Below are positions 1-53,667 of a stretch of DNA of 53,667 bases, piece after piece (the first letter of the stretch is position 1; every line of letters begins with the position of its first letter). The notes below the pieces were generated by a model. That model made no database searches, was not told the origin of the DNA, and was given only the letters and a program-made list of their open reading frames with translations. The position numbers were made by a program, and so were the translations under genes. The DNA is from a virus, in the IMG/VR virus record IMGVR_UViG_3300031986_000023, positions 1 to 53,667 of that record; one strand, written 5' to 3'.

Positions 1-747
1 ATGGGTACTGACACCAAAATCGAGTGGGCGAACCACACGTTCAATCCGTGGATGGGATGCACCCGCGTAAGCCCCGCTTGCGACAATTGCTATGCCGCCG
101 AGATGATGGACAGCCGCTATGGTCGCGTTCGGTGGGGCGCTGGCGAGGCTCGCGTCCGCACAAAGGACTGGTCGAAGCCGCGCAAGTGGAACCGCGACAC
201 GCCGGGGGCTTTCGTGTTCTGCGCCAGCCTTGCCGACGTGTTCGACAACGAGGTCAACCCGGCATGGCGGGCCGACCTGTTCAAGCTGATCGAAGAAACG
301 CCGAACCTCGTCTGGCTGCTGCTGACCAAGCGCATCGGCAACGTCATCGCCATGTCGCATCAGGCATGGGGCGGGATGCCGCGGAACGTCGCTATCGGCG
401 CGACCATGGCGAACCAGCTGGAATATGACCGGGACCGCATGAAGCTGGCGCGGGTCAAGGAAATCGCATCACCGCTGTTCACCTTCGGCAGCTTCGAGCC
501 GCTGCTCGGTCCGGTCATCCTCGACAAGAACGCGCCCGACTGGATCATCGTCGGCGGCGAAAGCGGTGCCAACGCTCGCCCGATGGACCTCGTTTGGGCG
601 CGGTCGCTGAAACGCCAGAGCGAAGAATTGAGCCGCGTGTTCAATTTCAAACAGGTCGGCGGTCGCAAGGCTGACAAGGGCGGGCATCTGCTCGACGGGC
701 AAGAGCATTTCGCGCGGCCCACCACCAAGGAGTCCCCCCATGCCTAA
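1..747 (+). CDS. DUF5131 family phage protein (Gp37/Gp68-like)
   Basis: The 248-residue protein belongs to the DUF5131 family (phage Gp37/Gp68), which is widespread in phages and has no firmly established activity. Diagnostic features are the start TKIEWANHTFNPWMGCT and a cysteine motif C-x6-C-x2-C (about residues 20, 27 and 30, in CTRVSPACDNCYA), resembling the iron-sulfur or metal-binding cysteines of radical-SAM-like proteins. Later conserved-looking blocks are LLLTKR and WIIVGGESG. The window begins exactly at its ATG, so upstream signals cannot be judged. It ends in a segment carrying a strong Shine-Dalgarno for a following start at 740. Family call firm, function unknown. Confidence 0.85.
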   Translation: MGTDTKIEWANHTFNPWMGCTRVSPACDNCYAAEMMDSRYGRVRWGAGEARVRTKDWSKPRKWNRDTPGAFVFCASLADVFDNEVNPAWRADLFKLIEETPNLVWLLLTKRIGNVIAMSHQAWGGMPRNVAIGATMANQLEYDRDRMKLARVKEIASPLFTFGSFEPLLGPVILDKNAPDWIIVGGESGANARPMDLVWARSLKRQSEELSRVFNFKQVGGRKADKGGHLLDGQEHFARPTTKESPHA

Positions 748-871
748 CCGACCGGATGATTTAGTTGTGTCTGTTGAACCCCGAAATGATGGGGGCGGTC
801 AGGGTTTCAGCTTTTCCCGGCGCGCGAGCTCTGTCTCGACGGCCTCCCGGATGAAGGCGGCGCGGCCATAG
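740..871 (+). CDS. Candidate 43-aa ORF, possibly a gene remnant
   Basis: An ATG at 740 is preceded by a near-ideal AAGGAG (727-732) inside the end of the DUF5131 gene and overlaps its stop codon by 8 nt, the usual junction style here. The reading frame continues only 43 codons and its last 73 nt lie antisense to the ribbon-helix-helix gene. I read it as either a real short protein or the stump of a downstream gene cut off when the divergent regulator arrived. No recognisable domain. Confidence 0.3.
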   Translation: MPNRPDDLVVSVEPRNDGGGQGFSFSRRASSVSTASRMKAARP

Positions 872-957
872 TTGCCGACCAGCGCGTCTATGCGAGCGAG
901 CGCATCCTTGGACAGCCTGACCGGGGTCGGCTTCATGTTCATCGGCGGTCGGCCCAT
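799..957 (-). CDS. Small ribbon-helix-helix type regulator
   Basis: About 52 residues: an AT-hook-like start (MGRPPMN) followed by a CopG/Arc-like ribbon-helix-helix pattern, beta strand TPVRLS and two helices (KDALARIDALVG and AAFIREAVETELARRE). Proteins of this type bind palindromic DNA as dimers and often repress themselves. It is the only minus-strand gene in the left 4 kb and diverges from the operon at 1071, with a perfect palindrome between them. Start is uncertain: the ATG at 957 has no clear Shine-Dalgarno, and TTG codons at 993 or 1029 are in frame. It could also be the antitoxin of a lost toxin-antitoxin pair. Confidence 0.6.
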   Translation of the reverse strand: MGRPPMNMKPTPVRLSKDALARIDALVGNYGRAAFIREAVETELARREKLKP

Positions 958-1031
958 CGGGCGCGCATTAGCGGCAGTCTGATCCGGTTGCAAGAAAACG
1001 ATACCTTTTTCTGTTGACGGTATAAACAATG

Positions 1032-1047
1032 TCGTTTAGATAAACGA
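1032..1047. promoter_or_regulatory. Palindromic operator between divergent genes
   Basis: The sequence TCGTTTAGATAAACGA is a perfect 7+2+7 inverted repeat placed between the small ribbon-helix-helix gene and the operon starting at 1071. A TTGACG box at 1014-1019 could be a -35, which would put the -10 (TAGATA, 1037-1042, a poor match) inside the palindrome. This is the arrangement expected of an autoregulated repressor. Binding is inferred. Confidence 0.5.
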
Positions 1048-1070
1048 TATTCTTTTTGGAGGCAAGCGAA

Positions 1071-1361
1071 ATGACCACTGCCAGCTACCCCGCCCTGAAA
1101 CGTCGCATCGCCGCGCTTCGTAGTGAAATCATCGCATATGATGCCGAGACAGCTAAACTGAAGCAGGCAGCCGAGCGCGCGGAAGGGCCAGCGGCTCGCT
1201 TTGCTGTTGACCGCGCCAGAAGCCCCAAATTCCACGATCTGAGCAACGAGCTAATTCAGGCCGAGGTTGATCTGGCTGGCTGGAAGTTCCCCGCCAAAAA
1301 GCGCAAGCCCCATGCCTCATTCAGTTCGATGATGAAGCTCGCAATTAGGCGGGTCCGGTGA
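1071..1361 (+). CDS. Hypothetical phage protein, 96 aa, helical
   Basis: No family recognised. The protein has a predicted coiled-coil-like first half (repeated A, E, K, L pattern to about residue 65) and a basic C-terminus. The ATG at 1071 is chosen because GGAGG (1058-1062) sits 8 nt upstream; an earlier TTG would lie in the Shine-Dalgarno. It is the first gene of the plus-strand small-gene operon and ends in GTGA, overlapping the next start. Confidence 0.6.
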   Translation: MTTASYPALKRRIAALRSEIIAYDAETAKLKQAAERAEGPAARFAVDRARSPKFHDLSNELIQAEVDLAGWKFPAKKRKPHASFSSMMKLAIRRVR

Positions 1362-1450
1362 GCGGCGCGGTGCTGTTCGCCATGTGGATGCTTGGCTTTG
1401 TGTCGGGCGTTTGCGTCGATGTCTTTTTCGGAAAGGGGCGCAGGAAATGA
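1358..1450 (+). CDS. 30-aa single-span membrane peptide
   Basis: A GTG at 1358 overlaps the stop of the preceding gene (GTGA), and its own TGA overlaps the ATG at 1447 (ATGA). The 30-residue product has one hydrophobic segment (about residues 3-23, LFAMWMLGFVSGVCVDVFF) and a basic tail (GKGRRK), which predicts an inner-membrane helix with the C-terminus in the cytoplasm. Exact coupling on both sides is the main support. Confidence 0.5.
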   Translation: MSGAVLFAMWMLGFVSGVCVDVFFGKGRRK

Positions 1451-1677
1451 CCAGCCCGCTTTTTGACGAGTTTGACGTGCTGGACACGGTCATTTCCTCG
1501 ATCTCCATCCTGTCCAACCCCGACTGGACCGATAAGCGCAAAACCCCGCAAGCCGCGCTCGACGAAATCCATTCTTTAACAAGCGCCGTCATCGGGGGCG
1601 TAATGAAGCGAATTGCTGAAAGGACGGCCACTGATCGCAACCCCCATCAGGAGGACACAACCCATGATACGGACTGA
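1447..1677 (+). CDS. Hypothetical phage protein, 76 aa
   Basis: Acidic first half and helical second half; no family recognised. The start at 1447 (MTSPLFDEF) is preferred over the upstream ATG at 1384 because AGGA lies just before it and it overlaps the stop of the membrane peptide. It overlaps the next gene start at 1664 by 14 nt. Confidence 0.5.
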   Translation: MTSPLFDEFDVLDTVISSISILSNPDWTDKRKTPQAALDEIHSLTSAVIGGVMKRIAERTATDRNPHQEDTTHDTD

Positions 1678-1861
1678 GGGCGGGGATGGATTGCGCGAGG
1701 CAAGAAAGGCCTTCGTCGTCAACCTTTACGACCGATACGGGCGTGATGCGATGGAGGATCGCGCCGACGACATATTGAACGGCCGCGAGGACGATGACCC
1801 TTTCATTCACGGCTATCTCGCCGCTCTCAAAGCCACACCACCCCAAGGAGATGCTACGTGA
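1664..1861 (+). CDS. Hypothetical phage protein, 65 aa
   Basis: Small protein with no recognised domain. AGGAGG-like sequence at about 1648-1653 precedes the ATG at 1664. The end overlaps the GTG of the next gene (GTGA), so it belongs to the same coupled operon. Confidence 0.55.
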   Translation: MIRTEGGDGLREARKAFVVNLYDRYGRDAMEDRADDILNGREDDDPFIHGYLAALKATPPQGDAT

Positions 1862-2097
1862 CCGATGAAGTGAACCCGCCCGCGTTTCCGAATGTGGAAC
1901 CGCGCGACCCGAGATTTTCAAACGCGCAGCCGGGAATGGACCTGCGCGACTGGTTCGCTGGTCAGGCGATTCCTGCGCTCGTTAGCGTGTGCGGAGCGGA
2001 CACCCGCGACGTCGGAACACCTTACGAGGATCATTGCGCCATTCTCGCATACCGGATAGCCGACGCGCTGCTCGCCGCACGAAAGGCCCAGCCATGA
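1858..2097 (+). CDS. Conserved small phage protein (LRDWFAGQA type), 79 aa
   Basis: The block GMDLRDWFAGQAIPAL and the C-terminal AYRIADALLAARK match a small protein family seen in many phage operons next to nucleotide and replication genes; function unknown. GTG start chosen because it overlaps the previous stop. The end overlaps the next ATG (ATGA). Confidence 0.7.
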   Translation: MTDEVNPPAFPNVEPRDPRFSNAQPGMDLRDWFAGQAIPALVSVCGADTRDVGTPYEDHCAILAYRIADALLAARKAQP

Positions 2098-2801
2098 CCC
2101 CATCAGACGATCTACAGCGGCTGGTCGAGCGGATCGAGGGCTTGGTCAAGAGCGATGCCGCGGTGAACGATGACATTGCCCGCGCGCTTGGCTGGACGCA
2201 GCATTCCGACGAGGCCGACCCGGTATATACGCGAAAGCCGCAGCTTTGGTGGGCGAAACCCGGCGAGGAATGGTCGACCATGACCGTCGTTCCGAATTAC
2301 ACCGGGAGCGTCGATGCCGCTCTGACGCTTGTCCCCGCGGGGTGGCGTCGGTGGCTTCTGGATGCCGACAACGGAGATGGCCTTTGCCAGTTGGAACATC
2401 TGGCTAGCGACATCGAAGCTCACGCGCGCGGTAAGACGCTAGCCCTCGCGATCACGGCGGCATCCTTCCGCGCCCGCATCACCCAGGAGCAAAGCAATGG
2501 GTATTATACTCGCCGCAAAATCGAAGAAGCTGCCATTGCCAAATGGGACAGCTGTCCGCGCTTCGATGATTGGGACCATCGCGACAAGATGCGTCCGATG
2601 CCGATTGGCGCCGCTTCGAAGCCACGGACAGCGCGCGAACAGGAATTGATCGACGCGCTGAAACGAACTCGTGCCGCGCTGGTCCTGTTGCAGCCCGCTC
2701 TAAACGTCATGGCGCGCGAATGCCTTGCCGACATCATCGCTCGCGAGATTGAACCAGCAATCACCGAAAGGAACAGCAATGACCCAGGCAGCAATGGATA
2801 A
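2094..2801 (+). CDS. Hypothetical phage protein, 235 aa
   Basis: The first about 130 residues (VERIEGLVK, ALGW, LVPAGWRRW) resemble small phage proteins that describe a sample-like ALGW...VP.GW pattern of unknown function; the rest is a helical region with an R-T-A-x-E-x-E-L-I-D-A-L-K segment. The ATG at 2094 overlaps the previous stop and is preferred to the upstream in-frame start at 1989. The end overlaps the next gene by 23 nt. Confidence 0.6.
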   Translation: MTPSDDLQRLVERIEGLVKSDAAVNDDIARALGWTQHSDEADPVYTRKPQLWWAKPGEEWSTMTVVPNYTGSVDAALTLVPAGWRRWLLDADNGDGLCQLEHLASDIEAHARGKTLALAITAASFRARITQEQSNGYYTRRKIEEAAIAKWDSCPRFDDWDHRDKMRPMPIGAASKPRTAREQELIDALKRTRAALVLLQPALNVMARECLADIIAREIEPAITERNSNDPGSNG

Positions 2802-3330
2802 CGACACTATGGTGGAGGTGACGCAGGAAGATCGCGAGCTTGTTTACGGCCTGTTGATGCCCGCCGCGAGATCGTCGCTCCAAAAGCTGGCGCTCGAATA
2901 TATCCGCGACGGGAAAAGCGACGACGCCGACGCTGTGCAACAGGTCGCCCGCCACCGCCACCAGTCCGAGACCGGGGCCGCGCTTACCAGAGATGGGAGA
3001 GAGGCGTTGACGAAAGCGATCGAGACGCTTGCGGCCAGTCGGCACCTGATAGGCAAATACTGCCCTGACCACCACTGGTTGCCCGAACATGATCAGCGCA
3101 TTGCTGACCTTCGCGCCGCCATCGCTCAGCCGGTCGAGGCGGGGGAGGATGGGACAGAGCGCTTCCTGCTCGCATACGTCTCGCACGATACCAAAGTCAT
3201 CGGGATCGAACATCCAACCGAAGCACCATGGGATGACGTGCTGAACGCTCACATTGCTCTACGCGACCGCCTTAACGTGCGCATCGCCGAGCAAAAGAAA
3301 TGCCCGCATGGTCCAGATAGAAAGGCATGA
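2779..3330 (+). CDS. Hypothetical phage protein, 183 aa
   Basis: Helical and acidic with a glutamine/arginine-rich centre; family not recognised. Start at ATG 2779 follows GAAAGGAAC, which is a fair Shine-Dalgarno. The stop overlaps the ATG at 3327. Confidence 0.55.
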   Translation: MTQAAMDNDTMVEVTQEDRELVYGLLMPAARSSLQKLALEYIRDGKSDDADAVQQVARHRHQSETGAALTRDGREALTKAIETLAASRHLIGKYCPDHHWLPEHDQRIADLRAAIAQPVEAGEDGTERFLLAYVSHDTKVIGIEHPTEAPWDDVLNAHIALRDRLNVRIAEQKKCPHGPDRKA

Positions 3331-3524
3331 TGATGGATATTGATCGCAGGATATTGTTGCAGGCGGTGTCAAAGGCCGCGAGTCAATCCAAGTCGGACTA
3401 TCTCGCCAACCTTGCCGATGACATCGCAAACGGGCGCGCAGCAAAGATAGACACTTGGCTCGCGCTCGACGCTATCTGGATCGCCCTGAAAACCGAACAC
3501 ACTGTCTTAGGCCCTAAGACATGA
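3327..3524 (+). CDS. Hypothetical phage protein, 65 aa
   Basis: Short helical protein with SDYLANLADDIANG and a tryptophan-containing amphipathic helix. The start overlaps the previous stop and the end overlaps the next ATG at 3521, consistent with coupled translation. No domain recognised. Confidence 0.5.
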   Translation: MMMDIDRRILLQAVSKAASQSKSDYLANLADDIANGRAAKIDTWLALDAIWIALKTEHTVLGPKT

Positions 3525-3922
3525 CCGACACACCGGGGACGCTGGAGGAACTGCGGAAGCGGGCGCGCGGTCAAATCGAACTTGGCAGAGCGACGGGCAA
3601 CCACACTGGTAACCCGATCAACATCTACCAGATCGCGGAAGAACTGCTCGCCGCTGTGGAAGTCGATAGCGTGGATAAGGCGCGGGCATGGGATGCCGCA
3701 ACTGCGATACCGCGAAAGACCGCCGACGAGATAGCATCGCTGCGAGCGCGGGTGGAGGTGGTAGAGGCCGAACTGACCGAAGCGGTCGAGCATCTGGAGG
3801 CCGTGCTGTTCAGCGATCCGGGGCCGAAAATGCTGGCGTCCATCGGATCGGCGCGAGCATGGTGGATGAAGCGTGACGCGCGCGAGGAAGCCCAAGCCCT
3901 CAAGGACACGCCCGATGAATAG
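3521..3922 (+). CDS. Hypothetical phage coiled-coil protein, 133 aa
   Basis: Strong heptad-like segment at about residues 68-95 (EIASLRARVEVVEAELTEA) predicts a coiled coil and oligomerisation. Last securely coding gene of the left plus-strand operon. Function unknown. Confidence 0.55.
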   Translation: MTDTPGTLEELRKRARGQIELGRATGNHTGNPINIYQIAEELLAAVEVDSVDKARAWDAATAIPRKTADEIASLRARVEVVEAELTEAVEHLEAVLFSDPGPKMLASIGSARAWWMKRDAREEAQALKDTPDE

Positions 3923-4061
3923 GCGGCGAGCCGACCGGGAACCCCCTGTCCTAACTCGCCGCCGTCCGGGTCCGACGAGCGAACCCGAATGCTACCCCTA
4001 CACATGGCAGGGAAGACATCTCCTGTATGCCACAATAGGGGCGGGAGCGCAAGGTTTTTAG
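3915..4061 (+). CDS. Doubtful 48-aa ORF at operon end
   Basis: An ATG overlaps the preceding stop region and opens a 48-codon frame rich in Arg and Pro. It contains the hairpin at 3995-4041 and touches the convergent Rz1 gene, so I consider it at least as likely to be trailer sequence as a gene. Confidence 0.25.
   Translation: MNRRRADREPPVLTRRRPGPTSEPECYPYTWQGRHLLYATIGAGAQGF
3995..4060. terminator. Nested hairpin at convergent operon junction
   Basis: CCCCTA (3995-4000) pairs with TAGGGG (4036-4041), and inside it TGGCA (4005-4009) pairs with TGCCA (4028-4032). TTTTT follows at 4055-4059 on the plus strand. It lies exactly where the left plus-strand operon meets the end of the leftward late operon. 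The T-run is about 14 nt from the stem, so it is not a textbook intrinsic terminator. Confidence 0.4.
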
Positions 4062-4297
4062 GGCTTCATCGCTTCAACGGTAGCCAGATGCCTTGCGCCG
4101 CACACGCCATAGAGGCGGATGATGTTGTCGATCCACACGTCCAATTCCGGCGATACCAGCGGGACAGGTGGCAGCGGCAAGTTAGGGCAAGGCTGGCGCA
4201 GGTTCGCCGGAAGCGGCCCGGTTGGCGGCTTCGACCGAGGCCCGCAAGCTGTCAGCGACAGGCTCAGGCAGAGCGCAAGAGGCAGGGACTTCCACAT
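4058..4297 (-). CDS. Rz1: Rz1-like outer-membrane spanin lipoprotein
   Basis: A 79-residue proline-rich lipoprotein. Residues 1-18 form a signal peptide ending in a lipobox (LSLTAC-G, lipidated Cys at 18), followed by PP-containing stretches typical of o-spanins. The start lies inside the Rz gene in another frame and the coding region runs 124 nt past its end, the classic Rz/Rz1 arrangement. With Rz it would form a complex spanning the periplasm that fuses the two membranes at the final step of lysis. Role inferred from architecture; sequence conservation of spanins is poor. Confidence 0.85.
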   Translation of the reverse strand: MWKSLPLALCLSLSLTACGPRSKPPTGPLPANLRQPCPNLPLPPVPLVSPELDVWIDNIIRLYGVCGARHLATVEAMKP

Positions 4298-4547
4298 TAC
4301 GGTAATGCTCCCGGATGATTGTCTGTGTGGTTTGTGATTGGGTATCGACCGCTAGGCGGGACTGCTCGTAGGCGTCCGCGGCGGAATCGGCTTGCTGGCG
4401 CTGCTTTTCGCGCGCTTCCTCTAGCTTGCGTTCGATCTTGGCGATGTCAGCGTCAGCTTTCCACCCTCGCACCGACCACCCCCCACCGAACGCCAGCGCG
4501 AGGCCTAGAGCGCCCGCTATCAGCTTGGCTTGCAAGGGGATAATCAC
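4182..4547 (-). CDS. Rz: Rz-like inner-membrane spanin
   Basis: A 121-residue protein with an N-terminal membrane anchor (residues about 5-24, LIAGALGLALAFGGGWSVRGW) and a periplasmic coiled-coil region rich in K, E, Q and A, as in i-spanins. GTG at 4547 is chosen because it overlaps the previous stop (GTGA); another GTG lies one codon upstream. It shares 116 nt with Rz1 in another frame. Lies downstream of endolysin and holin genes, which fits a final lysis role. Confidence 0.85.
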   Translation of the reverse strand: MIIPLQAKLIAGALGLALAFGGGWSVRGWKADADIAKIERKLEEAREKQRQQADSAADAYEQSRLAVDTQSQTTQTIIREHYRNVEVPASCALPEPVADSLRASVEAANRAASGEPAPALP

Positions 4548-4729
4548 CACTCACCATCCCGACCGAAGCCGATGGGATTGGGTGAGCGCCACACAGTATT
4601 GCCGTCCGCGTCGAGCAAGCCGGTGTCGGTCGCTTTATGATCGCATACCTCGATAGAGGTCAGCAGCGGGGACATAGGCTCCCAATATTCCTCGTCGGCG
4701 CGCGGGCGTTTGGTGAAATATCGCGGCAT
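4544..4729 (-). CDS. Hypothetical lysis-cassette protein, 61 aa
   Basis: Small soluble protein with the ending DADGNTVWRSPNPIGFGRDGEW. It sits between holin and Rz genes with a TAATG junction upstream and a GTGA junction downstream. Not recognised. Confidence 0.55.
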   Translation of the reverse strand: MPRYFTKRPRADEEYWEPMSPLLTSIEVCDHKATDTGLLDADGNTVWRSPNPIGFGRDGEW

Positions 4730-4971
4730 TATTCGCCCTCACCCTTAGTCGGCTGCCTGACCAGGCGCGCGCCGGTCGCGGTCGCGAACACGAACAGCCC
4801 GACGCCAACCGCTGCCAACGTCCGCAGCGGACCATCGGGCAATAGTGCCAACAGCTTTTCGGTGTCGCTCGGATTGGCGGCGAGATAGGCCGCAACGACG
4901 CCAGCCAGAGCCGCGAGCTTCACGCTCCACAGCTTCCACCAGTTGCCGCATTCGTCGATCAGGTATTTCAT
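4729..4971 (-). CDS. Probable holin (DUF7940-like)
   Basis: 80 residues: a short N-terminal region with tryptophans (CGNWWKLWSVKL), a membrane segment at about 19-34, a loop with AANPSDTEKLLALLPDG, a second membrane segment at about 50-66, and a charged tail. Small two-span proteins with a WW-x-LWSV start next to the endolysin are commonly annotated as phage holins. It would let the endolysin reach the cell wall. Its ATG overlaps the endolysin stop (ATGA). The family name is from memory; the holin role is inferred from position and topology. Confidence 0.75.
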   Translation of the reverse strand: MKYLIDECGNWWKLWSVKLAALAGVVAAYLAANPSDTEKLLALLPDGPLRTLAAVGVGLFVFATATGARLVRQPTKGEGE

Positions 4972-5369
4972 GGGTATTTACTCCACGGAAGCTGCCAGTG
5001 CGGGCCATCGCGAAAACTTTTCCAGTCCCCGCCCCATTCGATGGGAACGCCCTCGTCTTTTGCGGCCTGTTTGATAATCGGCGCGAGCGCGTGATAAAGC
5101 GGCCACGACCATGACACTTTCCCGCCAGCGTCGAGCGGCGCGATGTCAACCGCATGGCTCTTGCCGTTCTTGCCGGGGAGGTGGCGGCTATTCATCGTCT
5201 TGGACGCGCCGGTCCGCACAAGCTCTTTCTGGCGCGCAACCGTTCGCAACACCTCCAGAACAGTGAAGTCGATTTTGCTGATTGCCGCGGCGCGCTTAAT
5301 CACGCGCTGCAAATCAGGGTGGGCGCCGTCGAGGCGGGTCAGAGAGCGTTCGCTCAGGACAATGGACAT
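4968..5369 (-). CDS. Endolysin, M15 family peptidase
   Basis: A 133-residue zinc peptidase of the VanY/L-Ala-D-Glu endopeptidase group (peptidase M15). Visible zinc ligands are His63 in SRH, Asp75 in SHAVDIAP and His124 in DGPHWQLP. It has no signal peptide, so export would depend on the holin. The enzyme would cut peptide stems of peptidoglycan. Length is normal for single-domain phage M15 endolysins. Confidence 0.92.
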   Translation of the reverse strand: MSIVLSERSLTRLDGAHPDLQRVIKRAAAISKIDFTVLEVLRTVARQKELVRTGASKTMNSRHLPGKNGKSHAVDIAPLDAGGKVSWSWPLYHALAPIIKQAAKDEGVPIEWGGDWKSFRDGPHWQLPWSKYP

Positions 5370-5378
5370 TATTTACTC

Positions 5379-5672
5379 CTATTCAGGCACGGCAATGGGC
5401 GTGTAGAGCGCCCGACAATTCGCGGTGGTGGTGCAAAGGAAATTGAGCTGGTTGCTGGCTTCGTTCACCCAGCGACCCCGGCCCTTGAGCATGGCGCGGT
5501 GTTCGATCACCACGCCCTCAACGAGCTTCAACCTGCCATCCAGTTGCTCGGCAGCCTTAGCCCCGCCCGTCGTCCGGTCGATCACCGTCATCGTCGCAGA
5601 CCCGAGACTGATCGCCAGAGTCAGTCCGACAGCGACATCTCTTATCAGTTCGCCCCGCTTCGCCGCCGTCAT
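5379..5672 (-). CDS. Single-span membrane protein of lysis cassette, 97 aa
   Basis: Start ATG 5672 overlaps the stop of the upstream membrane protein (ATGA). One membrane helix at about residues 12-30 (VAVGLTLAISLGSATMTVI), then a coiled-coil-like region and two cysteines near the C-terminus. It may be an accessory holin or antiholin, but no family is recognised. Confidence 0.6.
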   Translation of the reverse strand: MTAAKRGELIRDVAVGLTLAISLGSATMTVIDRTTGGAKAAEQLDGRLKLVEGVVIEHRAMLKGRGRWVNEASNQLNFLCTTTANCRALYTPIAVPE

Positions 5673-6163
5673 CGAGAATTTCCGGCAGAAGTTGCACGGT
5701 GAGCATGATCGCGAAGCCAACCAGCAATATGCTTACCAACCAATCCACCGCAAAAGCCCCCGAGTGTGACGATCATCAGCGCATCGATCGCCGCGGATGA
5801 AAACCAGTGAAGCGCGACAATCGATGGCGTCTGTTCAACGAGGGAAAACAGGGCGTTCATCAGGGCGGACCCCAGGAACATGCCCGCGGCGATGCGTTGC
5901 AGCCTTGGCGGCGGCGATGGCGGGCGGATGAGCAGTGGCACCGCGCAAAGCCCGTTGACGATAACCATGCTGGCAAGGTGAAATTCAGGCCATCCAACGA
6001 AGGTGGCGAGGCTCAGCAACACAAGCTGGCAAGTGACCATGACCATGCCCACCCGCCTTGTTCCGTCGCGGTTGACGATATACCCGAGCACCCCAACGGC
6101 GATGGTTGCCATCAAGAGGACGGGGTATAGCGCCGACGCGATTGCATAGGCCTCGCCGTTCAT
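5669..6163 (-). CDS. Four-span membrane protein, 164 aa
   Basis: Hydrophobic segments at about 8-30, 38-58, 62-82 and 92-140 predict four or five membrane helices. Encoded in the lysis cassette between a small Pro-rich protein and a single-span protein, with overlapping start (TGATG) and stop (ATGA). Possibly a second holin-like protein or a membrane moron; not assignable to a family by eye. Confidence 0.55.
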   Translation of the reverse strand: MNGEAYAIASALYPVLLMATIAVGVLGYIVNRDGTRRVGMVMVTCQLVLLSLATFVGWPEFHLASMVIVNGLCAVPLLIRPPSPPPRLQRIAAGMFLGSALMNALFSLVEQTPSIVALHWFSSAAIDALMIVTLGGFCGGLVGKHIAGWLRDHAHRATSAGNSR

Positions 6164-6333
6164 CAACCGCCTCCGATGGGATCGTCGTTCTGCGGCGGAG
6201 GCGGAGGGGGCGGCGGCGGGCCGGTGCCTTCATCAAAAGCAACAACGTCCTGCGCGCGATGCCAGTCCCAATAGTTGCGCCACTCCAGCGCGTCGGCAAT
6301 CCGGTCGAGGCTTTCTGCCTTCTTGGTCATCAT
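6163..6333 (-). CDS. 56-aa protein with nine-proline run
   Basis: A start at 6333 (MMTKKAESLDRIADALEW) follows GAAAGGAACG, and the stop overlaps the next ATG (TGATG). The first 30 residues look like an amphipathic helix with several Trp and the C-terminal part holds nine consecutive prolines and ends in GGG. It sits directly behind the tailspike gene. Function unknown; conserved small proteins with this DRIADALEWRN-like start are seen behind tail-fibre genes. Confidence 0.6.
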   Translation of the reverse strand: MMTKKAESLDRIADALEWRNYWDWHRAQDVVAFDEGTGPPPPPPPPPQNDDPIGGG

Positions 6334-6343
6334 CGTTCCTTTC

Positions 6344-8794
6344 TCACGCTGTCATCAATCCCTGCATCACCAGCGACAGTGTTCCGTTCGCTGTGCTGCT
6401 GTTGTAGATATGGCACTCCAGCATCCCGGAATTGACGCGCCAGCACAGGTCGGTGGTGGGCGGAGTGCGGATGGTCAGCGTCGTTCCCGCGTTCGTTGCG
6501 GTCGCGGCCCTGTCCAGACACACCGATGTTGACGACAGGATCGTCAGCACCTTCGTTCCGGCAGGAATGCCCGTCCCGGTGATCGTGTACCCCGGGGCCA
6601 CCCCGGTAAGGGCTGACAAGTTGGTCACGATGAAACTGCCGCTAGCCGTGTCGCCCGTAGGCGTGACAGCCGCAGCATGGCCGGGGATCGGGTCAGCCGA
6701 ACCGCCAGCGCGAACAATGACCGGCGTCGGGATCAGCGCCCCGCTTTCGACGATGAACTCATCACACATCACCAGCGCGCCATTTGCCGCACCATTCTGG
6801 TTGAACTTCCAAGCCGCCTTGACCCGGCAGTCGCGAAACACCGGCATGACTGGCTGCCACGTTGCAGCGATATCGGCGGTGAAATCCATCGTCAGCTTCA
6901 AAAGCTGGGTGATCTGGATTGCCGTCCGGTCGGTGGTTACCCCATCGGTCCAGTCGGTGAAATCACTGGTCACGTCGGACAAGACGAGCGTATCAAGGCC
7001 CGTCATCGGCGTGTTGTCGTTACCTTCGAAAACCACACCTGGCGTCTTGATATAGACCTCGCCGCCCAAGTTGCTGCCGGGAATCGACAGCGCGGGAGAC
7101 ATGGCATCACCGGCCTCGCTTTCGAGGGAAAGATGGTCGGCGATAATCCGGTCAACCGCCTCGATTGCGATAACCGCGATGTCCCCGGCTCCGCCCTTGA
7201 CGTTTCCGGCAATGGTGACGTTAAAGGGAACGACGACAAGCCCGTCCGAAACTCGTGGGCCGCTGGCCTGAATCGCAACGCCACCCGGCGAGCCTCCAGC
7301 ATTTTGGGTTAGATCCAGCGCAAGGCTAAGATCGACAGCATTGGCCCCGCCGATGATGGAAACAGTGCCGTTTGCAGACGCCGGAGAACCGGGCGTCCCC
7401 GGCTCCAGATTATTCCTCTCGCCAACGACGCGAAAATTCAGACGACTGGCCGCGTCCTCGATATGGACCATCTCGTAATCGTTGTCGTTGCCGCGGAGCA
7501 GTCCTTCCCATGCGAAGCATCCGGGGCCAGCAAAGGCATAGGGAAATTGCGTGGAGGTGTCCGCCCACCCCTCGACACGTCCATAAGAAAACTCGCCAAC
7601 TGGTGAATTGATATTGAACCCATCAACGCACCCCGTCGCGCGGTAGTTGGTGAAGGTCCACCGTGTCTGAACAGAATTGTCGCTGTTGCTTTTGATCTGC
7701 GGCAGGGCAATGGCGTCCGCGACCATGCCGTCAACGAGGACGTCGGACACATCCTCGCCGTCGATATACAGGCCGTATGTCCCGTCAGCCACACCAGCCG
7801 ACGAAAAGGTCACCCGCTCGATACGAATATTCGATGCGGGCGAAGCGAACCCGATCCCCGCCGCCCATGTTTGCCCGTTCTTGTCGAGAACAATGCCCTG
7901 ATCAGTGATCGCTGAATTGCTGGCGACGGTGAAGCCGTAGAGGTTGGGAAGCCCAGCGGTGGCCTGCACCGTCGTCTCTGTTGCCGTGTCGCCATCGCCG
8001 TAAAGCTGCGTCCCCGCTGCTACCGCGGCAGTTGTTTGCAACGTGCGTGATCCGGCGTTGAACAGGACGGGAAGCCCGACAGAGAGCGCGTTGGCGAGCG
8101 TATTTCGACCCGCCACAGATTGTCGCTCGTTGGCGACGTCTTCCAAAGTGCGAGCAGCCGCCCCCGTACCCGTTTGAATGGTCCCGATTACCGCTGCGGC
8201 GCCGCTGTCACTTGGATCAATGATGAACTTCTGCAACACGGTCGCAACCGGACCAGCGTCATGCCGGTAAACCTGACCAAGTCCGTTTCCGAGATCGACC
8301 CAGAAGGTTTCGCCAAGCGAAGTGTTGACAAGGCCGTCGGCGGTGTCATCATATTTACCCACTCCCGCGGCGGCCAAGGCAGCAGAGGCGGCGGTCTGAG
8401 CTGTGATTACGTCGGCAGAAATCTGATCGACATACTCCTCGTAGGCGAGGTATATCTGCTCGTCGGTCGGCCCAGGGCCGCGGCCCAGCAGCCCCGTGAA
8501 ATTCCATCCGCCACTGCCGGAAACGCCACTTTTGACGTAAATTCCCAGATAGTCGGAATTAGGGTCTGCATAAACAACACCAAGCGTCCGGTCGGGGAAT
8601 CCCAGATTGCTGAAAAGCGTGGCGCGCGTCGCATAGACGGCGGACGCATCCTCAGTAAATATGCCGCCGACAACGCTGTTGATGGACTGAACGGTTTCCT
8701 CGAAAGCCTTGAGGACGCCCTCTCGCGACGGTTCAGTCGTTTGCGAAGGCGGGTTGCCAAAAAGTGCGTCTCGCAGTGTCTCGATCGCGCCCAT
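6344..8794 (-). CDS. Tailspike/tail fibre protein, 816 aa
   Basis: A long virion protein with a helical N-terminal part (1-150), a middle region (about 240-560) rich in G, N, D, V and I with short repeating strands such as NIRIERVTFSSAG and DVLVDGMVADA, typical of a right-handed parallel beta-helix, and a C-terminal beta-rich domain (SGSFIVTNLSAL, IPAGTKVLTI). Phage proteins of this build recognise or degrade surface polysaccharide. It is the last gene of the tail module, and has its own AT-rich upstream gap with a TATAAT box. No catalytic residues could be assigned. Confidence 0.8.
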   Translation of the reverse strand: MGAIETLRDALFGNPPSQTTEPSREGVLKAFEETVQSINSVVGGIFTEDASAVYATRATLFSNLGFPDRTLGVVYADPNSDYLGIYVKSGVSGSGGWNFTGLLGRGPGPTDEQIYLAYEEYVDQISADVITAQTAASAALAAAGVGKYDDTADGLVNTSLGETFWVDLGNGLGQVYRHDAGPVATVLQKFIIDPSDSGAAAVIGTIQTGTGAAARTLEDVANERQSVAGRNTLANALSVGLPVLFNAGSRTLQTTAAVAAGTQLYGDGDTATETTVQATAGLPNLYGFTVASNSAITDQGIVLDKNGQTWAAGIGFASPASNIRIERVTFSSAGVADGTYGLYIDGEDVSDVLVDGMVADAIALPQIKSNSDNSVQTRWTFTNYRATGCVDGFNINSPVGEFSYGRVEGWADTSTQFPYAFAGPGCFAWEGLLRGNDNDYEMVHIEDAASRLNFRVVGERNNLEPGTPGSPASANGTVSIIGGANAVDLSLALDLTQNAGGSPGGVAIQASGPRVSDGLVVVPFNVTIAGNVKGGAGDIAVIAIEAVDRIIADHLSLESEAGDAMSPALSIPGSNLGGEVYIKTPGVVFEGNDNTPMTGLDTLVLSDVTSDFTDWTDGVTTDRTAIQITQLLKLTMDFTADIAATWQPVMPVFRDCRVKAAWKFNQNGAANGALVMCDEFIVESGALIPTPVIVRAGGSADPIPGHAAAVTPTGDTASGSFIVTNLSALTGVAPGYTITGTGIPAGTKVLTILSSTSVCLDRAATATNAGTTLTIRTPPTTDLCWRVNSGMLECHIYNSSTANGTLSLVMQGLMTA

Positions 8795-8884
8795 GCCGCA
8801 CCCTTATGTTGAAATAAAGTTACGTCATCATAGCTGTATGCGCAATTATAGACAAGCACGATGAAACAATCGGAAAGCCGTCGA
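8795..8884 (-). promoter_or_regulatory. AT-rich gap with TATAAT box before tailspike gene
   Basis: This 90-bp gap between the tail-tip and tailspike genes is the most AT-rich stretch of the tail module and holds a perfect TATAAT on the minus strand (8845-8850). A matching -35 is weak (CGATTG at 16 bp or TTGTTT at 13 bp). It may be a separate promoter for the tailspike and lysis genes or the scar of a tailspike exchange. Confidence 0.35.
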
Positions 8885-11149
8885 TTAGGGTATCGGATTC
8901 GGACTCTGCCATGGGCCGCCCGGATTACCGCTGCCGCCGCCGCCGCTCGACCCGCTAGCGGGAACGATGAAATAGCCCATGTAATGGCGACCGGGATTGG
9001 CCTCGCTAGTGCGCGCGTCATTGTCGTCGGCGTAGAGCGTATAGGTTACAGCCCCGCCGACGCGGCCAACGTCATCATATGCGACGCTGCGCAAGTCGCC
9101 ATCTGACAGCCCAGTTGCGATGACATCGCCTTCGACAGCGACATCAGCCGAGCCGTCGGGATAGCGGCGCGTATGGTCGATAATCGTCAGCGTCCCATCG
9201 GCGGCGATGGTCATCACCGGCGTTCCCTGCGATGCCTCGACGATCCAACTGTTATAGATTGCTGTCCGCAGGGCCGGGGTCACAGCGAAAGTGCTTTCGG
9301 GCTCGGTCCAATCCGATGAGAGGCCGGACGAGGAGATCGCGCGTCCGCGCACCAGATACTCGGCACCATCAGCGACTGGCGGCGAGGACGCCACCGTGTT
9401 CGTCATCTCGACTGACATTGGCGACCAGATATCCCCTTCGTCATCGTCATAATCTGCGGCAAGAATGTACTGGAATTCATAAGTGACGTCGTCGCGGGTC
9501 GGCGCATCGAACGACGCGCGGATTTGGCTCGCGGCGTAGCTCGCGACGATGCCGACAGGCGCCGCCGGCGCGACCCTGCCAGCGTCGGCGTTATCGATTA
9601 CGGGTTTGCTTTCCTCTTCGCCTGGCAAAAGCGTCCAGCGGTTCTCATTAATCGGCACAAGCCCGAGACTGGTGAACACGCCTCCCGAGTTCAGTTCGAC
9701 CGGAATTGCGATCTCGTAATCGCCCGCAAATGTGTTGTCATAGTTGATGTTGACGATGCGTTCATGGCGCGCGCGCAGCCCGCGCAGGTTCACCGTCGGT
9801 GCGATCTTGTGAATCGGCTGCGAGCGCAGACCAATGCCCTTCGCCAGCCGCATGGCCTGATTATGGTCCTGGCAGGCGAGGATATCGACGATCAGGTACT
9901 TTGCCGTCGTTAGCGGGTCATAATAGATCGGGTTCACCCACGCGCGCGAGGGCTGCGGCGTATAGTTCGCAGCGGGGTCGGTGTAGCGGACAATGACGCC
10001 TTGCGTCTCGCTTTCGCCGTCTTGCGCCTCGACGCTTTCCATTGCCATGATGTCGCGATTGCGACTGAACGACAGCGTCGGCGTGTACCAATGGCCTGCG
10101 CGGCACCATGATTTGCCGTCCTCGTCGAACACGATATGACCGTCGCACGCAAGCATGATCTCGATCTCGGCGTCGACCCGGCGCTTGCTATCGATGATGT
10201 TAACGCCCGCCTCGTACCGCTTGGTACTGCCCGCAGTCCCAGTGACGGTCTGATCGCAGATGTTCGCCTGTTCAGCGATGCGCTCCCAATTGATCGAATC
10301 CTCAGGCTTGTTGCGGCCGAAAGGATGGGTGCGGAACCATGCCCAGACCAGGATGGCATTGCGGCTCGGCTTGTAAGTCGATCGATCGCCAAGCGTCTGG
10401 GTCTCGTCGCGCGGGTCGTACATGTTCGACCAATCGGTCACGACCGAGAGTGCGGGCTCGCCCATGCCGAGCGGTCCGCGCATCTTGTAAATCTTGTACC
10501 GATGCTCAAGCGGCAGCGCGCCCATCTTTACGACGCTGAACGTCGTTCCGACCAGGCGGTGATCGCTGGTCCATTTCGACGGGAATGCTGCGTCGAGCGC
10601 CGAGATGCGCGGCGGCGTCGGGGTGTCTTCGGTATAGGTCGTGGTCCAAATCTGGATATAGCCGATGCCTTCACCGTCAACTGTGGCCGGATCCTTGTTC
10701 TTGTTATTCTTGAGGCGAAAATCTTTCTGAACGACGTAATTGGAACCGCCCAGCGTCACCGGCTGATCGTCGAGGAAATAGGCGGGCGTGCCGGTCATGA
10801 TGCTGTCGCTGTGGATAACCAGATACCAGAGGTTCCCCGCGCCATCGAACTCGGCAAACAGAACGCCGCCACCTTGGCGCGCGCGGCCAGCATTCAGCCA
10901 CCGCTCGGGCTCGGCAATGCGGACGTTGATCTTGCCTGCGTCCATGGGCGGCGCGCGCTTGGCGCCAAGGCCCAGAGCGGCCTGAATGAGCATCGTGCCG
11001 ACGGCGACGATGACTGCACCGAATGCGGCGGCGAGAAACCCTGTCGTGCTGGCGCCGATCAACCCCGCGAGGCCCGCGCCGAGGCCGCCCGAGAAATAGA
11101 TCAATGCGCCAATGGCGATGATGCCGACGATCTTCTTAAGCGCCGACAC
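8885..11149 (-). CDS. Tail tip / host-specificity protein (gpJ-like)
   Basis: 754 residues with a GTG start inside the end of the previous gene and GGGGGG upstream. Residues 5-60 form two glycine/alanine-rich hydrophobic helices, as in many gpJ-like central tail fibres; the middle holds LGDRSTYKPSRNAILVWAWFRTHPFG and RSQPIHKIAPTVNLRG, typical of the tail-hub region, and about residues 540-640 look like a fibronectin-III domain. The C-terminus is Gly/Ser/Pro-rich. It would form the tail tip, with the separate tailspike at 6344 providing receptor contact. Confidence 0.85.
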   Translation of the reverse strand: MSALKKIVGIIAIGALIYFSGGLGAGLAGLIGASTTGFLAAAFGAVIVAVGTMLIQAALGLGAKRAPPMDAGKINVRIAEPERWLNAGRARQGGGVLFAEFDGAGNLWYLVIHSDSIMTGTPAYFLDDQPVTLGGSNYVVQKDFRLKNNKNKDPATVDGEGIGYIQIWTTTYTEDTPTPPRISALDAAFPSKWTSDHRLVGTTFSVVKMGALPLEHRYKIYKMRGPLGMGEPALSVVTDWSNMYDPRDETQTLGDRSTYKPSRNAILVWAWFRTHPFGRNKPEDSINWERIAEQANICDQTVTGTAGSTKRYEAGVNIIDSKRRVDAEIEIMLACDGHIVFDEDGKSWCRAGHWYTPTLSFSRNRDIMAMESVEAQDGESETQGVIVRYTDPAANYTPQPSRAWVNPIYYDPLTTAKYLIVDILACQDHNQAMRLAKGIGLRSQPIHKIAPTVNLRGLRARHERIVNINYDNTFAGDYEIAIPVELNSGGVFTSLGLVPINENRWTLLPGEEESKPVIDNADAGRVAPAAPVGIVASYAASQIRASFDAPTRDDVTYEFQYILAADYDDDEGDIWSPMSVEMTNTVASSPPVADGAEYLVRGRAISSSGLSSDWTEPESTFAVTPALRTAIYNSWIVEASQGTPVMTIAADGTLTIIDHTRRYPDGSADVAVEGDVIATGLSDGDLRSVAYDDVGRVGGAVTYTLYADDNDARTSEANPGRHYMGYFIVPASGSSGGGGSGNPGGPWQSPNPIP

Positions 11150-11528
11150 GCCAAACCCCCCGCAAATCGATAAATCGTAGCGAGACCTCGGCGACTCCGC
11201 GCTCCAGGCGGAGCGCCGCCATATCTCCGGTGCAAAGCGCGCCGATCGTGTCGTCACCGCACGCCACGGCGAGAATGTCGCCGCGCCGCGGTTTCCCCTC
11301 CACGCGAACGGCGCCCGTGTCGTCGAACAGCGCGTCAGCGCCGCCATGCTCGGCCATGACCGCCAGCGCGCCGTCCTGATCATGATATCGGCCTGCAAAT
11401 ATCGCGACGTTGTCCTTTGCCCCGGCCGCGGCGAGATACTTGCCCATCGAGAGCATGCAATCGTCCTGCCCATAGACGAACGGCTCACGGCGCCAGCGCG
11501 CAAGGGTGCGGTCGACCAGGTCCGTCAT
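11136..11528 (-). CDS. DUF6950-like tail assembly protein (NlpC/P60-like)
   Basis: 130 residues with VDRTLARWRREPFVYGQDDCMLSMGKYL at the start, the motif of DUF6950 proteins, which resemble the NlpC/P60 cysteine peptidases encoded before gpJ in many siphoviruses and gene transfer agents. The Cys of QDDC would be the nucleophile. The ATG at 11528 overlaps the upstream stop and is preferred to earlier in-frame starts. By position it corresponds to lambda gpK. Activity not shown. Confidence 0.75.
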   Translation of the reverse strand: MTDLVDRTLARWRREPFVYGQDDCMLSMGKYLAAAGAKDNVAIFAGRYHDQDGALAVMAEHGGADALFDDTGAVRVEGKPRRGDILAVACGDDTIGALCTGDMAALRLERGVAEVSLRFIDLRGVWRVGA

Positions 11529-12184
11529 GGGATTTGGTACGTTCGGTTGGCGAGCAGGGCGAGATACTCGGCGCCCTTGTCGACCGAGACTCCAAGCTCC
11601 GACGCGCGGCGCTTCTGCATTGTATCGGCATAGGTGCGCCCCGGTACCGAACTGCGCCCCGTGTTGTCGTCGCGCGCCACGACCGAGCACTTGTACTGTT
11701 TGACGACACGCCCCGCCGAATCCCGCGTGAGCAGTTCCGAAAACTTCGGGGACTGCATAATCAGCTTTTTATAGAACGACAGCGGTGTGCCGGGTCGGAC
11801 GCCTTCGCCCTCAAGGAATAGCACTAGGTAGCACGTCAGCGCCCGGCCATTGACCTTCGACTGATCAGATTTGAGCGCCTCGTAGAGCGCAAGCGGATCC
11901 TCGCCTTCCGAATTTGGAATGGTGAGCGCGAAGGTATAGCTGGCGCTGGTCCCATCACGCCCATCCTGCAACCCCGGCGATTCATGATGGTTGGCGCCAT
12001 TCTCATCGACGGTGCCGAGCCATTCTTCGCCAGCGCTGTCGATGAAACTGCCTTGCCCATCCCATAGCCGAACAGGATCATCGGTGAAGTCATAGAACCA
12101 GCACTTGCGAACGGTCGCAACGATGTCGGCAATACTTTCCGCCTCGCCCAATATCTCGTCTATCTGGTCATAAAACTCGCTCAC
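11525..12184 (-). CDS. Minor tail protein, 219 aa
   Basis: Position between the 220-aa tail protein and the NlpC/P60-like gene corresponds to gp13 (DUF2163) of Rhodobacter gene transfer agent or lambda gpL. The sequence contains FTDDPVRLWDGQGSFID and a beta-rich region (SYTFALTIPNSEG), but no zinc- or cluster-binding cysteine set was seen. Assignment by synteny. Confidence 0.65.
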   Translation of the reverse strand: MSEFYDQIDEILGEAESIADIVATVRKCWFYDFTDDPVRLWDGQGSFIDSAGEEWLGTVDENGANHHESPGLQDGRDGTSASYTFALTIPNSEGEDPLALYEALKSDQSKVNGRALTCYLVLFLEGEGVRPGTPLSFYKKLIMQSPKFSELLTRDSAGRVVKQYKCSVVARDDNTGRSSVPGRTYADTMQKRRASELGVSVDKGAEYLALLANRTYQIP

Positions 12185-12843
12185 GGCACGATCGCTTCGT
12201 GCAGGATGATGTTGCCGGGTTTGACGTGGCCGAGGTTGTTATAGGCCGAGCGAATATCGGCGCCGTTGCTGATCCGCCCCGTGAACCATGGGCGCAGATA
12301 GCAGTTGTCGCCCACCGCAATGTCGCGGCGCAACGGCGGGGTGACGATTGCGGTGGCAATGTCGCCTACATAGTTAATCTCGTCGACCAGATAGCATTCA
12401 TAACCATGGCCAATGACGTGGCCGGGGCCGACGATCGGCCCGACGCCGGTCAGGTCGAATTCAACCGTGATCGATCCTTGAAGTCCCGTCGCCGAATAGA
12501 CGGCGGTGAAATCACCATCCCATTCTTCCTGATTGGACCATGCTTGCCCATTTTCCCACGACACCGCCAGCATGCCGCGCTTTTTGCTGTAGGCAACCTG
12601 CGGCGACGGCGCGAGGCGCGCGCGGAAAATCTGGCCCCCGATTTTCGACATGATCCACGACGCAAGCGGCGTATCCCATTCGGTGTCGATGATCGCAGGC
12701 TGAATTTCGAGCACCCCAAACCCGCCCGGCTCGGGCGTGATGAACTGCGCGCCGCCGGTGGTAAGTCCGCCATCATAGCCAGTACCAGGCGAGTGGAAGA
12801 GCTGGCTTTCGACGCGGAAGGTCGGGAACTGATAGATTTTCAC
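12181..12843 (-). CDS. Minor tail protein, 220 aa
   Basis: Directly after the tape measure gene, with four-nucleotide overlaps on both sides. The sequence (RVESQLFHSPGTGYDGGLT, GGFGVLEIQPAI) is beta-rich and not recognised beyond this context; by position it matches the distal tail protein (lambda gpM or GTA gp12). Confidence 0.6.
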   Translation of the reverse strand: MKIYQFPTFRVESQLFHSPGTGYDGGLTTGGAQFITPEPGGFGVLEIQPAIIDTEWDTPLASWIMSKIGGQIFRARLAPSPQVAYSKKRGMLAVSWENGQAWSNQEEWDGDFTAVYSATGLQGSITVEFDLTGVGPIVGPGHVIGHGYECYLVDEINYVGDIATAIVTPPLRRDIAVGDNCYLRPWFTGRISNGADIRSAYNNLGHVKPGNIILHEAIVP

Positions 12844-15377
12844 GATGCGACAGCCCCATCCCGGTCATATTCCTGCATCCATCCGCCTAGCTGGCGCTTG
12901 ACCTCTTTCGCGGTCTCCTGCCCGCCCTGGCGGATCATGGCGATGATGTCGGTGGGCGTGACCGCGCCAGTGATGTGATAATCGTTCTGGACGTTGACCG
13001 GCGCGTTGATCGTGCGCGAGCCGCCGCCCATCGCCTGCACCCCGAGCTTGCCGTTCGGGCCGCGGGTGAGCGGCATGATCGCCTCGGGTCCGGCTTCGCC
13101 CATCTCGCCCATCTGCGCGCCCTTGGCGAAGCGGAACAGCGTCGGCTGGGTAACAATCTGGTTCGTGAAGGCGCCGCCGTTGGCAAAGCGCATGATCCCG
13201 CTGTCGAAGGCGTTGCCATTGGCGTTCTTGTACCCGGCCTTCACGCCCGCCCCCGAATTGGCCGTCGAAAGCCCGCCGCCCACGACTGCGCCGATCAGTT
13301 GGCTGAAAAATCCGCCACCCCCGCTGGAATCTCCTAGGTTAAGAAATTTCTCGATCTGCTGATCGAGCATCTTGTCGATGATGCGATTCAGGGCATTGAC
13401 CGCGGCGTCGCCGAATGCCTTGATTGCATTCGTCCCGTTCCGCGCGCCGTCGAGGAAGTCACGGAAGAAGCCACCAACAACTTCGCGCCGGAATTCAAGC
13501 CCTTCCGCCAGCTGGTCGATCTCGTAGCGCTGCCCGGCATAAGCAGCGCCCGCTGCGTTGATCGCCGCAACCTCGGCGGGCGACAATTCGATTCCAGCGC
13601 GCTTCGCTTCGATCATCCGCTCGGAGATGTACGCATATTCGATTGCGGCCGCGCCAGTTAGCCCGATCGCACGGCGCTCAAGGTCCATGGCATAGGCCGC
13701 GTCCTCGGCGTCCTGCTTGTTCTTCGACATGCGCGCAGCCCGATCGCGCGCCTCAATGTCATCGGATAGCCCGCCCGTAAGATTGCCGCCGACATAGATC
13801 GCGCCTTTTGGCAGGGCATCGCGCAGCTTCTTTTCCGCCTCGGCTTCGCGGCGCGCCCGCGCGAGCGCATCGCCGCGCAGCCCGATAAGCTTGATTTCAT
13901 CGGCAATGGCGTCGCGCTGTTTCTGAATTTCGTCGGTGGTGCCCTTAACGACTTCGGCCATGTCGGCATCGACCTTCGCCGCCGCATAGGCGGCAGCGAG
14001 CTTTTCGATCTGGTCGGTGAGCGCAGGCGTCAGTTTCAGCCCAGCCGACGCCGCCGCATTGAGCAGCTTCGTTTTCTGCTCAAGCTCCGCGGCCGCCTGC
14101 GCCGACATTTCGACGGCCTTGGCGCGATTCTGCTCGGCGGTGATTTCCGCTTGGGCATTGCGGACAAGGTCGGCAATCTTTTCGGCTTCGGACTTGCCCC
14201 CGCCACCACGACTACCCGCGCGGCGCGGCGATGCGCCGCCACTGTCGGGCTTCATGTACTGGCTGGGCAGTTCGGCGCCGTCGAGGACCGCGCGCAGATC
14301 CCGTGCCGCCGTCGTGGCCGTTTGCTGCTCATAGGACCGGTTGAGGAAGTCCTGCAGCGCGAAGAATTCCTTCTGCGAAAGCGACTTGCGCTGACGCTCA
14401 AGCATCTTGCCCGCTTCCTCGCGGCTGAGACCGCCCTGCGCGAGACCTTCGCCAAGGCTTTGGAACTGGCGCCCGCGGGCCTCTTGCTGGGCAATTCGCA
14501 TTTCGGTGATCTGCGGGATTTCCTGACCGAAAAAGCCAGCGATGCGACTGCCGGCGCGACCAAGTTTTGTGGTGCGCCCGACGCCGCTATCGCTAAGAGC
14601 CGTGGCCGCGTCAGCCTTTGCCTTCACCGCCGCGGCTTCTGACGCGACCGCCTGCATGTAGATGTTGTCGCGGATCGCGGCCGTGTTGCTCTTGATCTTG
14701 CCGGTCGAGAGATCGAACATCTGGCCAAGCACCGACTGCGCTGCGCCGAGATTGTCCGATGCGACGGTGACGGCCTTGATGGCTTCGTCATTCTCCCAAA
14801 GCTTTGCCACCATCTCGACCAGCGCCGAAACGACCGAGCCGATGATGACGCCGACAAGCCCGCCGAGAATTCCGGCAAGTCCGGTGATGATCGCGCCGGT
14901 TGCCCGCCCCGCTACGCCAACTGCAGCCACCTGCGGCGCCGCAACGGCAGCTGCGGCGCCCGCCGATTTGTTCGCCGCCGCCATTCGCTCAAGATTGTTC
15001 CGGTAGGCGATGACATGCGCGTCGGATTGCTGCGTCGCCATCGAAGTTCGGGTGACGGCAGTGGCCAGCGCCGTCTGCGCGGTTGCCACCTGCCCCGAGG
15101 CGGTGACGATGCCCTGCAGGTGATTGCGATAGGTCACGACATGGGCATTTGCCGCCTGCACGGCAGCCGTGGCCTTGGCGACAGCGCCGCCCGCTTGTTC
15201 TGCCGTTTGTGCCGCACGCGCATAGTCCGACGCCAGTTTGGCGGTATTGCCGCCGCCGGATAGCTTGGACCCAGCCGCCGCCGCGCGCTCCGCCGACGCC
15301 GTGAACTTGTCGAGGTTCGCGGTCGCGGCGGCGACATCGCCGCTTTCGATTTTCAGGCCAAGCGCTGCCACGTCCAT
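12840..15377 (-). CDS. Tape measure protein
   Basis: 845 residues, Ala-rich and helical, starting with VAALGLKIESGDVAAATANLDKF as in many tape measure proteins. A hydrophobic region at about 155-190 (TGLAGILGGLVGVIIGSVVSAL) would insert in the host membrane during DNA entry, and the C-terminus is rich in Gly and Asn. It sets tail length. It is directly preceded by the frameshifted tail chaperone gene, as in lambda. Confidence 0.92.
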   Translation of the reverse strand: MDVAALGLKIESGDVAAATANLDKFTASAERAAAAGSKLSGGGNTAKLASDYARAAQTAEQAGGAVAKATAAVQAANAHVVTYRNHLQGIVTASGQVATAQTALATAVTRTSMATQQSDAHVIAYRNNLERMAAANKSAGAAAAVAAPQVAAVGVAGRATGAIITGLAGILGGLVGVIIGSVVSALVEMVAKLWENDEAIKAVTVASDNLGAAQSVLGQMFDLSTGKIKSNTAAIRDNIYMQAVASEAAAVKAKADAATALSDSGVGRTTKLGRAGSRIAGFFGQEIPQITEMRIAQQEARGRQFQSLGEGLAQGGLSREEAGKMLERQRKSLSQKEFFALQDFLNRSYEQQTATTAARDLRAVLDGAELPSQYMKPDSGGASPRRAGSRGGGGKSEAEKIADLVRNAQAEITAEQNRAKAVEMSAQAAAELEQKTKLLNAAASAGLKLTPALTDQIEKLAAAYAAAKVDADMAEVVKGTTDEIQKQRDAIADEIKLIGLRGDALARARREAEAEKKLRDALPKGAIYVGGNLTGGLSDDIEARDRAARMSKNKQDAEDAAYAMDLERRAIGLTGAAAIEYAYISERMIEAKRAGIELSPAEVAAINAAGAAYAGQRYEIDQLAEGLEFRREVVGGFFRDFLDGARNGTNAIKAFGDAAVNALNRIIDKMLDQQIEKFLNLGDSSGGGGFFSQLIGAVVGGGLSTANSGAGVKAGYKNANGNAFDSGIMRFANGGAFTNQIVTQPTLFRFAKGAQMGEMGEAGPEAIMPLTRGPNGKLGVQAMGGGSRTINAPVNVQNDYHITGAVTPTDIIAMIRQGGQETAKEVKRQLGGWMQEYDRDGAVAS

Positions 15378-15380
15378 GGC

Positions 15381-16171
15381 TTATTTCCCCCGTCGACTGG
15401 CGGTGGCGCCGCGGAACGCTTCCATCGGCGAGACGGGCGGGGCGTCATCATCTGAGCCGTTGGCCTTCATCAGATAGACCCCGTCGAGCGCGCGAATGCA
15501 GATTTCGAAGGTGTCGGCATCCTCATAGCCCCAGCCAGCGACATGGCGGTCGATCGCGCTTGCGGGGATGGGGCCGACGCCGAAGCCGACTTGACGCTCG
15601 GTGGAGAGTTTCCAGAAATCCTCATACCAGCCCCCGAACCCTTCCAAAATCTCTGGCGGGTCGAACTGCTCGGGAATTTCAGAGCCTTCCGCGTCCGCCT
15701 TCTCCTTTGCCGCCTTCCACTCGTCGCCGTGATCGAGCCACCAGAGAAGCGCGGCCTTTAGTTTCCCGCCGCGTCCTTGGCGGTTTCCCGGATGCGATCG
15801 GCAACCTGGTCACCAGCCCATTCGACGGCGCGCCGGTAGGCATCACCGATGCCGAAATCATCGTCGGCGGTGAGGATCGCGAGCGCCTTCTTGGGATCGT
15901 ATTTCAGCGGCTTGCCATTCTCGGTCGGGCCGTCCCAATCGAGCAGGATGTGCTCCGCAAGCGCCTTGCCGCCAGCGACCGAGAATGCGACGACGCCTTC
16001 ATCGGTGCGCAGCTTCTTGCCGCTGCGGCGCGCGAGGCCCGCGGTGGCAACGCGGAACGGCTTGTAATTGGTGCTGCGGACCTTGAAGCGATATCCATCC
16101 ATGTCCGGGATGTCGTCGATCCATTCGCCTTCGTTCAGGTCAACTTTCTTGGTGAGATTGCCAATGTCCAT
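15381..16171 (-). CDS. Tail assembly chaperone GT fusion by -1 frameshift
   Basis: Product of programmed -1 frameshifting, about 263 residues. Ribosomes read the upstream chaperone frame from 16171 to the slippery heptamer at 15761-15767, slip back one base, then continue KLKAALLWWLDHGDEW... to the stop at 15381. The extension has a Trp-rich helix then a C-terminal region. No ATG or GTG exists in this frame between the slip site and a TTG at 15647, so independent translation is unlikely. By analogy with lambda gpG/gpGT, the fusion recruits tail tube subunits to the tape measure and is absent from the virion. Confidence 0.85.
15758..15767 (-). promoter_or_regulatory. -1 ribosomal frameshift site GGGAAAC with adjacent stop
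   Basis: On the minus strand the heptamer GGGAAAC (15767 to 15761) is phased as G-GGA-AAC and followed directly by TAA. This is a canonical X-XXY-YYZ slippery site, one base different from lambda GGGAAAG. The new frame stays open for 126 codons. No stimulatory structure was modelled. Confidence 0.88.
15758..16171 (-). CDS. Tail assembly chaperone (gpG-like)
   Basis: 137 residues starting MDIGNLTKKVDLNEGEWIDDIPDMDGY, between tail tube and tape measure. The C-terminal half is helical and the frame ends GGA-AAC-TAA, so that the stop immediately follows a slippery heptamer. Would coat the tape measure during assembly. ATG at 16171 chosen over longer in-frame upstream reading, which has no tail-like content. 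Confidence 0.85.
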   Translation of the reverse strand: MDIGNLTKKVDLNEGEWIDDIPDMDGYRFKVRSTNYKPFRVATAGLARRSGKKLRTDEGVVAFSVAGGKALAEHILLDWDGPTENGKPLKYDPKKALAILTADDDFGIGDAYRRAVEWAGDQVADRIRETAKDAAGN

Positions 16172-16241
16172 GTTTCGTCTCGCTCGGGCCTGTTCGGGTC
16201 TAAGAGCGACGGACGACCCGACATCCGCCGCCCTTAGCTGG

Positions 16242-16967
16242 TTAGATTTCGACGATGTTAGAATCGACGGCGATGGCCCACGTGCGGAGCAGCGCCGTGT
16301 TGGCGGCGCCGCCCTGCTTGGCACCCGGCATCGCGAGACCAAAGAACAGGTCGGTTTGACCCGCGGGCTGCGCGGTGGCGGTGATGCTGGTCGCGGTGGC
16401 CGCGAGCGTCGTGGCAATCGCCCCGCCGCCGGGGGTTGCCGATACGCTGAACGTCGTCGGGGTCAGGCCCGCGGCGACGACATAATAGACGGTGTCCTCG
16501 GTGAGGCCGGTCGGCATGTTGCCGCCCTCGGCGGTAAAGATGACGGGCGAACCGGCTTCAAGGCCGTGGCCACCCGGCCAGGTGATCACGCCGGGGGTCG
16601 CGACGCTGATCGTCACTTCGCCCTCGCTCGCGCAGCCTGCGCCCCATTCGACCTTGAACGCATAGGGCGAGCAGCTTTCGATCGCGTTCTTGAACTTGAT
16701 CTGGCCTTCGTCGTTCGAATCCGGCGCGAAGGTGTTTTCCATCGACCCGCCGATGCGCGTACCTTTGATCTGACGCTCGCGCCCTTCACCGATGAAGGGC
16801 TGGGTGATCAGGTTCTGGGTGTCGCCAAGCGAACCGGATTGCGTCCAGCCGCCGATCTCGGTCCACTGAGCTTCCTGCGCGGTGAAATCCTCCAGCGTAA
16901 CCGCACCCTTAGGGGCAACCCGCGTCCCGATATAGATCTTCGACCCGTTGACAGCCTGCAATGCCAT
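16242..16967 (-). CDS. Major tail tube protein
   Basis: 241 residues starting MALQAVNGSKIYIGTRVAPKG. Content (TLEDFTAQEAQWTEIGGWTQSG, then a domain with TPGVITWPGGHGLEAGSPVIF) fits a siphovirus tail tube monomer followed by a beta-sandwich-type insertion rich in Ala, Thr and Val. Neighbours are the tail terminator upstream and chaperone downstream. ATG at 16967 follows CAGGAGCGTC. It should be the most abundant tail protein. Confidence 0.85.
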   Translation of the reverse strand: MALQAVNGSKIYIGTRVAPKGAVTLEDFTAQEAQWTEIGGWTQSGSLGDTQNLITQPFIGEGRERQIKGTRIGGSMENTFAPDSNDEGQIKFKNAIESCSPYAFKVEWGAGCASEGEVTISVATPGVITWPGGHGLEAGSPVIFTAEGGNMPTGLTEDTVYYVVAAGLTPTTFSVSATPGGGAIATTLAATATSITATAQPAGQTDLFFGLAMPGAKQGGAANTALLRTWAIAVDSNIVEI

Positions 16968-17037
16968 GTTCCGACGCTCCTGTTGCCCATAGCCGGGCCG
17001 CTCCAAAGTGGTGGAACGTTACAACAGAAGGTGGAAG

Positions 17038-17056
17038 CGCGCAAGAATGTTGCGCG
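17038..17056. promoter_or_regulatory. 7-bp hairpin before tail tube gene, shared 15-bp motif
   Basis: CGCGCAA and TTGCGCG form a perfect 7-bp inverted repeat with a 5-nt loop in the gap between the secreted-protein gene and the tail tube gene. Its core, CGCAACATTCTTGCG on the minus strand, recurs with one base changed before the portal gene (29641-29655). No T-run follows, so a regulatory or RNA-processing role is more likely than termination. Confidence 0.45.
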
Positions 17057-17064
17057 TTCGGATA

Positions 17065-17460
17065 TTATTCGTTCACGGGCTCAATCTTGATGACCTTGAG
17101 GCAGTGTTTTTGCATCTTTCGGACGTCTTTAGCGACGCGGCCCGGCCCGATGGGCTTGCGATAGAGGACGCGCAGGGTAGTGACGTCGTTGGCGCGCCGC
17201 ACCTTGAACGTCATCCACGGCTCCATTTTCTTGCCCCATGGGACGTGCGCGGTCCAATCGATGTCGTTGCCGCCCTCGGCGGGGATGATCGCAGCATCGC
17301 CAGCACGGTTCATCTGCCGCGCGATGCACGTCGTGGCGTCCATTAGCGACATGTCGAGCGTGGCAACCTGCCCCCAGTCGCGGTGCGGATAGTCCGGGGT
17401 TGCGGATTGCGCTGTGAAGGGCAGGGCGAAGACGGCCAAGGTGATAGTGGTGCGGATCAT
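17065..17460 (-). CDS. Secreted protein inside tail module (moron candidate)
   Basis: 131 residues with a clean signal peptide (residues 1-20, ending TAQSA) and a mature part of about 111 residues with just two cysteines (45 and 120), probably one disulfide. Blocks DYPHRDWGQVATLDMSL and KMEPWMTFKVR are recognisable as a recurring small protein of sphingomonad prophages, without known function. A periplasmic protein between tail terminator and tail tube is not part of the virion; superinfection exclusion or modification of the cell surface is possible. ATG at 17460 chosen because it begins the signal peptide. Confidence 0.7.
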   Translation of the reverse strand: MIRTTITLAVFALPFTAQSATPDYPHRDWGQVATLDMSLMDATTCIARQMNRAGDAAIIPAEGGNDIDWTAHVPWGKKMEPWMTFKVRRANDVTTLRVLYRKPIGPGRVAKDVRKMQKHCLKVIKIEPVNE

Positions 17461-17491
17461 GGCGGGAAGGTGCCGCAATGCGCGCGGCCCG

Positions 17492-17935
17492 TCAAATCGA
17501 CGACCAGAACACCCGAACCACCGTCACCCGATACGCGCCTTCGATAAACGACTGCATAGCCGACGCATCCGCCGTTACGCGCAACCGCGACGGGCCGAAC
17601 GACATGCAGGTATCAGCCGGGAAGTGGTCCGCGATCTGGCCAGCGATTTCCTTGAGCTGGGTGTGCGTGGTGGCGCGCGCGATCGGCCATTGCACCGAAA
17701 GCATCAGCGTTCCCGAGCGGATATGGTCGACGCCGGACATCCCGCGGCTCGACAGGCCGACGCGGGCAGGATCGTTCGGGACGTCGGAGAGCATAATGTA
17801 GGGTGCGGGGCCGGTTGCGTCCGTCGGCGGCGTCACGATCGCGCCGGGGTCGAAGCGTGGCATCACGGGGCTGGTGACCAGCGTGTCGATGCGGCTTTTC
17901 AATGCCAGCCAGTCGGTGGTCTCGATCGATGGCAT
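17492..17935 (-). CDS. Tail terminator-like protein
   Basis: 147 residues from ATG 17935. The pattern of an N-terminal helix (LALKSRIDTLVTS) and beta strands (YIMLSDVPNDPARVGLSSRGMSG, YRVTVVRVFW) resembles small tail terminators (DUF4128 type; lambda gpU position). It would cap the tail tube and connect with the neck. Confidence 0.75.
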   Translation of the reverse strand: MPSIETTDWLALKSRIDTLVTSPVMPRFDPGAIVTPPTDATGPAPYIMLSDVPNDPARVGLSSRGMSGVDHIRSGTLMLSVQWPIARATTHTQLKEIAGQIADHFPADTCMSFGPSRLRVTADASAMQSFIEGAYRVTVVRVFWSSI

Positions 17936-18366
17936 TACTTCGCTCCCAATTTCGCGGCCTCGGCCTTGAGGATCGCAGGCCACTTGGCGGCGGTCGCCTC
18001 GGCGAAACCGAACCCTGCCTGATTATAGGTGCGGCCAAGACTGTCCTCGCCGATGAACCCGTAATTCTGGCGCCGCGCATAGGCAGCCTGCCACCCGATA
18101 TAGATGGGCTCGCCGGGCCTGATATTGGCGATGCCGAGCGAATAATCGCCCTTCGCCAGCCCCTCTATGATCTGCGGCGGCTTGTTATCGACAACGACTG
18201 AACGGGCGAGGTTGCCAGTTTTCACCGGCACGCGCCCGCCGTTCGGAATCGTCGTCGAAGCCACCTCTGCAAGCGCCTGCACGCTGTTGCGCAGCAAGGC
18301 GGTCAGGAGCGCCTCCGTATTCCCCGCCCATGCGGTGGGATCCGTTCCTGACCAGCCGGTTGCCAT
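17935..18366 (-). CDS. HK97 gp10-like tail completion protein
   Basis: 143 residues. PVKTGNLARSVVV, YIGWQAAYARRQNYGF and the C-terminal FAEATAAKWPAIL match the pattern of HK97 gp10-like proteins (lambda gpZ), involved in head-tail joining. Stop and next start overlap at 17935. Confidence 0.8.
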   Translation of the reverse strand: MATGWSGTDPTAWAGNTEALLTALLRNSVQALAEVASTTIPNGGRVPVKTGNLARSVVVDNKPPQIIEGLAKGDYSLGIANIRPGEPIYIGWQAAYARRQNYGFIGEDSLGRTYNQAGFGFAEATAAKWPAILKAEAAKLGAK

Positions 18367-18588
18367 TTACTTGGTGACCTTGACCTTGGTGTCCTTACCC
18401 TCGGCGACAATCGCCTCGGGATCGCCGTTGCCGACCATGGCCAGCGGTGCATCGACGAAACCGCCAGTCGGCTGGCCTTCCTTGAGCCCCAGCTTTTCGC
18501 GCAGGACGTCAACGGTCAAACCCGCCGCCTCGGCCATTTTCCCATGCAGGATCGCTTTCCGAATCCTGTCGCAGTTCACGCAGCCCAT
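18367..18588 (-). CDS. Small CxxC phage protein, 73 aa
   Basis: Starts MGCVNCDRIRKAILHGKMAEA, with a CxxC near the N-terminus, and has an acidic/lysine-rich C-terminus. GAGGAGA at 9 nt favours ATG 18588 over the ATG two codons upstream. Small proteins with CxxCDRIR occur in many phage neck regions; role unknown. Confidence 0.6.
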   Translation of the reverse strand: MGCVNCDRIRKAILHGKMAEAAGLTVDVLREKLGLKEGQPTGGFVDAPLAMVGNGDPEAIVAEGKDTKVKVTK

Positions 18589-18590
18589 AA

Positions 18591-19778
18591 TCATTCTCCT
18601 CGTTTCAGCCCGTAGGCCCAGTCAATCCGCTGCTCACCTCGGCAACGGCAATTAATGTTGTGCTTCGCGCCGCCCTCGGGGTCGTGCGGGAACAGCATCA
18701 GTGTCTCGTCTGGCAGCACGAAATGCGTGTCGATTCCGACGACCTCTTTGCCGTTCATGGCGACGTGCTGGTCGCGGGCGTTCTGATCATCCGGACCTTG
18801 ATGGATCCAACCCTTGGTCAGCGCCTCGCTTGGCAATCCGGCCTTTGCGAGCGCCTGCCGCGTTGCCTCGGCTCGCGCCATTTCGACGCCGCTGGCAGTC
18901 TCGGTGCGCGCAATATCCTCGGCACGCCGCGCAATCAGCCGGTCGGAATATTTCGCGACCATCTCGTTGATCTTGTCGTCGGTCAGGGGGTTGGGCTTGC
19001 CTTCCGCGACATCCCGGATCGCGCGCTTGATCTGTGCGTCATATCTCCGATCGCGCCGGGTCATGCCGGTGCCGGGTTTCCACTTGCCTTCCTTGTCGAA
19101 GCTGCCGAGCACCTTGATCATCTCGTCAGGGTCGCCAGAGCGCAGGCGCGCGCGCATGCTTTCGGTATAGCCGACCTGTGGCGCGGATAGGCCAATGATA
19201 CCGCCCTCGCGGCGCCCACTGGTCGGGCTGATACGCCCAGCGATGTCGGTGGCGATCGTCGTCGGGCCTTGTCCCTTCTGGAAACCGTCGGCGATGACGC
19301 GGCGGGCGGTATCGATTTGCTCGGCGGTGTAGCCCTCGACACGCGCGGCCGCTTCGGTGCGGATGCGACCCTCGGCGCGGGGATTCGTCATATCGAAGCG
19401 GAATCGCAGTTCACCGCCGCCCGGCGCCGCAAGCGTGGGCGGCGAGGGCGGGTCAGCCGGTGGCGGCAAGATAGGCGAGGTGATCGACGGCAGGCGCGTG
19501 GTGTCGCGCTTTGGGATTGCGGCACGGCTTCGGGTGAGCTCGTCGGCAACTACCGCGCCAGCCTCGGCGAACCCGATCTGCCGCTCGATCATGTAGCCCG
19601 AGAAGGCGGCGCGTTCGATGTTCAGCGCATCAACGGCAGCGTCAACGTCGCGGGCGCGCAACGCAGCTTCCAAGCGCGCGAAGTCGATTCCTTGGCGCAG
19701 CGCCGCAATGGCCTGGCGGAATGCATCGCGCAGCCGGGGCTCAAGGCGATCGATCAGGGATTGTAGGGCGGGGGTCAT
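18591..19778 (-). CDS. Minor head protein (Mu F-like / SPP1 gp7-like)
   Basis: 395 residues. The C-terminal domain has ARTETASGVEMARAEATR, GWIHQGPDDQNARDQHVAMNGKEV and NINCRCRG, the signature of the phage Mu F-like head morphogenesis domain, with a Pro-rich linker at about 85-125. It would be a minor capsid protein near the portal. Unusually it is encoded among the neck genes, 8 kb from the portal, rather than next to it. Confidence 0.88.
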   Translation of the reverse strand: MTPALQSLIDRLEPRLRDAFRQAIAALRQGIDFARLEAALRARDVDAAVDALNIERAAFSGYMIERQIGFAEAGAVVADELTRSRAAIPKRDTTRLPSITSPILPPPADPPSPPTLAAPGGGELRFRFDMTNPRAEGRIRTEAAARVEGYTAEQIDTARRVIADGFQKGQGPTTIATDIAGRISPTSGRREGGIIGLSAPQVGYTESMRARLRSGDPDEMIKVLGSFDKEGKWKPGTGMTRRDRRYDAQIKRAIRDVAEGKPNPLTDDKINEMVAKYSDRLIARRAEDIARTETASGVEMARAEATRQALAKAGLPSEALTKGWIHQGPDDQNARDQHVAMNGKEVVGIDTHFVLPDETLMLFPHDPEGGAKHNINCRCRGEQRIDWAYGLKRGE

Positions 19779-20167
19779 CGGACCACGAATTTCACGGCGC
19801 AGACGGTGCCGACGGCAGGGATATTGTTGATCTTGAGCACGGTCACCGGAACGCGGTCCAGTTCGAGCACGTCGCCCGGCTCATAGGCGCCGCCCCATGG
19901 GGCAACGATTACCTGTTTATCGGTGGCGACGATCTGGCCGCCGGTTTCGACTGGCGCGCCGATCAGTTCCTTGGCGACGCCCGATGCGGCCCCGTCGAGG
20001 GGCGTGACGACGCGAGTGGGGACGGGCGGGGGCGACCACGGATGCGGTCCCGGCGTTCCCGGCGTGTAGCGGACAAGCGCGATCGATCCTTGGCCTAGCC
20101 CGCCTTCGCTGGTGGGGGCGAGGAGATCGATGGCCGTCTGGCGCATGTCGGCATAGAATTCGCCCAT
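19775..20167 (-). CDS. Head closure / neck protein, 130 aa
   Basis: Small beta-rich protein (GDVLELDRVPVTVLKINNIPAVGTV) between the head-tail adaptor and the Mu F-like gene. Size and order match head-closure proteins such as HK97 gp7 or SPP1 gp16; sequence alone is not decisive. Confidence 0.65.
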   Translation of the reverse strand: MGEFYADMRQTAIDLLAPTSEGGLGQGSIALVRYTPGTPGPHPWSPPPVPTRVVTPLDGAASGVAKELIGAPVETGGQIVATDKQVIVAPWGGAYEPGDVLELDRVPVTVLKINNIPAVGTVCAVKFVVR

Positions 20168-20661
20168 CAGCAGCCGCCCAGCGTCCAGAGAAAGGCGCCA
20201 TCGTTGGCGTCGCAGATGAATTGCCCGAGCAGCCCGTCAATCTGGCTGTCGATGAACGACGGGCCGCTGCCGACCCCGTTCTTGCCGTCATCGAAGAATT
20301 CGCGCTCAATCGTATCGACCTTCTGGCGTTTTATGCGCGAACCCGCGGCGCCAGCCGACCCGATCAACACCCCTGGCGTTTCCGCCTCAAGCCACGCCGC
20401 ACGATACGACGCCGTAACCACCGCCGGCGGAATGACATCGTCGGGGATAGCCGTCGTGCAGTTGATCGTCGCCCCGGTGCGCGGCCATGCCTCCTCCTGC
20501 ATGACGCCGCCGGTGCGCTGCCCGGTCCAATAGCGCTCGTAGCCGTCGACATAGAGGCTTCCGCGCGCGCGAAGGATCGCCGGATCTGGGGCATCCGAAG
20601 GCAGTTCATAGCCCATCGTTTCCAGCCACGTCTCGAAACCAGCGTCATCGCCATAGGGCAT
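20167..20661 (-). CDS. DnaT-like head-tail adaptor, 164 aa
   Basis: LRARGSLYVDGYERYWTGQRTGG and AWPRTGATIN match a phage family annotated as DnaT-like ssDNA-binding protein, which by position and size is in fact a head-tail connector. A helical N-terminal half carries the conserved tryptophans. Directly downstream of the small 92-aa gene. Confidence 0.8.
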   Translation of the reverse strand: MPYGDDAGFETWLETMGYELPSDAPDPAILRARGSLYVDGYERYWTGQRTGGVMQEEAWPRTGATINCTTAIPDDVIPPAVVTASYRAAWLEAETPGVLIGSAGAAGSRIKRQKVDTIEREFFDDGKNGVGSGPSFIDSQIDGLLGQFICDANDGAFLWTLGGC

Positions 20662-20662
20662 G

Positions 20663-20941
20663 TTATTTGCTCCTGATCTTGACGCTGGCGGTGCGGTCGT
20701 CGATGCGGCCCGCCGCAGTCGTGATGCGGTTGGTCAGTTCGTACTTCTCGCCCTCGGTCCCGCCGCTAAGCCAGATGACCGCGACCGTGTCGGTGAATGT
20801 GTCGCCCTTGTCTGGATCTTTGGTGATTCCAGACGGAACGATCCAATCGGACTCGGCGATCGTGTCACCTTCCAGCCACGCAGCCCAATTGATCTCATGG
20901 TCGAGCAGCGCATCGGGATCTTTATCTGGCCATTTCAGCAT
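20663..20941 (-). CDS. Conserved head-tail region protein, 92 aa
   Basis: The pattern KWPDKDPDALLDHEINWAAWL, then AVIWLSGGTEGEKYELTNRI and GRIDDR belongs to a short beta-sandwich family found immediately before head-tail adaptors in many siphoviruses. No function has been established that I know of. Confidence 0.8.
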   Translation of the reverse strand: MLKWPDKDPDALLDHEINWAAWLEGDTIAESDWIVPSGITKDPDKGDTFTDTVAVIWLSGGTEGEKYELTNRITTAAGRIDDRTASVKIRSK

Positions 20942-20979
20942 TATCTTTCGCCTTCGCGCACGATTATTTCAATTCCTTA

Positions 20980-23148
20980 TCATGCTGCGACACGTATCGC
21001 CATAGGGAGCGAGATTGAACGGGGTTCGGCTGGGACAGTGGCGGTTCGCGGTTCCGCGAGGATTGTGATCAATCGAGGTTCAGGAGCGACGGTTGCCGCG
21101 CGGGTTTCTGAGGCGACAGATGCCGCGCGCCTTTCCGCAGGGATGCCGATCGAGCGCTCGGCGGGCGTGTCGACCAGCACATATTCGAGCCCGACAATCG
21201 CCCCGCTCGACACCGCCACCCCATTGAGCGTCGCCATGACGAGCCGTTGACCGTCGATCTGGCTTGATCCCGCGCTCGCGCCAGAAAGCGCCGAAGCATT
21301 GAGCAGCGCCCCGGAAACCTGCCCCAAGCCGACGCCAGCACCCGCCAGCGCAGCCGAAACCGACGCCGCGCCGATCGCGAGGCCGGATGACGACGCCATC
21401 GCGGCAATTGCCGCTGTCCGAACGCCAGTGCCGACGATAACACCTTGACCCGCGGCGGATGCTGACAGGCTCGCGGCGACCACCTGGCGGCCAACTAGGC
21501 TTGCGCTTGACGACCCCGCCGATGTCAGCGCGCCAACAACAGTCGTGTTCGATGCCGACGAAATGGAGGCTGCACCCGAGCCGGTGACCGACAAGTCTGA
21601 GACCGAGGACGCGCGCCCGGTTACCGCGCCGCTTCCCGTTGCCGAAGCCGCAAGGATGGCGGGGCGAATGGAATTGCCCCCGACGGCGCATGTCCCGGTG
21701 GCTGCGGCGGACACCGCGGCGGATGCCGACGATAGGGCAACGATCGATGCCGCGCCTGCCGCGGCACCTGCGCACGCCCCCGCGCGAGTTGATCGCCCAT
21801 CAACGGAACCGCTGCCCACTGCTGTGCTGGTAAGCGCCGCCGCAGTCGATGTTGCACCCGCGACCGCCGCCGAGCCTTGACCCGCCCCCAAAACCACCCC
21901 CGCCGAGACGACAACCGATGCGCCAGCAATAGAGCCCGCACCCGATGCCGATGCCGTCAACGCAGCCGAGACGATGCCCCGGCCAACTGCGGCCGCCGTT
22001 CCGGTCCCCGATGCGCTGACAGTCGCTTGCGCCGTTGCGCGGCCCGTTGCGCTGCCTGATCCGGCAGCGGTGGCCGTGGCTGGCGATGAGGCCGTGCGCT
22101 GGCCTGTGATTGATCCTGAGCTGGTTGCGGCCGCGGTGATGGCGCCTGAGCTTCCGCCGCCCGCAGCATTCTTGACCGCTACGGTAATCCAGCAATATGC
22201 CGAACTCGCCGCCTGCGTTGCCGTCGTGGCGCCCGTTGCTCCCGCCACCAGCTTTTCGCCGGTATAGATCGCGACACCGCCGCCCGTGCCAGATGTTGCT
22301 CCATTGTCGAACCGCTCGGCAAGATTGCCCAGATTCGCATTTGCCTCACTCGACCAGCTTGCCCCCGATGCATCGCGGTCGGTTGTTACAAAGGTCAGGA
22401 CAAACTGATCATCACCGTCCGTCGTTACGCCGGTAAAGCTTCCGCTTGTCGAAGCGGCGGCGTTTCCACCAATGCTGACGCCGATGTCAACATCTGCGCC
22501 GCTATCGCCGCGAACGACAACCCCGGCAGCATATTGCACATCGCCGCTGTCGCCGATCGTAACGGACCCCTCGGTCCCGTCGCTGACTTTGGTGAGAACG
22601 GTGCAGCGAACACCGCCCGCTGCGCCAGCAGTACCGCGTGAAGGCGTCCCACTGTCGGGCGTAACGACTGTCCAGCCCGAGACGGCGGGAACAGCTTGGT
22701 TCGCCGTCATCACCACAATGAACAGCCGATCATCCGCCGCGCGGCCCGATGACGCAAAGCTGATCGGGACGGTCCCTGTCCCGCCGCCGCCCGTGCTGAC
22801 CCCTACATAGGTCGGACCCGCATAGACGGCGAAATCAACGGCATAAACCGTGGTGTTGGTGAAAGAGAAGCCGGTGGCGGTGTAGCTCGATAAAACCACT
22901 GAGCCGAAATCGAACGATCCCGCACTAGTGTATATGGTCCCATCGACATTAAGGGGCTTGCCGTTGACTGCCGCAAAGCTGCCCGCAGCCGTGTAGAGGG
23001 CAATCTGGTTTGGAGTGGCGCTGTCGGTGAATATAGCGTTGACGGTCGCCCCGCCGAGCGTTCCGGTGAAACTACCGAATGCTGGCCCCTGCGAACCGTC
23101 GCTATAGCCTGTTGCAGTACCGTCAACGCCTGCCGTTAATGTCGCCAC
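20980..23148 (-). CDS. 722-aa Ala/Ser/Gly repeat virion protein
   Basis: GTG start with GGGAGAT upstream. Three parts are visible: a beta-rich N-terminal region (1-330) with blocks such as AADDRLFIVVMTANQ and GDDQFVLTFVTTDRD; a low-complexity region (335-655) of about 24-residue degenerate units ending in G-S/A-G-x-x-x-G-R; and a C-terminal segment (658-722) of eight-residue units P-A-E-x-R-x-x-x. The C-terminal units resemble short PAEDRT-type repeat proteins usually encoded here in related phages, so the large repeat region may be an insertion. Probably a fibre or spike on the head or neck; unproven. Confidence 0.65.
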   Translation of the reverse strand: MATLTAGVDGTATGYSDGSQGPAFGSFTGTLGGATVNAIFTDSATPNQIALYTAAGSFAAVNGKPLNVDGTIYTSAGSFDFGSVVLSSYTATGFSFTNTTVYAVDFAVYAGPTYVGVSTGGGGTGTVPISFASSGRAADDRLFIVVMTANQAVPAVSGWTVVTPDSGTPSRGTAGAAGGVRCTVLTKVSDGTEGSVTIGDSGDVQYAAGVVVRGDSGADVDIGVSIGGNAAASTSGSFTGVTTDGDDQFVLTFVTTDRDASGASWSSEANANLGNLAERFDNGATSGTGGGVAIYTGEKLVAGATGATTATQAASSAYCWITVAVKNAAGGGSSGAITAAATSSGSITGQRTASSPATATAAGSGSATGRATAQATVSASGTGTAAAVGRGIVSAALTASASGAGSIAGASVVVSAGVVLGAGQGSAAVAGATSTAAALTSTAVGSGSVDGRSTRAGACAGAAAGAASIVALSSASAAVSAAATGTCAVGGNSIRPAILAASATGSGAVTGRASSVSDLSVTGSGAASISSASNTTVVGALTSAGSSSASLVGRQVVAASLSASAAGQGVIVGTGVRTAAIAAMASSSGLAIGAASVSAALAGAGVGLGQVSGALLNASALSGASAGSSQIDGQRLVMATLNGVAVSSGAIVGLEYVLVDTPAERSIGIPAERRAASVASETRAATVAPEPRLITILAEPRTATVPAEPRSISLPMAIRVAA
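20983..21177 (-). repeat. Eight-residue PAE-x-R repeats at protein C-terminus
   Basis: In the reading direction the last 65 residues contain about seven units such as PAERSIGI, PAERRAAS, APEPRLIT, LAEPRTAT and PAEPRSIS. Units differ at codon level, so they are old duplications or under protein-level selection. Confidence 0.7.
21186..22146 (-). repeat. About 13 degenerate 24-residue Ala/Ser/Gly units
   Basis: Units have the form x-L-S-A-S-A-x-G-S-G-S-V-x-G-R-x and are spaced by roughly 72 bp, for example LTASASGAGSIAG, LTSTAVGSGSVDGRS, AASATGSGAVTGRAS and LSASAAGQGVIVG. DNA identity between units is low. Confidence 0.7.
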
Positions 23149-23165
23149 GGGCTATCTCCCGCCCG

Positions 23166-23630
23166 TCAGGGAACCGAGCGACCGAACAGCGCCCGAATCG
23201 ACCGCGCCTTGGTGTCGGCAATCAGCCCCGAGACATAGCCAGGGTCCGTGCGCCCCGACGCATAGGCATCGGCCACGACCTCGGCGATGTCGGCCTCGAC
23301 GATAGGCTTGGCGTCCTCCATCCCCTTGCGGTTGAGCACCGAAATCAGCACCCCCTCGACGACACGCGGATAAAGACGCTCGGCAGACGGTTTCAATTCG
23401 TCGGGCAGACCAGACGGAAGTCCGCGCTCGCAAAGCCACCGGTGCGAATAGGCGCGCGCCTTCAAGGTCAGCCCATCGACCGCGGTGCGCGTGTGGTGCA
23501 TCACGACCTCGGCATCGTCGCGCGTCTCAGCTTGCGGCAGATGCGGGGTGTGCGCGCGCGAATAGGCTCGGCAACCTTCGACGTCTCCCGCTTCAAGCAG
23601 GTTACGGAACTCGGTTGCCGACACGATCAA
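23166..23630 (-). CDS. Hypothetical structural-module protein, 154 aa
   Basis: Helical, charged protein without recognised family (TEFRNLLEAGDVEGCRAYSRAH; ADIAEVVADAYASGRTDPGYV). Lies between the repeat protein and a 103-aa gene. Could be a tail-tube-like assembly helper, but this is guesswork. Confidence 0.55.
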   Translation of the reverse strand: MIVSATEFRNLLEAGDVEGCRAYSRAHTPHLPQAETRDDAEVVMHHTRTAVDGLTLKARAYSHRWLCERGLPSGLPDELKPSAERLYPRVVEGVLISVLNRKGMEDAKPIVEADIAEVVADAYASGRTDPGYVSGLIADTKARSIRALFGRSVP

Positions 23631-23938
23631 ACCAACTCGTCGGGATCGGGCAGCGGCTCGGGATCGGGGCAGGTCACGCTGATCTCGCCCGATGCGTTGA
23701 CATCGACCGAGCCGACGACCGTTTCATCCTCGCCGGACAGGAACACGATGCGCGTCACCATGACATCACCAGCGTCAAAGGTCGCGGCATCCGACTTGTC
23801 GGACTTTCCCTCGAACGCGACCTCATCGACCGCATATTCCTGACGAACGCGGCGGGCCTTGAGCGTGGCGGGATCGACCTCGACCGCCTTTTTAGTCGCA
23901 GTGGCCGCGGTATAGGCGCGGTAACGATCGAATTTCAT
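23627..23938 (-). CDS. Hypothetical phage protein, 103 aa
   Basis: N-terminus KFDRYRAYTAATATKKAVEVD then beta strands and an acidic PDPEPLPDPDE tail. Stop overlaps the following ATG. Small proteins of this order are common between capsid and neck genes; unknown role. Confidence 0.55.
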   Translation of the reverse strand: MKFDRYRAYTAATATKKAVEVDPATLKARRVRQEYAVDEVAFEGKSDKSDAATFDAGDVMVTRIVFLSGEDETVVGSVDVNASGEISVTCPDPEPLPDPDELV

Positions 23939-23950
23939 GGGCTGGGCTCC

Positions 23951-24379
23951 TTAATCGAGCGAAAAGGCGGTGGCGGTGGAAAACTGCGGCGTGATGCCGT
24001 TGCCGGTCACGATGTTCGGCGAGACGGCGCCCTTCATCCAAATGTCGGACGAACCGCCGCCAGTCTTGCCGACCGATCCGTGGGTGATGGTGCCAGATCC
24101 GCCAGTGCCAGCCGGGAATGTGATCGCAGCCACCGGGGTCACGGTGCCGCTCGATTCTGTCCAGCCGCCGGTCGTGCGCGCGACGTTGACGCGGGCATAG
24201 CTGGTGTACGCGATTTCGCTGGTCGATTGGGTGCCGGTTTCGCCCGGGTCCGCCGTGTGACCGGCGACGCTGATATTGGTCTGCGGGGTCGAGGCGGCGT
24301 TGTCAGCCATGTTCGCCCATGCCACGGCCTGAAAAATCAGCTTCATAATTGCCGTTTCGGCGGTGTTCGAAAATGACAT
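23951..24379 (-). CDS. Phage tail fibre-like / decoration protein, 142 aa
   Basis: SFSNTAETAIMKLIFQAVAWANMADNAAS, SVAGHTADPGETGTQSTSEIAYTSYARV is the signature of a family annotated as phage tail fibre protein and found in head gene clusters of many phages. Gene order suggests a capsid decoration or head fibre rather than a tail fibre. Its ATG lies only 18 nt past the terminator at 24397-24425, so expression may depend on read-through. Confidence 0.75.
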   Translation of the reverse strand: MSFSNTAETAIMKLIFQAVAWANMADNAASTPQTNISVAGHTADPGETGTQSTSEIAYTSYARVNVARTTGGWTESSGTVTPVAAITFPAGTGGSGTITHGSVGKTGGGSSDIWMKGAVSPNIVTGNGITPQFSTATAFSLD

Positions 24380-24396
24380 TGACGTCGATCCTTACG

Positions 24397-24425
24397 AAAA
24401 AGGGCGGGCGTTTAACGGCCCGCCC
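24397..24425 (-). terminator. Intrinsic terminator after capsid gene cluster
   Basis: A perfect 8-bp stem GGGCGGGC/GCCCGCCC with an 8-nt loop, followed on the minus strand by TTTTT (24401 to 24397). It lies directly downstream of the 189-aa gene that follows the major capsid gene. This is the clearest rho-independent terminator in the window and would raise capsid transcript levels relative to downstream neck and tail genes. Confidence 0.88.
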
Positions 24426-24450
24426 AATCGCCCCAGGAGAAGCGGGAATG

Positions 24451-25020
24451 TTATTCGGTCGGGCGCTTGGCGTCCGGTGCGGCGGATTCGATTGCTTCGC
24501 GGGTCACGGCCTTGCCGGTCAGTTCTGCGACGGCTTCGACGGCAGGCAGACCAGCCTTGGTCCAATGTGCTTCGTTCTTGGCGTCGAGAAGGCCCACCGC
24601 AGCCTGAATTTCGTCAGCCTTGGCCGCTTCGTCGCCGCCGTTGCCCAGCTTGGCCAGTTCAGCCTTGAGGCCGTCGACGGTCGCGAGAGCGGCCGCCAAA
24701 TCCTTCTCGGCCTTGTCCGCGCGATCGTTCACCGATTTCAGCGCCTTCGCATGTTCAGCCTTGAGGCCGTCGATGTGTTCCTGCGCCTTGGCGATAACCT
24801 CGTTGCGAGCCTTGCCGACGTCGGTCTCATCGCCTTCGTTGATGATCAGCTCGGAACCCTCGACAGGTCCATCGCCGACGACGACGGCGCGGCCAGCCCA
24901 ACCAGCCGGAAAGTCAGCTTCGGTGTCGAATTCGAACCCGATCGGGTATTCGCCGCTCGGGTTCTCCTCGGTCGGCTGACCGTAGATACCCGAGCCGGTG
25001 ATGCGGATGCGTTTCGTCAT
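24451..25020 (-). CDS. Hypothetical capsid-cluster coiled-coil protein, 189 aa
   Basis: The N-terminal 60 residues look like a small beta domain (RIRITGSGIYG, PIGFEFDTEADFPAGWAGRAVVV), then a coiled coil (about 75-120, KAQEHIDGLKAEHAKALKSV) and a helical C-terminus. Located after the major capsid gene and before the terminator, it is probably expressed at capsid levels; head completion or scaffold-like function possible. Confidence 0.6.
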   Translation of the reverse strand: MTKRIRITGSGIYGQPTEENPSGEYPIGFEFDTEADFPAGWAGRAVVVGDGPVEGSELIINEGDETDVGKARNEVIAKAQEHIDGLKAEHAKALKSVNDRADKAEKDLAAALATVDGLKAELAKLGNGGDEAAKADEIQAAVGLLDAKNEAHWTKAGLPAVEAVAELTGKAVTREAIESAAPDAKRPTE

Positions 25021-25032
25021 GATGCTCTCCGA

Positions 25033-26070
25033 TCAGACGCTGATGCTGTAGAAGACGCCCGAGCGGTTGTTGTAATCCGCTCGGATTTCGAGGCCCATCG
25101 CGCCGGCGACATCGAACTGATAGTTCGCGCGCGGACGGTCGCGGGGGATGGCGGTCGTTGCGACGGCCATGCCGATGAGCGGGCGGATATATTCGGCGCT
25201 CGGGACGAAGGCGAAGAACTCGTTGCCCGAAAGCTCGAAGGTCACCTCGATCGCCTGAATGCGACGATTGGTCTTGAGAAAGTCCATGATCGTCCCGGCC
25301 TTGAAGCCAGCCGAGCCCGAATAGGTCTTGTCCCATGCTCGTGCGATTTCCGGCGACACAAACAGGACCACGCCCTGCGCGATATAGTTCGCATCGAGCG
25401 CCGCACCAAAAACACCCGTGAAGAACGCGTCCAGCGCATCAGCCGTAGCGGTCGTCAGGTTGATGTTCGCGCCGCCTGCGCCGATGTTGATCGACTTCGA
25501 CAGCGGATGGGTGCGGATGCCGTAGCCCGTGTAGCCCTGGAAGACGACGGTCGCGTCGCCGTTCAGTGCATAGAGCGCCTGGTCGCGGCGGATCTTGGCG
25601 GTGTGCGCTTCCTGATCGTCGGAAAGTGCGTCGAAGTTCTCCGACTGCAGGCTGTTCCATTCGCGCCATTCGCGACCAAAGGCCGTGTGAAACATCGGAA
25701 CGACCGTGCCGCGGTAGTCATAGACGACCTTATCGAGCGGCACCGGCACCTGCCCCGACATGCTGCGGATCACCGTGCCAGCATCCGAAGAGACGCGATT
25801 CAGGTGAACGAGCTTGCCGATGTTCACCGGCTTGGCCAGCGGCATCAGGTAGCGCATCCAGACTTCGCCTTCATCGGCGCGCATGACGCGGCGGGTAATG
25901 GCGTCCATGTCGAGCCATGCGTCGCGCGGCAGGACCGATGCGGCGTTGCCGATCGATGCCATGCCGTCCTCGTTGGCGTGCCAGAAGTCGCGGTCATCGT
26001 TGACCTCGTCGAACCAGACGCCGTGCTGGCGGGGGTGGTTGGCAATGAGCTGCTGATCGAAATAACGCAT
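25033..26070 (-). CDS. Major capsid protein
   Basis: 345 residues starting MRYFDQQLIANHPRQHGVWFDEVNDDRDFW. Content and order (portal, protease-like, cement, this gene) and the blocks VVYDYRGTVVPMFHTAFGREWREW, SGNEFFAFVPSAEYIRPLIGMAV and GLEIRADYNNRSGVFYSISV fit major capsid proteins of the DUF6260/HK97-fold group. No N-terminal scaffold domain is visible, so a separate scaffold (candidate: end of the DUF2213 protein) is expected. Confidence 0.85.
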   Translation of the reverse strand: MRYFDQQLIANHPRQHGVWFDEVNDDRDFWHANEDGMASIGNAASVLPRDAWLDMDAITRRVMRADEGEVWMRYLMPLAKPVNIGKLVHLNRVSSDAGTVIRSMSGQVPVPLDKVVYDYRGTVVPMFHTAFGREWREWNSLQSENFDALSDDQEAHTAKIRRDQALYALNGDATVVFQGYTGYGIRTHPLSKSINIGAGGANINLTTATADALDAFFTGVFGAALDANYIAQGVVLFVSPEIARAWDKTYSGSAGFKAGTIMDFLKTNRRIQAIEVTFELSGNEFFAFVPSAEYIRPLIGMAVATTAIPRDRPRANYQFDVAGAMGLEIRADYNNRSGVFYSISV

Positions 26071-26082
26071 CTGTGTGGCCCC

Positions 26083-26532
26083 TTATGCCTTGACGATACC
26101 GGGCTGCGCCTTGCGAGCGCGAACCAGCTGATCGGCGCCGGAAGCGTTGTTGTAAGCCTCCTCCGCGATCATCTTGACGTTCTGGCCCGTGGTCGCGAGC
26201 GTGAACTTGCCGGACGAATGCACGGCCAACTCGGAGCCGCGCGCTACGTTGACGCCGGTCGGGACCCGGACGTTGAAGAACTGCTCATCGAGCGGCTCCA
26301 TGCCAATGATGCGATCGTTGGCAGGCCACGCCGTGTCGACATCCTTGAGCGCGAGATAGTTATCCTGCGCGATGTAGATCTTTACGGCGGCGTTGGCGCC
26401 TGCCTGGGCGAAGTTCGCGCCGCTCTCGATCAGGGCGGTGCCGGGCAGGACTGCAGTGGTGCAGATCCGCTCCTGAACCTGCGGCAGGTTCTCCGAAGCG
26501 GGGCCGGCGAAAATTTTATTGAAGCGTGCCAT
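26083..26532 (-). CDS. Capsid cement/decoration protein, 149 aa
   Basis: Beta-rich protein (TTAVLPGTALIESGANF, VKIYIAQDNYLALKDVDTAW, VNVARGSELAVHSSGKFTL) immediately before the major capsid gene. The NVARGSxLAxxxxGK pattern resembles DUF2190/structural cement proteins of other phages. Probably binds the capsid surface. Confidence 0.75.
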   Translation of the reverse strand: MARFNKIFAGPASENLPQVQERICTTAVLPGTALIESGANFAQAGANAAVKIYIAQDNYLALKDVDTAWPANDRIIGMEPLDEQFFNVRVPTGVNVARGSELAVHSSGKFTLATTGQNVKMIAEEAYNNASGADQLVRARKAQPGIVKA

Positions 26533-26538
26533 GCTAGC

Positions 26539-27687
26539 TTACTCCCCCTTCGGCGCGAGCGCCGCGCGATCGGTCTTGGCCGTCGGGTTGAACGCGCCAT
26601 TCAGGCGGTGAGCCGGAAGCGGAGCGCGATCTTTCGAGCCAGCGAGCAGCGCATTGAGCACGGGCGCGGGCGAAGCCTTGGCCAGTTCCTCGGTCAGCAG
26701 TTCGGCCTCGACAACCTGATTGACCAGCGCGGCATGTTCCGCATCGGCCTTGTCCTTGTCGGCCTTGGCCTGCGCTTCGAGCGCATCGGTGACGGGCTTG
26801 AGCGCGTTGCCGACTGCGGTGGTGATCTTTTCGTCGAGACCGGCGACGGTATCGGACAGCGCCGCGACCTTCCCCGAGAGTTCGTCAAACTGCGCCTTGT
26901 CCATAGCGTCCTCACTTGTGTTCAGGGCAACGCCCTCGGTTGTTTCGGGCGTCGGGTCACCCTGAACTAGGTCGGTGATATACGTTTTGATGCGCTCGAT
27001 CAATGAAATTTGTTTCTTTCGTTCAACACCGCGCAACATACTTTCAATCGACCATCCGATGTCACGATCGATGTCGTCGGTGAGCGAGCAGTTGATGACG
27101 TCGATTTTGCCGCCGTCCTCGGCTTTGGCGGCGTTCACCATCAGGCCAACGCCCTGCGCCGGGGTAGCTGCGCCGTCCTCGCCGACGAGGATCGCATCGT
27201 GGTCGAAAACGATGTCGGAGGCGTCCCAATCGGCCTCGTCATCGTTCTGCACCGCGGTCAGCATGCAATAGAGGCCGGTCGACGAATGGATCGGCTCACC
27301 CTTTTCGATCGCGGAGAGCACGGTCTTGCCGCCGTCGAGCTGATTGGCGAAGGCGACGTCGATGACCTTGTCGACGAACACGCGGCCATTCTCGCGGCGG
27401 ACGTTCTTGTTCCAGGCGCCGATGAAGCCGCGCACCAGTCCCTCGGGATCCTTGGCGGACACGAATGCGCCCTCAATCGTCGGGTGACCGAGCGGGGCAG
27501 GCGTGTTTTCGAGGCTGCCGAATGCTTTGGCGATCTCATCTGCTGGATAGCGGACGCGATTCATGATGATGCCGTCGGGCATGGTAGCGCTCGGGACGAC
27601 GATGTAATCGCGGCCGTCGCGGCGCTCGCGGCGGATGGCGCTGTTGTCGATCGCGTGGCGGACGTTGACGCGGACTTGTTTGGTCAT
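26539..27687 (-). CDS. DUF2213 protein, capsid protease/scaffold candidate
   Basis: 382 residues. The N-terminal part (RRDGRDYIVVPSATMPDGIIMNRVRYPADEIAKAF, PLGHPTIEG) is DUF2213, a family regarded as head maturation protease-like and located after the portal gene. The C-terminal third (about 240-340) is a coiled-coil rich in K, A, E and D, as in fused protease-scaffold proteins. Start at 27687 overlaps the upstream stop. Catalytic residues not assigned. Confidence 0.8.
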   Translation of the reverse strand: MTKQVRVNVRHAIDNSAIRRERRDGRDYIVVPSATMPDGIIMNRVRYPADEIAKAFGSLENTPAPLGHPTIEGAFVSAKDPEGLVRGFIGAWNKNVRRENGRVFVDKVIDVAFANQLDGGKTVLSAIEKGEPIHSSTGLYCMLTAVQNDDEADWDASDIVFDHDAILVGEDGAATPAQGVGLMVNAAKAEDGGKIDVINCSLTDDIDRDIGWSIESMLRGVERKKQISLIERIKTYITDLVQGDPTPETTEGVALNTSEDAMDKAQFDELSGKVAALSDTVAGLDEKITTAVGNALKPVTDALEAQAKADKDKADAEHAALVNQVVEAELLTEELAKASPAPVLNALLAGSKDRAPLPAHRLNGAFNPTAKTDRAALAPKGE

Positions 27688-27881
27688 TTTGCACCCTTTC
27701 GGCACTCGGCCTGACATTTCTCGATGACGCCCGCCAAGGTCGGCATGTCTTCCGTCTCGACTTGAAGTAGGGTCGTGTTGTGCGTGAGCGCGCCAGCATC
27801 CCGGTAACTGTAACCGGCATCAGTCAAACTCCGCCGAAAGACGGGTAGTTTCCAGTTATCGACGGCGATCCCGGCTTTCAT
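27684..27881 (-). CDS. Conserved 65-aa phage protein
   Basis: MKAGIAVDNWKLPVFRRSLTDAGYSY followed by a TTLLQVETED strand matches a small family common near portal genes and with unknown function. Overlaps both neighbours by ATGA-type junctions. Confidence 0.7.
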   Translation of the reverse strand: MKAGIAVDNWKLPVFRRSLTDAGYSYRDAGALTHNTTLLQVETEDMPTLAGVIEKCQAECRKGAK

Positions 27882-28207
27882 GTCCCGACCTTCTCGCCGG
27901 TGCCGTCCCAAACGAACTCGCCATCGGGACCGACGGGAAAATGCGTGCCGCAGCCGCAACAGAACGTGCCGCTGTAGAAATTGGGGTCGCGGGCATAGGT
28001 CTCGGCAAGCGCAAGGCCCATCGTGGTTTTCACGCCGCACTTCTGGTGAATGTAGGACTGCCGCACGGGGCGAACGAAGCCCTTGGCGCGCTCCTCGTCG
28101 GAGAGGACGACATAGGCCTTTTGCTGGCCAGCGCGGGGACCACAGTCGATGATCTCGCGATGATCAGGGGTGACAGGCGAGCCGTCGGTTAGGGTGGTTT
28201 TGGTCAT
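27878..28207 (-). CDS. Conserved zinc-binding-type phage protein, 109 aa
   Basis: HQKCG, then GLALAETYARDPNFYSGTFCCGCGTHFPVGPDGEFVW resembles a recurring phage protein with a CxxC...H pattern suggesting metal binding. Located between portal and capsid-protease genes; role unknown. Confidence 0.7.
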   Translation of the reverse strand: MTKTTLTDGSPVTPDHREIIDCGPRAGQQKAYVVLSDEERAKGFVRPVRQSYIHQKCGVKTTMGLALAETYARDPNFYSGTFCCGCGTHFPVGPDGEFVWDGTGEKVGT

Positions 28208-29610
28208 TCAGTCACCTCGTCATCAGCTTCATCATCCGGCACGACCTCACTCGGCCCATCCTCGGCCATCTCAGCCGCACGCGCCTCTTTCTCGGCCAGA
28301 TACTCGGCAAAGCCCTCGACCTCGTCGGCGACCTTGTACCCGGCCTCTTCGCGGATCTCGTCGGGCAGGAAGACGAGTTCGGTTCCGGCTTGCTGGTTGA
28401 TCGTCGACATCTTGGCCGCGCGATCGAGCTTGTCGTCGGGGGATGCTTCGAGGAGGGACGTCCAGCCGATGGTCCAGTCCTTGGCTTCCAGCACTCCCCA
28501 CGCGACCAGCCGGTCGATGAAGTCCTGCAGGATTGGCATGACGCGGTTCTCGCGGCGCGACATATTGGTCTCGGCCCAGCCCTTGGCGTCCTCGGTGCTG
28601 GCGCGTTCGCCGGTGACATTGCCGATCAATTCCTTGAACGGGATTTGCATCGAGGCTGCGAACGATTGCACCGCCGATTCCCAGAACTCTTTGGGCTGCG
28701 GCAGGGTGATGGTGAGAGGTTTGGCCTGAAACCCGCCGAGCATCAGAGCATTGTCAAACCCCGATTGGAATGCCTCAACCTTGTCGTTCAACTGGTCTTT
28801 GACATCCTCGACGCTGGCGGCGCCCATGCCGCGGCGGATGTCCTCGGGCGAAATGCCCTGCGGCGCCTCGATGATCGGCGCACCGCGCGACGACTTCCAG
28901 AAGCCCTCGGCGCCAGCGCCCTTGATCTTTTCGGCATCGCTGACATCGTTGTACCCCGGCTCAAGTGCCGAGCGGCAATTGAGGGTGCCGTCGCCCGACC
29001 AGATGAGCACGCGGTCCCGGTGGATGCGGATCTGTGACTTGCCGACGTTCTGCGGATTTCCTACCGCCTGCTCGTCGAACTGATAATAGAGCGGCTCGCC
29101 ATAGGTTTCGCTGGTCTCGACAGCGTCCCATTCGATGGGCTTCAACTGGTCCTGCCAGGCGGGGATGATGCCGACGACGTTCTCGATACCTTTGCGGACG
29201 CGCACGACCGGCTGGCTGAGCGGTATGCCATCGCGGAGCAGGATGATCGCCCCGGCATATTCGCCCACCATTGACCGGCGATCGGCGTCCATGAACGCAC
29301 GCCAGATTTTGCGCTTGGCGAAATGCTTGCGGATCGCCTCCTCGGCGGCGCTTTCGGCGGGCTCTTCCGACTCCCACAGCGCGGGCATGGTCGCCCACGT
29401 CTTCCCGATCGTCTTGTCGACGGCGGCAGCCGCGAGACCGGAGCGGCTGTAGAGCCGATAGAAATGCTGGAAACAGAGCTCGGCTGGCCAGCCATAGTCG
29501 CGGCCATAGTCGTGCTTCGTGTTGAGACCATAGGCCCACGGGAACGCACGCGCGAGCCGGTCGCGCACAAAACTCGATGCGTTTGCCAAGAGAGAACCGT
29601 GCGCCGCCAT
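28204..29610 (-). CDS. Portal protein (DUF1073 / Phage_portal_3)
   Basis: 468 residues with YGRDYGWPAELCFQHFYRLYSRSGLA, VEAFQSGFDNALMLGG and SFAASMQIPFKELIGNVTGERASTEDAKGW, the pattern of DUF1073-type portals. Builds the dodecameric DNA gate at one capsid vertex. A clear Shine-Dalgarno is missing before the ATG. C-terminus is highly acidic. Proteins of this family are sometimes labelled anti-CBASS Acb1 family in databases because of a fused domain in some members; no such domain is apparent here. Confidence 0.88.
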   Translation of the reverse strand: MAAHGSLLANASSFVRDRLARAFPWAYGLNTKHDYGRDYGWPAELCFQHFYRLYSRSGLAAAAVDKTIGKTWATMPALWESEEPAESAAEEAIRKHFAKRKIWRAFMDADRRSMVGEYAGAIILLRDGIPLSQPVVRVRKGIENVVGIIPAWQDQLKPIEWDAVETSETYGEPLYYQFDEQAVGNPQNVGKSQIRIHRDRVLIWSGDGTLNCRSALEPGYNDVSDAEKIKGAGAEGFWKSSRGAPIIEAPQGISPEDIRRGMGAASVEDVKDQLNDKVEAFQSGFDNALMLGGFQAKPLTITLPQPKEFWESAVQSFAASMQIPFKELIGNVTGERASTEDAKGWAETNMSRRENRVMPILQDFIDRLVAWGVLEAKDWTIGWTSLLEASPDDKLDRAAKMSTINQQAGTELVFLPDEIREEAGYKVADEVEGFAEYLAEKEARAAEMAEDGPSEVVPDDEADDEVTE

Positions 29611-29629
29611 GGCATATCGTTACGCTATG

Positions 29630-29655
29630 TTGCGCTGTGGCGCAATAATGTTGCG
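29630..29655. promoter_or_regulatory. Overlapping inverted repeats upstream of portal gene
   Basis: TTGCGC-TGTG-GCGCAA (29630-29645) is a perfect 6-bp inverted repeat, overlapping CGCAATAATGTTGCG (29641-29655). The latter is the same 15-bp motif as in the gap before the tail tube gene, with one base changed. It is in the 48-bp gap between terminase and portal genes, one of few real gaps in this operon. Confidence 0.45.
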
Positions 29656-29658
29656 TGG

Positions 29659-31158
29659 CTACATGAACCAGCCTGACGGACCATGATCCACCTTCGCATA
29701 AGCCATCACCACAGCATCGGCGAGGTTGTGCGACGGGAAGCCGCGCGTCTTGAGTGATTTCTTGCTCTCGACCTTCATCCTGCCATTCACGCTCTCGCGC
29801 CGCGGCTGTGACAATTCTCCCTGCAATTTGGTCCGCAGCTTCGTCGGAAGGCCCGTCGGGATCGAGATCAGCTGTTCGGGGTCATAAGGCAGCCCATTGC
29901 GCGCCTGCCAGGTGTTGCGGAACCGATCGCCGAGCGTGCCCCATCCTTGCGCCTTGAGGTTGGCGAACATATCGCCGTGCGTCTTACCTGGTTGATACTC
30001 GCGATCGGGATCGGTCGGGCTTTCCGATGCTGTCCAGCCGATATATTCGGTTTTCCGCGGCGGGTTGGCTTCGGCCTCTAGCCGCTGGAATTCCCCCTTC
30101 ACCGATGCGCCGACGCCGATGTCATCGATATGCAGCGTGTCCAGCCCCTCGCGCATGACGATCGGGTGAGCATAAGCCGCCGCCTTGTTCGGGTTTTCGT
30201 CCTGCCACTCCTCTAGCCCGGCAAGCACGCAGCCATAGCGCCATGCCAGCGCGTTCGGGTCGTTCGATTTCGGGGCAATGACGTCGCCCTCGACGCCGCC
30301 CGATATGTCCATGCCCCCGATCTTGCCGCCGCCCATGGGGAAATCGGGGATATGCAGGTGCGCGTCCAATGAAGCCTCGACCCATACCGGCTTGATGATC
30401 GCCAGCGCATTGTCGGCCACCGGCTCGCCTAGATAGACATGCCGAAATAGCTCGGGATCGGTGACGCGCATCAAATCGGCGTCGTCGGCGAGTTCCTGGG
30501 GGAAAAACGGGTTGTCGGTGTAATTGACCTTGAGCACGATCGCGTAGGGCTTGCCGTGCAGCGTGGCGGGATAGATCGGCTCGACGACGAAAGCCTGATA
30601 GATGAAATCGAGCGGAGATGCCGGGTTGAAGCAGACGATGATTTCGCTGCCAGCCTTACGCATCGTCGGTACCAGCGCGTTCCAGCTATCCTTGGTGATG
30701 CTCTCGCCCTCGTCGATGAAGGCACAATCGAAATTCGAGAACCCCTTGAGCTTTTGGTTTTGCAGACGCTTCGATGATGCGCGGATGCCCGAGAATTTGA
30801 ACACGCCGCCCGATGATGGGCAGGATATTTCGGTCTTGGTGATGTCGAAGAAGGCGCTGAGATTGCGGCGGTCAATTTCCTCGACGATCTCCTGATAGCT
30901 GCTCTCGGCAATCGCCTCCATCAGCTCACGGAAACAGACAACGCGCCAGCCAGAATAGAGCACGTTGTTGACGAGGATCGTGATGACCGTGCGCGTCTTC
31001 GAACTGCCGCGGCCGCCATACGACACCTTGAAGCGCGCCGGCTGCAGGAACGGGTGGAAGATCGCGGGAATCGGGCATTCGAATATCGGCCCGCCGTTGT
31101 GGCCTATGCCGGGGGCTTCTGCGGTCAGGTCGTTGGTGAAACCGGTGGCGGGGCTCAT
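29659..31158 (-). CDS. terL: Terminase large subunit
   Basis: 499 residues. ATPase: Walker A YGGRGSSKT (47-55) and Walker B FDCAFIDEGE (143-152). Nuclease: DISGG with Asp284, a second acidic block LHIDDIGVG and a third near 480 (NLADAVVMAYA). The enzyme packages DNA into the prohead through the portal. Starts four nucleotides inside the preceding gene. Length and motifs are complete. The order (small subunit, two small genes, large subunit) is slightly interrupted. Confidence 0.95.
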   Translation of the reverse strand: MSPATGFTNDLTAEAPGIGHNGGPIFECPIPAIFHPFLQPARFKVSYGGRGSSKTRTVITILVNNVLYSGWRVVCFRELMEAIAESSYQEIVEEIDRRNLSAFFDITKTEISCPSSGGVFKFSGIRASSKRLQNQKLKGFSNFDCAFIDEGESITKDSWNALVPTMRKAGSEIIVCFNPASPLDFIYQAFVVEPIYPATLHGKPYAIVLKVNYTDNPFFPQELADDADLMRVTDPELFRHVYLGEPVADNALAIIKPVWVEASLDAHLHIPDFPMGGGKIGGMDISGGVEGDVIAPKSNDPNALAWRYGCVLAGLEEWQDENPNKAAAYAHPIVMREGLDTLHIDDIGVGASVKGEFQRLEAEANPPRKTEYIGWTASESPTDPDREYQPGKTHGDMFANLKAQGWGTLGDRFRNTWQARNGLPYDPEQLISIPTGLPTKLRTKLQGELSQPRRESVNGRMKVESKKSLKTRGFPSHNLADAVVMAYAKVDHGPSGWFM

Positions 31159-31424
31159 TCGTGTCCGTCGCTCACCTCTACGCCCATCGCGCGTAGCTGG
31201 CGGCGCAGGCGGTAAACCTCGGGTAGGTTCGGAACGGAAAGATTACTCTCGACGCCTATGGCGGCCGCTTGCTTGATCGCGCACGGCCCGCAACGCGCCG
31301 TTTCGCCGTATTCCCAGCATGCGCCGGGCGTGGGGCAGATGCCCTCCACATCATCACGCCAGAGAAGGCGCTGCGGATCGGTCAGTGTGCGGCGTTCGCG
31401 GTCAGTGAGTTCGGTCAGTTTCAC
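31155..31424 (-). CDS. Hypothetical phage protein, 89 aa
   Basis: A GTG at 31424 overlaps the zinc-ribbon gene stop (GTGA). Begins MKLTELTDRERRTLTDPQR and contains CPTPGACWEYGETARCGPC, four cysteines that could hold a metal ion. Between the two terminase genes; unknown. Confidence 0.6.
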   Translation of the reverse strand: MKLTELTDRERRTLTDPQRLLWRDDVEGICPTPGACWEYGETARCGPCAIKQAAAIGVESNLSVPNLPEVYRLRRQLRAMGVEVSDGHE

Positions 31425-31540
31425 CAATCGCCTCCGAAATCAGCCACTTCGACGCACTCATGACAGAGTTCGGGGGTTGCCATATCTTCGGGAATGTATT
31501 CTTCGCCGCACCATTCGCAGCAGACGAAATCATCATCCAT
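31421..31540 (-). CDS. 39-aa zinc-ribbon protein
   Basis: A short gene whose ATG lies within the end of the terminase small subunit (ATGGATGA overlap) and whose stop overlaps the next GTG. The product has CEWC (8-11) and CHEC (26-29), a two-knuckle zinc ribbon. Coupling on both sides supports it. Confidence 0.65.
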   Translation of the reverse strand: MDDDFVCCEWCGEEYIPEDMATPELCHECVEVADFGGDW

Positions 31541-31955
31541 TGCCGCTCACCCCTTCTGTCCGCTCAACCAGCTTGTAGGTCGGTTCCTTCGGCGTCATGC
31601 TGCCGTCCGACGAGCGCAGATCATGCTTGTCGATGATCAACCCATTGAGTTTTGCCGCATCCATCAGCGATGCGCGCGCTACCGACAGGAGCGGAGCATC
31701 GGTCGCGGCTTCGCCCTTTGCTGCAATCGCGAGCAGCCGTTCAGTGATGTTTTCGACGGTCACCCCGGCCTTTTCGGCGGCACGTTCCTGCAGTTCGACG
31801 AGGCGCGCGCCTACCTTTTCATTTCCTTTCAAGCGGACAGCGTTGCCGTCGTTCTTTTTGTAGCCTGCATTCACATAGGCTTCGCTGGCACTGACGCCCT
31901 TCGCGAGTTCCTGCGCAAAGCGTTCATGGCGTGCGTTTTTGATCGGTCCGCTCAT
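31533..31955 (-). CDS. terS: Terminase small subunit
   Basis: 140 residues. PIKNARHERFAQELAKGVSASEAYVNAGYKKNDGNAVRL is the N-terminal helix-turn-helix of the Terminase_2 family, which recognises the packaging site; a helical oligomerisation part follows. Upstream of the large subunit with two small genes between. Confidence 0.9.
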   Translation of the reverse strand: MSGPIKNARHERFAQELAKGVSASEAYVNAGYKKNDGNAVRLKGNEKVGARLVELQERAAEKAGVTVENITERLLAIAAKGEAATDAPLLSVARASLMDAAKLNGLIIDKHDLRSSDGSMTPKEPTYKLVERTEGVSGNG

Positions 31956-32143
31956 ATCGTCTTCACCAATTCCACCACCTGCGCTTCGTTGAATCCCTCG
32001 GCGATGTAGGCGAGAAACAGCGTGCGCTTGCTGTGAGCGATGTTCGCCGCCTCATTGGCCAGTGCGACCCATATCGCAGCTAACTCGCGCGCACCGTCGG
32101 CGGGATTCGCTTTGGGCGGTTCGGGGCGGTTCAAATCTTTCAC
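31952..32143 (-). CDS. Conserved small phage protein, 63 aa
   Basis: GTG start overlapping the upstream stop. Helical sequence ARELAAIWVALANEAANIAHSKRTLFLAYIAEGFNEAQVVELVK is typical of a small family preceding terminase genes. Role unknown. Confidence 0.65.
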   Translation of the reverse strand: MKDLNRPEPPKANPADGARELAAIWVALANEAANIAHSKRTLFLAYIAEGFNEAQVVELVKTI

Positions 32144-32706
32144 GCCCCCGGCCCCGCAACATCAGCCCAATGGGTCGGAACAATCGGGCGGTTGGTCTCG
32201 ACGCCAACCCAAAATCCGCCAACCCATGTCGAACCGTTCCAGTCACCACAGAACCAGCGCCCGAAAACGGGTGGGCCAGCGCACAAGAGAACCTCCCGGC
32301 CATCCTTCATTTCGTCGGGCAATTCATCAATCGGCCTAAAATCTGCGGTGATCGCCTTGATAAAATCCATCCGACGATGGCTCACCTTGGCCATTTTCGA
32401 CACCTCTAAACGGATCGGCTCGCAGTCGGGAGGAGGGATATCGGCCCAATGCGTCACGCCAGATAGCGGCCATCCGGATTCACACCATCCGTGCAAGCCC
32501 CAGAAGCCGACAGCCGCACAGTCGTAATCGCGAGAAGCGTCTCGAATCCAAAGCAACAAGTCTCGCCCGTCGCATCGATCCTCGGGAAGGCTGTCAATGT
32601 CGCGCCAATCGACACCCCCGGTCGCAGTCGGTTCGGTATTCCCGGCGCCCATCATCCTGACCACGTCGGATTTGGTGATAATCCCTTTTATTGATGTAGA
32701 GTTCAT
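32140..32706 (-). CDS. Tandem DUF551-like protein, 188 aa
   Basis: Two copies of a DUF551-like domain: one around residues 33-95 (WRDIDSLPEDRCDGRDLLLWI ... THWADIPPP) and one around 118-185 (FRPIDELPDEMKDGREVLL ... THWADVAGPG). DUF551 proteins are small phage proteins of unknown function with a terminal THWxx motif. ATG at 32706 overlaps the previous stop and is preferred to longer reading. Confidence 0.75.
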   Translation of the reverse strand: MNSTSIKGIITKSDVVRMMGAGNTEPTATGGVDWRDIDSLPEDRCDGRDLLLWIRDASRDYDCAAVGFWGLHGWCESGWPLSGVTHWADIPPPDCEPIRLEVSKMAKVSHRRMDFIKAITADFRPIDELPDEMKDGREVLLCAGPPVFGRWFCGDWNGSTWVGGFWVGVETNRPIVPTHWADVAGPGA

Positions 32707-32951
32707 TTCGGTCCCTTCTCGAAATATTGCCCGTGGAAGGCGTAGCCACCAAGCGGCAGGACGGTGACGACGGTGTGATCTTGAACGACGGCGCGGTGGC
32801 CGCTGGGCAGGATGACCGAGCATCGACCGAGCGCGGCGGCGCAAAGGAATGCCCGAGACGACAGCGCGCGCTCAGCTTCAGCGTCATCGACGTTGCGGAC
32901 GCGCTCGCGGTATCGCTTCACGGCATGGGCGGAGACGGTGAGATTAACCAC
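32703..32951 (-). CDS. Small SAHAVKRYRERV phage protein, 82 aa
   Basis: A GTG at 32951 follows GGGAGGTCAGGCCA. The N-terminal SAHAVKRYRERV and C-terminal strands (ILPSGHRAVVQDHTVVTVLPLGG) match a family seen in phage and mobile regions, with unknown function. It overlaps the previous gene by 8 nt. Confidence 0.65.
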   Translation of the reverse strand: MVNLTVSAHAVKRYRERVRNVDDAEAERALSSRAFLCAAALGRCSVILPSGHRAVVQDHTVVTVLPLGGYAFHGQYFEKGPK

Positions 32952-33246
32952 TGGCCTGACCTCCCGATTTGAGAAGGTCGCGAACCTGTTTCTCCCTGCG
33001 CACGTCGGCAGGATTCCTGACAATCCCTTTGCTGTCGTGCCAAGTCAGGCTGTGGCGCAGGAACCAGTCGGCGGGCAGTTCGAAAATGCCGCCGTTGACG
33101 AACGGCTCAAGGTCGCGCGGGTTTTCGGCGAGATGTCCGATAATTCCCCCCGCCGTTTCCATCGCGCCGACACCGGCCTGTTGACCAAACGCAGCGGCGC
33201 GCATGGCAATCAGTTCGATCACAGCTTGGGCATCATAGGTTTTCAC
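32944..33246 (-). CDS. Hypothetical phage protein, 100 aa
   Basis: Begins MKTYDAQAVIELIAMRAAAFG from a GTG overlapping the upstream TGA. Contains GIFELPADWFLRHSLTWHDSKG. Family not recognised. Confidence 0.6.
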   Translation of the reverse strand: MKTYDAQAVIELIAMRAAAFGQQAGVGAMETAGGIIGHLAENPRDLEPFVNGGIFELPADWFLRHSLTWHDSKGIVRNPADVRREKQVRDLLKSGGQASG

Positions 33247-33404
33247 GCCGCCTTCTCTTCAAACTCAGCAATCGCAAAAGCATCATCGCTCCGCCGCCAG
33301 TTCGCCCACCACTTCGCTGCGCGGTACGGACTGACCTCGCCGTTGCGGTAGCGCACGCGAATCTCGGCATCGGGGAGGACGGGGCGCGAGCCTTCGTTAC
33401 GCAT
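33243..33404 (-). CDS. 53-aa hypothetical protein
   Basis: A gene starting at 33404 inside the end of the 165-aa gene and ending in a GTGA overlap. The sequence RVRYRNGEVSPYRAAKWWANWRRSDDAFAIAEF has a WW motif and looks like genuine protein. Fills what would otherwise be a 150-bp gap. Confidence 0.55.
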   Translation of the reverse strand: MRNEGSRPVLPDAEIRVRYRNGEVSPYRAAKWWANWRRSDDAFAIAEFEEKAA

Positions 33405-33894
33405 CCATGTCACCGGCCTGCCCTTTCAGTTTGGCAATGAGCTCGCCCATCATCGAACCGACCTCGGCGGATTCATCGGGGCGGCGCTCGTTGCGATCGG
33501 GGCGGGCAAGGCGCGGCGCGTTGCGGTTCGACCATGCGGCTTCCTCGCGGGCCAGGCGCTTGCGATAGATGTCGGCAACCTCCTGGCTTTCGCGGACGAT
33601 GGTCGGGACCAGCTTGGCCGGGTGCTCGACGATGCGCTGCGCTGTTTTGCAGGCGTCGCGAAAGGGCTGGGCAGGGATATCTCGCACGACGGCCCATGCG
33701 GCCGAGAGCCACAGCGCCCGCTCATCGTTCGACATGCCCGAGGGCGCGCACAGGGTCAGGCATACGCCCAACTCCCCAATCGCTGCTTGGCGGTCGAGGG
33801 GCATCGCGTCCGTCCGCGCCGCCAGTAAGCTCGATGGCTCGCTGCATGGCGTCGAGGGTGGTTGGTTTCCGATACTGGTGGGCTGGCTGGCCAT
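33397..33894 (-). CDS. Replication-module protein, 165 aa
   Basis: LDRQAAIGELGVCLTLCAPSGMSNDERALWLSAAWAVVRDIPAQPFRDACKTAQR and EHPAKLVPTIVRE resemble phage proteins that follow replication initiators, possibly helicase loaders or regulators. It overlaps the upstream gene by 173 nt if the ATG at 33894 is used; an internal ATG at 33804 (MPLDRQ) is the alternative. Confidence 0.6.
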   Translation of the reverse strand: MASQPTSIGNQPPSTPCSEPSSLLAARTDAMPLDRQAAIGELGVCLTLCAPSGMSNDERALWLSAAWAVVRDIPAQPFRDACKTAQRIVEHPAKLVPTIVRESQEVADIYRKRLAREEAAWSNRNAPRLARPDRNERRPDESAEVGSMMGELIAKLKGQAGDMDA

Positions 33895-34591
33895 TTCCCT
33901 GATCCTTGATTTCGAAGAGGCCTCGGTAACTGCGGAAGGTCGATTGGTTCAGCACGGCGCCGGGCGGGTGGCCGTCCTTGGCGAGACGGGCGAGTTCACC
34001 GACGGCGAGGCGCTTCCCGTGATCGGTCATCGGGTGGCCGATCTTGACCCTCATCGCGACGAAGCCATCCCATTCATCGACAGGAACCCAGTCAGGGCGG
34101 ACAAAGGGCTCGGCCTTTTTCCGGGTCGAGCGCGCAGCGCGCGACGTAGAGGGAGAAGCTTTAGCTTCTTCCTCTATGGTTATCTGGTTCCCTTGTTCTT
34201 TAGTTGTCCGATCGCTGTCCGATCGCTGTCCGGTTGGTTGTCCGGTTGCCTGTCCGGCATCCTCCGCGATGTCCTGATATTTCTCGTAATTACATATGGT
34301 TATGATCGATCGCCCATGTCCGGTTGCCCGTCCGATCATCTGTTCGGTTTGCAACCGGGTCAAAAACCGCTCGACGGCGCTCTGCGACCACCCCCATGCG
34401 GTCGCGAGTTGCGAGCGGGACACGCAAAGCTGCCCGCGCTCGATCGTCATTGTCGAGCCCGACACATTGAATTTCGTCGGCTTCCAGCACGCTTTCAACA
34501 CGAGCCACGCCCACGCGCCAAAGCGCGAGCTATCGCCCACAAACAGAGGGTGATCGGTCGCTTCGCGGTAAAGGACGGCGAAACCACTCAC
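33722..34591 (-). CDS. Replisome organiser-like replication protein
   Basis: 289 residues with an N-terminal winged-helix pattern: FVGDSSRFGAWAWLVLKACWK, RGQLCVSRSQLATAWGWSQSAVERFLTRLQ and ITICNYEKYQ, as in phage replisome organisers and lambda O-like proteins. A Gln/Thr-rich linker (110-150) and a C-terminal domain follow. The GTG at 34591 overlaps the upstream stop (GTGA). Would bind a replication origin and recruit host helicase. Confidence 0.75.
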   Translation of the reverse strand: MSGFAVLYREATDHPLFVGDSSRFGAWAWLVLKACWKPTKFNVSGSTMTIERGQLCVSRSQLATAWGWSQSAVERFLTRLQTEQMIGRATGHGRSIITICNYEKYQDIAEDAGQATGQPTGQRSDSDRTTKEQGNQITIEEEAKASPSTSRAARSTRKKAEPFVRPDWVPVDEWDGFVAMRVKIGHPMTDHGKRLAVGELARLAKDGHPPGAVLNQSTFRSYRGLFEIKDQGNGQPAHQYRKPTTLDAMQRAIELTGGADGRDAPRPPSSDWGVGRMPDPVRALGHVER

Positions 34592-35061
34592 GCAGCCTCT
34601 GCCCCCACGCTCGCACGCCACCGGCGCATCTCGACCTCATACTGCCCTTCGATCAGCGACCGTGCCTCGGCCGCGGGAAAGCGCTTGGTGTTCAGCAGGT
34701 GCAGATAGTCCGCGCGCAGATGCGGCGGGCACCACGCCAGTTTCGTGGCGCTGCTCTTCCGGCCTGCCCGTGCGCGAACTTCTGGCGCGCGTGAGGCGAT
34801 GCTGCCGAGCTCCCAAAATCTCCCGTCCTTGAAGTGCTGGGTGCGCCTGGCGTTGATGTCGGGATCATCGCCGAGAGCGCGTGCGCGGCGGCGCAGGCCG
34901 TCGAGGAATTCGGGATCGATCGCGTGCTTGCGGGCGATGCCTTCGCGCTGGCGCTGGCGGACTTCGGGGCGCGACAAATTGAATGCAGAGACATGACGTC
35001 GGCAGTACCCCGTCTTGTTGTACCGCCCGAGCGGCGTGGAGCAGGTGTGGCAATTCTTCAT
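34588..35061 (-). CDS. Zinc-knuckle phage protein, 157 aa
   Basis: N-terminal CHTCSTPLGRYNKTGYCRRH is a CxxC-x12-CxxH zinc site. The rest is basic and helical (RQRQREGIARKHAIDPEFLDGLRRR), suggesting nucleic-acid binding. Lies between the nuclease and the replisome organiser gene. A common but uncharacterised family of phages. Confidence 0.65.
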   Translation of the reverse strand: MKNCHTCSTPLGRYNKTGYCRRHVSAFNLSRPEVRQRQREGIARKHAIDPEFLDGLRRRARALGDDPDINARRTQHFKDGRFWELGSIASRAPEVRARAGRKSSATKLAWCPPHLRADYLHLLNTKRFPAAEARSLIEGQYEVEMRRWRASVGAEAA

Positions 35062-35573
35062 GCCGTGACCCTCGCATCCTGAACCGGGCTACGGGAGAGG
35101 GCAGCGGCGCGCACATCAAGGCCGCGGTCCTTGCGCTCGCGGCTTACCCAGCCATGCGCGACCAGAAACGCGGCCAGCGTGGTCAGCGACCGGAAAACGC
35201 CGCATAGATGTCCATTGGCGTCGAGATCGTTCAGTTTGCGGAACTGGTCGATCGACACCGCTGACATCGCCTTGATCTCGGCGCGGCAGACGCGGCCCGC
35301 ATTCGGACCTATCCCGTCGATGATCAGGTCGGGATAGCCGGTCGCCACCCCTTCCTGCACGGCGCGCCCGCGAGCAGCCTTGCTCGGCGTGTAAGTGCCG
35401 TTCGGGACCGCAGCGACCATGCACGGCACCAAAAGCGGCAGACTGCCGACGATGCTCGCCTGTATTGCAATTTCGGACACATTGCGGCCATAGGTGCCGC
35501 TCGCGACATTGGGCTCGTCGAAATGCCACGGCGCCGCGCGGCAGTCGGCAATAGGGGCGCACTTTTCGGTCAT
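35058..35573 (-). CDS. VRR-NUC-type nuclease
   Basis: 171 residues. GYPDLIIDG followed by CRAEIKA is the PD-(D/E)xK core of VRR-NUC nucleases, then SIDQFRKLNDLDANGHLCGVFRSLTTLAAFLVAHGW. Small stand-alone VRR-NUC enzymes are common in phage replication modules and can act on branched DNA. The N-terminal 60 residues include an unusual extra region. ATG at 35573 overlaps the upstream stop. Confidence 0.8.
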   Translation of the reverse strand: MTEKCAPIADCRAAPWHFDEPNVASGTYGRNVSEIAIQASIVGSLPLLVPCMVAAVPNGTYTPSKAARGRAVQEGVATGYPDLIIDGIGPNAGRVCRAEIKAMSAVSIDQFRKLNDLDANGHLCGVFRSLTTLAAFLVAHGWVSRERKDRGLDVRAAALSRSPVQDARVTA

Positions 35574-35761
35574 GCCGCCTGCCACCCGAGCGGCGCGGCA
35601 ATCGCAGCGCGAAACCGCGAAATGCAGCTGTTCTTCGTCCGCCCGAGCGTGTTGGCCGCGCGCTGGAATGACTTCCCCTCGGCGATCATCTCCGCGAGGC
35701 GGTCGGTTTCGTCATCGGACCATGCCCGTTGCTCGACGAAGCGGGGTTCACCATTGCGCAT
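35570..35761 (-). CDS. SANT/GcrA-like helix-turn-helix protein, 63 aa
   Basis: WSDDETDRLAEMIAEGKSFQRAANTLGRTKNSCISRFRAA has the three-helix Myb/SANT-like pattern also seen in GcrA-type regulators. GTGAGGAC lies upstream of the ATG. Probably a DNA-binding regulator of the phage. Confidence 0.65.
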   Translation of the reverse strand: MRNGEPRFVEQRAWSDDETDRLAEMIAEGKSFQRAANTLGRTKNSCISRFRAAIAAPLGWQAA

Positions 35762-35795
35762 ATTCTTTTGTCCTCACGATCTGGCTTGATCCTCG

Positions 35796-35816
35796 GGGCG
35801 GACGCTTGGCCCGCCC
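35796..35816. terminator. GC-rich hairpin between DUF2303 and HTH genes
   Basis: GGGCGG and CCGCCC form a 6-bp stem with a 9-nt loop in the 73-bp gap. No T-run is present on the minus strand, so this is a weak or rho-assisted terminator at best. Confidence 0.35.
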
Positions 35817-35834
35817 TCCGGTCACGTCAGATGA

Positions 35835-36770
35835 TTATTCAGGGGCGCCGATCAGCAGCGGCAGGGCGGTTTCGTCTTTGACGCGCTGGCAGGCCTGATC
35901 GAACGCATGGTCGAAAACGAGATCGGCCCGCCAAAGGTCGTACCAGAACGAAATCCCGTCCGGCTGCTTGCGGTAGCGAAGGCGCGCGGCGATTCGATAA
36001 TAGCCGTCGTGGGCAAAGACCGGGATGCAGATGACGAACAGCCCCGGCACGTCGACCGGTTGACCGGCGGCATCGGTGTGCTCGCTTTCGAAGCGGATCA
36101 CGCCTTCGCCCGACGATGGATTATGCGCAGATTTGACCGTGCTGGATTCGTGGATTTGTAGGTTCCGCGAAAGCTCGATCAGCTTCGACGGCGAGGCGAT
36201 CTTGTCGAGGCCGGTCGCGCCAATGAACCGCTGGATGTCTTCGTTCAGGGCATCGACGCTTTCGACAAGGTCGATATCGTTGACGCGCTCCTCAAGGAAC
36301 TGCGCGAATTCGACCATGTCCATTTTCTTGCCGTCGAACTTCATCCAGATTTTCCACTCGTCGGAGAGCGGAAAGCGGAAGGTTGTCCGGTGATCGCCAA
36401 AGCGCGGCGTGCCGTCGGCGCCGGTATCATGATAGTTCAGCACGGCGGTAAGGCCGGGCGCTTCGCGATCGTCCTTGGCAAAGATAACGGTGTCGGCATT
36501 CTTGAACCGGGTGACGTGGTCGATGAAGGATTCGAGGCGCGTCATTGCCGCGGTCCCCGTGCGGCGTTCGGGATGCGTCAGATATTCAGCGAAAGCCGAC
36601 TTGGGGACGACGCGCAGGCCATCCTTGCCGATCACCGCGGGAACGGTGATGCTCGGGTCGGCGGGGTGCGGAATGCTGGTCAGAGTCGGTTTCTGATATT
36701 CCTCGGCCGCCTTGTGGGCCTGCTCGATAGTGGCGCCGATGTCTCTCGGCTCGGTGGTGGCGGTGTTCAT
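35835..36770 (-). CDS. DUF2303 (YfdQ-like) protein
   Basis: 311 residues. Content such as HPERRTGTAAMTRLESFIDHVTRFKNADTVIFAKDD, MDMVEFAQFLEERVNDI and FWYDLWRADLVFDHAFDQACQRVKD matches DUF2303, a family found in early regions of phages and prophages (E. coli YfdQ), function unknown. ATG at 36770 follows AAAAAGGAT. Confidence 0.85.
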   Translation of the reverse strand: MNTATTEPRDIGATIEQAHKAAEEYQKPTLTSIPHPADPSITVPAVIGKDGLRVVPKSAFAEYLTHPERRTGTAAMTRLESFIDHVTRFKNADTVIFAKDDREAPGLTAVLNYHDTGADGTPRFGDHRTTFRFPLSDEWKIWMKFDGKKMDMVEFAQFLEERVNDIDLVESVDALNEDIQRFIGATGLDKIASPSKLIELSRNLQIHESSTVKSAHNPSSGEGVIRFESEHTDAAGQPVDVPGLFVICIPVFAHDGYYRIAARLRYRKQPDGISFWYDLWRADLVFDHAFDQACQRVKDETALPLLIGAPE

Positions 36771-36794
36771 GGTCGGATCCTTTTTCAACGGCGA

Positions 36795-37214
36795 TTAGTT
36801 GCGGACTTCGCGGCGCGGGGTGACGTCGCGGACGGTGCCGAACAGGTTCCCCTGGCGCGGCTTGTTCGGCGTGAACTTGTTGTCATCGGTGACCCAGCCG
36901 ACCGACTGCTTGCGCTTCTCGACGGGCTTCTTGATCGCGTGCGTGGCGGCGAAGACGTAGAAGCCGGCGGGGTCGCGCGTGATGTCGACCTTGATCGTAA
37001 GCTGCGCCTTGAGCTTGCCCTGCCCGGTGTCCTGCGCCAGCTGCTCAAGCTCGGCGGCGAGTTCGTTCAGGTCGAACGCAACGTCGGCGTCGAACTGGCC
37101 GTCTTCCTGCATGCGGATGAAGTCGGCGAGGCTATGCGCGGCAGGGAGGCGCGCGCCGCCGTCTGCCGCCGTCTGTTCGAGGATTTCCCCCGTTTCTTGA
37201 TCGATGATGTCCAA
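36795..37214 (-). CDS. Hypothetical phage protein, 139 aa
   Basis: Starts MDIIDQETGEILE, with an acidic N-terminal half and a middle VKVDITRDPAGFYVFAATHAIKKPVEKR, as in small proteins that often accompany DUF2303 genes. Function unknown. Confidence 0.6.
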   Translation of the reverse strand: MDIIDQETGEILEQTAADGGARLPAAHSLADFIRMQEDGQFDADVAFDLNELAAELEQLAQDTGQGKLKAQLTIKVDITRDPAGFYVFAATHAIKKPVEKRKQSVGWVTDDNKFTPNKPRQGNLFGTVRDVTPRREVRN

Positions 37215-37285
37215 TTTTCTTCTCCTAGGTATTCAGTGGGCCGTGTTTCGTGTTCCGAGGCGCGGCCCGTCCGCCCCGGCGAATT

Positions 37286-37465
37286 TCAGTCAGGTCGCTG
37301 TTGAAGCGGCGCCGCCAGATCAGGGCGGCCGATTTGCTTGGCGAGCGCGATCGTCGTCTCGCGGATCTTGGCGCGCTCACGGTCGGCTTTGACGAGGGCG
37401 CCGGTGCGTCCGGCTTCGGCGCAGGTGGTGGGCGCGGGGCGGCGATGGGTGAAGGGCCAGATCAT
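37286..37465 (-). CDS. Hypothetical protein, 59 aa
   Basis: Begins MIWPFTHRRPAPTT and ends KQIGRPDLAAPLQQRPD. The start overlaps the methyltransferase stop (ATGA). The 71-bp gap to the next gene has no clear signal. Confidence 0.5.
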   Translation of the reverse strand: MIWPFTHRRPAPTTCAEAGRTGALVKADRERAKIRETTIALAKQIGRPDLAAPLQQRPD

Positions 37466-38415
37466 GCGGCCACCGCGTCGAACAGGCTGCCAGCCTTCGC
37501 CTTCAATCCCTCGATGTTGCGTCGAGCCTGCGCGAAATAGGACGGCTTCAATTCGATGCCGATGCCCTTGCGGCCCATTTCGACCGCGCAATAAACTTCG
37601 CTGCCGATGCCAAGGAAAGGGGTCAGCACCGTATCGCCCGGGTTGCTCCAAAGGTCGATGCAACGCTCGATAACGTCGAGTTGCAGCGGACTTATGTGCT
37701 GCTCGTCTTTCTGGTCACGGCCGCCGCGATACTGCAGGGTGCGGGTCTGATTGATGTCGGTCCAGACGGGCGAGGCATATCGCTGCCAGACCTCGATCGA
37801 ATACCAGTTGCGGCCATCGGTGGGCGTTGTGAATTTCGACGGGTCGGGCCCATCGCCTTCGCCATGCCATTCGTCGAAGCATCCGCTTACCGGCTCGGGG
37901 TTCTCACCCGGCTTGCGGAAAGTGACGACATAATCGGCCAGGCCTTGCCCGCTGATGCAGCTATCTTTGACGATCTGCTTGTGCAGCAGGCGGATCGACT
38001 TGGTGCGCTGCTGTGCGACGACGGGGTCTTTCCAGATGCAGACCTCGCTATGAAAAATCCACCCGGCGTCTTCATATGCGCGGATGATTTCGCCGCGGAA
38101 GTCGCGCATTCCGATATTGCCGTGCCGGATTTTCGACATGGGAAGCTGCATGCAATGGACGCTGTGAAGGCGGCCCGGCATCGTCACGCGGAGCAGTTCC
38201 TGGATGAGGAACGAATAATGCTCCCAAAATTGCGGGCCATCATTGTTCGATATGTCGCGATCGAAGTTCGAAAACTTATAGAGCCCTTCGAACGGCGGCG
38301 AGTGGATGCCGAAGTGGATGCTGTCACCGGGGATCGCGCGGATCAGATCGCACGAGTCACCCTGATAGATGGCGTATTGGTCCGTAATGACCTGATCGAC
38401 GGCCTTGATCGTCAT
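37462..38415 (-). CDS. DNA methyltransferase, N4-cytosine/N6-adenine type
   Basis: 317 residues. Motif IV HSPPF (38-42) comes first and the AdoMet-binding motif I TPFLGIGSEVYCAVEMGRKGIGIEL comes near the C-terminus, the beta-class order. A Ser before PP points to N4-cytosine or adenine modification rather than C5. SWxWxx-like RKPGENPE and NQTRTLQYRGGRDQKDEQHISPLQLDVIERCI are typical of phage members. Overlaps the SNF2 helicase gene by ATGA. No restriction endonuclease is nearby, so it is an orphan enzyme, probably protecting phage DNA. Confidence 0.88.
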   Translation of the reverse strand: MTIKAVDQVITDQYAIYQGDSCDLIRAIPGDSIHFGIHSPPFEGLYKFSNFDRDISNNDGPQFWEHYSFLIQELLRVTMPGRLHSVHCMQLPMSKIRHGNIGMRDFRGEIIRAYEDAGWIFHSEVCIWKDPVVAQQRTKSIRLLHKQIVKDSCISGQGLADYVVTFRKPGENPEPVSGCFDEWHGEGDGPDPSKFTTPTDGRNWYSIEVWQRYASPVWTDINQTRTLQYRGGRDQKDEQHISPLQLDVIERCIDLWSNPGDTVLTPFLGIGSEVYCAVEMGRKGIGIELKPSYFAQARRNIEGLKAKAGSLFDAVAA

Positions 38416-39767
38416 GCTGCGATCTCCAAAAATGCGGGAAGTTGAACGGGGATCTGCGGATCGTAATCAGGACGATCGCGGGTCGAGCCGCGCACCGCTG
38501 CGCTAGATAGGTCGGCCATGTGCATGACCATCGCCGCGGCCATGCGGTCGGCATCAGCTTCCTTACGGCGGATATTGGCGACGGTGGCGCCTTCCAGTTC
38601 GGAAACGACAAGATGCGCATCGACAGGATTGGTCTGGCCGAACCGCCAGAAGCGGCGAATGGCCTGATAAAACTGCTCCCAACTATCGTTGAGGCCAATG
38701 AACCCGGTCTGGTGGCAGCACTGCCAGTTGACGCCGAACCCGGCGATCGACGCCTTGGTTACGAGCCGCTTGATCTTGCCATCCTGAAACTCAAGGATGA
38801 TGCGCTCTTTCTCAGTGTCAGACAGGCCGCCGTGCAAGTTGACCGCACCCATGCGCTTCGCTGCGAGTTCGGCCTCGGCATTGAGATTGCACCACCACAC
38901 GAAGGCGTCGTCGCCGGTCGTGGCTTCCGCTGCCTTGTCGACGCGCTCTTTAACGGTTGCCCGGCGCGCGCCGATGCGCTCGGCGAGAGTCCGCGCCTGC
39001 ATCGGGAACAGCATGCCGGTTTCCATCGACGGCGCATATTCGACGCCCACCCGGTGCTCGATGTAGTTCAGCGGCGGGAGGTCATAGCCTTCGTCCGAAT
39101 ATCCAAGGTCCGACGGCTTGCGGATCATCACGGCCCACGATGCCATCCACTTCCAGAATTCATTCTCGGCATGGCCTTTGAGGCGCCATTTCTGTGTGTC
39201 GCCGCCGTCGTGGACAAAGAAGGTGGCGAGCATGTCGGTGTAGGACATGATGCCGAGAAATTCGGCGTGATTGCCGAGTTCCATGAAGTCATTCGGCGCC
39301 GGCGTGGCAGTCGCCGCGAGGCGGAACGGGACATCGGCGCACGCCGCAATCAGGGCAGACCGGTAGTGGCCATCCACCGATTTCAGAATGCTGCTTTCGT
39401 CGAGGATGACACCGCCAGCCTTCGGCAGGTCGTGGTGCGACATGCGCTGATAGTTGACGATCGTCTGCGGCTCGATGCCGAATTTGATCGCCTCGCGCTG
39501 CATCTGCGCGGTCACGGCGAGCGGGGCGAAGTGAACGACCTCGCGCTTGGTTTCGCGCGCGACGGCCTCGCCCCATGCCAGTTCCTGCAATGACTTACCG
39601 AGGCCGGTTCCTTCGAACGCTGCGCCGCGCCCGCGCTTGAGCAGCCATGCAGTGATATCGTGCTGGAACGGGAACATGACGCTAGGCAGATCGATAGGTC
39701 CATCAATGCCGGTCATCGGATCAACGATCGCCTTGCGCGCAAGGAATGAGGCGTAGGATTCGCTCAC
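38412..39767 (-). CDS. SNF2-type DEAD/DEAH helicase
   Basis: 451 residues. Walker A EGTGLGKS (52-59), motif Ia HFAPLAVTAQ, motif II VILDESSILK, motif III ATATPAPND, and C-terminal motifs TKASIAGFGVNWQ and QAIRRFWRFGQ, all present. Phage SNF2-like helicases of this size are commonly paired with a methyltransferase; their roles include DNA translocation in replication or protection from restriction. Translationally coupled to the methyltransferase. Confidence 0.88.
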   Translation of the reverse strand: MSESYASFLARKAIVDPMTGIDGPIDLPSVMFPFQHDITAWLLKRGRGAAFEGTGLGKSLQELAWGEAVARETKREVVHFAPLAVTAQMQREAIKFGIEPQTIVNYQRMSHHDLPKAGGVILDESSILKSVDGHYRSALIAACADVPFRLAATATPAPNDFMELGNHAEFLGIMSYTDMLATFFVHDGGDTQKWRLKGHAENEFWKWMASWAVMIRKPSDLGYSDEGYDLPPLNYIEHRVGVEYAPSMETGMLFPMQARTLAERIGARRATVKERVDKAAEATTGDDAFVWWCNLNAEAELAAKRMGAVNLHGGLSDTEKERIILEFQDGKIKRLVTKASIAGFGVNWQCCHQTGFIGLNDSWEQFYQAIRRFWRFGQTNPVDAHLVVSELEGATVANIRRKEADADRMAAAMVMHMADLSSAAVRGSTRDRPDYDPQIPVQLPAFLEIAA

Positions 39768-40240
39768 GCCGCCTTCCCCATCGCCACGAGCGTCATCCCG
39801 CGCTCGATCTTGCGCTGCCCGACGCTGCGAAGGTGCTTGCGATCCTCGCCGTCAAAGTTCCCGTCGGCGGCGCGGCGCGCGATCTCGGCGCTGTCCGTGA
39901 TGTCGTCTGCGGCGAGCATCCCCGGCGGAGGCTCGCTCTCCTCGGGCAGTTCGAATGCACCCAATCCAGTAAGCGGCAGGAATTCGTTCGCGAAGTCGGC
40001 GCCGAGGAAGGCGATCAGGCTCAGCAGGCATTCGGGTGGCAACGGGCGATAGTCGATCGATCCGGCGTCGGTCATCGCGCATTCGATGACGCGATCTTTC
40101 ACGCCGGTGCCGTTGCTCAGCTGCTTGACCGAATAACGGCGACCGCGGCCCACATAGAGGCGCAGGGCGTCGCCGATCTTGTTCCCCGCCTGTTCGCGGG
40201 AAATGTTCGGGCGCAAGTTCGCGGACGTATTGTCAGGCAC
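39764..40240 (-). CDS. Phage regulatory protein, CII-like position
   Basis: 158 residues from a GTG. SREQAGNKIGDALRLYVGRGRRYSVKQLSNGTGVKDRVIECAMT resembles a helix-turn-helix domain as found in proteins following cro in sphingomonad and caulobacter phages. It may be a transcription activator or a delayed-early regulator. Assignment by position. Confidence 0.6.
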   Translation of the reverse strand: MPDNTSANLRPNISREQAGNKIGDALRLYVGRGRRYSVKQLSNGTGVKDRVIECAMTDAGSIDYRPLPPECLLSLIAFLGADFANEFLPLTGLGAFELPEESEPPPGMLAADDITDSAEIARRAADGNFDGEDRKHLRSVGQRKIERGMTLVAMGKAA

Positions 40241-40499
40241 GGGCTACCTCACTCAAATGGACGACAGGGAAGAAAACGAGCGGCGCCGCGAAGGGCCGGG
40301 GCAGGACGAAGCGCGCACCATCGGCGAAATCAGCGCCGAACTGGTCGGCAGGCTTGCGCCCGATCAGGCGCTGACTGCGCGCGGTATCGTCAGGATAATT
40401 GCCCCCGCTGGGCGAAGGGGGGGGACGCCCAGCGAGGGTGCTCAGGTGCGACCCAGAGCAACGGGGAATGGGAAGGCGCGGCGCGCTGCCAATGATCAT
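40233..40499 (-). CDS. Doubtful 88-aa protein downstream of cro
   Basis: The frame starts with ATGA overlapping the cro stop and ends with an 8-nt overlap of the next GTG, which is the style of the operon. The predicted product is Pro/Arg-rich with little secondary-structure logic. If not coding, the 255-bp stretch is an untranslated segment with no other visible feature. Confidence 0.35.
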   Translation of the reverse strand: MIIGSAPRLPIPRCSGSHLSTLAGRPPPSPSGGNYPDDTARSQRLIGRKPADQFGADFADGARFVLPRPFAAPLVFFPVVHLSEVARA

Positions 40500-40690
40500 G
40501 CGTTGGCGCCCTGCGTCTCAGGCCAAGGCTTTCCGGCGAAGTTGGCCGCAAGCCTCAGGTGGGCGCGGCGCGATTGCGGAATTCCGATGGTCCGCCAAGA
40601 GTGGACCGTGGACACGGGAGCCTCGATCAGCTTGGCAACGGCAGTCGTGCCTCCGAGATGATCGATAATGGCGTTTGCTTCGGCGTTCAT
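40496..40690 (-). CDS. Cro/YdaS-type regulator
   Basis: 64 residues from ATG 40690. GGTTAVAKLIEAPVSTVHSWRTIGIPQSRRAHLRLAANFAG shows the helix-turn-helix typical of YdaS-like Cro proteins. Divergent from the LexA-type repressor with two operator sites between them. Expected to favour the lytic program by competing for these sites. Confidence 0.85.
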   Translation of the reverse strand: MNAEANAIIDHLGGTTAVAKLIEAPVSTVHSWRTIGIPQSRRAHLRLAANFAGKPWPETQGANA

Positions 40691-40700
40691 GCCGCTGATA

Positions 40701-40748
40701 TGCGACAATCGCAGATTTTGTTCAAGCAAAATATCTGCGATAATAGCA
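40701..40748. promoter_or_regulatory. cro-repressor intergenic operators and promoters
   Basis: TGCGACAATCGCA (40701-40713) is a perfect 5-3-5 palindrome and TGCGATAATAGCA (40736-40748) is the same with one mismatch; a further half-site TGCGA lies at 40751. For cro, TTGAAC then 17 bp then CATATC on the minus strand puts the first operator between -35 and -10. In the other direction TTGTTC (40718-40723) is a possible -35 for the repressor. Confidence 0.75.
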
Positions 40749-40783
40749 GTTGCGATAATCTTGGCCTGCCGCACCAAGGGCGG

Positions 40784-41374
40784 ATGACGCCCGAGCAGAT
40801 TCGAAATGAGCTATCGGCTCGTAACATGTCGATCCGCGACCTCGCGGAAGCGACAGGCATTCCTGAAAATTATCTGACGAAGTCGCTCGGAAAGGCGGCG
40901 CGGCGCATACAGGTCTCTGAAATGGAGGCGATCATTAAAGTTCTGTCGCCCGACGACGACGAGGCGCCGCGGGTCCGCACCATTCCTCTACTTGGCAAGG
41001 TGCCTGCGGGAGGTTTTCGGCCTGCCGAGCAGCGCGGCGGGCGACGCCATGCGGTGTCCGATCCCTCTACGCCGTCAAACGCCTATGCGCTCACGGTTGA
41101 CGGCGATTCGATGGATTTGATCGTGCCGAATGGAACGACGATCGTAATCGACCCCGACGACAAGCGGCTTTGGCCGGGAAAACGCTATGTAATTCAAACG
41201 GAAAGTGGCGATACGACGTTCAAGGAATATCAGGAGTCGCCCGCACGCCTGGTTCCTTGCTCAAGCAATCCAGAGCACCGCGATATCATCCTTGGTGACG
41301 AGCCAATTCAGGTGCTCGGGAAGGTCTATTCGTACACGCTACGGGATGCGGATTTGCCGAGGCGTCTTTCATAA
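40784..41374 (+). CDS. Phage repressor, LexA/CI type (S24 peptidase)
   Basis: 196 residues. An N-terminal helix-turn-helix (MSIRDLAEATGIPENYLTKSL, about 15-36), a cleavage site VPAG (Ala75-Gly76) and an S24 peptidase domain with Ser109 in DGDSM and Lys147 in TTFKEY, spacing as in LexA. RecA-stimulated self-cleavage is therefore likely, so the prophage should be SOS inducible. AAGGGCGG precedes the ATG. The gene ends with an 89-nt antisense overlap with the next gene. Confidence 0.92.
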   Translation: MTPEQIRNELSARNMSIRDLAEATGIPENYLTKSLGKAARRIQVSEMEAIIKVLSPDDDEAPRVRTIPLLGKVPAGGFRPAEQRGGRRHAVSDPSTPSNAYALTVDGDSMDLIVPNGTTIVIDPDDKRLWPGKRYVIQTESGDTTFKEYQESPARLVPCSSNPEHRDIILGDEPIQVLGKVYSYTLRDADLPRRLS

Positions 41375-41546
41375 GCTGATTTTCGTGGATCCATTCAATG
41401 TCGGCAGGCACCGACACGAAGAACTTTCCCCACTCGTCATATTCCCCAAGGCCCAGATCGACGGCGTCCAGTTCGGCGCGTCTTTTCGTCGCTCGCCATG
41501 GCGCTTGCGGCCGCCCGAACACTGTCACGCGATAGAATAGCGACAC
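41286..41546 (-). CDS. Hypothetical protein of immunity region, 86 aa
   Basis: From a GTG at 41546 with GGGAGG just upstream. Sequence YRVTVFGRPQAPWRATKRRAELDAVDLGLGEYDEWGKFFVSVPADIEWI looks like a small recurrent sphingomonad phage protein. Its 3' part is antisense to the end of the repressor gene. It could be expressed from a promoter at 41577-41606 in lysogens. Function unknown. Confidence 0.65.
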   Translation of the reverse strand: MSLFYRVTVFGRPQAPWRATKRRAELDAVDLGLGEYDEWGKFFVSVPADIEWIHENQLMKDASANPHPVACTNRPSRAPELARHQG

Positions 41547-41576
41547 CAATCCTCCCTTTCGACTCGCGAAAGAACA

Positions 41577-41623
41577 AATGTAGAACGCTTGAACGCCGCA
41601 AGTCAATATCTGCGAATATCGCA
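41577..41623 (-). promoter_or_regulatory. Leftward promoter with upstream operator
   Basis: On the minus strand TTGACT (41606 to 41601), 18 bp, TACATT (41582 to 41577). The perfect palindrome TGCGAATATCGCA (41611-41623) lies directly upstream of -35. Repressor binding here would leave the promoter free and could even activate it, so this promoter may be on in the lysogen. Confidence 0.55.
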
Positions 41624-41632
41624 TTTTTCCTC

Positions 41633-41661
41633 TTGCATCTAATCTGCGATTGTCGCATATC
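41633..41661 (+). promoter_or_regulatory. Rightward early promoter with internal operator
   Basis: TTGCAT (41633-41638), 17-bp spacer, CATATC (41656-41661). The operator TGCGATTGTCGCA (41645-41657) lies between and over the -10. The 21 bases that end with the -10 are identical to those at the cro promoter on the other strand. Bound repressor would block RNA polymerase. Confidence 0.7.
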
Positions 41662-41726
41662 GTAATCCATCAGCCCCGAGGTGAGCCGCAAGCGCGGACC
41701 CGACGGGAACCCGATGGAGAACCGCC

Positions 41727-41906
41727 GTGGCCTTACACGACCTCGACCTTGTGAAATCGCACGCCGCGACCCGCGCTGCGATCGATGCTGCCAAGAGCAC
41801 GCACGAACCCCGCACCTGCGCTTGCGACACCTGCGTTCAGCAGCGTTGGGACGATGCCCGCGACGACGAGTTCGACGCGCGGTGGAACGCACGGGTGAAC
41901 CCGTGA
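41727..41906 (+). CDS. Small protein with CxCxxC, 59 aa
   Basis: GTG start with GGAGA 6 nt upstream. Product contains THEPRTCACDTCVQQRWDDARDDEFDARW; three cysteines suggest metal binding. First gene of the rightward operon, in a frame different from the longer reading here. The stop overlaps the next GTG (GTGA). Confidence 0.6.
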   Translation: MALHDLDLVKSHAATRAAIDAAKSTHEPRTCACDTCVQQRWDDARDDEFDARWNARVNP

Positions 41907-42091
41907 CCGGCGGTTTCAGCCAGTTCGCCCGCATTCTGGAATCTGTCCAGAAGGTCGAGACGCGACCCATCCGTGTCGATGCTCCGCTGATTGTGGACGC
42001 GACGCAGGATGCTTGGGAGGCCTTGATGGCCGTCAAGTATGGCAAGGGCTTTGAGGCGCGCGACTTTTCGTTCGCGGTAGTGTCGGCATGA
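41903..42091 (+). CDS. Hypothetical phage protein, 62 aa
   Basis: Begins MTGGFSQFARILESVQKVETRPI and contains AWEALMAVKYGKGFEARDFSF. GTG start overlaps previous stop; the end overlaps the next ATG. Unknown. Confidence 0.5.
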   Translation: MTGGFSQFARILESVQKVETRPIRVDAPLIVDATQDAWEALMAVKYGKGFEARDFSFAVVSA

Positions 42092-42291
42092 TCGACATTC
42101 ACGCCCACGCTCTGGAAGCCTTTAACCGGGCGACGCAAGAAAACGCCCTGCGCGAAATGCAGATCGCTCCCGCCGAGGAGTTGCAGGCGGACGACGAGCA
42201 GCCGGTCATTTCGATCCGGTTTGCGCTCGGACTGGCACTGCTGACAGTCGTGCTGATCGGCGCGCATATGGCTTGGGTCTCGACGCTGTGA
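42088..42291 (+). CDS. C-tail-anchored membrane protein, 67 aa
   Basis: Soluble acidic part of about 42 residues followed by one membrane helix (about 44-64, IRFALGLALLTVVLIGAHMAW). The topology suggests a tail-anchored inner membrane protein. Overlaps both neighbours. Role unknown. Confidence 0.55.
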   Translation: MIDIHAHALEAFNRATQENALREMQIAPAEELQADDEQPVISIRFALGLALLTVVLIGAHMAWVSTL

Positions 42292-42677
42292 CGCGCTCGG
42301 CTCGCCCTTATGCCGACGGCGCGGCGGTGGCGCGGACCTTTGAGGGGTTCGACACCGATGTCCCGGTCGCTGGCTTCTATCGCATGAAGCTGCGCAGCGG
42401 CGGCGTGCTGGTGGGAATCCGCGTCTGGTACGGCGCGCCGCTGGATCCGATCACTGGCGATGAAATGGACCGCGGCTGGCGTTGGCAAGCGCTGGCGAAC
42501 GGCGAGTCCATCGATCTTGAGCGCGTGTGGCCCGTCTGCGCCGCCGATCCAATCGACGAGCGGGAATACCAATACCTCACGCAGCGCCAGGCATGGGCGC
42601 GCGAGAATTCACCCGATCACCCGATCGCAAACCCCACTCGGCGCATCGATCCGATGACCGCCCCGCCACCGTTTTGA
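42288..42677 (+). CDS. Hypothetical phage protein, 129 aa
   Basis: GTG overlapping the upstream TGA. Beta-rich protein with PVAGFYRMKLRSGGVLVGIRVWYGAPLDPITGDEMDRGWRW, recognised only as a family recurrent in early phage operons. Function unknown. Confidence 0.65.
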   Translation: MTRSARPYADGAAVARTFEGFDTDVPVAGFYRMKLRSGGVLVGIRVWYGAPLDPITGDEMDRGWRWQALANGESIDLERVWPVCAADPIDEREYQYLTQRQAWARENSPDHPIANPTRRIDPMTAPPPF

Positions 42678-42690
42678 CAGGAGACCCGAA

Positions 42691-43524
42691 ATGGCAATTG
42701 TACAGCGACTGAAACCGCAGCCCGAAATGGAAGCGAACCCGCGCGCGGTTATCGGCGCGAACAATCCGCCCTTGGAAGAGCAGATCACCATCGATCTGGC
42801 CGAGGCGCTGGAAATCGAAGGCATCACCAAGCGCATCGCAGATTTGCTCGCCAGCGCCGGGCGCGCGCCGACGGTCATCACCGACGCGGACATGGCTGGC
42901 AGCTATGCCGACCTGATCAAGCAGATGGTCGCGGCTGGCAAGGCGGTCGAGGCGCAGCGTGAAATCCTGAACCGCCCGCTGCTCAATGCGCAGCGCGCGC
43001 TCAAAGGTCGTGCCGATGCGATTGTCGAGCCGCTGCAGTCGGCGGAAGCGACGGCGCGCGCGCGGATCAAGCAGTTCGATGACGCAGAGCGCGAGAAAGA
43101 GCGCCAGCGCCAGATCGAAGCGCAGCGCGTTGCCGATGCTGAACGCCAGCGGCTGCAGGCCATTGCCGACGCAGAGGCCGCGCGAGAGCGTCAGCGGCTG
43201 CAGGCGATCGAGGATGCCCGCGCCGCCGCCGAAGCGCGTGAGGCCGTCGCAGTAGAGGTCGAGGCGCCCATCGTGGAAGTCGCACCCGAACCTGTCGCGG
43301 AAGTCGAGGCGCCCGTCGTGCGCGGCGATTACGGCGCCAAGGTCGTCCGCACCACCAATTGGAAGCACCGCATCGTCAGCGTTCGCCAGCTGCCCGACAG
43401 CATCTTGAAACACGCCAAGGTCGTCGAGGCGATCGACAAGGTGATTGCGGCGCAAGTTCGCGGCGGGACGCGCGAACTCAAGGGCTGCGAAATCTTCCCG
43501 GAAACCGGGACCACGATCCGATGA
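42691..43524 (+). CDS. Coiled-coil phage protein with GANNPP start, 277 aa
   Basis: CAGGAG precedes the ATG. N-terminal VIGANNPPLEEQI, a helical segment, then a long charged coiled coil (about 125-190, EREKERQRQIEAQRVADAERQRL) and a C-terminal domain (NWKHRIVSVRQLP, LKGCEIFPETGTTIR). The family accompanies RecT/Bet and exonuclease genes; a scaffold or DNA end-processing role is possible, unproven. Confidence 0.7.
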   Translation: MAIVQRLKPQPEMEANPRAVIGANNPPLEEQITIDLAEALEIEGITKRIADLLASAGRAPTVITDADMAGSYADLIKQMVAAGKAVEAQREILNRPLLNAQRALKGRADAIVEPLQSAEATARARIKQFDDAEREKERQRQIEAQRVADAERQRLQAIADAEAARERQRLQAIEDARAAAEAREAVAVEVEAPIVEVAPEPVAEVEAPVVRGDYGAKVVRTTNWKHRIVSVRQLPDSILKHAKVVEAIDKVIAAQVRGGTRELKGCEIFPETGTTIR

Positions 43525-43880
43525 TCCGTGACATCGAAACCGCGTGCGAAGCCCTCGCCGATGCCTTGTGGTGGTTCAAGGGCTTTGCAGCCGCGCGCCC
43601 CGCATCGATCGACGAAGGCGCGGGCGAGCATCTCAATCTTGAACGCAAGATCGGTGAAGTCCGCCATTTCCTGAACAGCGTCAATCGGGCGAGCATTCGG
43701 CGGCTCGGCGAAGAAACAGCGATCGTCCTGTCTTTCGCTGAGTTCGAGCGCCTGGTCGACGCCGTCCGCATCCCGCGGATCGCCGAAACGACGATGGCAA
43801 TCCAGACGATCGAGAAGGTTCTGGCCGAATACCGGGCCGAGGACGCAGCCTTTCGCAACGCCGAACACCTTCCGTTTTGA
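43521..43880 (+). CDS. Hypothetical phage protein, 119 aa
   Basis: From ATG 43521 overlapping the upstream stop. Mostly helical (ETACEALADALWWFKGFAAAR; TMAIQTIEKVLAEYRAEDAAF). No family recognised. Confidence 0.6.
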   Translation: MIRDIETACEALADALWWFKGFAAARPASIDEGAGEHLNLERKIGEVRHFLNSVNRASIRRLGEETAIVLSFAEFERLVDAVRIPRIAETTMAIQTIEKVLAEYRAEDAAFRNAEHLPF

Positions 43881-43890
43881 GGAGCAAAAC

Positions 43891-44160
43891 ATGACCCGCC
43901 AATTCATCGCCTGCACTTTCCGCCCCGGCGACGCGCGCGCCTACACCTATGCCTACGACGGCGACGAACCCCTTTCCGTCGGTGACGTCGTACTTGTCGC
44001 CGGGCGCAATGGCGAGGGGACGAAGAAGGTTCACGTCGCCGTGCTCGGCGTACCCGAGCCCACCGATTTCGAAGCGAAGCCCATCCTCGAAAAGTTCGTG
44101 CCGACGGAAAAGCCCGACCTGATGGCCGAGGGCGAGCCCGCCAGCAAAATGCCCTTCTGA
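43891..44160 (+). CDS. Hypothetical phage protein, 89 aa
   Basis: GAGGAG before the ATG. Small beta-barrel-like sequence RQFIACTFRPGDARAYTYAYDGDEPLSVGDVVLVAGRNGEG, immediately upstream of the RecT/Bet gene. ssDNA-related role possible by position only. Confidence 0.6.
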   Translation: MTRQFIACTFRPGDARAYTYAYDGDEPLSVGDVVLVAGRNGEGTKKVHVAVLGVPEPTDFEAKPILEKFVPTEKPDLMAEGEPASKMPF

Positions 44161-44171
44161 AAGGATTGAAT

Positions 44172-45089
44172 ATGAACACCGCCCGCAGCCGCGCCGTCGC
44201 GACGCAAGAATCCAGCATCGATCGCAATATCGCCCATATCGAGGAAGCGAAACAGCGCCCGACCGCAATCCAGGCGATGGCGCAGCGCCTCAACCTGTCC
44301 CCGGCGAAGTTGCAGGAAACCCTGCGCGCAACCGTTTTCAAGGGCGCCAACGACGCGGAATTTGCGGCGCTTATCGTCGTCGCGAACGAATATAAGCTCA
44401 ACCCTCTCACCAAGGAAATCTATGCCTTCGCGGCAAAGGGCGGCGGCATTGTCCCGCTGGTCTCGATCGACGGCTGGGTGCGGATCATGAATGAGCACCC
44501 GCAATTCGATGGCATCGAATTCGAGGACATCGTCGACGACAAGGGCAAGGTCTATGCGATCGAGAGCACGATCTGGCGCCGCGACCGCAGTCGCCCGATC
44601 AAGGTCGTCGAGTATCTGGACGAATGCAAGCGCAACACCGATCCGTGGAACAAATCACCGAACCGGATGCTGCGCCACCGTTCGCTGATCCAGGGGGCGC
44701 GATACGCTTTCGGTTTCTCGGGCATCTATGCCGACGACGAAATCGAATATCAGATGATCGGCGACCCGGTCGAGGCCCGCAACATCACCCCGCCAACGCG
44801 CGCGGAGTTTATCGACCACGATCCCGACACCGGCGAGATCATCGATCATCAGGAAGGCCGCACCGACGAGCAGCATGGCGACCAGCACGACGGCACCGAG
44901 GAATCGGAGCCTGCGCCCTATGCCGCAACCGTCACGGACTTGCTCGATCGAATCGCGGCCGCCGGAACTGTCATCGACGCAAAGGCAGTCGAAAAGGACT
45001 GGCGCGGCCATATGGAAGCGCTGCCCGACGCGGAAAATGAGCGTATCGAAGCCGCGCTGAACACGCGCATCGAGCAGCTCAAGGGCTGA
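44172..45089 (+). CDS. RecT/Bet-family single-strand annealing protein
   Basis: 305 residues. KLNPLTKEIYAFAAKGGGIVPLVSIDGWVRIMNEHPQFDGIEFE is the RecT-family signature (phage recombination protein Bet). Later KSPNRMLRHRSLIQGARYAFGFSGIY completes the conserved core. The C-terminal 80 residues are acidic and variable. Would anneal complementary single strands during recombination; no lambda-Exo-type nuclease was seen next to it. Start at 44172 after AAGGA. Confidence 0.92.
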   Translation: MNTARSRAVATQESSIDRNIAHIEEAKQRPTAIQAMAQRLNLSPAKLQETLRATVFKGANDAEFAALIVVANEYKLNPLTKEIYAFAAKGGGIVPLVSIDGWVRIMNEHPQFDGIEFEDIVDDKGKVYAIESTIWRRDRSRPIKVVEYLDECKRNTDPWNKSPNRMLRHRSLIQGARYAFGFSGIYADDEIEYQMIGDPVEARNITPPTRAEFIDHDPDTGEIIDHQEGRTDEQHGDQHDGTEESEPAPYAATVTDLLDRIAAAGTVIDAKAVEKDWRGHMEALPDAENERIEAALNTRIEQLKG

Positions 45090-45093
45090 TAGG

Positions 45094-45438
45094 ATGGGCG
45101 CGCAGGTCAACCATAAACGCATGCGGCCAAAGGCGGGCGCTGATCCGACTGCTGCAGAACAGCGGCATATGGATCGCGTCGCTGCCCTCGGCTGCCTGAT
45201 TAGCGGTCGACCGGCGACGCTTCACCACGTCACTGCCTACTCCGATCGAATGGGCCGCTTTGCCCGATCGCATCGGCTGATCGTGCCGCTGGCGCCTGAA
45301 TATCATCATATCCAGCACGGCCCGCTTTCGGTCGAGGCGCTCAATCACCGCGGATTCTTCCGGGAGCATGGCGTCGACCTTTACGGCGAGGCGCGCCGGC
45401 TTGAGGCCGAGAGCGTCCAGATGGGAATTTTGCCATGA
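45094..45438 (+). CDS. P1 Ref-like recombination nuclease, 114 aa
   Basis: AAEQRHMDRVAALGCLISGRPATLHHVTA and RLIVPLAPEYHHIQHG, FFREHG resemble phage P1 Ref (an HNH-superfamily, RecA-dependent nuclease) and its relatives in lambdoid phages. Histidine pairs HH at two positions fit metal binding. Close behind RecT, which supports a recombination role. Confidence 0.75.
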   Translation: MGAQVNHKRMRPKAGADPTAAEQRHMDRVAALGCLISGRPATLHHVTAYSDRMGRFARSHRLIVPLAPEYHHIQHGPLSVEALNHRGFFREHGVDLYGEARRLEAESVQMGILP

Positions 45439-45845
45439 AGGGCCATGCTCTCTTTCGCCGCGTCGGCCTGGCACTCGCCCCCGTCACCCGCGACGCACGT
45501 GAGCTTCTGGCGGCCATGAAAGATGGGTCGACGCTGATCGTCGAGGTTTGGTCGCCCCGCAATATGCAGCAACACCGGAAATTTTTCGCGATCCTCAACA
45601 ACGTCGTCGAGGCAACCGGACGCTGGACATCAACCGAGCATCTGCGCCGCGACATTCTGATCAGCCTCCACCGGTACGACGAACACGTCAACGAGTTCAC
45701 CGGCGAGATCGTCAAGGTGCCGCATTCGATGGCTGTCGCTTCGATGCCGCGCGAGGATTTCGAACGCCTCTACGCCGAGACAATCACCCTTCTGACAGAA
45801 GCGCTTGGGGCAGATCCCGAGATGCTTTTGCAGGAGGCCGCATAG
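45435..45845 (+). CDS. DUF1367 family phage protein
   Basis: PRNMQQHRKFFAILNNVVEATGRW, LRRDILISLHRYDE and TGEIVKVPHSMAVASMPREDFERLY are typical of DUF1367, commonly found in recombination modules. Function unknown; Nin-region-like. Confidence 0.8.
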   Translation: MKGHALFRRVGLALAPVTRDARELLAAMKDGSTLIVEVWSPRNMQQHRKFFAILNNVVEATGRWTSTEHLRRDILISLHRYDEHVNEFTGEIVKVPHSMAVASMPREDFERLYAETITLLTEALGADPEMLLQEAA

Positions 45846-45862
45846 CAATCACCCACCAGGGA

Positions 45863-45890
45863 ACGGGGCGCGGCCAATAACCCGCCCCGT
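45863..45890. terminator. 8-bp GC-rich hairpin
   Basis: ACGGGGCG pairs perfectly with CGCCCCGT across a 12-nt loop in the only untranslated gap of this part of the rightward operon. CAGTTTC follows, without a real T-run, so termination would be partial. Confidence 0.45.
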
Positions 45891-45911
45891 CAGTTTCAAA
45901 GGAGAATGACG

Positions 45912-46136
45912 ATGGGATTCTTTTCACGACTAGGCCTGATCAGTCAGGTGCAGCCCGCCGAACCCGCGGTTGATTGGGAGGCGAAGTATAAGGCCGCGAT
46001 CACCGATCTCGCCGCCGCATCCGAAGAAATCACCCGCCTCAAACCGCTCGCCGAAGCAACGGAACGCCGCCGGCAGAATGAAGCCAACCGCGTCCGTCCG
46101 TCTCGCGCCAAAGCCCCCACGAAAGGTCCAAAATAA
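45912..46136 (+). CDS. Hypothetical protein, 74 aa
   Basis: AGGAG lies 7 nt before ATG 45912, better than the ATG at 45906. N-terminal MGFFSRLGLI then a charged helix (AAITDLAAASEEITRLKPLAEAT) and a basic tail. Could bind nucleic acid or a membrane; unknown. Confidence 0.5.
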   Translation: MGFFSRLGLISQVQPAEPAVDWEAKYKAAITDLAAASEEITRLKPLAEATERRRQNEANRVRPSRAKAPTKGPK

Positions 46137-46879
46137 TGGAAACGCTCGCTCAAATCATCGACCGCTGGAACTCTGGCGAAGGCAAGCCCTACAAAGGCTC
46201 GCTGATCGACTACGGCGCATATGAAGCTGATAAAGACAGCATCGGTTGCATGTGTGCGCAGGGGCAGGTGCTTCACCTGCTCGGCGGATGGGAGCCGGAA
46301 CGCCTTCGCAAAACCGAACAGGTCAAGGCCGACGAAGCGACGGCGAAACTTCTCAACATCAGCGTTGCCCACGCGATCCTGCTTCGGAATACCAATGACA
46401 GCATCGACGGTGCGCCCGCAATCGTCCTGACCAATCCTGAAAAGGTACTCGGCGACCAAGCGCATATCGTGCTGGCCTTCTGGCTGCATATGGACCGGAT
46501 GACGGCGAAAGAATGGGACGCCGCATGGGCCGCCGCATGGGCCGCCGCAGGGGCCGCCGCATGGGACGCCGCATGGGACGCCGCATGGGCCGCCGCATGG
46601 GCCGCCGCAGGGGCCGCCGCATGGGACGCCGCATGGGACGCCGCATGGGCCGCCGCATGGGACGCCGCACGGGCCGCCGCACGGGCCGCCGCATGGGACG
46701 CCGCATGGGCCGCCGCATGGGCTTGCTCCGAAATCCAAGGCACCCACCTTCTGCGCGAACAGGGCAAGCCGTTTTACTTCCTGCCGTTCTTTGGTTTCGC
46801 CAACCCCGAGGAGATCCCTGCGCTGCCCGCTGATTATGGTGCCCCCACGAAGGCTGTCGCGGCGAAGGGGAGGAAGTGA
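46136..46879 (+). CDS. Trp/Ala tetrad-repeat phage protein, 247 aa
   Basis: N-terminal domain (1-125) ends with NDSIDGAPAIVLTNPEKVLGDQAHIVLAFWLHMDRMTA, a family that recurs in phages. Residues 128-195 are 17 tetrads of the type A-A-W-D or A-A-W-A, giving tryptophan at every fourth position on a long helix. A C-terminal domain with KPFYFLPFFGFANPEEIPALP follows. Function unknown; repeat numbers likely vary between strains. Confidence 0.75.
   Translation: METLAQIIDRWNSGEGKPYKGSLIDYGAYEADKDSIGCMCAQGQVLHLLGGWEPERLRKTEQVKADEATAKLLNISVAHAILLRNTNDSIDGAPAIVLTNPEKVLGDQAHIVLAFWLHMDRMTAKEWDAAWAAAWAAAGAAAWDAAWDAAWAAAWAAAGAAAWDAAWDAAWAAAWDAARAAARAAAWDAAWAAAWACSEIQGTHLLREQGKPFYFLPFFGFANPEEIPALPADYGAPTKAVAAKGRK
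46517..46720 (+). repeat. 17 tandem 12-bp units
   Basis: Seventeen exact-length units of G(A/C)CGCCGCA(T/G/C)GG cover 204 bp. Units 2-6 and 7-11 form a 60-bp perfect duplication, so the array has grown recently by slippage or unequal exchange. Confidence 0.95.
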
Positions 46880-47118
46880 TGGGCGCCCGTATGCAGCCCC
46901 TCATCGACGAGGAAGCGGTGAGCATCGCCGCGCGCATCCGCCACACCGCCAATGGCGATTGGCTGACCCGATACGATCCCGGCGACGAAGAACACATGCC
47001 CGCAGCAATGCACATGACCTTCCTGCGCATGGGTATCATCACCCCCGATGGCGACCCGCGCGGCGGCTACATGTTGTCCGCTTTGGGCCTCGCGATAGTC
47101 GAAGAATTGCGCGCATGA
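46879..47118 (+). CDS. Hypothetical phage protein, 79 aa
   Basis: Start at ATG 46879 (GTG at 46876 also possible) after GGGGAGGA. Sequence EAVSIAARIRHTANGDWLTRYDPGD and PDGDPRGGYMLSALGLAIVEEL suggests a small winged-helix-like fold; unproven. Confidence 0.55.
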   Translation: MGARMQPLIDEEAVSIAARIRHTANGDWLTRYDPGDEEHMPAAMHMTFLRMGIITPDGDPRGGYMLSALGLAIVEELRA

Positions 47119-47156
47119 CCCCCGCCCCCGGCCACACAAACATGAATGGAGATTGA
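47115..47156 (+). CDS. 13-codon coupling mini-ORF
   Basis: ATG overlaps the upstream stop (ATGA) and opens 13 codons ending 3 nt before the ATG of the cupin gene, with GGAGATTG in between. It may only carry ribosomes across the gap. Confidence 0.2.
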   Translation: MTPAPGHTNMNGD

Positions 47157-47159
47157 GCG

Positions 47160-47648
47160 ATGGGAGTTTCTTATACCGCCTCGCTGGAAGACATGCAGGC
47201 ATGGGCTCGCGGCATCATGCAGGTGCGCCAGCCTGATTTCGTCATCGGCGACAATTACATCAAACGCTGGTGGGTGGTCCCGCGCAACGAGATGTCTAAC
47301 GTCTATCTGCATTGGATGACCGGCGACGATGACGACCGCGCGCTGCACGACCACCCTTGGCAGAACACCAGCGTCATCCTCGCGGGCGGCTATATTGAAA
47401 TCACGCCCGCCGGTTCGTTCGAACGCAACCCCGGCGATGTCGTAAAGCGCGAGGCCGCCGATTCTCACCGGCTCGTGCTGCACCGTGACGACGCGGGCAA
47501 TCCGATCCCGGCGCTGACTTTGTTCGCGACCGGACAATGGGAGCGCGACTGGGGCTTTCATTGCCCGAACGGCTGGGTGCCATGGCGCGAGTTTGTTGAC
47601 GAACGCGACACCGGCCAAGTCGGGCGCGGCTGTGGTGAACACGCATGA
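47160..47648 (+). CDS. Cupin-fold phage protein
   Basis: 162 residues. HDHPWQNTSVILAGGYIEITPAG, RNPGDVVKREAADSHRLVLH and TLFATGQWERDWGFHCPNGWVPWREF form a cupin barrel with HxH and a later His as possible metal ligands. Small cupins of this type are found in many phages; substrate unknown. Confidence 0.75.
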   Translation: MGVSYTASLEDMQAWARGIMQVRQPDFVIGDNYIKRWWVVPRNEMSNVYLHWMTGDDDDRALHDHPWQNTSVILAGGYIEITPAGSFERNPGDVVKREAADSHRLVLHRDDAGNPIPALTLFATGQWERDWGFHCPNGWVPWREFVDERDTGQVGRGCGEHA

Positions 47649-47869
47649 CCCACCACCCCGACCCATCGCCCTGCGTCGAGCATGTTTTCGGCAACGTCCT
47701 GCACAGAGAGTTCCCGATGCATATCGCGAAAATCCGCGAATGGAAGCGGCGCAATACCGGCGTGTCTGGTGAAGGCGCCACCGTCCCCCACGATCCGGCG
47801 AAGTACCACGCCAAGCGCAGTCGTTCGGCGCGGAAGGGGTTTGTTGAGCGGCGGGAGATGGTGGGGTGA
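47645..47869 (+). CDS. Hypothetical phage protein, 74 aa
   Basis: ATG overlaps the cupin stop. Basic C-terminal half (PAKYHAKRSRSARKGFVERREM), several His residues. Stop overlaps the methyltransferase GTG. Not recognised. Confidence 0.5.
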   Translation: MTHHPDPSPCVEHVFGNVLHREFPMHIAKIREWKRRNTGVSGEGATVPHDPAKYHAKRSRSARKGFVERREMVG

Positions 47870-49182
47870 GCCTTCGCGCCGCATCCTGTTTTTCCGGCAT
47901 CGGCGCCCCCGAACTCGGCGGGCCGCAATTCGAATGGCTGTGGCACGCCGAGGTGGAGAAATTCCCGTCGGCTGTCATGGCCACGCGCTTCCCCGATAGC
48001 ACGAACCTTGGCGACGTGACGGCCGACGACTTCCTGCAACGCGCATCGGCGTTCGGTCGGCTCGATTTGCTCGTCGGCGGCCCGCCCTGTCAGGATTTCA
48101 GTGTTGCGGGCCTTCGCGCCGGCGTGGCTGGTGATCGCGGCAACCTCTCCCTCCGTTTCATGGAAATCGCTCATGCAATTAGACCTCGAAACCTTCTTGT
48201 CGAAAACGTCCCCGGCTGGCTCAACATGCCCGACAACGCGTTCGGCTGTTTCCTGGGCGCACTTGTCGGAGCAGATGATGCCCTGTGTTCGCCACTCGAC
48301 GGAAAGTGGCCCAGTGCAGGTATGGTTGCCGGGCCAAGGGCACGGGCTGCATGGCGGGTTTTCGACGCTCAATATTTCGGAGTGGCCCAACGACGCCGCC
48401 GTGTGTTCGTTGTCGCAGATTTTGGAGAAGGGGCCGATCCCGCAGCGGTTCTTTTTGAGCGCAAAGGCGTGTCAGGGAATTCTCCGCCGCGCCGAGAAAC
48501 GGGGCAAGGAACTGCCGGAACAATTAGCGCGCGCACTCAAGGCGGTGGCGGACTTGGGACCGACTTCGAACTTGGAGGCGGCTTAGTCCAGTGGCCTGCT
48601 GAAATCGCAGGGACGCTCAACACGCACCTTGGCGACAAGCAGGGGCTTGAGGATCAGCACATCAACGGCGGTTGCGGCCATTTCATCGCCCGCAGCCTTC
48701 GCGGCGAAGGCTTCGACGCCAGCGAGGATGGAACGGGGCGCGGGACGCCGATTGTGCCGGTGGCGTTCTCGAGCAAAGATTATGGCAACGACGCGACCGA
48801 CGATCTTTCGCCGACGCTGCGGAGCATGGGGCACGACAAGAGCCATGCGAACGGCGGCGGGCAGATGGCGGTGGCCCAACCCGTCGCCTTCATGGAAAAC
48901 CAGCAGGGCGCCGTCTGGGAAGCCGATGTGTTTCAGGCGCTCAATCGCGGCGGTGGGAAGCCGGGGCAGTCCTATCCGGCTGTTCGCGAGGGCTGGCAAG
49001 TCCGGCGCCTCACCCCGACAGAATGCCACCGCCTACAGGGCTTCCCCGACGACCATTGCGCGATCCAGCATCGCGGCAAGATCGCAGCCGACGGTCCGCA
49101 GTACAAGGCGCTCGGCAACAGCTGGGCCGTTCCCAACGGCGCCTGGATTATCGGGCGCATCGCAGAAAGATTGGCAGCATGA
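47866..49182 (+). CDS. dcm: C5-cytosine DNA methyltransferase
   Basis: 438 residues. Motif I FSGIGAPELG (9-18), catalytic PCQ in GGPPCQDFS (Cys75), ENV (113-115), QRRRR (175-179), a target region containing GTISARTQGGGGLGTDFELGGGL and C-terminal motifs RRLTPTECHRLQGFP and YKALGNSWAVP. All canonical motifs of C5 methyltransferases are present. Orphan: no restriction endonuclease in the region. Residues about 103-240 are overprinted by another reading frame. GTG start overlaps the previous stop. Confidence 0.95.
   Translation: MSLRAASCFSGIGAPELGGPQFEWLWHAEVEKFPSAVMATRFPDSTNLGDVTADDFLQRASAFGRLDLLVGGPPCQDFSVAGLRAGVAGDRGNLSLRFMEIAHAIRPRNLLVENVPGWLNMPDNAFGCFLGALVGADDALCSPLDGKWPSAGMVAGPRARAAWRVFDAQYFGVAQRRRRVFVVADFGEGADPAAVLFERKGVSGNSPPRRETGQGTAGTISARTQGGGGLGTDFELGGGLVQWPAEIAGTLNTHLGDKQGLEDQHINGGCGHFIARSLRGEGFDASEDGTGRGTPIVPVAFSSKDYGNDATDDLSPTLRSMGHDKSHANGGGQMAVAQPVAFMENQQGAVWEADVFQALNRGGGKPGQSYPAVREGWQVRRLTPTECHRLQGFPDDHCAIQHRGKIAADGPQYKALGNSWAVPNGAWIIGRIAERLAA
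48173..48586 (+). CDS. Overprinted phage protein inside methyltransferase gene
   Basis: 137 residues in the +1 frame of the methyltransferase. STLNISEWPNDAAVCSLSQ and then LSAKACQGILRRAEKRGKELP match, in my memory, a recurrent phage protein family. Starts MQLDLETFLSKTSPAGST, also seen as start of such proteins. The overlap covers the ENV and QRRRR motifs of the enzyme. A random frame would not give this. ATG at 48173 has GGAA about 9 nt upstream. Function unknown. Confidence 0.7.
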   Translation: MQLDLETFLSKTSPAGSTCPTTRSAVSWAHLSEQMMPCVRHSTESGPVQVWLPGQGHGLHGGFSTLNISEWPNDAAVCSLSQILEKGPIPQRFFLSAKACQGILRRAEKRGKELPEQLARALKAVADLGPTSNLEAA

Positions 49183-49352
49183 AACACGCCATCCACTCCC
49201 TATTCGCCCCACCCATCCCCATCGACGACGAAGGCCGATACGCCGTCGCACCCGATGGCCCGCGCTATCATGCCGAGCCTTTGCGGGTGTTCGATACGCG
49301 GGAGCAGGCGGAGGAGTGGCGGGCGGGGCAGATTGAGGGGGTGAGGGGGTGA
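49179..49352 (+). CDS. Small phage protein, 57 aa
   Basis: ATG overlaps the methyltransferase stop. MKHAIHSLFAPPIPIDDEGRYAVAP and VFDTREQAEEWRAGQIEGV; the last part resembles a small domain with REQAEEW. The stop overlaps the next GTG. Confidence 0.6.
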   Translation: MKHAIHSLFAPPIPIDDEGRYAVAPDGPRYHAEPLRVFDTREQAEEWRAGQIEGVRG

Positions 49353-49726
49353 CGTTCCAAAGCCACATCCTGCCCGAGCACGACGTGCGGCCCTATTCGA
49401 TCGCGCAGCTGGCCAATCGATGGGGCTGCAGCGACAGCATGGTCCGCAAGCTGATCAATCAGGGCCAGTTGCAAACATTTCGCATCGGTGCGCTTATTCG
49501 CGTGAGTGCAGCCGAAGTGGAGAGGTATGAAAAATGTCCAGTGAACCCGAGCCTTATTCCGTCCAGCGATTCCGAGGCGGATTCGCCATCGTGTGGAGAG
49601 ACACTGAGGGCGGCCCCCGTCGCCGTCGTCAACTCGCCGCGACAGATCGGCCGAGCGCCGAAGCGGAAGCTCGCGTCATCTGGGAAAAAGCCGACAGTTC
49701 GCCCTGGACTGCGGGTCGTATCATGA
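49349..49726 (+). CDS. Excisionase-like helix-turn-helix protein
   Basis: 125 residues from a GTG. Residues 15-62 (YSIAQLANRWGCSDSMVRKLINQGQLQTFRIGALIRVSAAEVERYE) are a winged-helix of the excisionase/MerR type. Just before the integrase, so it is a likely recombination directionality factor. The C-terminal 64 codons overlap the integrase gene in another frame and look unstructured. Confidence 0.75.
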   Translation: MTFQSHILPEHDVRPYSIAQLANRWGCSDSMVRKLINQGQLQTFRIGALIRVSAAEVERYEKCPVNPSLIPSSDSEADSPSCGETLRAAPVAVVNSPRQIGRAPKRKLASSGKKPTVRPGLRVVS

Positions 49727-50532
49727 CGGCATACATCGCGAGCATCGCTGGCAAACCGTCTCATGTGCGGTCGCAGGACGCATGGAAGGCGATGAAGGCT
49801 TTCTGGGAAGGCGTCGACCCGGCGATCATCGACGAGAAAATGTGCAAGGATTACCGCAAGACGCGAGCAGTCAAGGATTCGACCGCGCGCTACGAGCTCA
49901 TGCGCCTGTCCACCGCGCTTAACTGGGCCGTCGATGAGAAGCATATCGAGAAGCGCGGCAAGATATGGCTGCCAGCATCGACCGAACACACGACCAAGCA
50001 TCTCACCCGCGACGAGTTCGACCAGTTCCACGACGGAATGATCGCGCCCCACGCTCGCCTCTATGCGCTCGTCGGCGTCTATACCTGCGCGCGGCCCGGT
50101 GCGATCCTCGACCTGACATGGGATCGCGTCGACTTCATGCGCCGGCAGATCAATTACAAGATCGAGGATGCGGCACAGACTCGCAAGCGCCGCGTCATCG
50201 TGCCGATCGGTCCGCGGCTGCTCGCCGCGCTGCAGGAAGCCTATTCTGCGCGCACCACGACCTTTGTCATCGAGCGCGGCGGCAAGCAGGTCGCCAACAT
50301 CAAGAAAGCGTTTCAGGCGGCCAGCGAAAGGAGCAGTGTCCATGCGACGCCGTACACGCTCCGCCACACCGGGGCAGTCTGGGCGGCCGAGGCTGGCACA
50401 CCGATGTCAGAACTGGCGCAATTCCTAGGCCACGACGACGACCGCACGACTCAAAAGCACTACGCGCGCTTCTCGCCGGACTATTTGATGAGGGTCGCCG
50501 ACGCGATCGAGCAGGGGAGGAAATCGGCATGA
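49534..50532 (+). CDS. int: Tyrosine recombinase (phage integrase)
   Basis: 332 residues. N-terminal SAM-like region (57-145) and a catalytic domain with Arg187 in TCARPGA, Arg277 in PYTLRHT (the usual first His of HxxR is Tyr274), His300 in LGHDD and nucleophile Tyr310 in KHYARFSPDYL. It would integrate the prophage into the adjoining tRNA-Pro gene. The gene points to the tRNA 3' end, 56 bp away. Starts within the excisionase-like gene (193-nt overlap). Confidence 0.95.
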   Translation: MSSEPEPYSVQRFRGGFAIVWRDTEGGPRRRRQLAATDRPSAEAEARVIWEKADSSPWTAGRIMTAYIASIAGKPSHVRSQDAWKAMKAFWEGVDPAIIDEKMCKDYRKTRAVKDSTARYELMRLSTALNWAVDEKHIEKRGKIWLPASTEHTTKHLTRDEFDQFHDGMIAPHARLYALVGVYTCARPGAILDLTWDRVDFMRRQINYKIEDAAQTRKRRVIVPIGPRLLAALQEAYSARTTTFVIERGGKQVANIKKAFQAASERSSVHATPYTLRHTGAVWAAEAGTPMSELAQFLGHDDDRTTQKHYARFSPDYLMRVADAIEQGRKSA

Positions 50533-50588
50533 AGGTTCAATTGGAACCCTCGACCCCTGTATTTCTGCGGCAAAAAGCGCGGATTTAT

Positions 50589-50620
50589 TGGTCGGGGAGA
50601 GAGGATTCGAACCTCCGGCC
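50589..50620. other. Probable attachment core (attR or attL) in tRNA 3' end
   Basis: Integrases of this type use the 3' half of a tRNA gene as attB. The integrase ends 56 bp from this tRNA 3' end, so the crossover is likely within the T-arm/acceptor segment. The matching copy is expected at the other prophage end, beyond the window. Exact core not determinable here. Confidence 0.55.
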
Positions 50621-50665
50621 CCTGCCTCCCGAAGACAGTGCTCTACCAGGCTGAGCTACTCCCCG
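50589..50665 (-). tRNA. tRNA-Pro(CGG)
   Basis: The minus strand folds as a 77-nt cloverleaf with acceptor CGGGGAG/CTCCCCG, D-arm around AGCTCAGCCTGGTAGAGC, anticodon stem CTGTC/GGCAG with loop TTCGGGA (anticodon CGG, proline), T-loop GGTTCGAATCC, discriminator A and encoded CCA. It is intact despite prophage integration, so the phage supplies or preserves the 3' end. Confidence 0.95.
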
Positions 50666-50709
50666 ACCGATCTGCGCGCCGACCGGGGTCGCCGCGAAGG
50701 CAGGGCGGT

Positions 50710-50738
50710 CCTCTAGACGCGCAATCGGCGAACTTCAA
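50710..50738 (-). promoter_or_regulatory. Candidate tRNA-Pro promoter
   Basis: On the minus strand TTGAAG (50738 to 50733), exactly 17 bp, TAGAGG (50715 to 50710), ending 44 bp before the tRNA 5' end. Spacing is ideal; the -10 matches only partly. Confidence 0.4.
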
Positions 50739-50772
50739 GCGCCAATCGGCACATTCAACAGGATTGCCGCGG

Positions 50773-51201
50773 CTACAGCATTTCGCCACTTCGAAAGCTG
50801 AAATGACCGCCCTCGACAAAAATCAGATGGTCGACAAGCTCGATGCCCAGCGTCCGCAAGAAAAGCACGGTTTCGCGGGTCGTCGCGATGTCGGCGTCGC
50901 TCGGCTGGGCAATATTCGACGGGTGATTGTGCGCCATGATGACCCGTACAACGCCACCGCCCAACAGGTTTCGCCAACATCGCGGCGGGATAATGCAGCG
51001 GCCCTTGCTATCACCGCCGACGCGTTCGAGGCGGACAAGCCGTTCGAAGGCGTCGAACCCTGCGAGGAGCAGCGTCTCGTGGTCGGCAGCGAAATGCGGA
51101 CGCAGCAGATGCCGCGCGACGTCATCTTCGGCTTCAAAAGCGATGTAGCCAGCCAGATCCGACGGACCGGGCGTATGGTCGATGGGAGCAAGCAGGGTCA
51201 T
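50773..51201 (-). CDS. RadC-like JAB/MPN domain protein
   Basis: 142 residues. MAHNHPSNIAQPSDADIATT carries the HxHPS-x6-SDxD JAMM zinc signature of the RadC JAB domain, followed by GIELVDHLIFVEGGHFSFR. Shorter than full RadC (about 220 residues) because the N-terminal helix-hairpin-helix part is absent; the first 60 residues are different. On the chromosomal side of the tRNA. Function of RadC proteins is unsettled; a role in DNA repair is not supported by recent knowledge of the family. ATG 51201 chosen as the first good start. Confidence 0.8.
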   Translation of the reverse strand: MTLLAPIDHTPGPSDLAGYIAFEAEDDVARHLLRPHFAADHETLLLAGFDAFERLVRLERVGGDSKGRCIIPPRCWRNLLGGGVVRVIMAHNHPSNIAQPSDADIATTRETVLFLRTLGIELVDHLIFVEGGHFSFRSGEML

Positions 51202-51342
51202 GGGGCTTCTCATGCGCGCGGTGATCGGGATCGCCAATCGGCGACTGCGCCGCTTTGGACGCTTTGTGACAGCATCCCGGCTGCGCCCTTGTCGGCATGG
51301 CGCGCACAGCCTAGCAAAGAGCGACCAAACCGGGAGCGAGTC

Positions 51343-52278
51343 TTGCCTGAATCCATCCATTATGAACTGCAATATCTCGACCTGATGCGCCGCATTTGGG
51401 TTGAGGGCGACGAGCGTGTCGACCGTACCGGGGTGGGGACGCGTTCGCTGTTCGGCGAAACGATGCGATTCTCGCTGAAAGACGACGCGATTCCGCTGCT
51501 GACGACGAAGCGCGTGTATTGGAAGACCGCGCTGCGCGAGCTGCTGTGGTTCCTGACCGGCGACACCAATATCCGTTCGCTGGTGTCGCAGGGCGTGAAG
51601 ATCTGGACCGACTGGCCGCTCGAAAAATATCGCAAGGCGACGGGCGAGGCGATCAGTGCCGAGGATTTCGAGGCGCGGATCATTGCCGATGACGCTTTCG
51701 CGGCCCAATGGGGCGATTTGGGGCCTGTCTATGGCCACCAGTGGGTCAACTGGCCGCGGTATGAGCCTGCGGGCGAGGGGCTGTTCCGGCGGGCCGAGCA
51801 GGGACATAACCAGATTGCGGCGCTGATTGAGGGACTGAAGACCAACCCGGGATCACGGCGGCATATATTTACCGGCTGGAACGTGGCCGATCTCGACCGC
51901 ATGGCCCTCCCGCCATGCCATATGACCTATCAATTCCACGTCCGCAGCGATGGCGGGCTGTCGTGCCTGCTGTTCCAGCGCTCGTGCGACCTGGGGCTTG
52001 GCTTTGCCTTCAATGTGTTCGAGGCGGCGCTGCTGACGCGGATGGTTGCCGATCAGTGCGGCGTGCATGCGCATGAGCTGGTCTGGACGGGCGGCGACGT
52101 GCATCTGTATCTGAATCACGCCGAGCTCGTTGAACAACAGATGGGCCGAATTCCCGACGGCGCACCGAGACTTCGCATCCTGCGACGCCCGGAAAGTATT
52201 TTTGAATATAATTTCGATGACTTCGCGGTCGAAGCTTATGCTCCGCAAGCGCATATTGCGGCGCCGGTCGCGGTCTGA
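51343..52278 (+). CDS. thyA: Thymidylate synthase
   Basis: 311 residues, converting dUMP to dTMP with methylene-tetrahydrofolate. Signature GTRSLFGETMRFSL, KIWTDWP, GPVYGHQWVNW, the catalytic Cys192 in LPPCHMTYQFHV and RSCDLGLGFAFNV, with C-terminal YNFDDFAVEAYAPQAHI. The usual C-terminal valine is preserved (PVAV). TTG start (51343) chosen because GGGAG lies 6 nt upstream and homologous proteins begin with a similar short lead to HYELQYLDLMRR. Chromosomal housekeeping gene. Confidence 0.95.
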   Translation: MPESIHYELQYLDLMRRIWVEGDERVDRTGVGTRSLFGETMRFSLKDDAIPLLTTKRVYWKTALRELLWFLTGDTNIRSLVSQGVKIWTDWPLEKYRKATGEAISAEDFEARIIADDAFAAQWGDLGPVYGHQWVNWPRYEPAGEGLFRRAEQGHNQIAALIEGLKTNPGSRRHIFTGWNVADLDRMALPPCHMTYQFHVRSDGGLSCLLFQRSCDLGLGFAFNVFEAALLTRMVADQCGVHAHELVWTGGDVHLYLNHAELVEQQMGRIPDGAPRLRILRRPESIFEYNFDDFAVEAYAPQAHIAAPVAV

Positions 52279-52287
52279 TCGCTAGCG

Positions 52288-52323
52288 TTGCATTCGTATG
52301 GCGACCGAAATAATATGTCGCCA
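52288..52323. promoter_or_regulatory. Promoter and palindrome between thyA and bkdA1
   Basis: TTGCAT (52288-52293), 17 bp, TAATAT (52311-52316) forms a plausible plus-strand promoter. The inverted repeat TGGCGAC-N11-GTCGCCA (52299-52323) spans the spacer and -10, as an operator would. It may instead act as the thyA transcript hairpin; no T-run. Confidence 0.5.
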
Positions 52324-52371
52324 CGCTGAAATATAACTAGGCGCTGATTCGCGCCGCAATGGGAAGATGAT

Positions 52372-53667
52372 ATGCCCGAAACGGATCGGCGCCCGGCGAG
52401 TAATCTGCCGCCGCTGTCGCTTCATATCCCCGAACCGCGCTATCGCCCGGGCGACACGCCCGACTTTGGCGATATTGTCGTTCCGGCCGTCGATGCGACA
52501 CCCCGCCCATCCGAGGCGACCAAGCCCGATGCAATGCGCGACCTGTGCTATGGCCTCGTCCGCGTGCTTGATTTTGACGGGGTGGCGAAGGGCCAGTGGG
52601 ATCCCAAGCTGAGCCCCGAGCGGCTGCGCACGATGCTGCGCTACATGATGCTCGTCCGCGCATTCGACGACCGCATGTTCCGCGCCCAGCGCCAGGGCAA
52701 GACCAGCTTTTACATGAAATGCACCGGTGAGGAGGCGACGTCGGTCGCCTCGACGATGGCGCTCGACCGCGGCGACATGTGTTTCCCGAGCTATCGCCAG
52801 CAGGGCATTCTGATTGCGCGGGACTATCCGCTGATCCAGATGATGAACCAGATTTACTCGAATCGCGGCGATCATCTGATGGGGCGCCAGCTGCCGATCA
52901 TGTATTCGGCGCCCGAGCATGGGTTTTTCAGCGTTTCGGGCAACCTCGCCACCCAATATCCGCAGGCGGTGGGCTGGGCGATGGCTTCGGCCTCAAAGGG
53001 CGACAGCCGCATCGCGACCGTCTGGTGCGGTGAAGGGTCGTCGGCCGAGGGGGACTTCCACTCGGCGCTGACCTTTGCGACCGTCTATAACGCGCCGGTG
53101 ATCTTCAACGTCGTCAACAACCAGTGGGCGATTTCCAGTTTCTCGGGCTTTGCCGGTGGCGAACGCACGACTTTTGCCGCGCGCGCCGTGGGCTATGGCA
53201 TTGCCGGGCTGCGCATCGACGGCAATGATCCGCTGGCGGTCTATGCCGCGACGCAATGGGCGGCGGACCGCGCGCGAACCAACAATGGACCGACGCTGAT
53301 CGAGCATTTCACCTATCGCAGCGAAGGGCATAGCACGTCGGACGATCCGACCGCCTATCGCCCCGCCGAAGAACCGACGATCTGGCCGTTCGGCGATCCG
53401 ATTGCGCGGCTGCGCCAGCATCTCGAAACGCTCGGCGAATGGGATGACGAGCGGCATGAGGCGCAACGGACCGAACTCGAAGATTTGGTAAAAACAACCC
53501 AAAAGCAATCGGAAAAGCTCGGTATTTTGGGACACGGTATGCACCAGCCGTTCGAAACGATGTTCCAGGATGTGTTTGAGGACATGCCCTGGCACCTCAA
53601 GGAACAATGCACGCAGATGCTCGCCGAACAGGAAGCGAAGTTTGGACCCGACTGGAAGCCCGAGTGA
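52372..53667 (+). CDS. bkdA1: Branched-chain 2-oxoacid dehydrogenase E1 alpha subunit
   Basis: 431 residues, ending with the window. MLRYMMLVRAFDDRMFRAQRQGK, YMKCTGEEATSVASTMALDRGDMCFPSYRQQG and the thiamine diphosphate region CGEGSSAEGDFHSALTFATVYNAPVIFNVVNNQWAISS are diagnostic for E1 alpha of the 2-oxoisovalerate dehydrogenase complex, which decarboxylates the oxoacids from Val, Leu and Ile. The Ser-rich regulatory loop SEGHSTSDDPTAYR is present. GGGAAG precedes the ATG. The beta subunit should follow outside the window. Confidence 0.93.
   Translation: MPETDRRPASNLPPLSLHIPEPRYRPGDTPDFGDIVVPAVDATPRPSEATKPDAMRDLCYGLVRVLDFDGVAKGQWDPKLSPERLRTMLRYMMLVRAFDDRMFRAQRQGKTSFYMKCTGEEATSVASTMALDRGDMCFPSYRQQGILIARDYPLIQMMNQIYSNRGDHLMGRQLPIMYSAPEHGFFSVSGNLATQYPQAVGWAMASASKGDSRIATVWCGEGSSAEGDFHSALTFATVYNAPVIFNVVNNQWAISSFSGFAGGERTTFAARAVGYGIAGLRIDGNDPLAVYAATQWAADRARTNNGPTLIEHFTYRSEGHSTSDDPTAYRPAEEPTIWPFGDPIARLRQHLETLGEWDDERHEAQRTELEDLVKTTQKQSEKLGILGHGMHQPFETMFQDVFEDMPWHLKEQCTQMLAEQEAKFGPDWKPE

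Follow-up and report, generated by a model that had tools for sequence, protein, structure and literature searches.

The question raised by this locus is whether an open reading frame nested in the +1 frame of a viral C5-cytosine methyltransferase (MTase) gene encodes a protein of its own and, if it does, what this protein does beside the enzyme whose gene it shares.

A reading frame nested in a viral methyltransferase gene

The window, that is the whole stretch of DNA that was analysed, comprises 53,667 bp (62% GC) of an IMG/VR virus record. It contains an MTase gene, whose product is called alpha hereafter, in which the PF00145/Dcm profile and motifs I, IV, VI, VIII, IX and X were all detected. 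The +1-frame ORF, whose product is called beta, overlies alpha residues ~103-240, including the motifs ENV (113-115) and QRRRR (175-179). The preliminary description, made from the sequence alone, had claimed a complete MTase frame with both motifs inside the overlap and a coherent 137-residue protein in the second frame. Both claims stood: the 438-aa frame is intact with the two motifs located there, and the second frame runs from the ATG at 48173 to the stop at 48586, the motifs quoted for it being exact. The features of the locus are the following.

47866..49182, + strand: alpha, C5-cytosine DNA methyltransferase of 438 aa, GTG start, in-frame motifs I-X (PF00145 E 7e-34, TIGR00675 E 8e-35, PHROG 116 E 1e-74)
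48085..48093, + strand: alpha motif IV, PCQ, 5' of the overlap (translation)
48162..48165, + strand: SD-like GGAA, 7 nt before the beta ATG, a weak match in the window (sequence; relatives have GAGGTG, GTGAGG or GTGGAG at the same place)
48173..48586, + strand: beta, +1-frame ORF nested in alpha, 137 aa, ATG start (ATG and ORF conserved; wobble positions constrained in three clades)
48202..48210, + strand: alpha motif VI, ENV, double-coding, read in beta as part of SKTS (translation)
48368..48553, + strand: conserved core of beta, residues 66-127, SEWPNDAAVCSLSQILE..PQRFFLSAKACQGILRRAEKRGKELP..L..AL, with predicted helices at 80-86, 97-110 and 116-127 (alignments; AlphaFold2 pLDDT 81-93 over residues ~91-130)
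48388..48402, + strand: alpha motif VIII, QRRRR, double-coding, read in beta as part of WPNDAAV (translation)
49003..49050, + strand: alpha motif IX, RRLTPTECHRLQGFPD, kept in alpha here unlike in M.EcoHK31I (translation)
49114..49134, + strand: alpha motif X, GNSWAVP (translation)

Elsewhere in the window, positions 46136-46879 encode a 247-aa protein with a AAWDAAWDAAWAAAWAAAG repeat (PHROG 3416, E 4e-5), and this repeat keeps all frames long and open. Positions 49349-52278 carry an excisionase, an integrase and then a thymidylate-synthase-like ORF of 546 aa; the probable readings are the integration end of a temperate phage, close to thyA, or a thyA carried by the phage itself. Among the profiles, PHROG 864 bears the label DNA primase, yet an MTase stretch within it (profile 672-989) matches alpha at E 1e-49; the label is therefore misleading, or the family includes fusions.

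Retention of the +1 frame among phages

Taken alone, the open +1 stretch is unremarkable: when synonymous codons are shuffled at >60% GC, comparable C-terminal stretches remain open in 46% of cases. Because openness is unsurprising in such GC-rich DNA, conservation was needed as the deciding test. In tblastn searches, the 137-aa product matched 146 phage records, and the 62-aa core matched 156 records of phages and 535 of plasmids; the plasmid matches are mostly P1-like, to judge from their size and Dmt-type annotation, and 531 of the 535 extend over 80% or more of the core. In all of the first 16 regions inspected, an MTase-type frame accompanies the match, which is offset by +1 from it. They belong to phages of Enterobacter, Salmonella, Sinorhizobium, Pseudomonas, Cronobacter, Mycobacterium, Ruminococcus, Oscillospirales, Pectobacterium, Vibrio, Brevundimonas, Streptococcus and Aeromonas, and to P1.

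Three sets of MTases were fetched by MTase-frame queries alone, so that their selection was blind to the +1 frame: set A (window type), set B (Firmicute type) and set C (Streptococcus type). The +1 ORF and its motif are retained in 80/81 members of set A, the sole exception (L196) having an in-frame deletion that takes out the beta helices and leaves alpha intact. The frame is open in all 82 members of set B (strict motif in 77, obvious variant such as ACLGILHRA in 5) and in 76 of the 77 analysable members of set C. Over the three sets together, it is lost in two of ~240 MTases. The beta ORF is spread over phages of Proteobacteria, Firmicutes, Actinobacteria, cyanobacteria and Akkermansia; the overlap had been presented as a rare situation, which it is not, since it recurs in phages of many host groups. 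In Vibrio phage 1.088.O (L492), a large internal deletion of the MTase fuses its N-terminus to the segment after motif VIII, and the +1 domain is degenerate.

Synonymous constraint and comparison of frames

Nucleotide diversity per codon position was computed from codon alignments of 76 (A), 63 (B) and 62 (C) non-redundant MTases. The wobble diversity of alpha is ~0.55-0.60 upstream of the ORF, starts dropping near the +1 start (~85 codons before motif VIII in sets A and B, ~105 in set C), falls to 0.214 (A), 0.133 (B) and 0.248 (C) in the core, and rises again past the +1 stop. For the core, a null in which synonymous codons were permuted within each gene gave 0.665 (A), 0.623 (B) and 0.591 (C), corresponding to z values of -140, -158 and -38, and the N-terminal part of the beta ORF is also constrained (z -65, -69 and -51, respectively). 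These z values take no account of phylogenetic relatedness, an effect whose size is given by the control regions upstream (-22 in A, -24 in B, -2.7 in C) and after the ORF (-5, -14 and -7).

The codon phase is inverted in the core, where the wobble position varies less than the first position (pos3 < pos1), the pattern expected if +1 is a coding frame. Mean pairwise identities in the core for frames 0, +1 and +2 are 0.57, 0.70 and 0.52 in set A, 0.74, 0.85 and 0.67 in set B, and 0.64, 0.64 and 0.47 in set C; in all three sets the conservation of the +1 protein equals or exceeds that of the alpha frame. Upstream, the corresponding values for set A are 0.62, 0.27 and 0.27. Between the MTase of the window and that of the window's nearest relative (L170), 22 wobble positions differ over 90 codons upstream, as against 8 over the 134 codons beneath the ORF. 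The preliminary description had proposed a true double-coding region, to be recognised by lower synonymous variation in the MTase frame over this segment. The wobble collapse confined to the ORF in three clades agrees with this expectation, and the retained +1 ORF, the constraint in both frames and the conserved start bear out the proposal itself. A chance ORF in GC-rich DNA is ruled out by the +1 retention, the wobble collapse and the frame identities.

The start site of beta and the dmt gene of phage P1

In set B, the +1 ATG stands at the identical column in 63/63 sequences; frame 0 requires just Asn or Asp at this place, for which AAC or GAC would serve, and GAGGTG precedes the ATG by ~8 nt in most of the sequences displayed. 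In set A, the ATG occupies the main site in 64/75, with Asp, Asn or His in frame 0, and is preceded by a GTGGAG- or GTGAGG-like sequence. The ORF, its start and the SD-like site are conserved across diverse hosts. The dmt gene of the laboratory phage P1 (L495, AF234172.1) has an intact overlapping ORF of 157 aa (ATG 66728, stop 67201), with GTGGAG 8 nt 5' of the ATG. P1 Dmt shares the overlapping +1 ORF with the window MTase, and this ORF is unannotated in the P1 record; in P1 Dmt, unlike in the window, alpha forms a fusion with a Dam-type domain. The same record grades the C5 activity of Dmt merely as "perhaps".

Search for stand-alone copies and existing database entries

The beta domain was found in 482 of 487 loci, in all 482 of them over motif VIII of an other-frame MTase (two judged by eye), and no copy outside MTase genes occurs among these 482. 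Stand-alone phage proteins of this pattern, mentioned in the preliminary description, did not appear among these loci, and the +1 entries of databases annotate this same ORF, either as a nested gene or in pieces. Annotated entries are orf14 of Streptococcus phage MM1 1998 ("C5 methyltransferase beta subunit"), gp45 of Streptococcus phage P0092 and gp104 of Mycobacterium phage Thibault. In the latter (L491, 845-1462), an HNH endonuclease gene within the double-coding segment splits the MTase, and gp104 is the annotated +1 product.

Both Streptococcus proteins match PHROG 16143, orf14 over its full length (E 5e-82), and so do 72/120 of the family. The window beta matches this profile at E 0.0013, and the Streptococcus and window groups match each other at p 1e-22 in profile-profile comparison. 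Orf14 and gp45 have the same nested +1 position as the window beta, but the Streptococcus members are devoid of the RRAEKRGKxLP hairpin and start farther upstream; they had not previously been grouped with the P1 or proteobacterial phage ORFs as one family. Pfam and NCBIfam gave no convincing match for the +1 product, a PDB sequence search with beta gave no match, and no paper on overlapping genes in phage MTases was found in the open-access literature searched.

Resemblance to an in-frame segment of classical methyltransferases

The beta core, SLSxILE..P.RYFLS, bears a resemblance to a segment that stands in frame after motif VIII in classical C5-MTases; in beta, a recognisable version of this segment (L.DILE..V..KY.LS..) is borne on a helical C-terminal unit. 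When an HMM of the +1 core was compared with 29,734 ORFs, the in-frame matches were classical MTases only, all of them directly after motif VIII. With hhalign, the +1 core matches the Bacteroides-phage type at p 3e-7, in a comparison that, like that with SPR, is partly selected because the Bacteroides-phage (BD26P3) and SPR MTases were retrieved with a segment look-alike peptide. It matches the Dcm group, chosen as reference for a similar segment, weakly (p 5e-4). None of the 77 alphas of set C has the segment in frame. In single-chain C5-MTases, an ordered segment separates motif VIII from the target-recognition domain (TRD); on sequence comparison, the overlapped alphas are without it. The presence of the segment either in frame 0 or in +1 suggests an ancestral change of frame, after which the segment would have been supplied in trans.

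Structure predictions

The AlphaFold2 model of beta (mean pLDDT 65) has low confidence over the N-terminal ~80 residues and a pLDDT of 81-93 over residues ~91-130; Foldseek found no fold match for it in the PDB, the best E value (2.9) being meaningless. In the AlphaFold model of alpha, computed from a 36-sequence alignment, the catalytic domain is mostly confident and residues 200-377 have a pLDDT of ~30. This low confidence is consistent with a small domain needing a partner, and it may also come from the shallowness of the 36-sequence alignment over a variable TRD.

A long-beta class and known two-polypeptide methyltransferases

PHROG 1008 weakly matches the +1 N-termini. Its members (L636, L638, L642-L750), drawn from genomes and viral contigs, constitute a long-beta class of +1 ORFs of ~250 codons nested in C5-MTase genes. 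Their offset is +1 in 83/83 loci with a recognised alpha, with a mean overlap of 244 codons. Motif IX (LNPxWVEWLMGFP) lies in beta in 70 of these 83 loci and in alpha in one, motif X lies in alpha in 76, the long-beta ORFs bear TRD-like repeats (WPTPTA..), and wobble diversity drops over the same stretch. Nine long-beta loci were initially scored as non-overlapping; the six that were read all had an other-frame alpha, and L655, L703 and L710 begin at contig edges. At a further locus (L707), the long-beta ORF continues into MTase motif X, by natural fusion or frameshift, and a stop near motif IV interrupts alpha. The N-termini of long and short betas match at p 1e-4 to 8e-6, a match that may arise merely because the underlying alpha genes are related.

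In the M.EcoHK31I system, the gene of the small polypeptide overlaps the large gene in another frame. This two-polypeptide C5-MTase has motifs I-VIII and X in its larger polypeptide and motif IX in the smaller one (PMC3404938). The long-beta class has the same motif split, with IX in beta and X in alpha, and its motif content suggests a widespread system of the M.EcoHK31I type. A motif IX located in the small subunit and missing from the large one is thus a feature of this class and not of the window: the window beta is shorter than the M.EcoHK31I type and has only the segment following motif VIII. The window pair would work like M.EcoHK31I but is not classed with it, since alpha retains motif IX. 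M.AquI is likewise a two-subunit C5-MTase (PMC3404938), as the window pair would be, but it is split inside the variable region, its small subunit carrying motifs IX and X, and has no nested arrangement of this kind.

Function of the nested product

Both frames are under protein-level constraint, the start is conserved, the overlap is constant, and the segment stands in +1 where it is absent from frame 0. We therefore regard the +1 ORF as almost certainly a genuine conserved overlapping gene, and beta would be translated from its own start site within the MTase gene. Its product is probably the nested small subunit of a split, two-polypeptide C5-cytosine methyltransferase. Beta would bind alpha and be needed for its activity, bringing on its helical C-terminal unit the segment that alpha is missing, and it may have originated by frameshift of an ancestral in-frame segment. 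Points for a subunit are that beta always lies inside an MTase, that its counterpart stands in frame after motif VIII, that motifs are split in the long-beta class and that pLDDT is low over alpha residues 200-377. Against it stands L196, in which alpha is intact without the beta helices; moreover, alpha might act alone, since it retains motif IX together with a long variable region. The preliminary description had suggested regulation of the enzyme or action against host defence; the evidence points to an MTase subunit rather than to either.

Regulation would mean that beta, as a detached copy of the hinge segment, competes for its docking surface and restrains alpha until late in infection. 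Such a role would fit a protein that never leaves the MTase and resembles one of its segments, an alpha that retains motifs I-X including IX, and the loss of the beta helices beside an intact alpha in L196. However, alpha has no segment in frame and hence nothing of its own to compete with, and the location of motif IX in beta of the long-beta class argues for a structural role; we consider regulation unlikely. An independent phage protein (for counter-defence, nucleic-acid binding or another function) that arose atop the MTase gene and was carried along is slightly less likely still. The core is indeed basic and helical, and the PDB sequence and fold searches were without significant match, but several hundred loci include no copy outside MTase genes, and the protein resembles a segment that stands in frame at the corresponding place of MTases.

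Ribosomal frameshifting near motif VIII could reach the +1 segment and yield a short alternative form of the MTase, as the +1 core follows immediately on motif VIII, the very place of the in-frame segment in classical MTases. The conserved ATG and SD far upstream would be needless for this, and so would a wobble constraint that spans the entire ORF, 70-85 codons ahead of motif VIII, which makes frameshifting very improbable. That the constraint acts on RNA or DNA (a regulatory structure), or that the +1 similarity simply follows from conservation of the MTase, with no +1 protein, accords with the frequency of long +1 ORFs in GC-rich genomes; nevertheless, the phase inversion, the +1 identity at least equal to that of frame 0 and above that of +2, the conserved start and stop and the occurrence in Firmicute phages as well leave such a reading hardly credible.

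Significance

A nested second MTase polypeptide is a known kind of arrangement, and some Streptococcus-phage copies are already annotated. What appears undescribed in the open-access literature searched is how widely it occurs, its double coding in quantitative terms, its presence in P1 and the short form devoid of motif IX. We hold the chances to be about even that many phage C5-MTases, P1 Dmt included, are obligate two-subunit enzymes whose second subunit, derived from a formerly in-frame segment, is hidden in the +1 frame and conditions their activity or specificity.

It is routine to annotate, clone and assay a phage C5-MTase as a single protein. Should many of these enzymes need a +1-encoded partner, recoding the gene would remove this partner unnoticed, and failed activity assays would be explained. 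A stretch of DNA that encodes two pieces of one enzyme would be a useful case for the origin of overlapping genes. If the proposal is true, this is a widespread double-coding gene of tailed phages, which its presence in the E. coli phage P1 makes directly testable.
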